Source: Citrus sinensis
Taxonomy: Eukaryota > Streptophyta > Magnoliopsida > Sapindales > Rutaceae
Direction of reading: 5' to 3'
Length of the DNA: 64,000 bases
NCBI RefSeq assembly: GCF_022201045.2
Contig: NC_068559.1
Location: 2,950,501-3,014,500, forward strand
A program made the translations under genes and the position numbers. Under the pieces are notes generated by a model. It was not told the DNA's origin. It saw nothing but the letters and a program-made list of their open reading frames with translations, and did not search any database. Positions 1-64,000 of this stretch are shown here, one piece after another (the stretch's first letter is position 1; every line of letters starts with the position of its first letter).

Positions 1-737
1 TTGCTAAAGCCATTGCCAATGAGCTTTATGATAATAATGACAATGACAATCACCTTATTCACTTTGATATGGGAAATTATACGGAGCTTGAGTCAATTAA
101 GCATTTTTTTGATTCACTTGCTGCATTGGTGAAAAAAATGCCTTATAGTGTGGTACTTTTCGACAAGATTGAGAAGGCTAATTCCTCTATTCTTAATCTC
201 TTGCTTAAGATTTTGAAAACAGATTTTAATCAAAAGGCAACGAGAGGGATTGCTGCCTTTGATCTTACAAACACATTGATTATCATGACATCGGATTTGA
301 AAGATGAACAAGTGTATGAAGTGATGCTAACTGCTACTTACGGGAGGGTTAATGAAGTGACAGGAAGCTTATTTAAGCCTAGTTTGCTTAAGCTGTTGGA
401 CAAATTGGTAGTGATTGATTTGGCAGTTCCTTTATTGGATACCACTCGGCTTTTGCTTAGAGAATGGGCGTGTGAAGAAACAAAGAGAAGAAATAACGAT
501 AGTAAAGCTGTGATTGTGTGTGCTTCAACTTCAGCATTAGTACACATAGCATCAAATGCTGCGAGGAAGTATGGCCAAAACGGGGAGGGATTGAAGAGGT
601 GGGTGGATCAGAGAGTGATTTTTCCTATGACGTCAAAGATGATTGTCGAAGATGATGGAGTTGCGGGAAACATCACTGTTTACATTGACCTTATTGAGGA
701 GATAGGAGAGCTCTCGTTTAATTTGAAGCGCAACTGA
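1..737 (+). CDS. ClpB-like AAA+ ATPase, C-terminal part, catalytically degenerate
   Basis: The frame is open from the window edge (reading from base 3) to TGA at 735-737, so the gene starts upstream. The protein follows the second AAA+ module of ClpB/Hsp100: a helix after Walker A (LAKAIANELYD), a Walker B-like strand (PYSVVLFDKIEKA), sensor 1 (NTLIIMTSD), then the C-terminal small domain with RRW-like KRW and the closing TVYID strand. Hsp100 proteins normally unfold proteins using ATP. Here the Walker B Glu is Lys (FDK instead of FDE), the arginine-finger segment reads KPSLLKLLDKLVVID without the usual NR, and sensor 2 GAR is replaced by GEG. Walker A lies outside the window. ATP hydrolysis by this module is therefore doubtful. 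It may be a regulatory or pseudo-ATPase Clp-like protein, or a decaying paralogue. The similarity call is confident; the function is not. Confidence 0.72.
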   Translation, partial: AKAIANELYDNNDNDNHLIHFDMGNYTELESIKHFFDSLAALVKKMPYSVVLFDKIEKANSSILNLLLKILKTDFNQKATRGIAAFDLTNTLIIMTSDLKDEQVYEVMLTATYGRVNEVTGSLFKPSLLKLLDKLVVIDLAVPLLDTTRLLLREWACEETKRRNNDSKAVIVCASTSALVHIASNAARKYGQNGEGLKRWVDQRVIFPMTSKMIVEDDGVAGNITVYIDLIEEIGELSFNLKRN

Positions 738-1032
738 TCATCGAGTCATATGCAATTATGCATGCTGCTGCCTGGCTTCATATTTTTGACTCAATCAGTC
801 ATCGAAGTGCAGTTCTTTTAATTTGCTAATTTTTCATTATGTCTTTTTCAATATTCATTTTTTATTAGTAACTAAGTAAAATCATAGCCAGAAAAATTTA
901 AGCATATAGTTGTTAATTGCTGTTCAATTCTTCAATGTTTTTTGGTTTGTCCTTTTTTCAATTTGAAAGTGCCTTGCAAATTAAATTGAAGCTTATGTAA
1001 TCAAGAAAGTTATCAAGATGAAATAAAATATT

Positions 1033-1298
1033 GGGTGCATTTGGGATTGAGGTTGGGTAGCTGTAACTTTTTAAGTAATAACACTAAAATGTTTGATAAA
1101 CACTTATAACTTGAAAGTTATGTTGATATGAATTTTCATTTATATGATAGAAAATCTATTATATCTTTAATAATTTTGTCAAAATTATTATTTAAAATTT
1201 ATATTTATTATATATAATTAAATTTTATTTTATAATTACAATTTTTTTCCACAATAGGTGTAATTTAAAAGTTACAACACTTCAATTACAAACAAGAC
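1033..1298. mobile_element. MITE, family A, copy 1
   Basis: The element starts GGGTGCATTTGGGATTGAGG and ends with the approximate inverted copy ...TTCAATTACAAACAAGAC. The inside is AT-rich and contains GTTGATATGA and a run like TTATTTAAAATTTATATTTA that recur in copies at 26974-27245 and 32814-33075. A non-autonomous DNA transposon is inferred from the inverted ends and the repeated occurrence. No clear target duplication is visible for this copy. Confidence 0.6.
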
Positions 1299-2004
1299 TG
1301 TAGCTATTTATATATTAGTAAACTAGTAATTAATACACGGTGAACCAAATTCTTATTAATATATATAGTAATGTATAAAAGGCAAATTAAACTCAAGATC
1401 ATTAGTTGAATTACCTCTCAAATGATTTCGTATATTGCAAATTAATTAAGTACCTTCATTGTCAAATTCAGTTCCCAAAATCATTTACCACCATTGCTAT
1501 AGAACCCATCAGCAAATTCCGGCTGCTTTGCTAACATGTATATTATTCTTCATCAAGGAGCGCTGAAGCCTCCCTTAGTAACTAGTTTGAATTGTACCTC
1601 ATTAGTAGATTTTATTTTGTTGAAGTCAAGATGCTTAGTGGAAAAAGATTGCATGTACATATGATGGGTGTTCTTTAACATATATAATACATTAGCTCCA
1701 TATCAAATTAATTTTAAACATTCTCATTTCCCTTTTTTTTTTTTTAAATTGACATCAGACTCTCAAAAAGGTTGTAGATAGGAGATTTCTTTCTTTGTTT
1801 TATTTTTCCCTCTCATTCTATAAATAGTAGATTCACAATGTTTTGATAAAGTTACATATTCACGTGACGACACGTCGTCTATGGATCAAGTAGGTGATTT
1901 TATCACTAAGCCATTTGGTGGTTCTTATGCATATATCAGTATTAGTGAAAAAAAATACAAAATAATAAAAATAAAATATTTGCATTATGTGTTGTTTTCA
2001 TTTA

Positions 2005-2137
2005 GGGCAAAATTATGTTGCAACTGTGGTATGGTACCACAGTTGCAACCAGCCATTGGATCCACAGTTGCATTGGCTGGATCCAATGGCTGAAAGCAAC
2101 TGTGGTACCTTACCACAGTTGCAACATAGTTGGACCC
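2005..2137. mobile_element. Mutator-type MITE, almost fully palindromic
   Basis: A 133-bp element begins with GGGCAAAATTATGTTGCAAC and ends with its near inverted copy, closing in GTTGGACCC. It is flanked on both sides by the 9-bp direct repeat TTTCATTTA (1996-2004 and 2138-2146). A 9-bp target duplication is typical of Mutator-like elements. The two arms pair over about 50 bp around a loop of about 15 bases, and each arm has an internal palindrome built on CAACTGTGGTA. There is no coding capacity. Confidence 0.85.
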
Positions 2138-2667
2138 TTTCATTTAACTAATAGTATTATGCGGCTTGCCACATTAATCTATAAAATTGTACGAACAGTT
2201 TAGAGCTCTAGCGCATATTATTAATATAAAATCTCAACGATTACTTCAATGAATTTTAGCATGAATGTTATTTCATCCTAGCCATCGGGCTGGCCTATAT
2301 GTTCCAATTTAAAATTATAAACTTTGTTAAAATCTAAAAAAAAAAACTATTAAACCATATCACTTAATAGCATTTTTAAACTTTAATAAAGTATAGGATC
2401 TCGCTCCAAACTAGTACTTTATATATATATAAAGGGTGTCGTTTTAATAGCTCCAGATCCCCTCGTTTATAATGTTACAATTATTAATGTTATAACTAAT
2501 ACAATGATGGAATGCAAATTTAGGGCCCTCGATAATTAATGTTTATTTATTTTTATGACTTGGAGAAAACGATGATTAACTAAACTCAATCAAACCCGAA
2601 ATAATTTAGATTAGATTGGGCTAAATTTTTAAAGGGGTTGAGTTGGGTATGGATTTTCTAAAGATCG

Positions 2668-3203
2668 GTGCTTTTTACACCCCTATAATACGTCGATAAA
2701 ATAAAACCCCTCTTCTACTGAAATTATTTTAAAGTACAAAACACTAATATAATTAATCCCAATTATCTTCTCTCTCTCTCTTTTTTTTTTTTGGGTCTTT
2801 TGCTGTAAATTCTTTAAATTCATGATCAAGTCATTTTCATAATTTTTTCATTCTATGACTCTCATCTGTACAAATTTAAAATTATCCCCTTTTTTTTCAA
2901 ATTAATTATTTTAATATTGAAAAACTAGTGTTCTTGAGTTTTGTAAAGAGAAAAATTATTGAGAGAAGAATAGAGATAAGGAAACTTCAAAAAGATTATT
3001 TGTGGAGAGTAAGGTAAGTAGACTATAAAAATATATATATTCAAGAGTGAAACAATTGTTGGAAATAAAAGAAAACTGTTGGAAACTAAAATACACACAA
3101 ATGAAGCATGATAATTTAGAAGGAAAGGGTATTTTTGGTATTCAATAGAACACAATTGAAAAGGGGTTTTAAAAGGATAATAGAGGGGGTGTTAACAGCC
3201 TCT
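2668..3203. mobile_element. Possible terminal-inverted-repeat element
   Basis: The left end GCTTTTTACACCCCTATAAT is matched in inverted, diverged form near 3165-3203 (rc reads GCTGTTAACACCCCCTCTAT). Both arms then carry AAAACCCCT-like blocks. The arms are imperfect and no target duplication was found, so the boundaries are approximate. Confidence 0.4.
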
Positions 3204-3501
3204 CTCTCTTTTCTAATAAAACTTGTGTTACTTGGGATAGAATCCACCGCTTTCCTTAATTGCTCTCTCCTATTAGTCGACTGCTTTCTTATTCCATTAT
3301 GTTTTCGATTCAGTATAGGGAAAATAAATAAATAAATAAATAAAAACCTTTATTATCAAAACGTTTCCAATTTAATAGGAAAACTTCTTTCTACAGGAGA
3401 CTATATTTGGGTACATATATATATACATTCATATGGTACCATTCTTGGTTGATTTAATATCTTTTTACTTTCTTTCATAATCACTGATCTTTGATCCCGG
3501 C

Positions 3502-4008
3502 ATGGCCATGGAGATGACGAACGCAAACAGCAATAAGAAGAAACCCTGTGGCAAGGGTCGTAGAAAGGTTGAGATCAGGAAGATAGAGGATGCTTCAAGT
3601 CGCATAGTGGCGTTTTCGAAGCGTAAGAAAGGTCTCTTCAATAAGGCCGGTGAACTTCACCGGTTATGTGATGCAAATATTGCTGTAGTAATACAATCTC
3701 CATCAGGCAGGCTTTTCTCTTTTGGCAAGCCCTCAGCCGATCATGTCATCGACAAGTTTCTTCGCGACGCCGGTTATAATCATCAGAGCAAGGAGGAAAC
3801 AGAAGATATGGAGGAGTCAACAGAGCTTGGAGGAGGAGGAGGAGGAGGGGTTGAATATTGGTGGGAAGAGTCGACAGAAGGTTTGAGCTTGGAGGAGCTG
3901 AAGAAGTATATGGATTCGTTGGAAGCATTAAGGAATAATGTAGCTATCAAATTAGAGGAAATGATGATGCGTAGAGCTTGTGAAAGGGACCTTTTGAGTT
4001 TTATTTAA
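3502..4008 (+). CDS. Type I MADS-box transcription factor (AGL61/AGL62-like, M-alpha)
   Basis: This one-exon gene encodes 168 residues. Residues about 17-75 form a MADS domain: GRRKVEIRKIEDASSRIVAF, then SKRKKGLFNKAGELHRLCDA, then NIAVVIQSPSGRLFSFGKPS. The pattern, the lack of introns and the lack of a K domain place it in type I MADS, closest to the AGL61/AGL62/AGL28 group, which act in female gametophyte and endosperm development. An acidic, glycine-rich linker (EETEDMEEST and a run of seven Gly) and a short coiled-coil-like stretch (SLEELKKYMDSLEAL) follow. The C-terminus is shorter than in most AGL62-like proteins. The first ATG (MAMEM) is used; a second in-frame ATG lies two codons on. 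It is presumably a nuclear DNA-binding protein that binds CArG boxes as a heterodimer. Expression cannot be judged here. Confidence 0.86.
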   Translation: MAMEMTNANSNKKKPCGKGRRKVEIRKIEDASSRIVAFSKRKKGLFNKAGELHRLCDANIAVVIQSPSGRLFSFGKPSADHVIDKFLRDAGYNHQSKEETEDMEESTELGGGGGGGVEYWWEESTEGLSLEELKKYMDSLEALRNNVAIKLEEMMMRRACERDLLSFI

Positions 4009-4572
4009 TAATAATAATAATCTTTAGCTATTTATGTTACTTTTTTTAGTTTAAATATGTTGTCTTTGTCACGGAATTATTAGCTCAGTTTGATGATTAC
4101 AAAAGCGTTTTTTTTTTTTTTTTATAAATTCTATTGTGGCACTTAATTGATGAAGGTTCTCTCCTTCTCACTGTTTAGATTTGGGATAGCTATTTTACTC
4201 AGATGTTGGACAAGTATTCAAGTAGCAGCTTAAAAAGTTGTTATTCATTTTTCATCTTTTAATTGAGATCTGTCCCATGAAAGTTTTCTTTTGTGAAACA
4301 AGAATATACGCAAGAACCACATCTTGTATGGACTAGCTGGTATATATATACGACTCTCAGCGGGTTTCGTTATAGGTTTGGTATTCAAACAATTACTCAA
4401 AATTCTATACGGGTATGGCGAAGATTGCATTGCATAACTTTTGACCATCTTAAAATTCATTGGGACTCCAAATTTAACTCAATGTATTGATAATAATATA
4501 ACTTTCGATATAACCAGTTGCACTTCACTAAAGCTCTTTATTGATTTTAACAACGGAGCTTCTCAGGAATTT

Positions 4573-4654
4573 TTCCTATTTTAGGAGGGTACAAAGACGA
4601 TTCTACATCTAATTTCCTATTTTAGGAGGGTACAAAGATGATTTTATATCTAAT
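4573..4654. repeat. Tandem duplication, 41-bp unit x2
   Basis: The unit TTCCTATTTTAGGAGGGTAC... is repeated directly with a few C/T differences (second copy begins at 4614). Confidence 0.75.
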
Positions 4655-4791
4655 TTCTTATTAAAAAAGGAACATAGGAAAACATAAGTAAGGTATAGGA
4701 GACGTTTGTGCAGAATATCGAGGATGGGTGTAAGGATATCGATCCCCTCCCTAGTTTTAACAAGCTTTTAAGGAAAGCACTTGTACAATTA

Positions 4792-4873
4792 GGGATCCTC
4801 CTTTGTACAATTTGGGTGCTAGGATTCAAGCGGGGATCCTACTTTGTACAATTGGGGTGCTAGGATTCATGCG
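4792..4873. repeat. Tandem duplication, about 40-bp unit x2
   Basis: Two adjacent copies of a unit containing TTTGTACAATT and GGTGCTAGGATTCA, each opened by GGGATCCT. A third partial TTGTACAATT lies just upstream at about 4781. Confidence 0.7.
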
Positions 4874-5603
4874 TAGACTCTTCTTTAGTGGTACTAGGAC
4901 TTTTACTAAAAGCATTGAGAAGTTGATCGGGAGACTGGCGACAATTTTGCATCAAAGAAGGGAATTGAATTTACCCCAACTAGCAATGGAGGCTTTCATC
5001 TGTTGCTGTCGCCAACCATTGCTTAAAACTATGCCAAAATCCTTTTGCTTAAAACTAAATTGGAAGATTGCAGAGACTGTGATCCTCCCCTAATGAGAAA
5101 GAAGGTCAGGTATCGAGTAGAATACAGGGCATTAGCTACAACATGTGGAAATTGTGGCTACAGTTTCTCATAAATGAATTTAAGCTAAAACTATCACGTC
5201 GACATACTCCTACACTATGGTGCAACAGTAAGCGTGTTGCATCACAACAAGAAAACACGTAGATTTGGATTATATTTTGTTGAGAAAAAATGGTATAGTA
5301 GTCAAGTACAGAACAGAAACCATTATCTTTTGTCCATTAACTACTTTAGATCCCAGAAAATGTTGAAAGCAGTAGAACTCAAACTAATAAACATTCTACT
5401 TCAGCTCAATGAAGCCAACAATAAGTGCAAGGATTTTGATTTAATGAGATGCAGTTAATGGCAGAACAAGTTTAACGATGATCTGAATAGGCATCCGATG
5501 CAAAAACTCAATATAAAAGATAGATCTGAGTACATATTTGAAAATAACCAAAACGAAATTGGAGTCCTAACAAAACTGTTGACAATACACACGAACTCAC
5601 TCC

Positions 5604-6671
<1,068 letters not shown>

Positions 6672-6799
6672 TGGATTGGTCTTGTCCTACGAAACACCTC
6701 TGAATCTGTTAAAACATGAAAACGGAGTTACCCAGAAAGTTAAATGCCAAACAAAACACTGTAATAATAAAATTATGAAAAAAAGAAGTCGTCATAGAG

Positions 6800-6945
6800 A
6801 GACCTAACCCTGCGAGAGGTAAGTTGCTTGCTGCGGCCGGAGGGTAGGGTTTTGGGAAGATGAAATGGATCTCCACATATATATGTTCCGCAAAATTACT
6901 AATGTAACCTGGACTCTTGTCTTTTAATGGGCTGGGCTTTCATCC
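6800..6945 (-). promoter_or_regulatory. RPL23A promoter and leader: telo-box and site II motifs
   Basis: Read on the minus strand, AAACCCTA (6845-6852) is a telo-box, a second AGGGTTAG-type motif lies near 6803-6811, and paired GGGCY-type site II elements (AGCCCAGCCCA) lie at 6928-6938. An AT-rich TATATATATG run is at about 6876-6888. This combination is typical of plant ribosomal protein and translation genes. A 5'-UTR intron between about 6800 and 6706 is possible (TTAACAG acceptor), but this is inference. Confidence 0.7.
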
Positions 6946-8924
6946 GATGACAGTTGAGCCCGACATCCATCAAATTATATCAGAGCCCTTTAATCCTTTT
7001 TCTTATAACTATTTACATCTACTTTATCTATTCAACTGTAACCATCACTTATATCTTTTGCTTCTTCAACCATAAAAACTCTCAGTCTTTTATCTCTTCT
7101 ACTGTAGTCAAGACACATGTACTTTTTTTTTTTTAATTTTACGGTTTTGTTTATTAATTTTACATTTATTATTTTATTTTTCATTTTACTTTAATTTTTT
7201 TAACTTGAAGGATTTCTGAAAATTATTATTGATGTATGGAATTTGATTTCATTTTGATTAAAATTATAATAATAAAAAATAAAATCATTTTTAGAAAATA
7301 ACCACGTGTTTTTACTGTTTTCATTTTCATATGCTGTTTTGAAAGAAAATTACTAACAAATTTTCATTTTAAAAATACCACATCAAAAACATCATTCTCC
7401 TTCTTTAAAATAAGAGCCAAAACAATGAAAGAAAATTACGAAACACACCCTAAATTATCGTTTGATTTCAGAACTAGAGACTGATGGTGAAATTAGTAAA
7501 ATAAAGAATGGTGTTACAATAACAATCATTCTGGGATTTGGACTGTCATCTTGCATGCAATATGAGTACAGTTTAGTGGGATCTTGTAATCAAATAATGT
7601 TTTTGTATTTCTCTATTTTGTCAAAAAATTATGTCAAAAAATTATGTCAAAAAATTTTAATAGATAACATTAAGAGAAGGGGACTGGGAAAATACAATTA
7701 TACTAAGGGCAAATAGCTCTACTTACTATAGGCTACTAAACCGAATAAAACACCGACCTATTGCAAGAGTAACAACTAGAGAAGATGTTATTGAGTTTGG
7801 AATATTCATGCGAGCTCATGACGCTCGTGGAAGCTAATTTAGGGAGTTGACATAGGGAGTTCAAGAGAACTTCAAGGATAGCTCTAAAAAATTATTCGAT
7901 TAACTCCGTAGAGCTTGTAAGATAACTCATGTAAGCTCATATATGAAATACAATATGAGCATCTAAACCATCATAATAAATAAAAAATAAGCACAAACAA
8001 TAAATACACATAAGATTTTACGTAGTTTAGTCTTTTGGCTTACATCCAACAGAGTATCTCATCTCTAATCCATTATATAAATGAAGTATTATGTGGTTTA
8101 CACTGCAATATCAATAAACCTTATTAAAGGTTGTTTGTGGTGGATAATAACATGAGGGAGACATGAGTCTTATGAAAATTAGAGAGTTCGAATAAGGAAA
8201 AGCGATGAGATGGCTAAAATCTTCCATGGAAGTACAAAAATGGAGATTTTTTTTAAAAAAAAATGGAAGAAGAAGATGAAGCAGCATCTTAAGAAGTTAG
8301 ATCTGGAAAAATCCCCCAAGGGTTAGATAGAGCAAAAGGAGAGATAGAGAAAGTCCCTTGAATATATGGAGCATATGTGGGAGTGTTCTCGAGGGTATTT
8401 TGATAATTTTAGCACGTGGTGCTTCATTAATGGTTGTGCTCCCTCAGGTGAGGAAATTTATGTAATTAGGTTTGTGGTCATAAGACTATGACACCTATGA
8501 GCTTGGGAGGTAATGAAACCTCCAGCCACATATTTGCCTCTAATAAGGGACACATGGAAGCCTCTCCAGCTTTTGGTATTGCTGCTTTTTGGGGCACTGC
8601 TAACATTCTTCCATTGCTCAACTAAAGGAATCTCCTTTGCCATTGGCTCCTTGCTCTTAGTAAATAAAAATAAAAATTGATTTCTCACATGATGGCGTGC
8701 ACTATTCACGTGCGGTCTCAAACCACTAAAATTTAGATTTCGATAATACCCATAATGTTGGTCATATTACTAAAACTGTCTTTTTTCTCTGAAAACTTAT
8801 CTTTTGACCTTTGAGAGTTATATTGTCATTCAATCAATTGAGTTGACTTCATTCAACTGACTTTTTTTCCTATGTGTCATTAAGTTATTACCTGTCAGCA
8901 TCCAAATTTCCCCCCAAATACACA

Positions 8925-9032
8925 CACATGCCGCGCGCACACACATGCAAGTAGAATTAACTATGTGCTAATCATACATCTACACACACACGCGCGCACA
9001 CGCACGCACACACACACACAGATATATATATA
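8925..9032. repeat. Compound CA/CG/TA microsatellite
   Basis: Runs of ACACAC and CGCGCAC are followed by a TATATA tract that abuts the MITE at 9033. A matching TA tract lies on the other side of that MITE (about 9190-9211). Confidence 0.8.
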
Positions 9033-9191
9033 TAGTAGTTTTCCAATCAGGGATTAGCTAAAAGACAAAAAAATTTAGATTTTACTACACTACATCATAA
9101 AATACAATGCATTGGAGTATGTGTTTATTTTGTCTTTTAGCTAATCCCTGACTTTATTAAAGTCAGAAATCCCTGATTGAAAAACTACTAT
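9033..9191. mobile_element. MITE inserted in a TA tract
   Basis: The ends are inverted: TAGTAGTTTTCCAATCAGGG on the left and ...CCCTGATTGAAAAACTACTA on the right. The right arm contains an extra block (TAATCCCTGACTTTATTAAAG) that makes a nested inverted repeat with the sequence AGCTAAAAGACAAAA of the left arm. Both sides are TA repeats, so the target duplication cannot be read. Confidence 0.7.
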
Positions 9192-9271
9192 ATATATATA
9201 TATATATATATTGAAACATACATCTACACATATAAATGTTCTTCATAGTCTATATTTTGTGAATATTATAA

Positions 9272-9346
9272 GTTCTGTAGCTGCAGAAGATATCGACAGA
9301 AAGTCAGGAGACGGCTCTAACAAATGTCTTCCTGAGGAAGAACTAA
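9272..9346 (+). pseudogene. Relic DUF674 last exon
   Basis: Read from 9272, the frame gives VL*LQKISTESQETALTNVF followed by LRKN and a stop at 9344-9346. This matches the last exon of DUF674 genes elsewhere in this window (VLELL... / ...TALTNVFL). The GAG of the usual ELL motif has become TAG (9278-9280). No first exon lies nearby. A second small piece (AAAGACAGCTCTAACAA) follows at about 9387-9403. It lies about 19 kb from the main DUF674 cluster. Confidence 0.7.
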
Positions 9347-9832
9347 CGCTCCTACTGTCCTACATGATGCATGGCATCGCAATCAAAGACAGCTCTAACA
9401 AGTAGCTTTTGCTTTATTTCGGTTTACTGCTTGTTTTTCCACCAGATCATCTCTTTGTTTCTTGATTAAACTCCTTCGGATGGTAAGCTTTACTATTAAG
9501 TTCAGAAAATTTAGACCAAGCTTTACTTTTAAGTTCAGAAAATTTAGACCATTATGTGAAGATAGTTGCAACTTTTGAGATTCACAAGTTATACACAGAG
9601 GAATTAAAAATTGCTTCACAAGTTAATTAAGGCATAAACAAGTATATAAGATATGAACTGAAATGGTATTTTTGCTTGAGAAGTCCTTGGCATGATAATC
9701 ATCCCCCTATTGATGCTCTAGGTTCCCTTTGCATGTAACAATTAAGCCTCATAACTCTGGAAAATGCACAATGGTGCTTGCTGTTTAGAGCTTGATGTCC
9801 CTGGTTTGGTAGGTAAAAGCTGGACAAACAGA

Positions 9833-12048
9833 TCAAACATTGGAAATTTTAAAGGATTCAATGACTGTTTGCAATCTATCTTTCATCTTCCCCCATCTTC
9901 TCTCATTGGCCCCTGTTGTCAAGGTGTAGAACTTACCTGTCATACGGAAGCAAATATCATTAAGAAGAAAAGTTTCATAGTAGATTACTAGCTATCCCTG
10001 GATGCTAGTAATGATAATCTGCATCCACTGGTTTTAGGTATTCAAGGTTTATTTTTAACAGACAAGGCATTCTTGTCACATGAATTTGTAACTTCACTAA
10101 AGAAGAGATGGGCTCATCGTTGTGGTTTCTAAATAAGACATTATATAAAAAATCTCAGTTAGGACCATTTACAATCACAGTTTCTATCAGTTGAACAGCT
10201 TTCTATAGTGATCTTGCTAAAAAACTAAAATGATGCACTTCAAATTCACATGTCGTAATAAGTTTCATACCATTGCCAACAGTGACTACCCCAAGAGCAT
10301 GACGGATGTAGTTGGGCGCTTGGGCAGTGAACTCAAATGCGTAATAAGCTTTCCCATCAACATCATTCTGTGGCATGCATACAAAAGTTGGGTATATTAA
10401 TATAAACTGAAGTAAAATGTTACTTTTTTGTACTTTATTTAGTGCATGTAGCTCTTCTCTGCTTCTAGAATTGACAGGAAAATTTTTGTTTCATAATGAA
10501 CACCGGTTTATTTTCTTAATATCTCTATTGTTTTTTAAAGTTGTGCATTGCTTCAAATTTTTATGCCAAGTTGTAGAAGTCGAAAAAAACTATATGTTAT
10601 GCTGTGATAAAAAATTTAGGGTATCAAACCTCTGAAGCAGCAATTATCTTTGTTTTCTGCGTAGGAGGGGCCAAAAACTTTTTGATTAAAGTCTCTGCAA
10701 CCTGTAATCATTAACCAATAAGTGACAGATTAAGGCATTCTTAGAAATTTTATGAACCAACAGAGCATAAAAAGGATCATAAATCTCTGTTTTATTATGT
10801 ATAAAAAAGATGGCGCTAGAGAATATGGAGCAAACCTCTTGGGGAGGGCCAAAGTCTCGAATATCCTGTTTACCGGTTGGGATTAGATTTACACTGACAC
10901 TCTCTAATGGCTCAATGACGTCTTTGAATACCTTATCTTGACCTTCAATGATTACTTCCTATAGACTCCCAAGAAAAATAAGAAGAAATTAGAAATCAAT
11001 CGTCCTACTAATATAATATGTGGTACATTTGAAGGATCAAGTGAAAACAAAATTCATGAAAGACTACTGGATAGAAAATATGCAATACCTGCCATCCGAA
11101 TGGATAGACAAATGAATAGCCGTCCTTCTTGTCTGTGACTGACAGAAATCCCTTTTTACTTTCTGCAGCAACTGAACCATATCAAGGGTGTCTTCTTAAG
11201 ATATCAGCCAGTATTATTCAAGAAACCAACGCACTGCATAATTAGCAGGTGGCATTGCTTTCAATGCTGCTTGAGCTCAAACTTAAAAAACATAAAGGAA
11301 ATCTAAGTAGTTTAATAAAGAAACAAAAAGGGATGTTCGATGCATCAAGGAAAAATAATAATGCTTACATGAGGGGGGAGTTTGGTTCACAAGAGAAACC
11401 CAAGGGGCAATGACTCCAACAGCAATCATTTGGCGTCTTCCACATTTATCTGTAAAAGTTTGGAAGTGAAATATTTTAAAATAATATTTATCCAGAATCT
11501 GTTAATCAATAGGCTAAGAGTTTCTCTCCTCATTTTTAAAACTTAATTGTCATGACTGACTTTCTTATGTGTCTTGAAACCCTTGTTTCTTTTATCCCAA
11601 AAAAAAATTCTGAGATAATAAAGCTTCTAATTCCAATAAAATTATGCAACATATCAACCATTCAGCCTTAGATTGCAAATAACCCAACCATCATTGTCTA
11701 TTTTGTCACCGTTCATTAGGGTTCTAACAATGTGCATTGCATTAATGATAAATCTAAAGACATTGAAAAAAAACAAAAAAGAAAAAAAGAAGGAAAACCC
11801 ACCTAGAGAATTTGCAGAGGAAGCCATTGATGCATGTTCAGCTTTTACAATAAGCGAAATGCCTCTTCTACATACTGCAGGCAAAACACCACCGTACTTT
11901 TGTACTCCCAGCTGGAAATTCGATATAAGATTAATATCCCACGTCACATTTAACACATTTACACAATATTATCAATTACCTGAGGAAGAGAGTTGAGAAA
12001 CGACGTTTGATGAATGGAGGAGGAGGGAGAGTGTTGCAGAGACGCCAT
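9833..12048 (-). CDS. PPL1: PsbP-like protein 1, thylakoid lumen
   Basis: Eight exons can be joined in frame: 11980-12048, 11803-11911, 11369-11449, 11089-11171, 10836-10958, 10630-10701, 10271-10367, 9833-9936, giving 245 residues. The start MASLQHSPSSS follows the first ATG of a Ser-rich chloroplast transit peptide. A lumen-targeting segment follows, with twin Arg (CGRRQMIAVGVIAPWVSL) and a processing site near PSFAA. The mature part begins ESKKGFLSVTDKKDGYSFVY and shows the PsbP signature PFGWQEVIIEGQDKVFKDVI, then ANERRWGKMKDRLQTVIESF near the end. This matches Arabidopsis PPL1 (At3g55330) best in my memory; PPL1 is needed for efficient repair of photodamaged photosystem II. All splice sites are GT-AG. 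It shares exon lengths with PnsL1 at 24920-26590. Confidence 0.93.
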
Positions 12049-14854
12049 TGTTGAGTTTAAAAACCGCGGGCTGTGTATGAAAAAAAATAAGAGTCGGTGT
12101 TGATATTTGATTGATTGTTGCGGACTCGTAGAAGAAGAGGCCTTATCTTTAACTTTGCCTGTTCATGGGCCCTGCTTATCCGTTAAAATTAAACGCGCGT
12201 TTCAGCCTTTAGATGTCAAATGGCGCGGGGCCATCACATTGCCTAGTCCTATATAGGTCGTTATTTTTTTTTTTAATACTGTTATATAGTTATATAGGAC
12301 TGTAGGAATTATAATTAATATTTATAAATAGATTTTATAATTGGGATATTTTTTATGGCATGTACTCATTTGAAGCGTTGTCTAAATTCTTCAAACCCTC
12401 TTAAATATTTGAGGGTTGTCCTACTCCTCTGAAGAGCCGCCCAAATTCTTCAAATTCTCTCAAATATTCGAGGGCTGTCTACTTCACTCACATTTTGTAA
12501 GAAATAAACTAACTCCACTCAATTATTTGATAATTAAGAGAGGATTATAAATAAATCCCATAAATATTTTTATGGGGGCTTGAACACTTACACTCAACAT
12601 TGTAAATGTAAGGGCTCTCCCACTCAATTATAGGGCTTGAACCCGCTCGAACCCTAAATATGTTGTTATTTGATTGTGGGGGCATGGATCCCACCTTCTT
12701 TTGCTTCTTTTTATTTATTTTTATTTTGCCTTTTTAATGTGTTTTATAAAATTTTATTTAATCCTCCCCATAATAATTTAATTCAAATAAATTTGTCTTC
12801 GTTGCGAGTTTCCATTTTAGTATGATTTTGATAAATCCACTAGCAATGTGTTGTGTCCTTTCTTGGGATTAAGATGTTTTTGACTAACCAGCATGTAGTC
12901 GAGTTGTTGTTTCTATCTATTTTTGTTGGTCAAATTTATTTAACTTTTAAGTGATTCACTAACTACTGTAAAGCTTAATTAATTGGTCCAGCAAATGTTC
13001 CTCTTTGACTTAAAATCAAAAACACCTAGGAAAAAAATAGATTATCAACTATATTATGTTCACAAAGTTGCTTCCTATCTTATTGTTACATATGTACTCT
13101 AAAGCGACATAAGATATATGGCATTATCTTAAAAAATTGTATGGTAGCTGATTACTCATATGCATTTTGTACATCATTTTTATAAATGTGATATTATGCC
13201 ATATATACAAGAATACAATTTTATTCTTTTTGAAGTCAAGGAGAAAAATTACATTAACCTTTAAATTTTGAATATATTTGCATCTCAATTGAGTGCAATC
13301 GATTGCCGACCAAATCTAAAAGTCGGAATGTTAAATGAAATTCATAATCACTCCTATATAATATTGTATGCAATTGTAATAAGTTTTCTTATATATATAA
13401 ATTCTTGGTGAGCAACTACTTAACCCACCAATTAATTTCCCATAATCATCAAATATTTTCTAAAAGCATTTTTATATTTCTATTAGAGTTAATATTACAA
13501 ATGAACACAAAACTAGTTAATTAAAAATTTTTCCTAACGAGGGTTAAAGGTAAAATTAACTCCAAAGTTTCTATTAATTTAAAAATCATAAATATGTCAT
13601 TTGTTATATTGACGGATCAAAAAAATAATTTTTGGATTGAATTGGATTAGGTTTTGATCAAACAAATCTTTAACTACGCTTTTGAATCACAAAATTTCTT
13701 GAGGTTTCAATAAAATTCACACAGAAATAAAAAAAAAAAACTAGCATTGATCAAACAATAATTGAAGTTTTTTAAGAAGATCCGGCAAAATACAAACCCA
13801 TATCAAAAAGGAAGTTTCATTGTCAAATGTTGTTGTCATAAGCTAGACTCTTTATGCTAAGATTTGACCAGTAAGCTTGAACATTTTCACTATTTAAAGA
13901 ATGAAATGTGACACATGCCAAATATACAAGCATTATACGTGGGACCAATGTTAAGAGTCATCACGATAATTTATGTCGAGTCTATGTTAGTCGTTGGCAA
14001 TTAGATGAGTCAAGAATTTATAACCAATATTGATTCATAAATCTAGTCTTCGAAAGTATTTTTATCCAAAAGCAACTGAATTTTATCTTTTAATCTCAAA
14101 ACAATAAAGTCAAATTAAGCCATCCATTGTTGAATTCCTTTTGCTGGATCTAACCTGTAATCTAATTCGGATTATTGTTGTTTGTTGGTTTACTATATTT
14201 GAGCAACATGTGCATGTTACAAAGAAAATACATCTTTTTATTTTTTATTTTTTCAATTTTGTTGTATGTTTTAAATCAATTATTAAACCCCAAGAAAAAA
14301 AAAATTAAAGGAAAAAAAATTCACCAAACGCGGCCTAAAAAAGGCAAAACAAATGGGAAGGAACAGATCAAATGGACTGGCACAAGCAAAAAGGCTTGCT
14401 CACTCAATGATGTCTGCTTAAAAAATATTAAAAAATAAAAAATATCCTTTTAATTTTATCCTTTTCCCATCGCTCGAGCCACACTAACCTCACCCACCGC
14501 ACCACCAAAATTCCCCCACGTGTCAACCCCACCAAACTCTTCAGAGGCTGTTCTCGTAATTTCACTGTCCCTCACACAGCTGTTTACGACCCCTCTTCTG
14601 GAAATTACTACTTTGCCTCGTTGTTTTTCGCTTTCAAATTTTGAGCCGCGTTTGGCAAAATATTTTTGAATTGCTTTTCTGATAAAACCTCCTTAAAAAA
14701 AATTGAACACATATTTTATTTCAAATCATTTTTTTAAAGAAATATTTTAATTTTATTAAATATTTTTGCAATAATAAATTAGATATTTTTTCGATTAAAT
14801 ATCTTTCAAGGAGAACGTGATGTATTTTCAAACCTGAGAAGTATGTTTTTTAAT

Positions 14855-15411
14855 AGGGATATTATTATTTTTCTATCAAAGGTATTCTGACACATCATGT
14901 CAGTACCATAGTTTGGTAAAACCATCAATTTACCACTAAACGTTTAAACTGTTAGTATTTTCCCACAATTCCGTTAAAACTCAGTTAATATATAACGGAA
15001 AATTCATAAAAAGTCAATTTTATCCCTGGAACGTAAAAGACTATGTAATTAACTTTTTATAAATTTTGTAATTAAATCATCATTTGTTGTTCTTCCTTTT
15101 TAAAGGACAAAAATTATTCTTTATGAATTTTATAAAATTGACCTTTTAAAAGACCATGTAATTAACCTTTTATGAATTTTGTAATTAAATCATCATTTGC
15201 TGTTCTTCCTTCTTAAAGGGCAAAATCGTCTTTTATACTCCAGAGATAAAATTGACATTTTATGAATTTTTTGTTACATATTAATTGAATTTTAACGGAA
15301 TGGTGAGAAAATACTAACAGTTTAAACGTTTAGTGATAAACTGATGGTTTTACCAAACCGTGGTACTGACATAATATATCATAATATCTTTGATGAAAAA
15401 ATGATAATATC
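14855..15411. mobile_element. Foldback element with about 200-bp inverted arms (MULE-like)
   Basis: The left arm starts GGGATATTATTATTTTTCTA and continues through ACATCATGTCAGTACCATAG and AAACGTTTAAACTGTTAGTA. The right arm is its inverted copy, ending ATGATAATATC at about 15411. The arms stay alignable for roughly 200 bases. The inner part has its own direct repeat (GTAATTAAATCATCATTTG twice). Flanking T6AA-like runs could be an 8-9 bp target duplication but are low-complexity. No coding capacity. Confidence 0.75.
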
Positions 15412-15680
15412 TTTTTTTTAAATATTCAAAAAGTTATTTTGAATATTAAAAAGATTAAAAAAAGAGAGAGGATATTTTGTTAGTGCCAAACACGCCCTTA
15501 GTCATGTTGCATTGTACACTTCAAAGAAATAAAATCTCGTGCAGGAGGAACTCCTCGCCGGCTTTTGACCGTTAACCTAAACAAAAACCTCCGCCAATGA
15601 AAACAAAAACAGATACAAAACATTTTTAACGGCAACAAAATCTGGAATCAAAAGGTGAGGAAGCAGCAAAAGCACTTCCA

Positions 15681-15707
15681 GTTGTTGTTGTTGTTGTTGT
15701 TGTTGTT
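15681..15707. repeat. GTT microsatellite
   Basis: Nine GTT units in the presumed 5' leader of the ABCB gene, about 270 bases before its start codon. Confidence 0.9.
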
Positions 15708-15976
15708 CCGTTTCAATTTCATTTCATGTGACTGAGGGTGACCCGATCATTTCCCTTCCCCTCACACAGCCTTTTTCTTTGACCCAGTCACCGTCAAAAT
15801 TCAATCTTCACTTTCTGAGAACACAAGAAAGCAAGAGCAAGCACAAACATTGAATCATTTTTGTCTTCAGAAATTTTATTATTTCCTCTAAATTTAGCGG
15901 ATCTGCTAAATTTAGAGGGAGAGAGACATAAGAGGGAGAGAGCTTCAGCTAGGGTTTTGATAAATTTTAAGCAAAG

Positions 15977-18900
15977 ATGATGATATCGAGGGGATTGTTC
16001 GGGTTGTCCCCGCCGCATATACAGCCGTTAACGCCGGTGTCGGAGGTGTCTGAGCCGCCGGAGTCCCCGTCTCCTTACTTGGACCCGAGTGCGGAGTCGG
16101 CGGCGGCGGCTGCTGCTGCGCAGGCGGAGGAAGCTGAGGAGATGGAAGAGGCGGAGGAGATGGAGCCGCCGCCTGCAGCCGTGCCGTTCTCTAGGCTGTT
16201 CGCGTGCGCTGACCGGCTTGACTGGGTGCTCATGATCATCGGCTCGCTTGCAGCTGCGGCTCATGGGACGGCCCTCGTTGTTTACTTGCATTACTTCGCT
16301 AAAGTCATTCAAGTACTCAATATGGATTCGGCAAGCTCGGAGCAGCAGTACGATAGGTTCAAAGAGGTGAGGTATTTTTGGTCTTTTTGATGAGTTCAGC
16401 TGAATATGCAGTAATTTGGTAAATGTATGAAGCTCGTAACAAACAAATATTTTGAGTTATTGCAGTATAGTTCTTGTTATAGGGGATCTCTTTTCTGTTT
16501 GATCGTGGAGATTGTAGAAAATTTATGAACTGGAAGTTTTTTGTGTTTCTCAGCTGAGGAAGCAAGAACTGTTGATTAGGTTTTTAGTTTGGGTCCAGTT
16601 TAGGTGACTGTTAGTGTTTTAATAGTTTCGGTTCGTATCCGGTGATGGAAGATTCTTTAACAAGATATGTTGTGTAAAAGCTAGTGCAATGAGTTATACT
16701 CTTGGAGAGCTTGGGTGTCTTTTTGGTTATACAGCATTTTGAGGACTTTGTTGTTAGTTTAAAGCTTCTGGGGTTTGACTTTAATTTTAAAGTTCTTGAG
16801 ATTTAATGAAAAGATATGGATGAAGTTGTGCCTTGAATGGTTTTTCTGTTCAGAATTCAGGGTTTTGTTAGAATTATGTACAGACCAAATATTATGGTGT
16901 GCTTTAATATGCTTTATACTTCTTCTGTGATCTGTTCTGGTTGACGCGGATCTTGGGGTGATAATGTCTGACAAATAGTTGTGAATTTGTAGACTAGATG
17001 AAAGATATGGTTGGAAGTTTATTTTACTACAAAAGGAAAAAAGATGACTATTGAATTCATATTGCAGCACCTGAAGATATAATTTATCTAGAAATCTTCA
17101 GGAAATTTATTCATTGATGGTTGTAATATCTATTTTGAGTTTTCATAGTGTAAATATCCTCTAAATACATTTGCATGCTTCTTCATAGTTTGTATGAGCT
17201 GCTTTGACGTACTATTTATTTTGTCTCTATTGACATTTTAATGAGAAAAAAATAGGTTGATTTGCACAATTACATTGAGATTTTGTGTACTTGATGAGGA
17301 TTATGAAGAACTCTTTCCAAGTCAAAAGCATATTGTTGTTGATTTGACAATATTAATGCTCTAAATTGACAATGAAATGTTAATACTCTTTATTTTTTAT
17401 CCCAAGATACTATAGAATCTCCTACTGTTCTATCTTGGGGTATGTAATTTGTTCATAACATGCGTCTTTATCAAATGAAATTTTCTTCCAGGGTCAAATC
17501 CACTCATGTTTTAGAGAAGTTTTATTTTATTTTGTTAATATTAGTATCACCCCGACAGAATTTAGACTGACACCAACTGGTTAGGGGAAAGACTTAGATG
17601 ATTTGGCCATCAGTTTTTCAAATTAATTGTTTGAGGGTATTAGTTATTAGTGTGGGAAAAGGAATGAGAACCAAAAATGTTAAACCTTAAGTATATTTGG
17701 GGTTTTCCCGTTCCTAAATTTGTTGACTGCTTAGTAGTTGCTTTTGGAGTCGAAGTTTGGTTATCTGAGGTATACTATGTTGATTAGATCTGTTTCCATT
17801 GCTGGTTGCGCAACCATCTGCCTGTTTGTCCCTATTTCTATCTTGAAATGAGGATGTGCCCATAATATTAGCCATTTAATAATACATTCAAAAGCACTAT
17901 GTTATTTATTGTGAGAATATGGAGGCAAAGTGTGTTGAGCAAGGATCTTTTTGATCGGATCCATTTGCTGCAAAGTATATATAGTGATTTTTTTGACAGC
18001 TGGAAGTTGCACATGTATGCTAACATTCATTTAACTGTGGCATTTTTGTTTTCTGCAGCTTGCTTTGTACATTGTTTATATAGCTGGGGGTGTATTTGCT
18101 GCCGGTTGGATTGGTAAATTTCAATCTTAATTCTGTATTTACATTGTATTCTTGTTTTGTGTCATGAGTGATGCTTCTTTTCAGCTTTTAATACTAACTC
18201 ATTCTTTGTAATAGAGGTTTCATGTTGGATTTTGACCGGAGAACGGCAGACTGCTGTCATCAGGTCCAGATATGTTCAAGTATTACTTAACCAAGACATG
18301 AGTTTTTTTGATACTTATGGTAATAATGGGGATATTGTGAGCCAAGTGTTGAGTGATGTGCTGCTTATTCAGTCTGCCCTTAGTGAAAAGGTACGTTTTA
18401 TGTAAATGTTTGCCTCATATAATCATTAATTAATTTTTGGTGGGTTGCTGCAATTGAAAATGCTATCCAAATTTCTAATTGGCATTTTTTGGTACAGGTT
18501 GGAAATTATATTCATAACATGGCAACATTTTTCAGCGGTCTTGCTATTGCATTTGTTAACTGTTGGCAAATTGCCCTCATAACATTATGCACAGGCCCAT
18601 TTATTGTTGCTGCTGGGGGTATATCAAATATATTTCTTCATCGGCTTGCTGAGAATATTCAAGATGCATATGCTGAGGCAGCTAGCATTGCTGAACAGGT
18701 GCCTTTCTCCCTTCCTTCCTTCATTTGATCTTAGGAGTTGTGGGAGTGTAGACTTGTAATTATATTTGTTGGTTTGCTTAGATTTATGATGATGCTAAAA
18801 GATTTTCTCAATATTAGTTCTTATGGAGTTGTAGAGGTTGAATTTCCTTGTGCTGAATTGAATTTGGCCTTTGTTGGTTGACAGCAACTGTATGTAGGAT

Positions 18901-21900
18901 TTTCAGAAATTCGAATGAGCCTAGGCTGGTTTGCTAATAGTCTAAGTGAGCTGCTTGTCTCTTGTATTTAATATGTATCATGTATTTTTTGAATAACATT
19001 TATGATTGAAGTAGAACAAGAGAAGTTGTAGGTTGTATTATGTTTAAACCTTTATTCTTTCCCATTTACTTCTACTTTAAATTTTATTGTAGAATTTTGA
19101 TCTGTACAGTTACATGTTCTGGTATCCAACCATTTTCCATAGAAATTTTATGATATTCATCCTTACTTTCTGGATTTTACTAATTTCCATCATGGTAGAT
19201 TCTATGACTTATGACTAGGTGGTGTTAGAGTTGAATTGACAATCAAACAGTCTGCCCTTTTCAACTTGAAAGGTCTTTCAAAGTAGTTGGTTGTAAAGTA
19301 ACATAAACATTTGATTTTTTGAGGTCGTCTCAACTAGTTGTTAATATATGGATTTTCAAATTTGTGATTCTCCTTGCATGGGGGGCCCCAATTGTGTGGA
19401 GCTTTGAGGTGTGAATTTATGTAATAATGCGTATAATAGCTTGCCATCATTTGTTAAAGCTAAGTTTTAACAGTGATTCTAATATACTAGTAGTCTTTTA
19501 AATAATGCAGGCAGTCTCTTATATTAGGACCTTATATGCATTTACAAATGAGACTTTGGCCAAGTATTCTTATGCAACCTCACTACAAGCTACTTTGAGA
19601 TATGGTATTCTGATTAGTCTTGTGCAAGGACTTGGACTTGGATTTACGTATGGTCTAGCGATATGCTCTTGTGCCTTACAACTTTGGGTTGGAAGATTCT
19701 TAGTTACACATAACAAGGCTCATGGAGGTGAAATTGTTACGGCTTTGTTTGCTGTAATTTTAAGTGGCCTGTAAGCATCTTGTTCTCCCTTTTCTCCCGT
19801 CTGCATTTCAGTTTCTTCTTTTCTTACCTATCATTTCTTATGTCTTTTGTAGTGGGTTGAATCAGGCAGCTACAAACTTCTACTCGTTTGACCAAGGCCG
19901 AATTGCTGCATATAGACTTTATGAGATGATAAGCAGATCATCATCTACTACTAATCATGATGGAAACACGCTGCCATCTGTTCATGGAAATATTGAGTTT
20001 AGGAATGTGTATTTCAGCTACCTTTCCCGTCCTGAGATCCCTATCTTGAGTGGATTTTACCTCACTGTACCTGCTAAAAAAGCGGTGGCACTTGTTGGCA
20101 GAAATGGATCCGGGAAAAGCAGTATCATTCCCCTCATGGAGCGGTTTTATGATCCTACATTAGGTGATTTGGCCATAATGTAGTGTTATATTTAAAGATC
20201 CACTGAAGATCTTAGCAATTATGTCTGTTTGCAGATTCCAACGCTTTTTCCATTTTTTGGTGCAGGAGAAGTTCTTTTGGATGGAGAGAACATTAAAAAC
20301 CTGAAACTGGAATGGCTGAGAAGCCAAATAGGACTGGTAACTCAGGAACCTGCCTTGCTGAGTTTGAGTATAAGAGATAATATTGCTTATGGGCGAGATG
20401 CTACTTTGGATCAGATTGAAGAGGCTGCTAAAATAGCTCATGCTCATACATTTATCAGCTCACTTGAGAAAGGATATGAGACACAGGTAGATATTTAAAA
20501 GTTGTATCTTGATGAGTTCTTTCCTTCTTGGCCTTTTCTCATTGGAAATTAATGTGCATGCATTTTAGGTTGGTAGGGCTGGATTGGCTTTGACAGAAGA
20601 GCAGAAGATAAAACTTTCCATAGCTAGAGCAGTTCTTTTAAACCCATCAATTCTCCTTCTTGATGAGGTCACTGGTGGGCTTGATTTTGAAGCTGAAAGA
20701 GCTGTTCAGGAGGCTCTAGATCTGCTCATGTTGGGGCGTTCAACTATAATAATAGCTCGGCGACTAAGTCTTATAAGGAATGCTGATTACATAGCTGTGA
20801 TGGATGAGGGACGGCTTTTTGAAATGGGCACACATGATGAACTATTGGCCACGGGTGACCTGTATGCAGAGCTTCTTAAATGTGAAGAGGCAGCCAAACT
20901 TCCGAGGAGGTATGTGTGCTACAGTTGGAACGTCATGGTTCAAAGTTTGTTCTTGTCTCTTGAGTAATGGATTCATTAGTTGAGCATATACTTGCTAAAT
21001 GGTGAATATGCCTACCATTACTGCTGACTAATGTAGTTAAGTGATTTCCAGGATGCCTGTTAGAAATTACAAGGAGACTTCGACTTTCCAAATTGAAAAG
21101 GATTCTTCTGCAAGTCATAGCTTCCAAGAGCCATCATCCCCTAAAATGCTAAAATCACCCTCTCTTCAGAGAGTCGGTATATATAGACCGACAGATGGTG
21201 CCTTTGACTCGCAAGAATCGCCTAAAGTGCTCAGCCCACCGTCAGAGAAAATGCTGGAAAATGGTATGCCCATGGATGCAGCTGATAAGGAACCATCAAT
21301 TAGAAGGCAGGACAGTTTTGAAATGAGACTGCCAGAGTTACCCAAGATTGATGTTCACTCTTCTAATAGACAAACATCAAATGGTTCAGACCCTGAATCC
21401 CCAATATCACCCCTCTTGACTTCTGATCCTAAAAATGAACGTTCTCATTCTCAGACTTTTAGTCGACCCCATAGTCATTCTGATGACTTTCCAACCAAAG
21501 TTAGGGAAGAGGAGTCAAAACATCAGAAAGCACCATCGTTTTGGAGATTGGCAGAGCTTAGTTTTGCAGAGTGGCTCTATGCTGTCTTAGGAAGTATCGG
21601 TGCTGCTATCTTTGGTTCTTTCAATCCCCTTCTTGCATATGTTATTGGCCTGATAGTTACAGCTTATTATAAACCTGAAGAACGTCATCACTTGCGGGAG
21701 GAAGTTAACAAATGGTGCTTGATAATTGCTTGCATGGGTGTAGTAACTGTTGTTGCCAATTTTTTGCAGCACTTCTACTTCGGTATTATGGGGGAGAAAA
21801 TGACTGAACGAGTAAGGAGAATGATGTTCTCAGGTATATATTCTTCCTGAATATTTTCTAATTTTCTCGTATTCAGAAGTTGTTGCATGCACTCTTACCC

Positions 21901-24061
21901 CGTATGCTTTTATATGTGACAGCAATGCTGCGCAATGAAGTTGGTTGGTTTGATGAAGAGGAGAATAGCGCTGACACCTTGTCCATGCGCCTGGCTAATG
22001 ATGCTACTTTTGTCCGAGCTGCTTTTAGCAATCGTCTTTCAATATTTATACAGGACAGTGCTGCTGTAATTGTGGCTGTTATTATTGGCTTGTTGCTAGA
22101 ATGGCGATTGGCACTCGTAGCATTGGCAACCCTGCCAATTCTCAGCTTATCTGCTATTGCTCAGGTTTGCACTGTCACTATGCTTTCTGATGCAATACTC
22201 TGTAATTTCACCAAGATTTGGCTTTTCCAAATGTGCTTTCTGATTAATTAATCAATAGAAATGCTTATGATTTTGTTATTCTCCCATACATCTTGAACAA
22301 ATGATTTGGGATGTGCAGGAGTTACATTATGGTATTATATGTATTCAGCAAGTCACATGATATAGTCACAAACATTTCAGTACCATTGTTGATTTTGGTT
22401 ATCTTTTTCTTTTTCTTTTCTTTTTATGGCTTTCTGTAAGTCTTCAGCTTTGATTCTTCTGTTGAATCTGCCTCCCTTAGAACAGCTGTATGTTACAACT
22501 GTCACTAGTTGTTATTTACATTTTCCAGCATTTTTGTTCACTTTCCAAATTTTGTGTTAGACAAAGTTAAAGCATAATTTCATTTATGCAACAATAAACT
22601 TGGGATCAAAAAAGAAAACTTGTAACAGTTGAATGCCAAACTTTTGTGACGTAGTTTCTCCCTTATTTTGTTTGTAACTCAACCTTTAACCTATCCCTTG
22701 AAATGAAAGGAAAGAAAAAATGTTTTGCTTCAATTGGCTTTGCTTTTTCCTTTTTTGGTGTTTGTTGAAGGAGTCTCATGATGTCTAAACCTTTTCTTCA
22801 AATCTGAGCTGTTATTGACTGAATATTGCAGAAATTGTGGCTTGCTGGATTTTCGAGGGGTATCCAAAAGATGCATCGAAAGGCATCGCTAGTCCTTGAG
22901 GATGCAGTTAGAAATATCTACACCGTGGTTGCATTCTGTGCCGGCAACAAGGTAATGGAGCTCTATAGATTGCAACTGAAGAAAATTTTTACAAAAAGTT
23001 TTCTTCATGGAATGGCCATTGGGTTTGCATTTGGCTTTTCACAGTTTCTTCTATTTGCCTGTAACGCTCTTCTCCTTTGGTACACTGCCAAATCTGTTAG
23101 AGATGGCTATATGGATCTACCTACTGCTCTCAAGGAGTATATGGTATTTTCTTTTGCAACATTTGCACTTGTGGAGCCATTTGGATTGGCTCCATATATA
23201 CTCAAGCGGCGCAAATCGCTGATTTCAGTATTTGAAATTATAGACCGCGTGCCTAAGATTGATCCAGATGATAGCTCAGCAGTGAAGCCCCCTAATGTTT
23301 ATGGAAGCATTGAGTTGAAAAATGTTGATTTTTGTTACCCAAGTCGCCCGGAGGTGTTGGTATTGAGCAATTTCAGTCTCAAAGTCAATGGGGGACAAAC
23401 TGTTGCTGTGGTTGGAGTTTCAGGGTCTGGAAAAAGTACTATCATATCTTTGATTGAGAGATTTTATGATCCAGTTGCCGGTCAGGTTCTACTGGATGGC
23501 CGAGATTTGAAGCTTTATAATTTGAGATGGTTGAGAAACCATTTAGGCCTTGTTCAGCAGGAACCTATTATCTTCTCGACAACAATCAGGGAAAATATTA
23601 TATATGCAAGGCATAATGCTAGTGAAGCTGAGGTGAAAGAGGCTGCTAGAATAGCTAACGCTCACCATTTTATCAGCAGCTTGCCTCATGGCTATGACAC
23701 ACATGTGGGAATGAGGGGTGTTGACCTGACACCCGGACAAAAACAGAGAATTGCTATTGCCCGAGTGGTGCTGAAGAATGCACCTATCTTGTTGTTGGAT
23801 GAAGCTAGCTCATCCATTGAGTCCGAGTCAAGTCGAGTAGTACAGGAGGCTCTTGATACACTGATAATGGGGAACAAAACAACCATTCTGATTGCTCATA
23901 GAGCTGCAATGATGAGGCATGTTGATAACATAGTAGTTCTTAATGGAGGACGTATTGTGGAGGAAGGGACTCATGATTCTTTGCTTGCAAAAAATGGCTT
24001 GTATGTTCGGTTGATGCAACCTCACTATGGGAAGGGTTTACGGCAACATCGATTAGTATAG
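15977..24061 (+). CDS. ABCB20: ABC transporter B family, ABCB6/ABCB20 type
   Basis: Eleven exons join in frame: 15977-16366, 18059-18113, 18215-18390, 18498-18698, 19511-19770, 19853-20163, 20266-20486, 20569-20909, 21052-21833, 21923-22164, 22832-24061, giving 1402 residues, as expected for ABCB6/ABCB20. The N-terminus has Ala and Glu runs. The order is TMD1, NBD1 (Walker A GRNGSGKSS, Walker B ILLLDE), a long Ser-rich linker, TMD2, NBD2 (Walker A GVSGSGKST, Walker B ILLLDE). Arabidopsis ABCB6 and ABCB20 are plasma-membrane exporters linked to auxin transport. Both ABC signatures are atypical: LTEEQ in NBD1 and LTPGQ in NBD2 in place of LSGGQ. NBD1 also has Arg where the H-loop His should be (IIIARRLSL), while NBD2 keeps His (ILIAHRAAM). 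The first intron (about 1.7 kb) is the longest. The 6 versus 20 assignment is not resolved. Confidence 0.94.
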
Positions 24062-24919
24062 GTTGGATTTGTGATTGATTGTAACTTATATGTGATCTAT
24101 ATATATAGTGCCCATTCAGCTCATTTCAAATTGCTGAAAATCCATACGCCTGCTAATTTTATTGATATCTGGTTGGAGTTTCCAGAATGAGATCGGGCAA
24201 ATGAGAACAATGAGGCTTGTAATGATATGGCTTGATTGCTGAACAATGGCGGCAGTAGTAGTTACCTTGTTTAAAATGTAGGGCTTAGAATTAGGGAGTT
24301 TGGAATTTGGTTGGCGGTTCAGCACTAGATGCCTATTCTTTTTGGAGGCAAGCGTGGCTAGATTGAAGTTCTGCTTTGTCCCCAAGGTATATTGATTTGT
24401 TTATTGATCAGAACTGAAGTTAATTTTAGTCGTGCTAAGATGTGCTTCTTGGGTTTTTTTCTTTTTAGTTTTGCTTTTTCTCTGGTAGTTTCTAAATCAA
24501 AATTTTGTAACTCTGCAGCTTGGATGCTGAATGTGTGTTGGCTGTAAATCTTGCATTTGTGATATCCAATGAAAGTTTAGAAGAAGAGAGAAGTGAGAGA
24601 ATTTGTTGTAATCTTTTGTACATACATATGCTAATAGTTCATGAACCGTTCACCTTTTCCGCCCTGAGTTCATTATTGGAAACTATTTCTCTGCTCTGTA
24701 GCTCTTTTTATCTTTTAGGATCTGAAAGGATCAATGCCAATAGCTTGGTTGCAGGCCAGTGGTGTAAGAAAATCACAGTGAGTGCTCTGAGTCTTTGGAT
24801 GAATCAGAAACAGCTTTTATTGCAACAATGTCGCCTCATTTTGATATGTACAACTAACATGCAATGCCAATTTTGTTGCTTGATTGGAGATTATCCAGCT
24901 GAGAAACAGATATAATATC
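24062..24919. other. Convergent 3' region of ABCB20 and PnsL1
   Basis: This is the 3' UTR and spacer between two genes that end towards each other. A 131-codon open frame at 24520-24915 shows no family resemblance and is taken as chance. Confidence 0.55.
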
Positions 24920-26590
24920 TCAAATGTCAAGAATCCTGAAAGAGTCAGCCACTACTTTTAGCTTGTTTCGGACCCTTTTCCATCGTCTTTCATTTGCTCC
25001 AACAATGAGTGTGTAGTATCTCCCTACAACAGTAAAATATACATGCCGACGTTAGCAAAACATAAGAGTGATTTCAAAAGTTGCAGCAAATGAAAGTAGT
25101 TTAGTTTTAGTTAGTGACAATAATAGCTGGATGCATACCATTTGCAATGGCTATTGTGGCAATGGAAGCGCTACTGTAGTTCGGAGATGTAAGTATATAT
25201 TCGAAAGTGTAGTAGTTTTTGCCATCTACGGATTTCTGCATTCAGTAGGGTGCATCAAAGAAATTGTTAAGCTTACTGTTTACACCAAATTCAAAGTTCT
25301 TGTTACACTTCCCAAGCTTGGTGTTAGATTTTTCTTAGTTTTACTTTCCCAGTAGGTAGCTGCAGCAACAAAGATGCAGCCATGTCATAACCAAATCCTG
25401 GGTAGAATATACAAACCTCTTGCATATCTAGTATGTCAGCAACTTGATTCGGGGCAGCATACACATGCCTTGCCAGATTAGAAACAACCTGTAGTTCAAA
25501 GAAACTGGGCATTGAAAAGATCATTCTTCTTGTTGAAGAATAGACAAATGCCAGCAAAATTATGAACCATTACCTCTTCCATAGGACCCAAATCATGGAC
25601 ATCCTTTTTGTCAGTTGGTATGAATCTCACCCTAACATTTTGCAACTGCAAGTATCTGTCTTTGAATCCAGAATCATGTCCTGTGAACTCAAATTCCTAA
25701 ACGAAATTCAGTAGGGGTATTAGCTTTTGGGTCGTGACTGCAGCTAAAATCAATTCTTTGCTTTCTAATTCTTAACTACATTTGCCCAACTTACTGTCCA
25801 ATCCGAGGGATAAACATATGAGTACCCATCAATACGGTCTACAAAAGCATCATAATTTTTCGGAATCTCTACACAACGAAAAAACAGAAGAGAAAAATGA
25901 AATCTGAAGTTACTAAATAGCTAGTTTTCATTGGTTGCCGTTAAGTCTGTGTTTTAGAAAATTGACAAGGAATCATGATACCTTGAGCAAACAATGGACT
26001 TGCAGGAAGTAAATTCGCAGAAAGCAGTCCAGCTCCCATCAGCAGCAGCCGCCTCTTGCTTTTGTCTGAATTAATAGAGACCATGAGATAAAGAATTAGA
26101 AAACTTAAAACATGTTTGTTAAAGCATCTTTTATGCTTGAAATGAAAATATTCACTGTAAGTGACCAAAAATGCACAGTTCAATATAAGAGAGAAACAAG
26201 GCTTGTAAGATTAATCATTAAATTGAGAGCTCAAAATCAAAGCAAAATCCATGTGGGTGTTTCTGAAAGCATGTTTGACATAAGAAAAAATTATCCAACC
26301 GAGCATAGACATTGAATTTGAGAAGAATCTTCTGACGGGTATCTTACTTTCTTCATCGGAACTGATATCTTCTGGGCATGTGAAAAAGTTTTGACAAGAG
26401 AAAGCAGTAGCTGATCGAGTTAACTCATTTGGATAAGCCACATTTAACTGAACAAATTATCACAAAAACATAATCAACTTAGAAGAGGATTAGAGTTGAT
26501 GTATAAAAATAAACTCGATGTACTTGGAATACTGACCTTCTTTGACAGGGTTGTGGAAACCCAGTTCAAAGAGAGTGATGAAACTGCCAT
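24920..26590 (-). CDS. PNSL1: Photosynthetic NDH subunit of lumenal location 1 (PsbP-like 2)
   Basis: Eight exons join in frame: 26537-26590, 26348-26447, 25982-26065, 25795-25868, 25574-25696, 25417-25488, 25139-25235, 24920-25023, giving 235 residues. A transit peptide (MAVSSLSLNWVSTTLSKK...) leads to a lumen-targeting signal with twin Arg: KSKRRLLLMGAGLL...ASPLFAQ. The mature protein begins EIPKNYDAFVDRIDGYSYVY and has the PsbP signature PSDWTEFEFTGHDSGFKDRY, then VRVRFIPTDKKDVHDLGPME and GANERRWKRVRNKLKVVADS. I recall the same IPKNY... and ANERRW... pattern in Arabidopsis PnsL1/PPL2 (At2g39470), a lumenal subunit needed for chloroplast NDH complex assembly. All introns are GT-AG. The last four exons from 123 nt on match PPL1 exactly in length. 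Confidence 0.92.
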
Positions 26591-28365
26591 TCTTAGTACT
26601 CTTTTACTCGGGAGCTTTGGATTGTATGCAGAGAGTGTATGAGGCTTTTCTTTTTATGTGGTCAAGGAGCCCGGAGCCATGCAGATTGTTCTGTGGGGAC
26701 TTGTTTGTATTCTTTATCTTATTCTCTTTTCATTTACATGAATGGATAATGCAATGGTTGCTTTTGTTTATTCTTAGACACATGAATAGAAACCATAATT
26801 TCACTGTTGCTATGGCTATTTAAACGTGCTCCAACCGAAAAAACCAAGTTAACCTTTTATTTATTTTTTTAATAAAATTTATTTTACTGGAAATGCCATC
26901 CGAAATTGCTCCATCGCATTTCAAGCTTCACGAGAATGTTACTACCTTACCACCAGCGATGGAAGGAATTCAAGGTGTGTTTGGAATTGAAGTTGGACAG
27001 CTGTAATTTAAAAGTTACAGTATTAAAATATTTGGTAAACATTAACTGCTGTAATTTAAAAGATATGTTGATATGAGTTTTCAGTTGTATAATGAAAAAA
27101 TCTATTATATTTTTAATAATTTCATCAAAATTATTATTTAAAATTTATATTTACTATATATTACTAACTTTTATTTATAGTTACAATTTTTTTTCTACAA
27201 CAGCTGTAATTTAAAAACTACAGTAATTCAATTCCAAACGCAACCTCAATCTCTTACAAAAGAATTAGAGAGAGGTAACACATGATTATTTTGAAAGAGA
27301 TAAAGTTATTTGTATACAAGCATAAATATGTGTTATAAATAATAAAAGAACAATAATCCTACAGATAAAAAGTAAGGATTTATTAAATTATTTATGTACC
27401 GCCTTTTTTGTTCTTTTTTTTTTTATTAAGCAGCCATTTTTATTAATGAATTCTTAAAAAATAAAAAAAATTCTTTGATGGCCCTACGCTGACCAAAACT
27501 GGGCCAGCCAGTGGGCCTCTCAGCATTCCATATTCCCGCTAAAATCCGAGACAACTCGCCATTATTATTTATAAATGCAGCCTTTTGAGTTGAGAGGGTT
27601 TGATGTACTTTGAATTCAAGCGTCGAGGTTTGGTCAAGGGAAAAGTGAATAAGCCGAGGTATGCAAATGATGAATAAATTCCCAGTTCTCATAAAAATTT
27701 TCTCTGTCATTTCTATTTTGCGAGATTTTCCCTTTCATTTTATTTAATATTTATGGGTAGGTTTTGTTAAAAAGAAACTTCAGGTCCAGTTACTGAACCC
27801 ATGTATGTACAGCTTGGGTGGTCAGGTGGCTTGTTGTATGTTTAATGAGAAAGTGAGTGAGTAGGTTTCATTTTGCATATCTTTATGTTGTTGAATGTTG
27901 ATTCCTTGTCTGTGACACAAGATGACATCGCCCAAAAAAAAAATATAATTAATTAATTAAATGATTGATGTTTTAGGGAATAGAAGATTGTTGATGCAAG
28001 AGTTTTCAAAATCACTCCAAAAATCAAACTGGGTAGATGGTTTTTTGTTACTATTTACATCTTGTTGATGTTAGAGTTCGTGAAAATATTTCGATATTAT
28101 ATTAGACTAGACTGTGAATCCTAAAACCCATCAAATGTACTACGATAATGTATTACATACTTTCTCTCTCTGTCATATTTTCTAATATTTTCTCTGTAGT
28201 CAACAGTCTTGTGGGATCTCTGAGTGCATAATTTTACGGGACAAAATACATTTGACTTTGATTTTTGTATTACTCTTTTTGAGATCCAAACAGGGACTGT
28301 GGTAGGAAATTCCAAACTATCAGAAAAGAGAATCCTTTAACTCAGGGTTGTACATTTCCTTAGCC
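26591..28365. other. Gene-free spacer before the first DUF674 gene
   Basis: It holds the PnsL1 promoter side, a family A MITE (26974-27245) and AT-rich sequence. The open frame at 27426-27710 (minus) has no recognisable domain. Confidence 0.5.
26974..27245. mobile_element. MITE, family A, copy 2
   Basis: Ends GGTGTGTTTGGAATTGAAGT and ...AATTCAATTCCAAACGCAACC are clear inverted repeats. The interior matches copies at 1033 and 32814 (GATATGTTGATATGA, CATCAAAATTATTATTTAAA). The flanks share TCAA directly, a possible short target duplication. Confidence 0.75.
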
Positions 28366-29422
28366 ATGTCAACAACGGAAGCCACAGAAACCACTAAGCT
28401 GAAGTTGTCACTGATGATAGACAAGAGAGCTAACAAAGTACTTTTTGCAGAAGCTGAAAGTGATTTCGTGAATTTCTTGTTCAATCTCCTTTCTTTGCCT
28501 ATTGGTACTGTCCTAAATCTCTTCAGGAATGAAAGCATGTTTGGCTGCATCGAAAACCTCTACCAGAGCCTTGAAAACTTCAATGGCGCTTACTTGCAAC
28601 CAGATAAGAACAAAAGTCAGCTCTTGAAGCCCCACTTAGCAGTATCTTCTGTAAATCCTCCTCTTTTGCTGGCTGAAGCTAACTCACAGTCTCAGGATAC
28701 AAAGTACATATACTTCTGTAGGGGTAGGTATCATAGTAATATGACAGATGTTGCAGGAATTGATTGTCCTGAGTGTCTTTGTACGATGGACCACTCCTTG
28801 CAGTTTCTTGATTCAAACTCTTGCAAGACCATAAAATCTATTGAGGGAGGTATTGTGCGGAATTTGGTCACATACTTGGTGACTGATGATTTGTTGGTGA
28901 CACCAATGTCTATGATAACTGGCATTGATCTCTTACAGCACAATGTTAAGGATGTTTGTGTGCTGGAGAAAAGGGTCGTTGAGTTTGGCACTAAAGAGGT
29001 AAGCACTTAGTCTTTTATCTTGTTTGAACCATTTCTTTTTCTTCTTTTTTTTTTTCAATGTTAGCAAACAATCCTCAACTGATTCATTCAAACTTCAGGG
29101 AATATCTTGAAGATATATTCAGAGGATTGTTACCAATGTTTTCCAGAATTCTACCACTTGGAAATGATGTCTACCTTATCTAGAATGTCACAGGCAATGG
29201 CCAGAAAAACTTAATGACCTTCCTTAGGCTAGCTTTGGCCCCTGTTAAACTATAAATATGTAGGCTGTGTAGCAGTATTGACTCCTGATTTTTGGGTTAA
29301 TGCTTTGTTTCTTTCAGGGTCTGGAACTGTTGAAGTATTCTTTGAAGTCAAAGACAGCTCTCACTAATGTCTTCTTGGCACAGACAAATATCAAGGATGT
29401 TGCAGTATCCAATTCATCTTAG
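28366..29422 (+). CDS. DUF674 family protein, intact
   Basis: Two exons, 28366-28998 and 29318-29422, with a GT-AG intron in phase 0, give 245 residues. The protein opens MSTTEATETTKLKLSLMIDK and then shows the DUF674 (Pfam) N-terminal pattern ANKVLFAEAESDFVNFLFNL and LPIGTVLNLF, a middle region with a Cys pair (DCPEC), and the conserved block RNLVTYLVTDDLLVTPMSMI. The second exon gives the typical end GLELLKYSLKSKTALTNVFL. An ATG six codons upstream (MYISLA) is in frame; the later ATG is chosen because sister copies begin METTK or MSSMEA right before the domain. DUF674 proteins are plant-specific and of unknown function; many have two repeats and about 500 residues, so this is a single-unit form. 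It is the only undamaged DUF674 gene in the window. Confidence 0.85.
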
Positions 29423-31305
29423 TTTTTACTTCAGAAGTAGGTATCCTGGATGCAGTTCGATAGGATAGCTATAAATTATAACTATCCTTTCTTGGTTTAA
29501 TATGGTTGCAGTGTGCATTTTGATTTCCCATTGCACTGATGTTAAATCGTGGGAAACGTGCCTATTGTTCATCTTCACTCAAATTACTGGTTGAGAAAGA
29601 TATTGGAACTGAGTTTTGCTTTTGCAAATTAATTAATTTGAATTTTTGCCTACCTTAGCATCTTTAATTTATGTTTTAATGTAAATGTTTGAATATGTGC
29701 TGATGCGTAGTTGTAGATTTTGTATCTACACCATCAAAGCGTAAACAATATTATTCCAGTATATATGTCTTACATGTCAATAAAGGCTTTGTCAAACCTT
29801 AATCAATCATGATAAGAAGGGATTTTGGTTATGCTAAGTTTAGAAGTTTAGCAATTGCTCTGCTCTACCAAACGAAATTGTTAATGAAGGCATGTCTGGC
29901 TCAATTGTGACATGCAACTACATGTTTAAATTTTAATGAGGTTGTTGGCGTCATTTTCCTTCTTTTATGTTCCTTGGTGTTGCTAGTAATATTGCAATTA
30001 TTCCATGAAACAACTCAAGCCACAATGGAGTTTATATATTTATCGTCATCAAATCAAACTAAAAATGACAAGATATAGGCAGCACGATGAAAGATTTTTA
30101 AATAAAACTCAAAAATGTCCCTATAACAAGTTCTACGCATCATCATCTCCTCTAGTTTCATAGCAACATTATTCCTTAATGCTTCCAATGAAACCTAAAT
30201 GCTTCTCTAGCTTCTCCAAGATTAAACCCTCCTTTGACTCTTCCCACCAAAACTCTTCTTCTCTAAGCCGCATTTTCATCGATTCATATTACAATCCTTA
30301 TCTTTGGTTTCCTCCCAACAAGATCCGGTTCATGAAGAAAATCGTAGATGATATTCTTCTCAGCATCCGGTTCGTGAAGGAATGGTTGATGACAGGGTCA
30401 GGAGAAGGAAAAGCCTGCCTGATGGAGATTATATTACTATAGCAATATTCGCATCACAAAACCGGTGAAGTCCACTGTTTGCTGCTTGTGTGTTATTTTG
30501 TGACAAAGAAGAAAAAAGAGATTGAGAACTTGTAACAAATGTATATATACAAGCAACTATTTTCCTAATTTGAGAAGGAAAATGTCAATGGACGATTGGA
30601 AGTTCTCCTATGGAATAGACGTTTTGTTAATAAAAGCATTTTTCTTTACCAACTCAGAAGCATAAGAGCGAAGCAGTGAAGAATAGCAGTGATTATGGAG
30701 ACCATGAAGTTTCAAATCTCATGACAAACAATACAAATCAATATCCCAAATTTTTTGAGACAAGGAGAGTTTTAAAGAAACGAAAAATCCTTTGAGCAAA
30801 AAGATTTCTAGTAAGAACTACGTGGGGAAACAAAAAACTAAGACAGAATTTGCTAGAATTTTATAAATATCAAGATTCAGAATATCTTTTGTAATACTCA
30901 ATAAAATATCTATACATTTGAATGAAGTGGGGTAAAGTGATGCAAGTGAGACAAGAAAGCTTTTAATTTTTTAATGTATATTGTATAAGAATCAATATAA
31001 GAATAAAAGGAGAAAAAAAAAATTGAGTGCTGCAATAACTGAAGCATAACCAAGAACAGAAGAAACAGAGTTTGCTTCAGAAATTGGATGAACAACATAT
31101 ATATTCCCTAGAAAATAAGGGATGGGGAATGAAAGCAAACTGAGACAATGATTAATAACCAAACATTTATAGATAAAATGGCAATTCAGGAAAGTCAATT
31201 ATACTAACCAATCATACATCAAGCATATTTCCCATCAATTAACATCAATAGTGATGGGCAAACAAAATTATACATGTTTCCAGGATTGCTGGTTCCTATA
31301 ATAAA
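29423..31305. other. Spacer between two DUF674 loci
   Basis: AT-rich sequence with no supported exon. The open frame at 30179-30442 (plus) is unlike any family I know and lacks a clear context; it is left out. Confidence 0.5.
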
Positions 31306-32463
31306 TTATGCAAAATTAGATATTGCAACATCCTTCAGCTCTGTCTTCATGAGGAAGACATTGGTGAGAGCTGTCTTTGACTTCAAAGAATTCTTCAACA
31401 GTTCCAGACCCTGAATGGAATGAAAAACATTAAGGCAAAAATCAACGTTGCTACATGTCCTTCATTCTTACCAGAAAAGGGGATAAAAGCCTCAGAAAAT
31501 CCAATCTTGTTCCCATCTTTTAATTATTTCAAGTTCTTTTAAGTCATGGAAAGTAGCTTTCCTTTGGCTAATTCAAGAAGAATTGCCATGAATAGAAATC
31601 ATTTGACAGAAGCAGAAATTTAATACACATAGGACCATTTGGCATGACATCAAGTATATTTCAATATAGATTATACTTTGTTATAATTGTGATTTTAAAT
31701 TTTGTTACACTTTCTAGTTTATTCTAAAACATGTGCCAAAGCACATCCCAACCATCCAACAAGAATGAAAAATTTGAAGGCATTGTTGTGGAGAAAAATT
31801 CAAACAGAATTAGAAGACATACGTAAACTCCATACCTCATCAATGCCAAGCTCAACAACCCTTTTCTCCAGCACACCAATATCCTTAACATTGTGCTGTA
31901 GCAGTTCAATGCCAGATGTCATTGACACTGGAGTCACTGATAAATCATCCGATACCATATATGTAACCAAATTCTTCACAACACCTCCCTCACCAGCTGA
32001 AGGTTTCTTGCAGTTGCAAGTGGAAATTCCTGAATCAACAAACAGGTCAAACCTCAAGCGGCAGTCCATCAGAAGAGAACAATTTTTGCCAGGACAATTT
32101 GTGTTTGCAGCATCTGACATAATCGTGGTTTACACATCTGTAGAAAACGTTTCCCTTAAATGTTGGACTAGCTTCAGGCAGCAAGGGAGGAGCATTGAGG
32201 GCAGCTGTTACATGGCGTTTCAAGAGGTCATCTTTATTCTGATTTGGTTGCAAGTAAGCATCATTCAGGTTTTCAAGGCTCTGATACAGATTATCTACGC
32301 ACCCCAATGTGCTGCCATTCTTGAGGAGCCTGATGACAGTACTAATAGGCAAAGAAAGGAGATTGAACAGAAAATCCACAAAATCTTTCTTGGCCTCTGC
32401 TATGATAACCTTGTTAGCTCTTTTCTCTATTATTAATGTCAGCTTCACCTTAGTTGTTTCCAT
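31306..32463 (-). pseudogene. DUF674 gene with one frameshift
   Basis: The exon structure copies the intact gene: exon 1 31836-32463 and exon 2 31306-31410 (also 105 nt), with GT-AG sites. Exon 1 starts METTKVKLTLIIEKRANKVI and IAEAKKDFVDFLFNLLSLPI. After the triplets for VNHD (about 32119-32122) the family sequence continues only in another frame (MSDAANTNCPGKNCS..., then NLVTYMVSDDLSVTPVSMTS). Exon 1 is 628 nt, not a multiple of three, against 633 in the intact copy. The end GLELLKNSLKSKTALTNVFL is intact. It lies in inverted orientation to 28366-29422, about 2 kb away. It is either a young pseudogene or an assembly error at one base. Confidence 0.8.
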
Positions 32464-35400
32464 CGTTGATACTGATAAAGAAAGGTATAAATATCAGTTT
32501 AGCTATTTGCTTACCTGATTGGTCAAAATTTTCTAGTGTATGTATATTAGACTCTGCATCCAAGTAGAGGTTAACCCACAAGAGAAATGAAGATTTTTAA
32601 CCATATGAGACCTTGTGGAATCAGACATTGTATTTGAAAATATCATAAACCCTCAAAGCCACTAACATTTAATAACAAATGAGGACCATGCATTATTTAT
32701 TTATTTATTGATTTTTTAAGTCATAAAGGTTTCACATGGTAATACATGATAAAGATGTATATGATAAAAAACCATTATAACAGTTAAATTTTGGGAGATT
32801 ACAGGTCCGTTTGTGATTTAAGTTGGGCAGCTGCAGTTTAAAAGCTACAATAGAAAGTGTTTGGTAAACACTAGCTACTATACCTTGAAAGATATGTTGA
32901 TATGATTTTTCACTTGTATGATGGAAAACCTATTGTATCTTTAAGAATTTTATCAAGATTTTTATTTATTTATATTTACTACTTATTATTAACTTTTATT
33001 TCATAATTACAGTTTTTTTCCACGGCAGCTGTAACTTAAAAGTTAAGTTACAGCACCTCAATCCCAAATAGGACCTAAATCATCTACGATCATCAATTTC
33101 CCAAAATCATCAAAAGAAAATATTATTGAATAATTTTATTTATCCACATGATCAGGCTTGTGCATTTTACGTTGTTGAAAATATAACCAAGCAGTATATA
33201 AGGTTCTAATTAATAAAACTGACCCATAAGTTAAATAACATAAACAATTTGGTAAGCCAATTCTTCCTAAAAAGAGATAAGAGAAACAATTTGACGAAGC
33301 TAGAAATTAATTGACATCAAAAAGTTTCGTTAATACCAGATAGTCTCAAATCAAGCATAAATAAAGGAAGGAAAAAGGATTTCCACCAGGAAATATGCAA
33401 AAAGATTAATTTTTTTAACACATCAATCTAAAATAATTTGAAGAATTAAACAATCGGGCAAAGTTAAGATCTTGTTTCTTATTTTTATTTATTACTTCAC
33501 CGAAGCAAAGAGAAAATTCTGAAAATCCCTAATGCACCAATTTGATGGCAGGACATAAAACCCAGGCTCTAATTAAATCTTTAAAAAGGGTACAAACAAG
33601 AAAAAAGGCACCGAGGGTTATACACAAGCATCCACATATTCATTTTGTTATGAATGAATGAAGAAAAATGTCAACTTTCTCAGCATCCAAACAAATAGAC
33701 CATTCACTACTACATCTACTTGCCACCACAAACACAAATACATACACATACACACATGTATAGATACATACAGTCAAGTATATATGAAAATGACTGTGAA
33801 ACTAATAACGTACGTACCTGCTGGTCTCCTACTACAGTTCAGTTTTCCTTTTCTTCTGTTAATCTTGTTTGACAAAACCTTGAACCTTTATCTGTGACTG
33901 AGCGAGCAGCCTATTTCTTTGCTTGCATTTACGAGGATTTAAGCGGGAAAAAAAAGGAGAAGCTGGGAGGCCCAGTGGGGGCCCATTGACATTAACCAAG
34001 TTTTGGAGAAAAATGGTTCTTTAAGGTGGGGAAAAAAAATGGAGAAAAAGAAAAAATGATTTTTTTTCTTTATTTAAGGAATAAGGAAAAATTGTAAAAA
34101 CGTAGAAATTGGCAAATAGGAGGACTATCGACAAAACATAAAATTTGTAAGCAGTAAAATGGAGACCAGTGAAATAAGAATATGTGGCATCAAAATATCA
34201 TCATCATCATCAGGAGACGAGAAATGGTCAAGGCATTGTTTCATTGAAATTGAAATACATACATACTTAGCTAATTCTAGCCAAACTCAACAACCTTTTT
34301 TTCTCGAATGCACAATGATCCGTGTGATTGTGCTTCGGCAGATCAACTGTAGATGTCATTAAAATTAATTGGAGTCACTTACTGAAGCTTCCATGAAAAT
34401 GCCTTGATTCCACAATTAAGACTATATGCATACATATATACACATGATTAATGCATCAGCACTTACAAAACACTCAGTTTCACATTGGCTTGACTCGTTA
34501 CACTGTGTACCATCAGGATCATTTGTTATCTCATCAGCATTTGTACATACGATACATTAATCAAGCCAAGCATTTGGAATCAATCTAACGATTATTGGGT
34601 TTTGAGTTCTTTATAGTTCAGTAATAAATCAAGTAAAATCCCATAACTTAACTTTCTGAACTATTATTATTCTTTGTTATTTATCATTTTCTCCAAATCT
34701 TGGTCAATGGTTGGCCCAGCGAGCTTCCTCATAGGAGTCAGTAAAGGCTCAACAGTGATGAGCTCAATCAAGATCCTAACACGAACCTGGCAAATGGTAA
34801 TAGTTAATGTACCTGTTCTGTACAGTTTACCCGCTTTAAATTTTTGTAGCAAGCAAACATTTTTCCTTTTTCCTTGGAAAGGAAGTAAGCAAAAGACTCA
34901 ACTGCCGAGAAAACAAAGTCTATAGAATAAATAATATTTGCCAGATAAAAATCATAATATCTCTGGCGTTTTTCAACTCTCCAGGCAAGAAGTCAAAAGA
35001 AAAAAAAAATAAAAAACCTAAAAATTTGAAAAAGACTAAAATGTCCTCTGTTTTTTTCTTTTTACAATTTTACTGCAAATCATTGTTGACGTTTTCTTTG
35101 GTATTCCGTTTAATTTGTGGCAAAACGCGTGGTGAAAGCATACATTTGTAATGTGATTTTTATTAATTTTATATTAGGAAAAAAAAATTGCTGAAAGACC
35201 TGACAGTGATGGCTAGAGTGACAGGCTGACGGGCTTGCAGGCACTGGGAGACAGGATCAAGATGATGTTGACTTACTCCCCAAGTATTTATTTGTCTATT
35301 AGAATGCTCAAGAGTGTCAAGTGGTTTCATTTTTGTCCATAAAAATGACGTCGCTAAGAAGAGTAAGAAGAGGAATGACAGAGGTATGCAAACGTCCATA

Positions 35401-35882
35401 CTTTCTGCATCTGTTCGAATATATAATTATTTTTGTGATAGTATATGTAATTACGTATCAATATCTGAGCTAAAAGGGGCAAGTTCTGTTTGGATGTTGA
35501 GAAACTTGGACATTTTTCTGTGGTCCATTCTTAAGAAAATTAGGACGTGGTTACTTGTAGATGGCTTGATGGGTTTTCTTTTTTGCGCTTGCATATAAGC
35601 ACCTCCATTCTTTTTCCTCTTTTCCCCCCCCTGTAGCGAGCATTCTGAAGTACTTTCTAATACAATACCTCTAATAAGTAATAGTAATAAAGGGTTTTTT
35701 GACAGAGGAATGGAAATTGGGGGTTCGCCAAAAGACGTGCTTCTAATTTGAGGGGCGTAGAACAAAACCAGGTAGCATTGTCATGATATAGTAAAAATAT
35801 GATGTTGAATATCCTACATTTCGAATTAAGAATTTATTGTGTTTATTTTTTTTTAACGTATGTCTTCTCACAGGTACTGAAA
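32464..35882. other. Spacer between DUF674 pseudogene and DUF1985 chimera
   Basis: It holds a family A MITE (32814-33075) and a stretch at 34627-34711 that recurs at 44452-44537. No exon could be supported. An open frame on the minus strand at 34667-34852 is unidentified. Confidence 0.5.
32814..33075. mobile_element. MITE, family A, copy 3
   Basis: Ends GGTCCGTTTGTGATTTAAGT and ...CACCTCAATCCCAAATAGGACC are inverted. The interior shares GATATGTTGATATGA and CTTTTATTTCATAATTACA with the other two copies. Confidence 0.75.
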
Positions 35883-37965
35883 ATGACTGAGAGTTCAATT
35901 CAGATAGATGTTTTGTCAAAATTACATGCACTTGATAGGATTAGACGCAAGCTAACAGAGACACAGAAGCATCTATTTAGAAAGCAATGTTTTCGGTATT
36001 TTCTAGACTTGCAACCCCTAACCTTTCAAGCAACACTTGTGCATAGTGTGCTACTCAGGATGATTGAGAATGGTCCAGAGTTACGTACCACTAATGAGTT
36101 ATGGTTCTCAATAGATGAAGAAACTACCATTAGATTTTCAGAAGGAGACTTTGCTAAGATGACTGGTCTTGAAGTTGGAAATCCTGAGAGGTTTGATTGC
36201 AAGTTAAAAACTGATTCAACTAATTCTATTTTAGACAGACTAGAGGGTTTGGATATGAAAACATTTGATGTTATAATTGAGAGTATAGACTTTACGGAGG
36301 AGGATGATACAGTTGCTGTAAAGATTGCACTTGTTTACGTCCTTGAGAGGGTTTTGATGGGTAATCTAGGACACACAAAAATAGCTAAAGAGAGGTTGCG
36401 GTTAGTTGATAATTTGGATGAGTTCAACAAATATCCTTGGGGAACTGTCTCATACAAAAAGACAATTGAATCACTTCAGAAAGCAGGGAGAACAAAACAA
36501 TGCAGATACAGTCTTTGCGGGTTCCCTTATGCATTTCAGGTGTGATTTAAAAAACTTTAGTTTTCATAGATTAATTTATAATGGTTATCTTGACTTAATT
36601 ATCCTACAATCAATGTAGATTTGGTTATACGAGATCAGCCCCTTTATTGCAAAAACATATGCGGAGAAGATCGTAGGATCAGAAAATATCCCGTGTATGT
36701 TTAAATGGGCTGCGAAGACTCCTCGTTCTTATGCGGAGCTGAAGAAAGCTTTTAATGAGAAAGGGGTAAGATATCTTATATTATTTACTTGTGATTTATA
36801 TTAAAAAACCATTTGATTACTTGATATGTACATGAATGCAGTTGATTCCTGATGTGATTTTGTTGGAGCATCAGAAAATAGAGAACGTAAATGTGGCCCA
36901 CCATGATGCTTCGACCAGTACTGCTCATCAGGTCTACGCACAAACACCTCCATATATGCTTTCCTATGGTTTAATTAGTTCTTTCTTAAACAACTTCTTT
37001 TTGCTTTACTTTTGGCTGTGGCACAATGCATCAACTCATATTAAAGGTATTCTTACTCAATCAACACCTTAAAAATGCAGAGCGAAAATGATGATAGAAT
37101 AAGTACTTCTGATTTAATTGGTGGTCGGCCATCGAAAAGGAGATTGTGTGATATTAAGAGCCCCTGTGTGAACTTTCTTAACCCCACTGGTTCCACCACG
37201 ACTTTAGAGGAACCTTCAAATAATGTGGAGGACCAATTGCCTGACGAGCATCTTCCGATCGAAGCAGTGGCTCCCCATGATGCCAATAGTAACAAGGTTA
37301 TATTCTCATTGTAGAGTAGTTAACTCAATAGCCTGCTTTCCTGCCGTTTCATTCTTTATAAATTAAAAAACTGTTTTCTTGTTAGGTTCATTTGGGTGGA
37401 GATCAGCCCAAGGATAATGTTGATGCTTATGTGAGAAACAGAGAGGAGGTATGCGCAAGATTAATTTTTGGTATTCATATTTGAAAGAGCTATACTACAC
37501 TTCCTAATGGCATTCACATATTTTCATTCCAAGGATTGAGGTGACTGGCATACATGATACTTCTATTAAATGGTCAATATTATTACTTCTAAAATTACTA
37601 TTGGTCAATCGCACCATTCATAGATAATTGTCGCTTGATTGGGATGAATAAGGTTAGGATATTATTTGGAAACTGTAGTATAAGTAATTTAGTATGTTTA
37701 AAGTATGCTTATTTGATTTTTGTATCTAACTATAATGCAGAGTGACAACTGTGAGGGAATGAGTATCCCTGATTTTGTCCATTGTGGTCTACCATTGAAA
37801 AAGAGAGTGTATGAAATAAGCCCTTGTGTCAACTTACCTACTAAGGTGAAGCTGACGCTAGTGGTAAACAAAAGCGCAAACAAAGTCATCTTTGCCGAAG
37901 CTGGAAAAGATTTTGTGGATATTTTGTTCAACATCCTTCGTTTGCCAATTAGTACTATCATACAT
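35883..37965 (+). pseudogene. DUF1985-DUF674 chimeric gene, 5' part
   Basis: Six exons, all in phase 0 with GT-AG introns: 35883-36539, 36619-36765, 36842-36931, 37081-37296, 37386-37448, 37741-37965 (cut by the Copia element). The first two exons encode a DUF1985-like domain: FRKQCFRYFLDLQPLTFQAT, TTNELWFSIDEETTIRFSEG, DFAKMTGLEVGNPERFD, NKYPWGTVSYKKTIESL. DUF1985 is common in plant transposon-derived genes that often also carry a Ulp1-type protease; no protease is seen here. The last exon passes through SISPCVN-like sequence into a DUF674 start: PTKVKLTLVVNKSANKVIFA then EAGKDFVDILFNILRLPIST. The DUF674 sequence resumes at 43374. Before the insertion it may have been a transcribed fusion gene; now it is broken. 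Confidence 0.72.
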
Positions 37966-38640
37966 TGTAGAATCTCAGGTGCTATAGACTGACAAAACAA
38001 CCCAAGATTCTGCCCCAAGACCTTAACCCAATAGAACAAGATGCAGCAAGATGTTTAACTGAAAAGCTACGACTAAGATGAACCTATGGAACTAGACAAT
38101 TAACTGATTGGAATTAAGAATATAAAAGGAAGTAATTAAAACAGAGAACAAAAGAATCTTAACGTGGTTCAGCTAGATTTCTCTAGCTTACATCCACGGG
38201 AGGGAAAGAACACAGCTTTATTGATTTTCTTTAGATGAATTACAGAGTAATGCTTAGTTTTTGAAGACAGGCAACAACTAGCTTTATATATAACCAGCTT
38301 CCTTCTCTCTCTTCAGCTCTCTCTGCTCTCCAATCAACTGCTTCCACATCAGCTGTTCCATAACAGCTTCTGTAAACGAACCCAGAAAAACTCCAGCACC
38401 TTACGTGAGTTCCTCGTGCTTCTAACGACAAATAACGAACTTTGCAAGCTGAGCTCAGACACGTGACATGTGCGTGCATCACTTAAATCTAAACGACAAC
38501 TCCATACGTCGTTCAGAAGTGTAATTCTTGTACACATCAAAACGCAGGTTTCTGTGCCGTTTTGAGCTTAAGTGTTTCCAGCTTCTAAACGCAAAGTCTT
38601 CTGCCGTTTTGGTTTTCTGGATTTGCTTTCACAAACAACA
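37966..38640 (-). repeat. Copia 3' LTR
   Basis: 675 bp, near-identical to the copy at 42699-43373. The one difference I noticed is TGATTTTCTTTAG here (around 38229) against TGATTTCCTTTAG in the other. Confidence 0.95.
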
Positions 38641-38695
38641 ATTCTCCACCTTGAAACAAATCATCCCTGGTTTCTCCCTCCATTTCCAGAATGAA

Positions 38696-41600
38696 TTACC
38701 AGCAGCCGAGACCAGCTATGTCCAAGCAAACCTTGAACTTAGCTGTAGTGACTACTTTTGTTAACATGTCAGCAGGATTTCTGTCTGTATGTATCTTCAC
38801 CATTCTGACCACACCCATGGAAACTACATTTCTAATGAAATGCAGCTTAATGTCAATGTGCTTTGTTTTCTCATGATGAGCTGGGTTTTTACTCAAGTAA
38901 ATGGCACTTGAGCTATCACAGAATACATCAACTGTCTTCTGACTCATTCCAAGCTCAGCTATCAAGCCTTTCATCCATAAGGCTTCCTTTACAGCTTCAG
39001 CAGCTGCTGTATACTCAGCTTCTGTTGTTGACAAAGCAACAACATGCTGGAGACTCGCCTTCCAGTTAATCAAACAACCATCCAGCATGTATAGATATCC
39101 TGTGAGTGATCTTCTTCTGTCTAAGTCCCCTGCAAAGTCAGAATCAACAAAACCACTGATCCCCTCAGATTTGATCCTTGACTTACCATAAACCAGCCCC
39201 TGGTTCAGGGTTCCACTTAGGTATCTCAACACCCATTTTACAGCTCTCCAATGTTCCTTTCCAGGAGACACCATATATCTGCTCACTACACTTAGAGCAT
39301 AGGAGATATCAGGCCTAGTTAGAACCATAGCATACATCATGCAGCCAACTGCATTAGCATAGGGAATCTTAGCCATCTCTAATTTTTCTTCTTCTGTTTT
39401 TGGACATTGCAAGCTGGAGAGCTTAAAATGTGTTGCTATTGGAGTCATCACAGGTTTACATGAGGTCATCCCAAAGGTTTCCAGTACCCTTCTCAGATAT
39501 TTCTCTTGAGAAAGAAACATAATGCCTTTGCTTCTATCCCTCTTGATCTCCATGCCTAGTATCTTCTTTGCTGACCCCAAATCTTTCATCTCAAATTCAG
39601 AACTCAGCAAATTCTTCAAGGCTTCAATTTCTTCTCTTGACTTACAAGCTACCAACATATCATCTACATATAGTAACAGGTATATGTAGAGATTTGTACT
39701 TATTACCTTGTAATATACACAGCAATCAAAACTGCATCTCAGGTATCCATGTGACAGCATGAACTCATCAAACCTGAGATACCATTGCCTTGGAGATTGC
39801 TTGAGCCCATACAGTGATCTTTTCAGCAAGCAAACATGATTTGGTTTCTCAGAATCCACATACCCCTCAGGTTGAGTCATAAGAATTTCTTCCTGTAGTC
39901 TTCCATGTAAAAATGCAGTCTTGACATCAAGTTGATCAAGCTCTAAGTCATGAACTGCAGTCATTGCTAACAATACCCTTATGGAGGCATGTCTGACCAC
40001 AGGGGAGAATACCTCTTTAAAGTCAACTCCTTCCCTTTGAGTATACCCCTTTGCTACCAGCCTAGCTTTGTACCTTTTAGGTTCACTAGCTGTGAGGCCT
40101 TCCTTGACTCTGAAAACCCACTTGCAACCCACTGTCCTTCTGTTACCAGGTTTATCAATCAATATCCAGGTGTGATTCTTTTTAAGAGAAGCTATCTCAT
40201 CATTCATAGCCTCCTGCCATTCTGATTTGTTTGAGCTTTGAATAGCCTCAGCATAACTCTTGGGTTCATCTACATCAATATCATGTGAAGCAGCCAGTGC
40301 ATATGCTATCAGATCAGCATACCCATATCTCTGTGGTGGTCTGATTTGTCTTTTTTCTCTATCTTTTGTCAGCTGATAACCCTGTACTTGAGTCTGCATC
40401 TGAGATTTTGGTTGAGGGCCACTGCATTCATCATGATCTTCACTGTCTTTATCTGAATTGTCATCCCTCTCAGGTTTCTTTGAATCAGGATGCTCCACCT
40501 CAAATTGGATGTCTTCTTGCACTTGAGGTTTCTGAGTTTTCAGCCCAATATCCTTTCTGATTTCCAAAACAGCCTTCTCATTGAATGCCACATCTCTGCT
40601 TATTATGCACCTTGGAGGTTCTAGATCAGTGCACCATAGTTTGTATCCTTTAACTCCATCAGGATAGCCTAGGAACTGACCTTTAAGAGCCCTGGGTGCT
40701 AACTTTCCTTGATTGATATGTGCATAAGCAGGGCATCCAAACACTTTAAGATTAACATAGCTTGCTGGTTTCCCATGCCACATTTCAAATGGAGTTTTAA
40801 AGTCTAGAGCAGCAGAGGGACTCAAATTCACCAGATAACTTGTTGTTAATAAGGTTTCTGCCCAGAGACTTTTTGGAAACTTTGCTTGCACCAGCATGCA
40901 TCTCACCTTATCCATCAAGGTCCTGTTCATTCTTTCTGCTAATCCATTTTGCTGAGGTGTTAACCTCACTGTTTTATGCCTTGCTATCCCTTCATTTGCA
41001 CAGTAGCTGTTAAATTGCTGATTGCAGAACTCAAGTCCATTGTCTGTTCTTAACTTCTTAACCTTTTTTCCAGTCTGATTTTCAACTAAGGTTTTCCATT
41101 CTTTGAATTTGTTAAAGACTTGATCTTTGTGCTTCAGTACATAGACCCAAACCCTTCTTGAATAATCATCTATTATTGACAAAAAATAGCTATTTCCACC
41201 TAATGAGCTTGTCTGTGCAGGCCCCCAGAGATCAGAGTGTATGTAGTCTAGGATGCCAATAGATTTGCTGGTTGAGTTTTTGAAACTGTGCCTTGTGGAC
41301 TTTCCATATACACAATCTTCACAAAAATCTAACTCATCTATCTTATCCTTCCCCAGAACCCCTTGTTTCTCAAGTTCTTTTAACCCTTTAACACTCATAT
41401 GCCCCAATCTTAGGTGCCACAGCCTGGTGCTTTCCCCACCAGTGCCAACAATTACATCTGTTGTTCCTGTAATTGCCTCACCATCTAGGACATATACTCC
41501 ATTTCTTTTTGATCCTTTCATCACTATCTTAGAGCCCTTCATGATAAACAATCTACCAGATTCAAGCTTAACACTAAACCCATTCTGATCTATCAAACCT

Positions 41601-42661
41601 AGTGAGATTAAGTTTCTCTTTAGATCAGGAACATATCTGACCTCTCTAAGTTCCCAAATTGTCCCATCATGAAGCCTAAGACTTACATTTCCCATGCCTA
41701 TGACTTTACATACAGCATTGTTACCCATCATTACTTTTCCCCCATCTAAATCATGGTAATCAGAGAAATAAGTTTTAAATGGGCACATATGAAATGTGCA
41801 ACCAGAATCTAGTATCCATTTACCTCTCTGGAGATCCTCTGTAGCCACACATACACCAGCAGATTCATAGCCTTCTTCCTCCACAATAGCTGCATCACCA
41901 TTTCTTTCTTTATTTTTGTTCTTTAGTTCTTGACAGTCTCTCTTGAAGTGGCCTTCTTTGTTACAATGAAAGCACTTCTTATTTTGTGACTTTGACTTGT
42001 CTTGCTTTTGTTTCTTCTTCTTTCCATCATTTTTGTTAAACTTACCCTTAACTGATAACCCTTCAGCATGCATCATATTCCCTGATTTTTCTTGTAGCCC
42101 TCTAGTATTCAAGGCAGCCTTAACCTCATCTAATGATAAGGTTGATCTTCCATACATAAGGGCATCCACAAGATTTGAATAAGACTGAGGTAGAGAGCTT
42201 ACCAGAAGCAATGCCTTCCCTTCATCATCCAGCCCCTCATCAATGGTTTCAAGTGTGTCACAAACTTGATTAAATTCATCGATATGATCATCCAGAGAGG
42301 ACCCTTCTGCCATCTTCAGTGTGAACATCCTTCTTTTGATATACAACCTATTAGCCAAAGATTTAGTCATGTAAATCTTTTCTAATTTGGCCCATAGGTC
42401 TGCAACAGTCTTCTCCTTGGCAACCTCCCTTATCACTGAGTCACCAAGACTCAATATGATGGTGCTTCTGGCCTTCTTGTCTATCTCAGCAGCCATTTCA
42501 GGTGTCTTGGAGGATGATTCTTCTTTCCCTTCTTTCTTGGTGACAGGTTCGAGTGCATCTCCTAGCCCCTGTGTTATCAGCAAGGCCTCCATCTTTACCT
42601 TCCACATGTTGAAATCATTCTTGCCAGTAAACTTCTCAAGATCGATCTTGGTTGAAACCAT
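38696..42661 (-). CDS. Copia gag-pol polyprotein, uninterrupted
   Basis: One open frame of 1321 residues from MVSTKIDLEKFTG. In order: a UBN2-type Gag region, a zinc knuckle (CFHCNKEGHFKRDC), an aspartic protease (WILDSGCTFHMC), GAG-pre-integrase (LWHLRLGHMS), integrase core (HSDLWGP, LRTDNGLEF, PQQNGLAERMNR), reverse transcriptase (QLDVKTAFLHG, LYGLKQSPRQW, YLLLYVDDMLVA) and RNase H (GFVDSDFAGD, LSTTEAEYTAAAEA). The order protease-integrase-RT-RNase H defines Ty1/Copia. All catalytic motifs seen are intact. The open frame can be extended upstream to 42772, but that part runs through the primer-binding site and LTR, so the ATG at 42659-42661 is chosen. The product would mediate reverse transcription and integration of the element. 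Confidence 0.95.
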   Translation of the reverse strand: MVSTKIDLEKFTGKNDFNMWKVKMEALLITQGLGDALEPVTKKEGKEESSSKTPEMAAEIDKKARSTIILSLGDSVIREVAKEKTVADLWAKLEKIYMTKSLANRLYIKRRMFTLKMAEGSSLDDHIDEFNQVCDTLETIDEGLDDEGKALLLVSSLPQSYSNLVDALMYGRSTLSLDEVKAALNTRGLQEKSGNMMHAEGLSVKGKFNKNDGKKKKQKQDKSKSQNKKCFHCNKEGHFKRDCQELKNKNKERNGDAAIVEEEGYESAGVCVATEDLQRGKWILDSGCTFHMCPFKTYFSDYHDLDGGKVMMGNNAVCKVIGMGNVSLRLHDGTIWELREVRYVPDLKRNLISLGLIDQNGFSVKLESGRLFIMKGSKIVMKGSKRNGVYVLDGEAITGTTDVIVGTGGESTRLWHLRLGHMSVKGLKELEKQGVLGKDKIDELDFCEDCVYGKSTRHSFKNSTSKSIGILDYIHSDLWGPAQTSSLGGNSYFLSIIDDYSRRVWVYVLKHKDQVFNKFKEWKTLVENQTGKKVKKLRTDNGLEFCNQQFNSYCANEGIARHKTVRLTPQQNGLAERMNRTLMDKVRCMLVQAKFPKSLWAETLLTTSYLVNLSPSAALDFKTPFEMWHGKPASYVNLKVFGCPAYAHINQGKLAPRALKGQFLGYPDGVKGYKLWCTDLEPPRCIISRDVAFNEKAVLEIRKDIGLKTQKPQVQEDIQFEVEHPDSKKPERDDNSDKDSEDHDECSGPQPKSQMQTQVQGYQLTKDREKRQIRPPQRYGYADLIAYALAASHDIDVDEPKSYAEAIQSSNKSEWQEAMNDEIASLKKNHTWILIDKPGNRRTVGCKWVFRVKEGLTASEPKRYKARLVAKGYTQREGVDFKEVFSPVVRHASIRVLLAMTAVHDLELDQLDVKTAFLHGRLQEEILMTQPEGYVDSEKPNHVCLLKRSLYGLKQSPRQWYLRFDEFMLSHGYLRCSFDCCVYYKVISTNLYIYLLLYVDDMLVACKSREEIEALKNLLSSEFEMKDLGSAKKILGMEIKRDRSKGIMFLSQEKYLRRVLETFGMTSCKPVMTPIATHFKLSSLQCPKTEEEKLEMAKIPYANAVGCMMYAMVLTRPDISYALSVVSRYMVSPGKEHWRAVKWVLRYLSGTLNQGLVYGKSRIKSEGISGFVDSDFAGDLDRRRSLTGYLYMLDGCLINWKASLQHVVALSTTEAEYTAAAEAVKEALWMKGLIAELGMSQKTVDVFCDSSSAIYLSKNPAHHEKTKHIDIKLHFIRNVVSMGVVRMVKIHTDRNPADMLTKVVTTAKFKVCLDIAGLGCW

Positions 42662-42684
42662 ACTTGTTTTTGGTTGTAGATCTA

Positions 42685-42696
42685 GCTCTGATACCA
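42685..42696 (-). promoter_or_regulatory. Copia primer-binding site (initiator tRNA-Met)
   Basis: TGGTATCAGAGC on the minus strand, two bases inside the 5' LTR, is the standard complement of the plant initiator tRNA-Met 3' end used by Copia elements. Confidence 0.92.
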
Positions 42697-42698
42697 AT

Positions 42699-43373
42699 TG
42701 TAGAATCTCAGGTGCTATAGACTGACAAAACAACCCAAGATTCTGCCCCAAGACCTTAACCCAATAGAACAAGATGCAGCAAGATGTTTAACTGAAAAGC
42801 TACGACTAAGATGAACCTATGGAACTAGACAATTAACTGATTGGAATTAAGAATATAAAAGGAAGTAATTAAAACAGAGAACAAAAGAATCTTAACGTGG
42901 TTCAGCTAGATTTCTCTAGCTTACATCCACGGGAGGGAAAGAACACAGCTTTATTGATTTCCTTTAGATGAATTACAGAGTAATGCTTAGTTTTTGAAGA
43001 CAGGCAACAACTAGCTTTATATATAACCAGCTTCCTTCTCTCTCTTCAGCTCTCTCTGCTCTCCAATCAACTGCTTCCACATCAGCTGTTCCATAACAGC
43101 TTCTGTAAACGAACCCAGAAAAACTCCAGCACCTTACGTGAGTTCCTCGTGCTTCTAACGACAAATAACGAACTTTGCAAGCTGAGCTCAGACACGTGAC
43201 ATGTGCGTGCATCACTTAAATCTAAACGACAACTCCATACGTCGTTCAGAAGTGTAATTCTTGTACACATCAAAACGCAGGTTTCTGTGCCGTTTTGAGC
43301 TTAAGTGTTTCCAGCTTCTAAACGCAAAGTCTTCTGCCGTTTTGGTTTTCTGGATTTGCTTTCACAAACAACA
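42699..43373 (-). repeat. Copia 5' LTR
   Basis: 675 bp, TG...CA ends, bounded by the primer-binding site on the inner side and by DUF674 coding sequence on the outer side. Confidence 0.95.
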
Positions 43374-43904
43374 GGTTTGGCAGGAATGCAAGCACATTTG
43401 GCTGCATTGAAAACTTGTACAAAAGCCTTGAACACTTTGACGAAGCTTACTTGGTACAAAATCAAAAGAGAGATATCCTCTTGAAACCCAATGTATTACA
43501 CATCCTAAATGTACTTTCCTTGAAGGCCCCTGAAGCCAGCTGTGATAAACTCATGAGGGAAGAATTTGAAAAATGTGAAGCTTCAGCTGGTGAAGAAGGC
43601 ACTGTGAAAAATTTGTTTACATACATGGTGACAGATGATTTGTCAGTGACTCCATTGTTGATGACATCTGGCATTATCAGTATGCTACTGAACAATCTTA
43701 GTGTGCTAGAGAAGAGGCTTGTTGAGTTAAGCAATGATGAGGTATGGATTGAGTTGAGCAATGTCCTAACCAATCGTTCAGAACTTTTAAGCTATGGTCT
43801 AATGATACTTTCTCCTTTATGTTCTATGTATCTTTCAGGTCCTGGAACTGTTGGAGAATGCGATGAACTCAAGGACAGCTCTCACCAGTGTCTTCCTGAA
43901 ATAG
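43374..43904 (+). pseudogene. DUF1985-DUF674 chimeric gene, 3' DUF674 part
   Basis: The DUF674 frame continues directly after the retrotransposon: 43374-43741 (starting GRNASTFGCIENLYKSLEHF after two bases that finish an Arg codon) and 43839-43904, joined by a GT-AG intron. It includes KNLFTYMVTDDLSVTPLLMT and ends VLELLENAMNSRTALTSVFL then K and stop. No stop or frameshift is visible in this half. The junction with 37741-37965 misses only the first base of one Arg codon, so the two halves belong to one gene that was intact until the recent insertion. Confidence 0.82.
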
Positions 43905-44576
43905 AATAGATGTGGCTGTTTCTAATTTCAATTAATTTTGTGTAAATACAGGCATCTCAGGAGTATTTTGCCAGGACAGCTTTAACTTATATATTGCTAT
44001 CGTATCTCTGTTTGATGTATGTTAGTACGCATACGTTCCTTTCCCCAGTGCTGCTGCTGTTAATTATGCTTAATGTTTATGGCCACTTGCGTTGTTAGTT
44101 TGAATCTAATATTCACTTTTCTAGTATCATAATTTATACAAAATTTAGTGTAGTTTTGAATATCTCCACTGAAAATAGTTCATAATTTCCAATATCCTAC
44201 TTTTAACTAATGTCTACTCAAATAGATAGATATCACAGTTTCTAATGTTAATGGATTTTGTTTTCTTCTGATTTCTGAAGCAAATTACTAAAAGCCGGAT
44301 TCCTCGCCTGAATTTGAGAACGTATTAAACAAGTATCATGTGGTATATATTCGCAACATTAAGGCCAACTTACTTGGTGAGTTCGTTCAGAGTGATCGTC
44401 TTTGTAATTCAGTAAAATCCAAATATATACCAATGTGTTTTAATGAACTAATATCAAGTAAAATCCCTAGCAAAAACTTTCTAAACCACTATTATTTTAT
44501 TTATTATTTTTCATTTTCTCCAAATCTTGGTTAATGGTAATCTTTCTAATAGGGCTCAACTGCCATTGTTCTTTGC
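43905..44576. other. 3' flank of the chimera
   Basis: AT-rich, no exon. The part at 44452-44537 is a diverged copy of 34627-34711 (shared ATCAAGTAAAATCCC and TTTTCTCCAAATCTTGGT). Confidence 0.5.
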
Positions 44577-45440
44577 CTAAATTAGAGAAATATTGATGAC
44601 TACACCAACTGCATGAGCAATAACTGATCTTGTATAAATCATGACATACATCAAACTGCCAACTACTAAAGTATAAGGAACTCTTCTCATCTTTTTCTTC
44701 TCTTTCTCACTTGTAAGATGATGCTCGGAGCTAAGCTTGAAATGACCTGCAAGTGGAGAATAAACAAATTTTGCCTTACACATGTTAAATCTTTCATGAA
44801 TCCTTTCAATATATGCTTCTTGAAATAATCATAACTTTCAAAGTTCTCTATTGTGGGAAATCTTCATGCCAAGAATCTGTTTAGCTGATCCCAAGCCCTT
44901 TATCGCAAAACATTTGTTAAGCTCTTTCATCAGATTATCAATTTCACTTGTATCCTAGCCAACAATCAACATGTCATCCACATAAAGTAAAAGAATGACA
45001 AAATCACTATCACCAAATTTCTTCACAAAAATAAAATGGTCAGACATAGTATTATTAAAACCATGATCCTCCATAAAAAGATTCAAACTTCTTATACCAC
45101 TGTCTTATTGCTTGTTTAAACCCATATAAACTTTTCTTCAACTTGCACATAAGTTCTTCTTTACCTTTGACATTGAACCCTTCGGGTTGTATATTTCCCC
45201 CTTTAAGTCACTGTGCAAGAAAGTTGTCTTTACATCAAACTATTTAGTCTCCAAATTCAAGGTAATTGTTAATCCTAGAATAATTCGGATAGAAGACATT
45301 TTTGCTACACAAGAAAATATTTCTTCAAAAGCAACACTTTTCTTTTGATCGAAACCCTTCCCAGGCAATCTAGTCTTATACCGGTATTGTGAGTTATTTA
45401 AAATGTTCAACCTATAAAACCACTTGTTCTTCCGAAACTT
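44577..45440 (-). mobile_element. Decayed Copia reverse transcriptase fragment
   Basis: On the minus strand, broken frames show Copia RT motifs: VILLLYVDDMLIVG (about 44965-45003), then KMRRVPYTLVVGSLMYVMIY (the stretch after the RT palm), near 44620-44700. Several frameshifts and stops separate the pieces. It is a different and much older copy than the element at 37966-43373. No LTRs were recognised. Confidence 0.75.
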
Positions 45441-46507
45441 GAAAAATAGGAGAATTTTTTGAGTGATAAGTGTATCACAAGTATTGCACCCAATTAATAT
45501 ATGTGTTAGGTGTAATTTAATTAAATATATATATGATAGTAATAAAGGGGAATTTTTTAAAATAAATATTAAAATAAATAAACATATGATAGTAATATTT
45601 TAATGTGTCACTATAATGTCACTTTTTATTAATCTTTTAGTTAACATTTTGAGACGTTAAATTTAAGATTCAATTTCACAAAACTTAGATTATCTTAGAT
45701 TATCATTAAGAATAAGGTTAATTTCTATCTAACTCTTAGTTAAATTGATCACATACTTCAATTTGGTCCTTATAAAATTTCTATATTTCCAATTAAGTCC
45801 AAGATTATTAAAAGTTTTTAAACACATAATATATTTGGAATCCCTAACATATTTCGAAAAACTACCAAATTAAGATGCTCTATTGTTTAGAGTGTCCTAA
45901 AAACAGAAAATAAAAATATCTAAGCTTTCCAATGATGTATGTCCATTATTATCATTTTTTTATACACACAATATGTACATTTTATATTTGGAATCTCTAA
46001 TATATTTTTAAAAAGATAGAATTTATATCTTTCCGAGTAATGTACGTCCAAGATTAGCAAATTCTGTAAGGATCTTAAAATATTGATTTTTGCTTTGTCA
46101 TCACTCTATATTTGAAAATTAAATTAATAGAATAATTCTAAACCAAAATTGCCCCTAAGTGCTCGGCCATGTGTTTTCAAACAGTTTTATTTAGCTGATT
46201 ATCTGAATTTGAATCTTTGAAGACGTTAATTGTAGAGAATAAAAATTGATGAGACTTTACCCGCCTCTCTATTTTTCTAATAATAATAATAATAAAAACT
46301 CTACACCAAAAATCAACGTCTAATTTATTAACACCAACATGTGAATTTGTATTGCTTAATCTATGCACCCAAGTTTACATTCAAATTAAAGAGTTTGTGA
46401 GGGAGGGAATAGGAGGGCCAAGGGAATTGGAGGATTGACCACATGAAATAGGAATTTTATTTATTAAAAAGCAAACGTGGTAGTGAATAGAGAAATGTAT
46501 ATGCATT
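45441..46507. other. AT-rich gene-free spacer
   Basis: Nothing recognisable beyond low-complexity AT sequence and an ATA/ATT microsatellite near 46277-46295. Confidence 0.5.
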
Positions 46508-46603
46508 ATTCTTGAGGAGTCTGACGACTGTTGTAAATGTCAGAGAAAGGAGATTGAACAAGAGATCCACAAAATCTTTTCCAGGTCCAGCAAATACAAC
46601 CTT
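46508..46603 (-). pseudogene. Relic DUF674 N-terminal fragment
   Basis: On the minus strand the frame reads KVVFAGPGKDFVDLLFNLLS followed by LTFTTVVRLLKNN, a clear match to the DUF674 start (KVIFAEAGKDFVDFLF... in sister copies). Neither the first codons nor the rest of the domain are present. Coordinates mark the matching part only. Confidence 0.75.
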
Positions 46604-46686
46604 GTTTGAGAAGAGTATAAACTAACAACTCTAATTAAACCTTAGACACATTACCAACTCTAATAATGTATCCAACTATAAATATA

Positions 46687-46874
46687 AGAGTAATGATACA
46701 GCTACAAACTCTTATACAAATTTATTTTGTACAAACTGATGTGGTATCAATTCATTAGTTAAATTAAATATCTCTTAGTCCACATAATTTATTTTCATTC
46801 AACTAATTAATTGATACCACATCAATTTATACAAAATAAACTTATACAAGGATTTGTACCTGTATCATCACTCT
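46687..46874. mobile_element. MITE with about 70-bp inverted ends
   Basis: The left end AGAGTAATGATACAGCTACA is matched inverted on the right by ...GTACCTGTATCATCACTCT. The arms also share TTATTTTGTACAAACTGATG / TTTATTTTGTATAAATTGAT and GTGGTATCAATT. A 7-bp direct repeat AAATATA flanks it (46680-46686 and 46875-46881). Confidence 0.8.
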
Positions 46875-47449
46875 AAATATAATTCAATTTACAATTTGTT
46901 ATTAAAGCATACAAAAGAACTTCGAGGGAGCTAATGAGGGGAGCTTTATTAAAATAGAAAAGAAAAATGACAACATGAAAAACGGGACAGAATTATGAGC
47001 CTACCCCCGTAAAGATTTACGGTAAAGTGTTTGGCTTGCAAGAAACTGAGAGAAAATATAGAATGAAGAAGAAAAGATTTTTTAATTCATTTCTTAACAA
47101 CTCATGAATGTAAAGAGAGGCTGGTATTTATGCAACATTAAATGTAACGATCTCATCAACATCAGCAGCAACCTAAAGCAACTTAAGCAATCTTTTACTT
47201 ACTGGAGTCTTCTGGCACCTTCTAGAATATTCCTAACAACCCCTAAGAAACAGCTAATCCAAAAAGTTAACAGAAGTTAAAGAACCATGCATGCCAGTCC
47301 AGAAAGCCAAAAACAACAGCTAAAGAAAAATTGTAAGCAGAGACATACATCCTATAAGCATAATCGATAATTGATAAAAAAAAAAAGATTGATTATGCAT
47401 ACGTAAGCAAGTTTGCAAATGGATTGTCGACAAGTTCTTAACACAAGAC

Positions 47450-47719
47450 TTAAATATATATATATATATATATAGATAAATTTAACAGTGGACTTGAGAA
47501 ATAGGGTAGAAAATTGATTTGGTGAGCCATTGACAAAACATTTTCCTTTGATGTCCCATGCCTTGTTCGATCTCGAAGAAGAAACTCGATAGAATTAACA
47601 GCTTCATGAGGAAAGAGCACTTTCTTCGACGACTTTGTGCGTACAAAAAGCTTCAACTTTTTCTTAGGCTTCATTGTTGGCTGTTTCAGTTTTTCTGTGT
47701 GTACAGTTGTGACTGACAT
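47450..47719 (-). pseudogene. Possible DUF674-like relic
   Basis: The frame MSVTTVHTEKLKQPTMKPKK continues KLKLFVRTKSSKKVLFPHEA and VNSIEFLL, which resembles the opening of DUF674 (KLKL.VDK....VLFAEA..DFVDFLF) but has lost the FAEAGKDFVDF core. The rest of the frame (to an IYIYIY run) is not DUF674. It could be chance resemblance. Confidence 0.4.
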
Positions 47720-47821
47720 ACTACCAAAATACATATACAAGGGAAGGTGGTTGGACAATAGGAACAAGAAAATTTATGGCTCATTTAGACGACTGTCCTC
47801 AATCAACTACCCTAGCGTGCC

Positions 47822-48050
47822 ACCAACAAAGTGTTGGCTCCACTAGCAATGGAGTCCCCTTAAGTGACTTGACTAAGTTTGCTCCCCAGTTCGAGTCGCA
47901 GGGAAGTCGCCTTTGTTGGGAAAACCTGTGCCTCTCGGTTCGAACGGAGACTTCTAGTCTGGGTTGTGGTACGGGCTTAAAGTAAAGGTGCCTCCCACAG
48001 TTGGGGCCCTTCCCAAGATATCTCGTGGTCAAAAACCAAAAAAAAAAAAA
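47822..48050 (+). mobile_element. SINE (tRNA-derived type) with poly-A tail
   Basis: About 229 bp ending in an A-rich tail (48031-48050) and flanked by a 17-bp direct repeat, AACTACCCTAGCGTGCC (47805-47821) and AACTACCCTAGCATGCC (48051-48067), with one mismatch. Inside are Pol III B-box-like stretches (AGTTCGAGTCGC, CGGTTCGAACGG). The body is GC-richer than its surroundings. Target duplication plus poly-A indicates LINE-mediated retroposition. Confidence 0.8.
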
Positions 48051-48067
48051 AACTACCCTAGCATGCC

Positions 48068-49129
48068 TTACACGGTGGCAAACCGTGGGGGTATTCGCTA
48101 ATTAAATGCATTCTTGTGATCTACATGCAACACCCCCAAACCCAGGGAAGCTTTTAAAAATTACCCTAAGTAAGATCATACTTGATAAGTGGACGTTATT
48201 GCCACTGATGCCCAATCGATATTCTATAGTTATATAATAATACTGGTACTGATAACAACTAGTAAATCATTGGAACTCCTTGAAGTCTTAGTGGTTCAGT
48301 TAGACTTTAACGTTATGCGTTGCCATAAGCTACGTTATGTGTTACCATAAGCTACGACGGCAGATGATGCGTGTTCACTGTTTGAAAAATTGCACAATGA
48401 CTATAGTTTAGTTTTTCACTTGAGATACTTATTGTTGTTTTCTTTTAGTTTGTTTGACGTAAATACTCAATTTGTTTTATAACGAGTTAGTGGGAGTAGA
48501 TATTGTTCTTATCTAAGCCCCTCCGGGTTAAAGATAACAAACTCATCAAAGAAAAATAAAAGGGATTTTATTAATAGTAAAAATATATTTTCCCAATTTA
48601 CGTCAAATGAGGAACTTAATTAAATTTCAATTAAACAGTAAAAAAAAAGGCTTAAACACATCCCTAATTTGAATTTAACTAAATGACAAATATTAAAAGG
48701 ACATTAAATAAATAAAACTATAGAATCTTCTAAAATCTTCCTACATAAGTTAATAAAGGAGTTGATTAGACCTGTAAAATAAATATTTAATTAGTCTATA
48801 AATGAAAACGAATACTGTAAATTTAGTTTTTCGTTAATTTGAGTTGTTTTTGCCAAAGGTGAGTTGATTGTTCTTTTTTAATTTTATTTGCAAGGGAGAG
48901 GATACAGATGGGAGTTAGAATACGTATTTTGATGTGCCCATTTAGTTGACTGTAGTTTATTATTTTATGATGAAGAATGGGTTGACTTTATATAATTGAG
49001 TAGAGCAAATGCATTTGCTGTGCCCCTTTGGTAGTATTACTAAATAGATATAGGTGACAACTGTAGGAAAAGTTGACTATCTAGCAAAAAATGTTTAAAT
49101 TATTGGTTCATCATTAACTTTGCGTCCAT
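48068..49129. other. AT-rich gene-free spacer
   Basis: No exon or element recognised except a short tandem motif (CCATAAGCTACG twice near 48322-48356). Confidence 0.5.
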
Positions 49130-50413
49130 TAGGGGTGTTTGCGGATTGGATTTTACGGATTGGACATCAATCCATATCCGATCCATGATTTTACGGATTA
49201 TAATTTTTCAATCCAATCCAATTCACGGATTGATAAAATTCAATCCAAATCCAATCCATACATCTGCGGATCGGATGCGGATTTGACTTAATCCATATCT
49301 AATCCATACGTCTGCGAATCGGATGCAGATTTGACTCAATCCATATGCAATCCACCATTTTACGCATTAGTTTTCGAATTAAAAATTTTTAGTTCTCTCC
49401 AACTAATGAAATAAAAAAATCTAATATAAAAATAATTTTGCTACCAATTAAATTTAAAATTGAATAAAATTTAAATAAATTAATTGTTTAAATAAAGCTA
49501 AAATAATACATTTAAAGTTTCAAAATATAACACATCGAGACTAATTATTCAAATAAAGCTACAATAATACGTTCAAAGTTTCAAAATATAACACACCAAA
49601 CTTAATTGTTCAAATAAAGTTACAATAATACGTTAATATAACACCGAAATTAATTGTTCAAATAAAGCCACAATTAATTGAAATGGCGAAGTTTTAGAAA
49701 CCAAACACAGTCTGATCCTTCACCGGGGATGTTGCGCTTGTCGAAAAGTAGTGATTACGGAGCCATCCACGATGGGAACCAGGAGAAGCCGTACAGGTGG
49801 TGATCTTGAAGGTTGTGATAGTGAAATTGTTCAGCTGGAACCAGTGAATGTGAAGTGGCTCGATGGACTTGGGAAAGAAGATGGCTTGCTCTCGCCGGAA
49901 TCGCGCGACTGATGTCCTTTAAATCTGTGTCGAGAGTGTATCCAACCAGTATTGAGTGTTGCTAGTGTGTGTGACGTCGGGGAAGCTTAGGGTTTTTTGT
50001 TTGCAAATTGTTGGTGACTTGGCGTTATGTTACTTTGCTTTTGCTAGTGCGTGTGACTCTGCTTTTATTTTGTTTTACAATTTTTACAAGTTATATTTGT
50101 ATATTTGATTATTTAATTATTTTTTATTTTATATTATTATTGGGTAATGGATAAGATATGTTATAGTGCTTAGTAACTATGCAATGTCACATTTATAATT
50201 TTTTAAATTATATATATATATATATATTTTTTTTTTTGCAGATTCACGGATTTCTGCGGATTTACAGAAGTAAATCCATATCCATTCCATCGACTGCGGA
50301 TTTTTAAATTTTCAATCCATATCCAATCCACCAATCCACGGATCGGATTTATACGGATCGGATTCAGCGGATCGGACGGATTCAGCGGATCAGATGGATT
50401 CTGAACACCCCTA
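49130..50413. mobile_element. Non-autonomous hAT transposon
   Basis: The element starts TAGGGGTGTTTGCGGATTGG and ends ...GGATTCTGAACACCCCTA, inverted ends typical of plant hAT elements. It is flanked by a perfect 8-bp direct repeat GCGTCCAT (49122-49129 and 50414-50421), the hAT target size. Both subterminal regions are packed with GGATTGGAT / ATCCAATCC repeats in both directions, the usual transposase-binding type arrays. No transposase frame is present. A GC-rich block in the middle (about 49684-49990) looks foreign to the element. Confidence 0.92.
49684..49990. other. GC-rich passenger segment inside the hAT element
   Basis: This segment has far higher GC than the rest of the element and contains stretches such as CTTCACCGGGGATGTTGCGC, CAGGAGAAGCCGTACAGGTG and CTCGCCGGAATCGCGCGACT. 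It ends just before TTAGGGTTTTTT. It may be a captured piece of host gene, but no protein family was recognised in any frame. Confidence 0.5.
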
Positions 50414-50421
50414 GCGTCCAT

Positions 50422-51411
50422 GGCTAATTGCATATATACACCACGCTTGACTGTTGAAACTAAGCAATTAGCTTGAATGATGCTGAAAGAGTCGATATTT
50501 ATTTAACGGCATTATGGAAAGTACAATGATTGGTTGATGATGCTTCATTTTTGGATGGTCATTTTGATTTCGGTTCAAATGAAGTAATGAACCCGGACCT
50601 TGTTTGATTATTAATGTGTTCATGATTCTGGTTGCATTTGCTAACATGGTGGGCAAGTATTTCTTCATTTATTTTTCTAGTTTCTTTGTTGCTTTTCTTT
50701 TATATATTTCATAGAAAATTAATTTATTCCTACTTCTATACAATGAGTTGTTTTCACATGGTTATTGAACCAAGTCTCCTCTTGTGTGACTCATGCTCCG
50801 GTATTGTTTATAGTTATAAATTTTGCATAAACACGGAATTTGACCCAAGTGAAAGGCTTCTCTCAAGGTTTCCATGAAACTAATTAGGAAATTACATTTT
50901 CTTATTATAGTAGGTTAGTATTCTTATCCTCAAAAGTACTCACCTAATTAGGTTTTGTATAACTTCCTGGTCTCTAATTTCTTCACAAGCAGGTTGGTTT
51001 AGATGGAATTATCAGCAGGCTCTTGGTGAGGTTCAGGTTACAAGAATTCCTTAATAATTTTCTAACTTCCAGGTAAACCAAGAGTAGCCCTGTTGAGAAT
51101 TTTTTATGGAATAGGAGATAGACAAAGAAATATTCTTTAAAGCAGGTATTGAATAATCGATAGGAGTACTCTAGTTGTAGATGAGGAAAGGAATGGAAAA
51201 GATAGATTTCTGAGAAACTTTTGCATAAGAAATAATTTTAAAAATTCGAGTTTTGTAGTTCAATTGGTGCAGGCTTGAAATGAATGAATGATAAAGCTGT
51301 CTTTAGTTTAAACTTCTCCTTTAAATGAATTTAAATGGTTATTGATTGCCCTTCATGTGTTGAATAATTGACATGTCGAACACCTGTTGCAATCTCCTTG
51401 TGATGCAGTCC
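50422..51411. other. Spacer and 5' flank of a DUF674 pseudogene
   Basis: AT-rich, no supported exon. Confidence 0.5.
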
Positions 51412-52177
51412 ATGGCGACCTCCAAGCCGAAAATGAGGTTAAAGCTTCTGATTGACAGGAAGGATGACAGAGTTATTTTTGCTGAAGCTGGCAAAGACTT
51501 TGTAGACTTCCTCTTCTACCTTTTTTCTTTGCCTATTGGCACTGCTGTTAAGGTCTCAGGTCCCCAAAGCATGGTGGGTTGCATGGGTGATCTTTATCAG
51601 AGTCTCAAAACTCTTGATAAATCCTATATGCAACCAAACAAAAGCAGGACCTCGGCGCTGAGTCCTAGGTCTCCAATATGTGCCACTGGATTACCTCTTC
51701 TGTTGTCTGATCATCAAACTTGAAATGTCTACTCTTGTCCTTTTTATTACAACCATTCTTATGTATCCGATGTTCCAAACATGCTCTGCCCTACTTGCAA
51801 GGGAAGGATGACCCGAGTGTTGCATTATGTTGCTCCAGAGGCTGCAAACACAGGGGCACTGGTTTAAGGAGGTTATGTCAAAGGGGTGGTGACTTACATG
51901 GTGATGGATAACTTGAAAGTGATGCCTATGTCTACTATATCCACTATTACTTTGCTTAACAACTATAATGCTAAGGATATAGGAGCACTTGAGGAGAAGA
52001 TTGTCTATGTGGGAATGAATGAGGTATGTTGAACATCTACCACACGCATACATACATTAAAACACTTAACATACAACTGATCAGTCCATATTTCGTCTTT
52101 CTTGATAGGGTTTGGATCTGCTGCAGGCATCATTGGAGTGCAAGGGAGCTTTAACAAGTGTTTTTCTGAGAAATTGA
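51412..52177 (+). pseudogene. DUF674 gene with two in-frame stop codons
   Basis: Exons 51412-52023 and 52109-52177 join in frame with a GT-AG intron. The protein starts MATSKPKMRLKLLIDRKDDR then VIFAEAGKDFVDFLFYLFSL. The family sequence continues in the same frame past TGA at 51721-51723 (into NVYSCPFYYNHSYVSDVPNM, CPTCKGRM) and past TAA at 51865-51867 (into GGYVKGVVTYMVMDNLKVMP). The end GLDLLQASLECKGALTSVFL and RN is normal. No frameshift is seen, so the gene was lost by point mutations only. It is a different DUF674 subtype from the copy at 28366 (CPTCKG and APEAANTGAL motifs). An upstream in-frame ATG at 51373 is not needed. A truncated product of about 103 residues is possible. Confidence 0.85.
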
Positions 52178-52627
52178 TTAGAATTGTCAAAGGCATACTT
52201 TACAGCTGAATCCTTTTGGGGTTCCATTCTTCGTGTTATGTTGTTGATCTTCTTGTTGACATGCTCTTTCATTTTGTCTTCTAAACTTGTACCGATGGTA
52301 GTTGGATATAGTTCGTTGATTAATTTCAATCTAATCTTCTGTCTGATTTTAGAAATCTGGAATTGCCTAAATGGGAAAAGTGATGTGCATGGTACATGAT
52401 TTGGGTGTTTTCCAGGACTTCGCATTAATTATAAATTATAATTGCTCCATGGTAGGAAACATTATTAACAAGTTTCTCAATCCAATGACAATTATTAGTA
52501 TATAAGTAGCGGAAATGAGAACAATATTTTTAGAAAACAATTGGTGTTGGTTTATTAAATTTTGAGATAACTGGAAAATGTTCATCTTCTGAACAAGTTA
52601 AAAAAAAAAAGGGAAAACATAGATTAA
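52178..52627. other. Spacer between DUF674 pseudogene and solo LTR
   Basis: 3' flank, nothing else recognised. Confidence 0.45.
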
Positions 52628-53186
52628 TGTCATGGGATGGGTGTAATGTGCAGCAAACCCGTGCGACTTCTAGCACACAAATTGCTCAGTAAGCCTAATA
52701 ATCTTCTCAAACTAGCCAAGAAAGAATACTTTGCGGAAATGCTAGAGAAAAGAGAGAGTAATGTGGTCAAATGTAATTTTATTACTCACAAAGAGAGAAA
52801 TATAAAAGAGCTTTTAAGAAGAGCTTGAGAGCTTGTATGAGAGTGTGTGTGCTGGTGAGGTTGTGTGTGTAGTGTGGTTCGGTGGCGTTGAGCAAAAATG
52901 GTGAGGACTCACCCCTATTTATAGTTGTGCTCTTAGGTGCAAGTTGGCAAAATATCTCCTAGGACTTACGCAAAAAGCTAGAAAGTTTTAAGATATTTAC
53001 AATTGTAGAGAAGTGGGCGGGGTTGGCTGGTTGCTAAGCGCACTGCAGCATGTCATTTATGAGGCGGTCCATAACTAAGCGCACTCCCTTTCTAAGTGCA
53101 TCCTTCCTCTATGCTGAATTTTACTGAGCGAACCATCGCACTCCAAAATAACCTCCATTTGCAGGAGATTTGAGCGGCCCGTGACA
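52628..53186 (-). mobile_element. Solo LTR
   Basis: The 559-bp block starts TGTCATGGGATGGGTGTAAT and ends GAGCGGCCCGTGACA. On the minus strand it begins TGTCACGGGCCGCTC and ends CATCCCATGACA, with CTATAAATAG as a TATA box (about 52914-52923) in the same orientation. TTAA flanks it directly (52624-52627 and 53187-53190). Its start and end resemble those of the LTR at 53464-53955. No internal retroelement domain adjoins it. Confidence 0.65.
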
Positions 53187-53273
53187 TTAAACGTACTTAA
53201 TCTGATTAATTCATTAAAGAGTATTGTGAAACATCAATGCAGAAACAAGAAGTACTAATTTTATTATAAATAA

Positions 53274-54683
53274 ACCCAACAGGTAACGACAGAACTTCTA
53301 GCTTCATCATCCTTGATGAGGAAGATAGTAGTGAGAGCAGTACGCGTATTTGTTTGAATTGAAACCTTTAACAGCTCCAAAACTTGAGAGGTATAAAATC
53401 CATAGGCAAAGCCCAAAATCAATATCGTTTGCTAGGGTGAAAAAGAGCAACATGATAGCTTATTGTTGCGGACCGCCCAAGTTGCTAGCCCAATTGCCCA
53501 TAATTTTAGGCCAAGAGCCCAAGACAAGATCAAGAGTGCTAACTTAGCCCGATTCCGAAAATTTCTAACCAACTATAGCACACTCAAGCTTGTACATATC
53601 TAGAATTCTCTACATAACTCTAGCACATGTAAATATCTAAAATTTTAGGCAAGTTAGTAGAATTCTCTAGAACTCTAGAGCTTGGCAAGCCTCCCCTATA
53701 AATAGGGTATGACATTTGGCATTTGAGCAACAAACTTTGAGCAACCAACTCAAACACTCTTGTAAGCTCTCTTGTAATCTTTCTTGCGAGTAATACAATT
53801 TCTCCCATTCGGCTCCATTGCTCTCTTCTCTATAGCTCTTTCGAAAACCTCTAGGCTTAGCTAGTTGAGAAGCTCAAAGGCTTACTTAGCAACTTTCGCC
53901 AAGAGTTGTCTAAGTGTCGTACGGATTCGTTGTGCAAAACACTCATCCTGTGACATTATGCTTCAAATTAAAATTTCGTATTATTGAAATCAAAATTCGA
54001 ACAAGGTGAAGATGCTAAATAGAAAAGAACTCCTTAACTCATCAAGGCCAATATCAACAACTGTGTCTTCCAGGACACCAATATCCTCAATTTTTCCCTT
54101 TAGAAGGTCAATGCCGGATATCATTGACCATGTTGTCACTAATAAATCATCAGTTACCATGTAAGAAACAGATTTCTTCATAGTTCTGCACTCACTCTCC
54201 CAGATTTCTTGTTAGTTCTGCACTCACTCTCCGAATCCATGTTCAACTGTCGCAATTCATTAAACATTCTATATGCTCATAGGGGAATCTGGGTGTATAT
54301 TTTATTTGTCACATACCGGTGATTGCTTTGACAAATATACAACTTTTTCTGCGCAGGTACGGGTCGCAGACAAGCATGGGTCTGCAAGAGCACAGATACT
54401 TTTTCCCATTTTAAAATGGGTTTCAAGAGCTCATCTGTGTTTTGACTGGGTATTAGATGAGCTTCACTCAGGTTTTCAAGGCTCTGGAACAGGTTTCCCG
54501 TGCAGCTAACCACGCCAACATTCTTGAGGAGGCTGGTGACCGTAACAAATGGCATATAAAGGTCATTGAACAAGACATCCACAAAATCTTTTTCAGCTGC
54601 GACAAACAGGACCTTGTTAGCTCTTTTTCAATTGTTAACTTCAATATTAACTTGGTTGCTCGGTTGGCTTCCATGCTTGACAT
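53274..54683 (-). pseudogene. DUF674 pseudogene with frameshift, damaged splice sites and LTR in the intron
   Basis: Exon 1 spans about 54038-54683 and exon 2 53274-53383 on the minus strand. It begins MSSMEANRATKLILKLTIEK; one A appears lost at the AAAAGA that normally follows, so the frame shifts before NKVLFVAAEKDFVDVLF. A later part, SVSYMVTDDLLVTTWSMISG and LLKGKIEDIGVLEDTVVDIG, is again in another frame, after a stop and a 30-bp direct duplication (GTTCTGCACTCACTCTCC on + at about 54183 and 54214). The usual donor after GATGAG reads TT in place of GT, and the acceptor before GTTTTGGAG reads AA in place of AG. Exon 2 still encodes VLELLKVSIQ and TALTTIFL. The intron holds a solo LTR. Confidence 0.82.
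53464..53955 (+). mobile_element. Solo LTR inside the DUF674 pseudogene intron
   Basis: 492 bp from TGTTGCGGACCGCCCAAGTT to CACTCATCCTGTGACA. A TATA box (CCTATAAATAGGG, about 53695-53707) sits mid-element in plus orientation. TTAT flanks both sides (53460-53463, 53956-53959). The 3' end (GTCGTACGGATTCGTTGTGC...) resembles the minus-strand end of the LTR at 52628-53186 (GTCGCACGGGTTTGCTGCAC...), so both are from one LTR family but in opposite orientation. Confidence 0.65.
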
Positions 54684-54915
54684 AGCTTAAGAGAAAAGAA
54701 TTGAATGTCATTTTATCTATTCTGATACCTATTTATAGAAGAAATCAAGCCTTTTAGGGTTCAGCAAATTCAGTGCGCCACATTGCTGAGTTCCAATGCT
54801 CACCAATCACCACTTTATATTAATTCCTTTAGGGAGTTTGAATATCATAGACAACGGAAATGAGTAAACAAATTTATTTATATATCTATATAAAGCTGGG
54901 ACTACAAGAGTTGAT

Positions 54916-55740
54916 GTGGCATCACTATTTCTCATCTTCTTATATTCTCTATTATCTAATATATTAGTTGAGATTAAAAAATAATTATATTACAAAATAT
55001 TAAAAATAAAACACAATTCTTAGATTACAAAAAATTACATATCTCTTCCTCTTTCTATTTTAATTTAACAATATTTAACCATTTATAATAATTAAATATA
55101 AGTCTTGAAATATTCATTTATTTTATTATGCTAACAATTAAACTTTAGTGGCTTAAAATACATCAATTAATTAATATAGGAAGGAAGGTTCCTTCATCTT
55201 CTCTCAATAATGCCACTAGAGCCTAATTTTAATGTCATAATCCTATATTTAATTATGTAAATTTTTGTTTAGTGCATTTTGGCTTCTTCAAACTCTATAA
55301 ACATTAAGTATTTAAGATTTGTGGCATCATTATTTCTCATCTTTTTACATTCTATATTATCTAATAATTTGGTTGATATTAAAAAATAATTACATTACAC
55401 AACATTAAAAATTAAAAATAAATAGAAAATAATTGTTAGATTACAAAAGATTGCATGTCTCTTCCTCTTTGTATTTAAATTCAACAATATGTAACATTAA
55501 TAATAATTAATTATATGTCTTGAAACATTCATTTATTTTATTAAGTCAACAACTAAACTTTAGTGGCTTAAAATACATTAACTAATTAATATAGGAATGA
55601 AGGTTTATTCATCTTCCCCCACTAATGTCACTAGAGCTTAATTTTAATGCCATAATCCCATATTTAATTATGCAACCTTTTGTTTAGTGTTTTTTGACTT
55701 CTTTAAACTCTATAAACATTAAATATTTAAGATTTGTAAT
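54916..55740. repeat. Tandem duplication of a 405-bp unit
   Basis: Unit 1 begins GTGGCATCACTATTTCTCAT at 54916 and unit 2 GTGGCATCATTATTTCTCAT at 55321. The copies stay collinear throughout (shared TTAAACTTTAGTGGCTTAAA, CTCTATAAACATTAA) with scattered substitutions and small indels. Confidence 0.9.
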
Positions 55741-56070
55741 GTTTGGATTTTTTTTATTATTTAACCAACATCCTCTTTAGAAATATTCTTGTGTTTTTAT
55801 TTTTCGACTTATTTGAATTTTTAGTATTATGTGCTTCATGGAGTACTATTTTCTTCATGAGTTGAATAATGATAAAGATAGTTGAATGATAAGAGTTAGG
55901 CTTTGTAGTATGTGTGAGTATGTTAATACTAAGAAGAATGGAGAATTGATTAATGTGAATATGATTTTTATTGATGAAAAGGTTGTATAAAAAATTCATT
56001 CTCCCATTGTTTTCTCTAATTTTTTTTCCTAATTGTTTTACACTTAATGTAACATTTTTTTTTTGGGTAG

Positions 56071-56537
56071 GAAAATCTAATGCATGCAATAATCAGGAAA
56101 AACTTAGTGATAAAGTTTAGGCACATGTTGAGTTAGGATTCTTTGTACAGTGTCAAGAATTTGAAAGTTGTTTCAACTACAGGCGATTACAGACCATTTT
56201 CAAATCAATATAAGATTATTTTCTTGGTTATAACTTTGCTTAAGAGGTTAGAAGAAGGAACTGTTAAGATTCCGATCAATAGATTCTAATTCATATCTTT
56301 GAATTTGATTGATATACGTGTGAATGGTAACATAATCCTCTCATGTATTTTTTTTAATTATTAATGTTTGTTAATCTTTAAGTGTATATTAGAAATTATT
56401 GATCTTTATGTTTTAACATGTTTATGTTATTTTTCTATAATATTATAGATGTTGTTGGAAGTTTATGTGGTGTGGGTGATATTGAGATCGTTGGAGCTGG
56501 TTGGAAAAAAAAAGATATAAAAGTTCTAATAGATTAG
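56071..56537 (+). pseudogene. RPA1-like (replication protein A large subunit) relic
   Basis: After an acceptor-like TTGGGTAG, the frame from about 56071 reads like a plant RPA1 OB-fold: NLMHAIIRKNLVIKFRHMLS, a TAG stop (56134-56136), DSLYSVKNLKVVSTTGDYRP, FSNQYKIIFLVITLLKRLEE, GTVKIPINRF and a TAA stop (56287-56289). A second exon (56449-56537) gives DVVGSLCGVGDIEIVGAGWK. RPA1 binds single-stranded DNA; related genes are a known cargo of plant Helitrons. Two in-frame stops show it is dead. Confidence 0.78.
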
Positions 56538-56800
56538 TAAGTTGAATATAATTTAGAACTTATCAACAACTACAAAAGATATAAGGTCTGTACGCTTACA
56601 CTATACACATTAATATATATTTTTAAAGTTAATAAAAAAAATTAACTTTTATAAATAACATTAGTTTTATAAGGTTGCCTCATCTTAAAAAAAAAAATCA
56701 ATTTATATTTTTTATCAGTTTCATCAAGTGCAAAATAAGAAAAAATGATAATACTAAATTCTTTTTTAAAAAGCGCACGAAGAGCGGTTCTATTTCCTAG

Positions 56801-57492
56801 TTTGTCAATTAAAGTGCATCACTATCTTAAAAATTTGAAGTTAAATCTCAACCCTTAGCTAAATCTTGAGATGCTAGACTAGCCTTAAAATAAGACAGGA
56901 AAATGTACTAATCAACCTGCATTTATATATATTTACCCTTAAAAAAAAATCATTTTTTTTTTATAGATTCCCTTCAAAAAGTTGAATGTGAAGAATGCTT
57001 TGGTTTTTTTTTTGTTTTCCTTTTTTTAAGGATTGAAACTGAATATCAACAAAAGTGTTATTTTGCCCTTATTCTTTTTTTTTTTTTTTCCCGATCTGAT
57101 CCCTAACTGAAAAGATGGATTTCAGTAAGCGGCAGAGCCATCCCTTCGTATGGAAGGCAACAGGGAGTCAGAAAGGTAGCTAACTGGAGTAGTATTAATA
57201 TTATATTCATTTAATAAATGAAAGAAAAGAAAAGAAATGAAGATGAAAATTCTCGAGCCAGTATTCTACCATAAGAATGAACAAGAGGAAGAATGAAATG
57301 GAAAAGCCCAAGCATCAAATCCTAGCTCTCAATCCATTAAAATTGTTTTATTTGATCCTGCATGGCATACACCACTGGATTGAGGGATTTCGTTAAAGAT
57401 ATAGATAAAACATGTGCAAGTTTTTCCACCCTTAATATTTAAGGTGTCAAAAGAGAAAATGTACAAGTGAGCACGATATCTAACTTACTCAT
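56801..57492. other. Spacer / 3' flank of the ARR gene
   Basis: No exon recognised; poly-T runs and the presumed 3' UTR of the type-B ARR (57180-57492). Confidence 0.5.
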
Positions 57493-60293
57493 TTAATCAT
57501 TGCACTCATCATATATGGGATCATAGTTATTTTGCATGAAACCATCATGGCACGCGCTTTGCTCTAAGAGGAAGTCATCATTTGACCTCAAATTTGTGTC
57601 CAATGAAGCTTTTTCTACACCAGTATGCTGAGCAACGTAAGGAGAATTGCTTTGGTTCATGCTCGAGCTAAAGGGACCCATAGTATAATTGCTACAAAGT
57701 AGAGAGTTCACATTGCTAACTGGATGATCTATGTTCTGGTTGTAATCCTGTTTATGTTCCATCCACTGCTTCGATGCGTAATTTTGGATTTCATTGCCGA
57801 TCATGCCTGGCTGGTAAGACAAATCTCCCCTGGAATTCTCCAAATATGTGGAATTGGCAATGGAAGAAGAAATATCCAGATAGCAGTTTGAAGATAAAAT
57901 GTTATCTAAGTTATTAGGAGGTACTTGATCAAGAATAAAAGGTTCACCCAATGGCAAAGAAATTGATGACGACTTTGATAATTGAACTGCATCCTGCCAA
58001 CTTTCTTGACATCGACCATGATCAAGAAAGTTAGAAGAATCATGGACTCCCACATCAAAATATGCCTGATTCAGTGAAGCCACAGTGAGAGAAGATTGAT
58101 TTCCATATGCATCTCTACTCTGAGCCTGATGCGGGTTTGCTTGTAACATCATAAGGTTGCTCAAGGAAGTAGATACAGAGCTGCTTGAGCTACCAACAGC
58201 CACTCTAGCATCTATGAATCCAGTGGCAGCTGTAAAGGCTGTTGGACTATTAATGTGATTAAAATCTCCAATGTGGGTGGTAGACTCGCTTTGTGGCATC
58301 TGGTTAGGCTCCAATGAAGTCTGGACCCCTTGAACCAAATTTGAATTTCGGTTTGCGGGAAACATTGCTTGCTGGTTTTTCCCAATAGTATTGAAGGAGG
58401 TGTTGAAAGATTGGGAAAGACCTGGTTTTATCATGCCAGAAGAAGCAATTCCATGCATGCTTAGACCAGCACTTGAGTTCAACCTACCAATCATGCTGCC
58501 GGGAACATATGATGAAGATAGTGCAGAACTTGAAAGCCTTCCTGGACTATTCACCGAGTGTGAACCCCCAAATCCGTCCAGTGCACCAATACGTAAATAA
58601 GACGAATCTTTACTCCCTACTGAAGCAACCATCCCAGCTTCCAGTGTTTTATTACCAAGTCTTTTCAGGGAAAGCCTAAATTTCTGCAACACAAAAGAAG
58701 AAAAGTAAGTTGAGGAGAGCATTGGTTAATTCTACAAATTTGCGAAAGCCCACAAGTAAAACAAGGTGGAGGATCATAAAAGAGTATCCGAAAACAATTA
58801 GTGAAAAGGAAACATCAGTGCCTGCAGATGACTTGCCACATTCTCCCTTGTAAGCCCTTCAACATTCATCAGGTCAAGAATTTTCTTTGGGACAGCCTCT
58901 GCCCATGATGGAAAGACAAAAAGGAAAAGAAAATTAAAAATACCTCAAGAATGAGAATTGAGATATCAGAATAATATACTTCTTCATAGGAACACTTACT
59001 GTCAAGTCCCAACAGATTAACAGCTCCAATAAACTTCGTATGCAACTCTGTGGTCCAAACAACCCGAGGCTTCTTCTGGGTTGTCGAGTTCTCATTTTCG
59101 TGACCATCATCATCACCATCTTCATCCTCATCCCCGTCTTGATCCTTCCTTTTCCTATAGGATTTTTCAAATTCGTGTGGTGACCTGTTTTGGTCCTTAG
59201 GATCAACTTTCTTTCTCCTGATTACATGTTGCCATGTGTTCTTCAGCTCCTCCATTCGAACAGGTTTCAACAAGTAGTCACAAGCTCCATGATTAATCCC
59301 CTTCATCACAAGCTTGGTATCGCTATATGCTGACAACACTGAACCAAAATTTCAATAAGTCTCCTACATTAACCACCTAAAACTACTAGTGGCACAAAAG
59401 TTCCCGGAAACAAAAACTACTAAAGAAATTAATTGATACAAATTGAGACAATGTGAAAAGAAAAGCAAAGATCAATAAATGTGATAAAGTAACAAAGAGC
59501 TTTCATGCTTACTTACGACAGGTAGGTCCATCTCAAGCCCCACAAGTTCAAGAAGCTTAAAGCCATCCATGTCTGGCATATAAACATCACTGATAACCAA
59601 ATCAAAATTGTTTCTGTTTTCCCGCAACATTTTCAGTGCTGTGATAGCCCGATTGGTTACTGTAACTGCAAAAAACAAAAAAAATGAGATAAGAAATAAG
59701 CAAATTTAAATATTATTTCAGAGACAACAATTACAAATCATCATTAAAGCAGATCGATCGAAATTTACCTTATTAATCAAAAGTCAAAAGCACAATCACG
59801 TATGATGAATAGTGTCTAACCGTTTTCAACAGCCAATTAAATCCACAAAAAAAAAAGACTACAATCAAAACCCCATAAACCCAAATTTTCAAATATTTCA
59901 CCAAAATTAGGACAAAAAATCTCAATTAGTAGAACCATTGAAATTATAAATTGAAACTGCGAACACAAAAAAAAAAAAAAAACGTACAACCGAGTATCCA
60001 ACAACGCAACTGAATTTATGCATACAGAAAAATCATACAAAATTCAATAAACAACAATTCCAAAATAAACGCCGCGTTCTATTGAACTCGGGAAAAAGAA
60101 AAAAAAAAACCAAACAAACAAACACATAAAAAAAAAAGAACAGACCTTCATACTGGCATTCACGCAGGAATTTTTCCAAAATTTTAAGGCAAGTCTGGTC
60201 GTCATCAACAGCAAGCACTCGCATACCAATTGGAAACTTGTCTATGACTCCATCTTCATCACTCGAAGAACCCCCTTTTTCCTCAGCAGTCAT
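57493..60293 (-). CDS. Type-B response regulator (ARR10/ARR11/ARR12-like)
   Basis: Five exons join in frame: 60146-60293, 59513-59665, 59000-59338, 58822-58898, 57493-58683, giving 635 residues. The receiver domain starts [20 protein letters not shown] (paired acidic residues), has the phospho-acceptor Asp in [20 protein letters not shown], and Lys in [20 protein letters not shown]. An acidic linker ([11 protein letters not shown]) leads to the GARP/MYB-like domain: [60 protein letters not shown]. The rest is Gln/Ser/Asn-rich, as in transactivation regions. Type-B ARRs are nuclear transcription factors activated by cytokinin phosphorelay. The intron after SHLQ uses GC instead of GT (58820-58821). 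The donor of exon 2 is the second of two overlapping GTAAs, chosen because it yields VVMLSAYS. Subtype is uncertain. Confidence 0.94.
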
Positions 60294-60367
60294 TGTGAAT
60301 TAAACAACTTCAAAATCCCAGATGAAAAAACAGAGCAAAGACAGAGCCGAAAACAGCGATCACTACA

Positions 60368-60391
60368 CCCCCCCCCCCCCCCCCCCCCCCC
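60368..60391 (-). promoter_or_regulatory. 24-base G run in the ARR leader
   Basis: An uninterrupted run of 24 C on the plus strand, so 24 G in the sense strand of the ARR gene, about 75-98 bases before its ATG. It could form a G-quadruplex in the 5' leader or promoter. Such runs are also prone to sequencing error, so the exact length is uncertain. Confidence 0.6.
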
Positions 60392-61205
60392 GGCGCAAAA
60401 AAAAGTTTGATTTTTGAGTGTTGAAAATTACTCAAGCGTTGTTCTTTGAGGCTTTTACACAAAACCCAGATGGAAAAACAATAGATTCCAAACAAAAAAA
60501 GTAAAAGTTGAATAAGAGATAACCAAAAGAAGAAACTGAGTGATGGTGATGTTCAGAAACAGAGTTGAGAGAGTGTTTTCAACTTTCAGCCCCAACAAGA
60601 AAACATAAATCTATATATGTTAATTGCTTATGGTATGTTATTATTGTAACAAAAAGCTCTGCTTTTACATGATTTCGTTTCAATTTCAATAAAGCTTTCA
60701 AACTCGCTCACCCTCCCCTCCGTATATGGAAATAGCAAAAAGAAGATCATAAGCTATGCTAATGTATAGTTATTGAAAAATATTATTAGTGCAATCTAAC
60801 ATCTCAGCCGTCCACTTTCATATATCGTTTGATTCTCATAATCGTCCACTTGATCATCCACCGTTGGTTCGACACGATTCCAACTAATTTACGGTCAAGA
60901 TGTTGATGATAGGATCTTGGTGGAGCAGCTACAAAGAATGCGTTTTATGTAAAAATTGTTTGCTGTCGAAGCTATGATTAGTAAATGTAAGGGAATTAGT
61001 TTACAAAGTATTTCAAATTTTAAATAGAATTAAGAGAAATATGCAAAAAGGGGAAATATGAGATAAGATTAGGATGAAAATATCTAAAAAGATTTGAATA
61101 ATTATTAGGTAATTATATTACCAATTATTTTTCAATTCCTGGGAAGTTATTTACATCCTCCAGCGAAGGTTCCTTAGGTTGAATTTTGGTTTCCTTTGAG
61201 ACTTA

Positions 61206-61824
61206 GGTGGCATTTGTTTTTTTATCTAAAATCTGAATAGATCTGAATTAATCTGAATTCTGAATAGGTTTGAATGTCTGAATCTAAATGATATGTTTAT
61301 TTTTTCATCTGAATCTCAAAAAATAAGTATTAAGTTGTTTGTTTTTTTCAACTTAAAAAGCTGAAAATATGTACTTTTACATTTGTATCCTTATTAAATT
61401 TGAATGTCAAATAAATAATATATTAAATACCATAATATTTTAACATTTATAAGTAAAACTATATTCAAGTGAATAAATAATTATTTCAGAATTTTAATAT
61501 ATAAAATACTATAAATTTCAAATTTTATCGTATATAATATAAGAAAAAAAACAAGGATATTTTTATGTGGGGTAAATATCTATTGGTGAGTTTAGGGATA
61601 GACATGAAAAATAAATTATAAAACATGGATATTTTTTACATTAGCAAATAATTGACTTAATTCAGATTTCTCTATTAAGTAAAAAGCCAAAAAAATTAGC
61701 TTATTTTATTAAGTCAAAATTATCTAAAAAGTCTCATTAAATTATAAAAACAAACACCTCTAATTAACTTAATTAATTAAATTAAGTCACTTTAAATTAT
61801 TAAGTTAAAAAACAAACGTCACCT
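61206..61824. mobile_element. PIF/Harbinger-type MITE
   Basis: Ends GGTGGCATTTGTTTTTTTAT and ...TTAAAAAACAAACGTCACC are inverted. TTA flanks both sides (61203-61205 and 61825-61827), the PIF/Harbinger target duplication. The 619-bp interior is AT-rich and non-coding. Confidence 0.85.
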
Positions 61825-62239
61825 TATTTGTCTTAATCAATTAATTAATGGCTAGTGAAACAAAATCATGTGTATCAATTTCCAAGTGCATTCATCACTT
61901 TGTTAAGTCCAACATTATCTTTCTACAGGTTCAAAAATTCCAACACTTAAAGGTTTTCTACTCTACAGTGAAATCGTTCCGTCCATTACTTTTACATACT
62001 TTCGCAAAATTTTAAAATAAAAAAAAAAAACTACTTGAATTGAGGGAGCAATTATTGCTTCAATCATGTTTTTTAATATTACATACAATTCTACTAATAT
62101 TGCAATTAAAAATCTGTCAACTAGTCTTGATCAACATGAGGTACACGACCAAAAAAATCGACTTGACATTAGAGTAAGCCGCTCCAAGAAATGGATAAAT
62201 CTACCGGCATGTGAGCAAAACTTATAAATAAATTTAAGG

Positions 62240-62652
62240 AATATGTCATTTCACTATCTAATAATTTTTTACATATAACTTTATCACTAAATTTTTTTGA
62301 TAATTATTTTTTTCACTTACTATTTTAGTTTTTATTATTTTACCACCAAATCATTAAAATTAACCGAAACTATATTAAAAGTATATTTTGTCCCTAAACT
62401 ATATAAGTGTAATTTAACCCTCCAAATTAATTATATAAAAAAGTAATATTTTATTAATAAATTATTTTATATATCTATAATATTATTGTAAATATTTGTA
62501 TGCTGTGAAATTTCTAAGATATTCATGCGACATCAGCAATTTATTATCAAGGTTAATTCTGTTAATAGTTTGGTTGTAAAATAATAAAAACTGAAACAAT
62601 AAGTGGAACAAGTAATTTTAAAAAAAATTTAGTAGTAAAGTGATATTTCAGA
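62240..62652. mobile_element. Foldback element, about 100-bp arms
   Basis: The left arm (GTCATTTCACTATCTAATAA ... AGTTTTTATTATTTTACCAC) is matched inverted by the right arm (GTAAAATAATAAAAACTGAA ... TTTAGTAGTAAAGTGATATT). The middle has TTTTGTCCCTAAACTA. Boundaries are approximate; the right end touches the target duplication of the next element. Confidence 0.65.
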
Positions 62653-62654
62653 AA

Positions 62655-63472
62655 GGGTGGAGCTATTTGCACTCAAAAAATTACTTTGGACACTCTAATT
62701 TTAATAAAAATCTATATTACAAAAATACTTATACTATGAATTACTATTAAGGACAATTTATTGTAAGTCAATATTATATAGTTATTTTGAACATACATAT
62801 AATACACTCATTATTTATTTTTAATTATCATACTTTAAACCCTAAAACTTTTGTTTTCAATATCTGAATTAACATTTAGATGAATAATAAGGAAATCAAT
62901 ATTAAAAAAATTAATTACATAGTATTTATGATAAATTTTATTTTTTAAAAATAAAATAAAAAAGTATTGTGAACGAACTTTCTTTTTGGCTTTCGCCATT
63001 CTTCTCATATTCTTCGTCTCTACGTCTTCCTCTTCTCTTTTTTCTGCTTCATCCCTTCTTCTCATCTTCTTCATCCCTATGACTTCTTTTTTTTTGGGTA
63101 GTATCAATGGAATATAATTTTTTTATTATATTCTCATTCCAAGTTATTTTGGGTGTGAAATTCAACATTGAACATAAATGACTAAAAAATTAATAACTAA
63201 AATTAATAACTAAAATTATTAAATAATTTTTTTACAACTTAAATTAATTATATTGTTGTAAGTACATGTTAAATCTTTTAAAATTGGTGTGCTGAATAGT
63301 TTTATTAGTGTTTTAAGTAAATAAAGTTAAATAATTTAAATAGTTTAAGTAAGGATATTTTTAAAATTTTAAAGAGTGTACAAAGTAAAACTTAATCTTT
63401 TATGATTAGTGTCTGAGTGTGTAAAGTAATAGAGTGTTGAAAGAAATATTTAGAGTGCAAATAGCCCAACCC
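62655..63472. mobile_element. MULE-type MITE
   Basis: Ends GGGTGGAGCTATTTGCACTC and ...GAGTGCAAATAGCCCAACCC are inverted. The flanks TTTCAGAAA (62646-62654) and TTTCAAAAA (63473-63481) form a 9-bp target duplication with one mismatch. The 818-bp interior is AT-rich; the open frame at 62835-63107 inside it is low-complexity (KK/EE/RR) and not a gene. Confidence 0.8.
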
Positions 63473-64000
63473 TTTCAAAAAATATTAGATGGTAAAATAA
63501 TAATATCTGTAAATTTAAATAGATTTATTGTTAGTTAATTTTTTTAATTTTAATTTCTTTTTTTGTCTCTTAGAATTCTAGGAATAATCCAATAGGCTCA
63601 TGAGCCCCAGAAACGTGTTGCTTTCTTATGACCTGCGGTATATCAAAGCCACATTATATTTCAATATCAATCACATGAATTCAGAGAACACAGCAGTATA
63701 TCTCCTTTGAGCTAACGTCACAATGCTAATCTGGAAACCACCCCCACGCTCCACTCGCTCAGCTAATTGAAATTCCATTTGTGAGGTCTGATCGGACTTC
63801 ATTTATGACACTAAATAATCCACAAGCAGCGTTATCAGGCTGCTGTGATCCCATGTCAGTTGGAAACGCTGCAGTTGGGGGTTTTTTTTATACTGGGTTA
63901 AGATCATTCGATCTCAACAACAACATAGTTTAAGCATAACTAACCATCATCAATTCATCGCAGAGTTTGTAACATCAAGAGCAATGCAGAAAACAAGAAA

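Follow-up and report, generated by a model that had tools for sequence, protein, structure and literature searches.

The locus described here lies in a window of 64,000 nucleotides of Citrus sinensis DNA, the whole stretch that was analysed, to which all plain positions refer. It consists of a chain of exons in which a DUF1985 domain is followed, in the same frame, by the beginning of a DUF674 domain, together with a copia-type retrotransposon that splits the sixth exon and further DUF674 coding sequence beyond the element. The features are as follows.

35883..36539, + strand: exon 1, with the ATG start and the DUF1985 domain (PF09331, 3e-18, residues 69-197); the sole open frame of six
36619..36765, + strand: exon 2, an extension common to DUF1985 relatives; AG/GT, phase 0; the sole open frame of six
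36842..36931, + strand: exon 3, linker; AG/GT, phase 0; without a Pfam match
37081..37296, + strand: exon 4, linker; AG/GT, phase 0
37386..37448, + strand: exon 5, short linker and the least supported exon; AG/GT, phase 0; without a Pfam match
37741..37965, + strand: exon 6 up to the insertion; AG before it, frame open, DUF674 by Pfam (1e-12)
37741..37839, + strand: codons 1-33 of exon 6, by alignment a tandem duplicate of exon 4 that has diverged (score 92; 47% peptide identity)
37840..37965, + strand: the remainder of exon 6, the DUF674 N-terminus without its own start codon (Pfam 1e-12)
37966..43373, - strand: copia-type retrotransposon splitting exon 6 (LTRs, 1363-aa frame, Pfam)
37966-38640 and 42699-43373: the copia LTRs, 675 nt each, with 1 difference
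43376..43741, + strand: DUF674 coding sequence past the retrotransposon, with an internal segment missing (Pfam 7.5e-10 for 43379-43906); GT after it
43839..43904, + strand: last exon, 21 codons and the stop TAG; AG before it; in two neighbouring paralogs the second exon matches it at 86% and 81%
31340..32493, - strand: a frameshifted DUF674 paralog, the closest one in the window, used as the comparison sequence

The six exons between 35883 and 37965 all have lengths that are multiples of three and are open in forward frame 0, each of exons 2-6 being preceded by AG and each of exons 1-5 followed by GT. The six phase-0 exons with GT-AG borders and no in-frame stop, as given in the original prediction, are confirmed by these lengths, frames and borders. 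By eye, the layout of the first intron and of the exon that follows it is the one seen in other DUF1985 genes of the genome, and in single BLASTP comparisons exon 2 matches the corresponding exon of two DUF1985 relatives, L064 and L053, at E 3e-05 and 0.003 respectively; its only Pfam hit, ECH_1 (E 0.19), is below the cut-off and at chance level. No Pfam family was matched by exons 3-5 or by the first half of exon 6. A protein search of the genome with exon 4 returned only itself and also missed the 47% identical copy in exon 6, so that it excludes close copies only. In exons 3 and 5 two minus-strand frames are open as well, and exon 5, which is 21 codons long and has no independent support, could be skipped with the frame preserved.

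The DUF1985 domain (PF09331) in exon 1 scores 66.6 bits against a family cut-off of 35.1. In the genome searched (299.7 Mb in 11 contigs, with the window on contig C4) DUF1985 has at least 150 matches, the best 150 of 332 candidates having been scored, and in a protein search (best 150 of 386 candidates) none of the other 149 scored matches exceeds 39% identity with the window copy. At least 86 of the 150 scored DUF1985 matches are followed on their own strand, within 6 kb and mostly at about 2.5 kb, by a Peptidase_C48 match, and for none of the 150 does one lie only upstream, among the Peptidase_C48 matches listed (best 150 of 533 candidates). The usual pairing of DUF1985 with an Ulp1-type protease, named in the original prediction, thus holds in this genome. 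For the window copy, no Peptidase_C48 match was found within 100 kb on C4 among the best 150 of 533 candidates, and tblastx with three Peptidase_C48-containing stretches gave no match in the window. Among the matches listed it is therefore not KIU-like by a downstream Peptidase_C48 (VANC genes with Ulp1 are called KIU in the available text of PMC13317346). One close DUF1985 relative, L059, has Peptidase_C48 sequence downstream (3.9e-12). The window copy is also the only one of the 150 scored DUF1985 matches within 50 kb of a DUF674 match, among the matches listed. A structure model of the domain reached pLDDT 60 and pTM 0.57, and a fold search of the PDB with it gave no match at E 0.001 or better. 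Elsewhere on C4, at 19391704-19402005 (L064-L070), seven tandem DUF1985 copies lie 1607 bases apart, each with one TAA inside.

The many-copy character of DUF1985 with Ulp1 in this genome, and the capacity of such elements to capture genes (reviewed in the available part of PMC13317346), would fit an origin in which a DUF1985-carrying Mutator-like transposon captured a DUF674 fragment and then moved to this site. We find such an origin hardly credible, given that the fusion is located within the DUF674 array itself and that DNA searches with 34712-35882 and 36619-37448 returned this locus only and no other copy of the segment, common words being skipped in these searches so that they do not prove a single copy. 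Among inverted repeats of at least 20 bases, only short ones of 22-28 bases bracket the locus, none of them a long one that fits, and the window holds no MULE transposase among the best 150 of 899 candidates; some such elements, the non-TIR MULEs, are described in the same review, as far as available, as being without terminal inverted repeats. Two further repeats were noted near the gene: an inverted repeat (79%) at 33624-33693 / 35487-35558, just upstream of the DUF1985 exon, and an 84% direct repeat at 34628-34711 / 44453-44538 that flanks the whole fusion locus and has an inverted relative at 33985-34012.

DUF674 matches, which are exon pieces and not genes, number at least 29 in the genome, with 24 of them on C4 at 2.978-3.099 Mb; the count is a lower bound, and the right-hand piece of the window is not among the 29. 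The fusion locus lies within this tandem array (C4, 2.98-3.10 Mb), and 18 of the 29 matches are free of internal stops. Both DUF674 pieces of the fusion exceed the Pfam cut-off for the family (PF05056, 24.4 bits), the left (37741-37965) with 48.1 bits and the right (43379-43906) with 38.7, smaller cuts of the right piece alone scoring 17.7 and 20 bits, below the cut-off. Together they cover profile positions 3-44, 54-85 and 132-225 of 445, the last two belonging to the right piece. The DUF674 frame does not resume in full beyond the retrotransposon, as had been claimed: the segment between profile positions 85 and 132 is missing, with no Pfam match to 86-131 in the fusion, three conserved cysteines are gone, and the protein ends early. 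Where all 10 open paralogs keep the cysteines C110, C126 and C129 (L008 numbering), the fusion has a gap, A and A; it retains P127, and H115 falls in a gap; a whole DUF674 domain with its conserved cysteines is not present. By hand count, the right piece lacks 36 residues relative to L008 in the stretch from LLKP to V(K/R)NL, and the fusion ends FLK* where two neighbouring paralogs continue further. A structure model of the DUF674 part was poor (pLDDT 43, pTM 0.26).

On C7 at 16.825 Mb (L086:4750-4904) lies a solitary relic of the last exon, which belongs to the DUF674 lineage of the fusion and likewise ends in FLK*, in surroundings with frames that by eye resemble a hAT-type transposase. Since this relic has the same short end, the early stop is no fresh lesion. 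The possibility of a second fusion copy at this site was rejected, the 6 kb there containing the last-exon relic only.

The nearest paralog of both DUF674 pieces is the frameshifted one at 31.3-32.5 kb, at 77.9% over 122 bases for the left piece and 77.6% over 353 for the right, among 15 paralogs compared (14 fetched loci and this one). It is also the best match in the genome searches, except that the 90-base C7 relic is closer to the last exon. Because the nearest paralog is the same for both, the two pieces represent one gene split by the element. Codon comparisons drew on 10 open-frame paralogs and the frameshifted 32-kb one, with L004, L013, L014 and L017 omitted for short or broken frames; L003 was counted as open, there being no stop in the stretch used, though two stops are reported for its DUF674 match. 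The protein alignment comprised nine paralogs.

The element that separates the two pieces is of copia type, its 1363-aa frame matching RVT_2 (8e-47), copia-type gag (3e-34) and integrase in Pfam. At a substitution rate of 1.3e-8 per site and year, the single LTR difference would place the insertion below about 100,000 years ago. A genome search with the LTR gave at least 41 matches, its own two included (best 40 of 101 candidates scored). The sequences flanking the element, TACAT and GGTTT, do not match, leaving it without a target-site duplication. Ectopic recombination between copia copies in two DUF674 genes was considered for this absence and is not favoured, the left and right pieces sharing their nearest paralog and meeting at nearly the same place. 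In this allele the exon 6 frame meets a stop inside the LTR, and the gene as it stands would produce at most DUF1985, the linker and about 42 DUF674 residues. A second, decayed copia reverse-transcriptase-like stretch was seen by eye beside the gene, at 44560-45600 on the minus strand.

The origin of the fusion is best read from exon 6, in which the two parts meet. From the last part of intron 5 through 33 codons of exon 6 (37665-37840), the sequence can be aligned to the last part of intron 3 and the beginning of exon 4 (37011-37180). This alignment scores 92, the highest score among 300 shuffles being 38, and the two copies are 47% identical as peptides. As judged by this alignment, the similarity to exon 4 shows that chance does not account for the open frame across the first half of exon 6. 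The duplication stops where the DUF674 homology starts. In the nearest paralogs that homology begins at 37840, and in none of 24 rows, with a query from 37800, does it begin before 37836 (some of these loci contain the same gene, and one row, W28, caught the 32-kb paralog, its stretch holding both); a genome search whose query began at 37449 gave a concordant result. The nearest paralog has its start codon nine bases ahead of the point where homology starts. From these comparisons the start codon of the DUF674 gene is gone, and a diverged duplicate of an exon of the DUF1985 gene stands in its place, in frame.

The DUF1985-DUF674 link of the original prediction is thus present in the DNA, whereas its mechanism, an exon-capture product, does not stand. 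The duplicated DUF1985-gene exon abuts the DUF674 coding start directly, and because the join lies within an exon, capture of an exon by splicing does not explain the fusion and capture at the level of introns is ruled out.

Two readings that dispense with a fusion protein have to be weighed against this junction. The DUF1985 gene might end before 37741 and be followed by a 5'-truncated DUF674 pseudogene, as two dead or separate units that were never spliced as one chain and whose open frame reflects luck or inheritance. The DUF674 part does lack a start, its internal cysteine segment and its tail, 11 of the 29 DUF674 matches listed for the genome contain internal stops, and 14% of random 33-codon stretches nearby have no stop in a given frame. 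We nevertheless consider this rather unlikely, as the homology between exon 4 and the first half of exon 6 takes in the acceptor, the phase is retained and the frame leads on into DUF674, and as the DUF674 frame is stop-free on both sides of the copia element. Alternatively, the duplicated exon could have provided merely a new start for DUF674 at the in-frame ATG at 37759 (MSIPD...), 27 codons ahead of the junction, giving a short new N-terminus and no DUF1985 fusion. This appears very improbable, in that an AG acceptor common to exon 4 lies 18 bases upstream of that ATG and the whole open DUF1985 chain is in phase.

Divergence between the two exon copies gives some idea of age, at K 0.44 for the intronic stretch and dS 0.59 for the exonic one. 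The original prediction had proposed dN/dS of the two halves as a check. For exon 4 against exon 6 the ratio is 0.54, with a 95% range of 0.18-1.77 that makes it uninformative; on the DUF674 branch of the fusion it is 0.45 (95% 0.25-0.83; 164 codons), a value that includes time before the join. The test had only three branches (the fusion, L008 and the paralog at 32 kb), and the other two, one of them the frameshifted paralog, gave 0.48 and 0.53. In a neutral simulation (2000 runs, indels ignored) the share of runs that left the DUF674 part without a stop was 36% at 0.05 substitutions per site, 12% at 0.1 and 2.35% at 0.2. Some constraint after the join is likely if join and exon duplication are of the same age; a younger join needs none. 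The further suggestion that the product was under selection until recently fits the branch ratio and the 1 difference in 675 between the LTRs, but the selection cannot be dated to the time since the join.

On balance we consider it fairly probable that this is a chimeric gene formed at the DNA level by a non-homologous join within an exon and later split by the copia element. The fusion appears real at the DNA level, and was probably once spliced and translated and is now disrupted. Its history would begin with a DUF1985 gene free of the protease, of the type found in Mutator-like elements with Ulp1, inside the DUF674 tandem array. The alignment above shows that its linker exon 4 was tandemly duplicated along with the end of the preceding intron, and the junction shows that the 3' part of the exon copy is replaced in frame by a DUF674 gene, starting a few codons past that gene's own ATG. 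The repeat-prone linker would offer a simple route, an exon duplication followed by a break that joined the copy to the coding start of the next gene. The DUF674 part would then have been made as the tail of a DUF1985 protein by way of five phase-0 introns, the joined frame probably being under some constraint for a time, before the recent entry of copia into exon 6.

Whether such a protein had a use is a separate matter. Lacking its start codon, cysteine segment and tail, the DUF674 part may be a passenger, which counts against the chimeric reading, and since this tail has lost conserved residues any function would be expected in the DUF1985 half. The anti-silencing role in the literature is that of other DUF1985 members and not of this gene. 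We think it unlikely that copia-free alleles or relatives hold a working gene in which a protease-free DUF1985 from transposon anti-silencing factors and a DUF674 tail from the neighbouring array are kept together by selection. In the literature covered, without preprints and with few subscription papers, the text available holds no report of a protein with DUF1985 and DUF674, and papers naming both list them separately; judged from this literature, and not from plant protein databases, the pair may be undescribed. The kind of event is otherwise ordinary, and the fusion looks broken in this genome. What the locus provides is a base-by-base record of a transposon-type gene with a repeat-prone linker acquiring a host domain in frame.

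Among known systems, the DUF1985 half is closest to VANC and KIU of VANDAL-type Mutator-like elements. In the available text of PMC5735166, VANC proteins are anti-silencing factors of VANDAL elements, with DUF1985 as one of the two domains drawn, and their variable regions often contain tandem repeats, to which exon/intron changes are tied; the repeated linker exon of the fusion resembles these repeat-bearing regions. In contrast to VANC and KIU, the fusion has no Peptidase_C48, transposase, long inverted repeats or second copy among the matches listed, and carries a C-terminal DUF674. The DUF674 half resembles the plant tandem family PF05056 in that both pieces score above the Pfam cut-off and lie in the C4 array, whereas its own start codon and the three-cysteine segment are absent, its tail is shorter and it stands downstream of DUF1985. 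Like the plant chimeric genes attributed to recombination or exon shuffling (PMC13317346, as far as available), the fusion brings portions of two unrelated genes together in a single open chain. It differs from them in its join, which lies within an exon after a tandem exon duplication, and in the introns it has kept, because of which there is no sign of retroposition.
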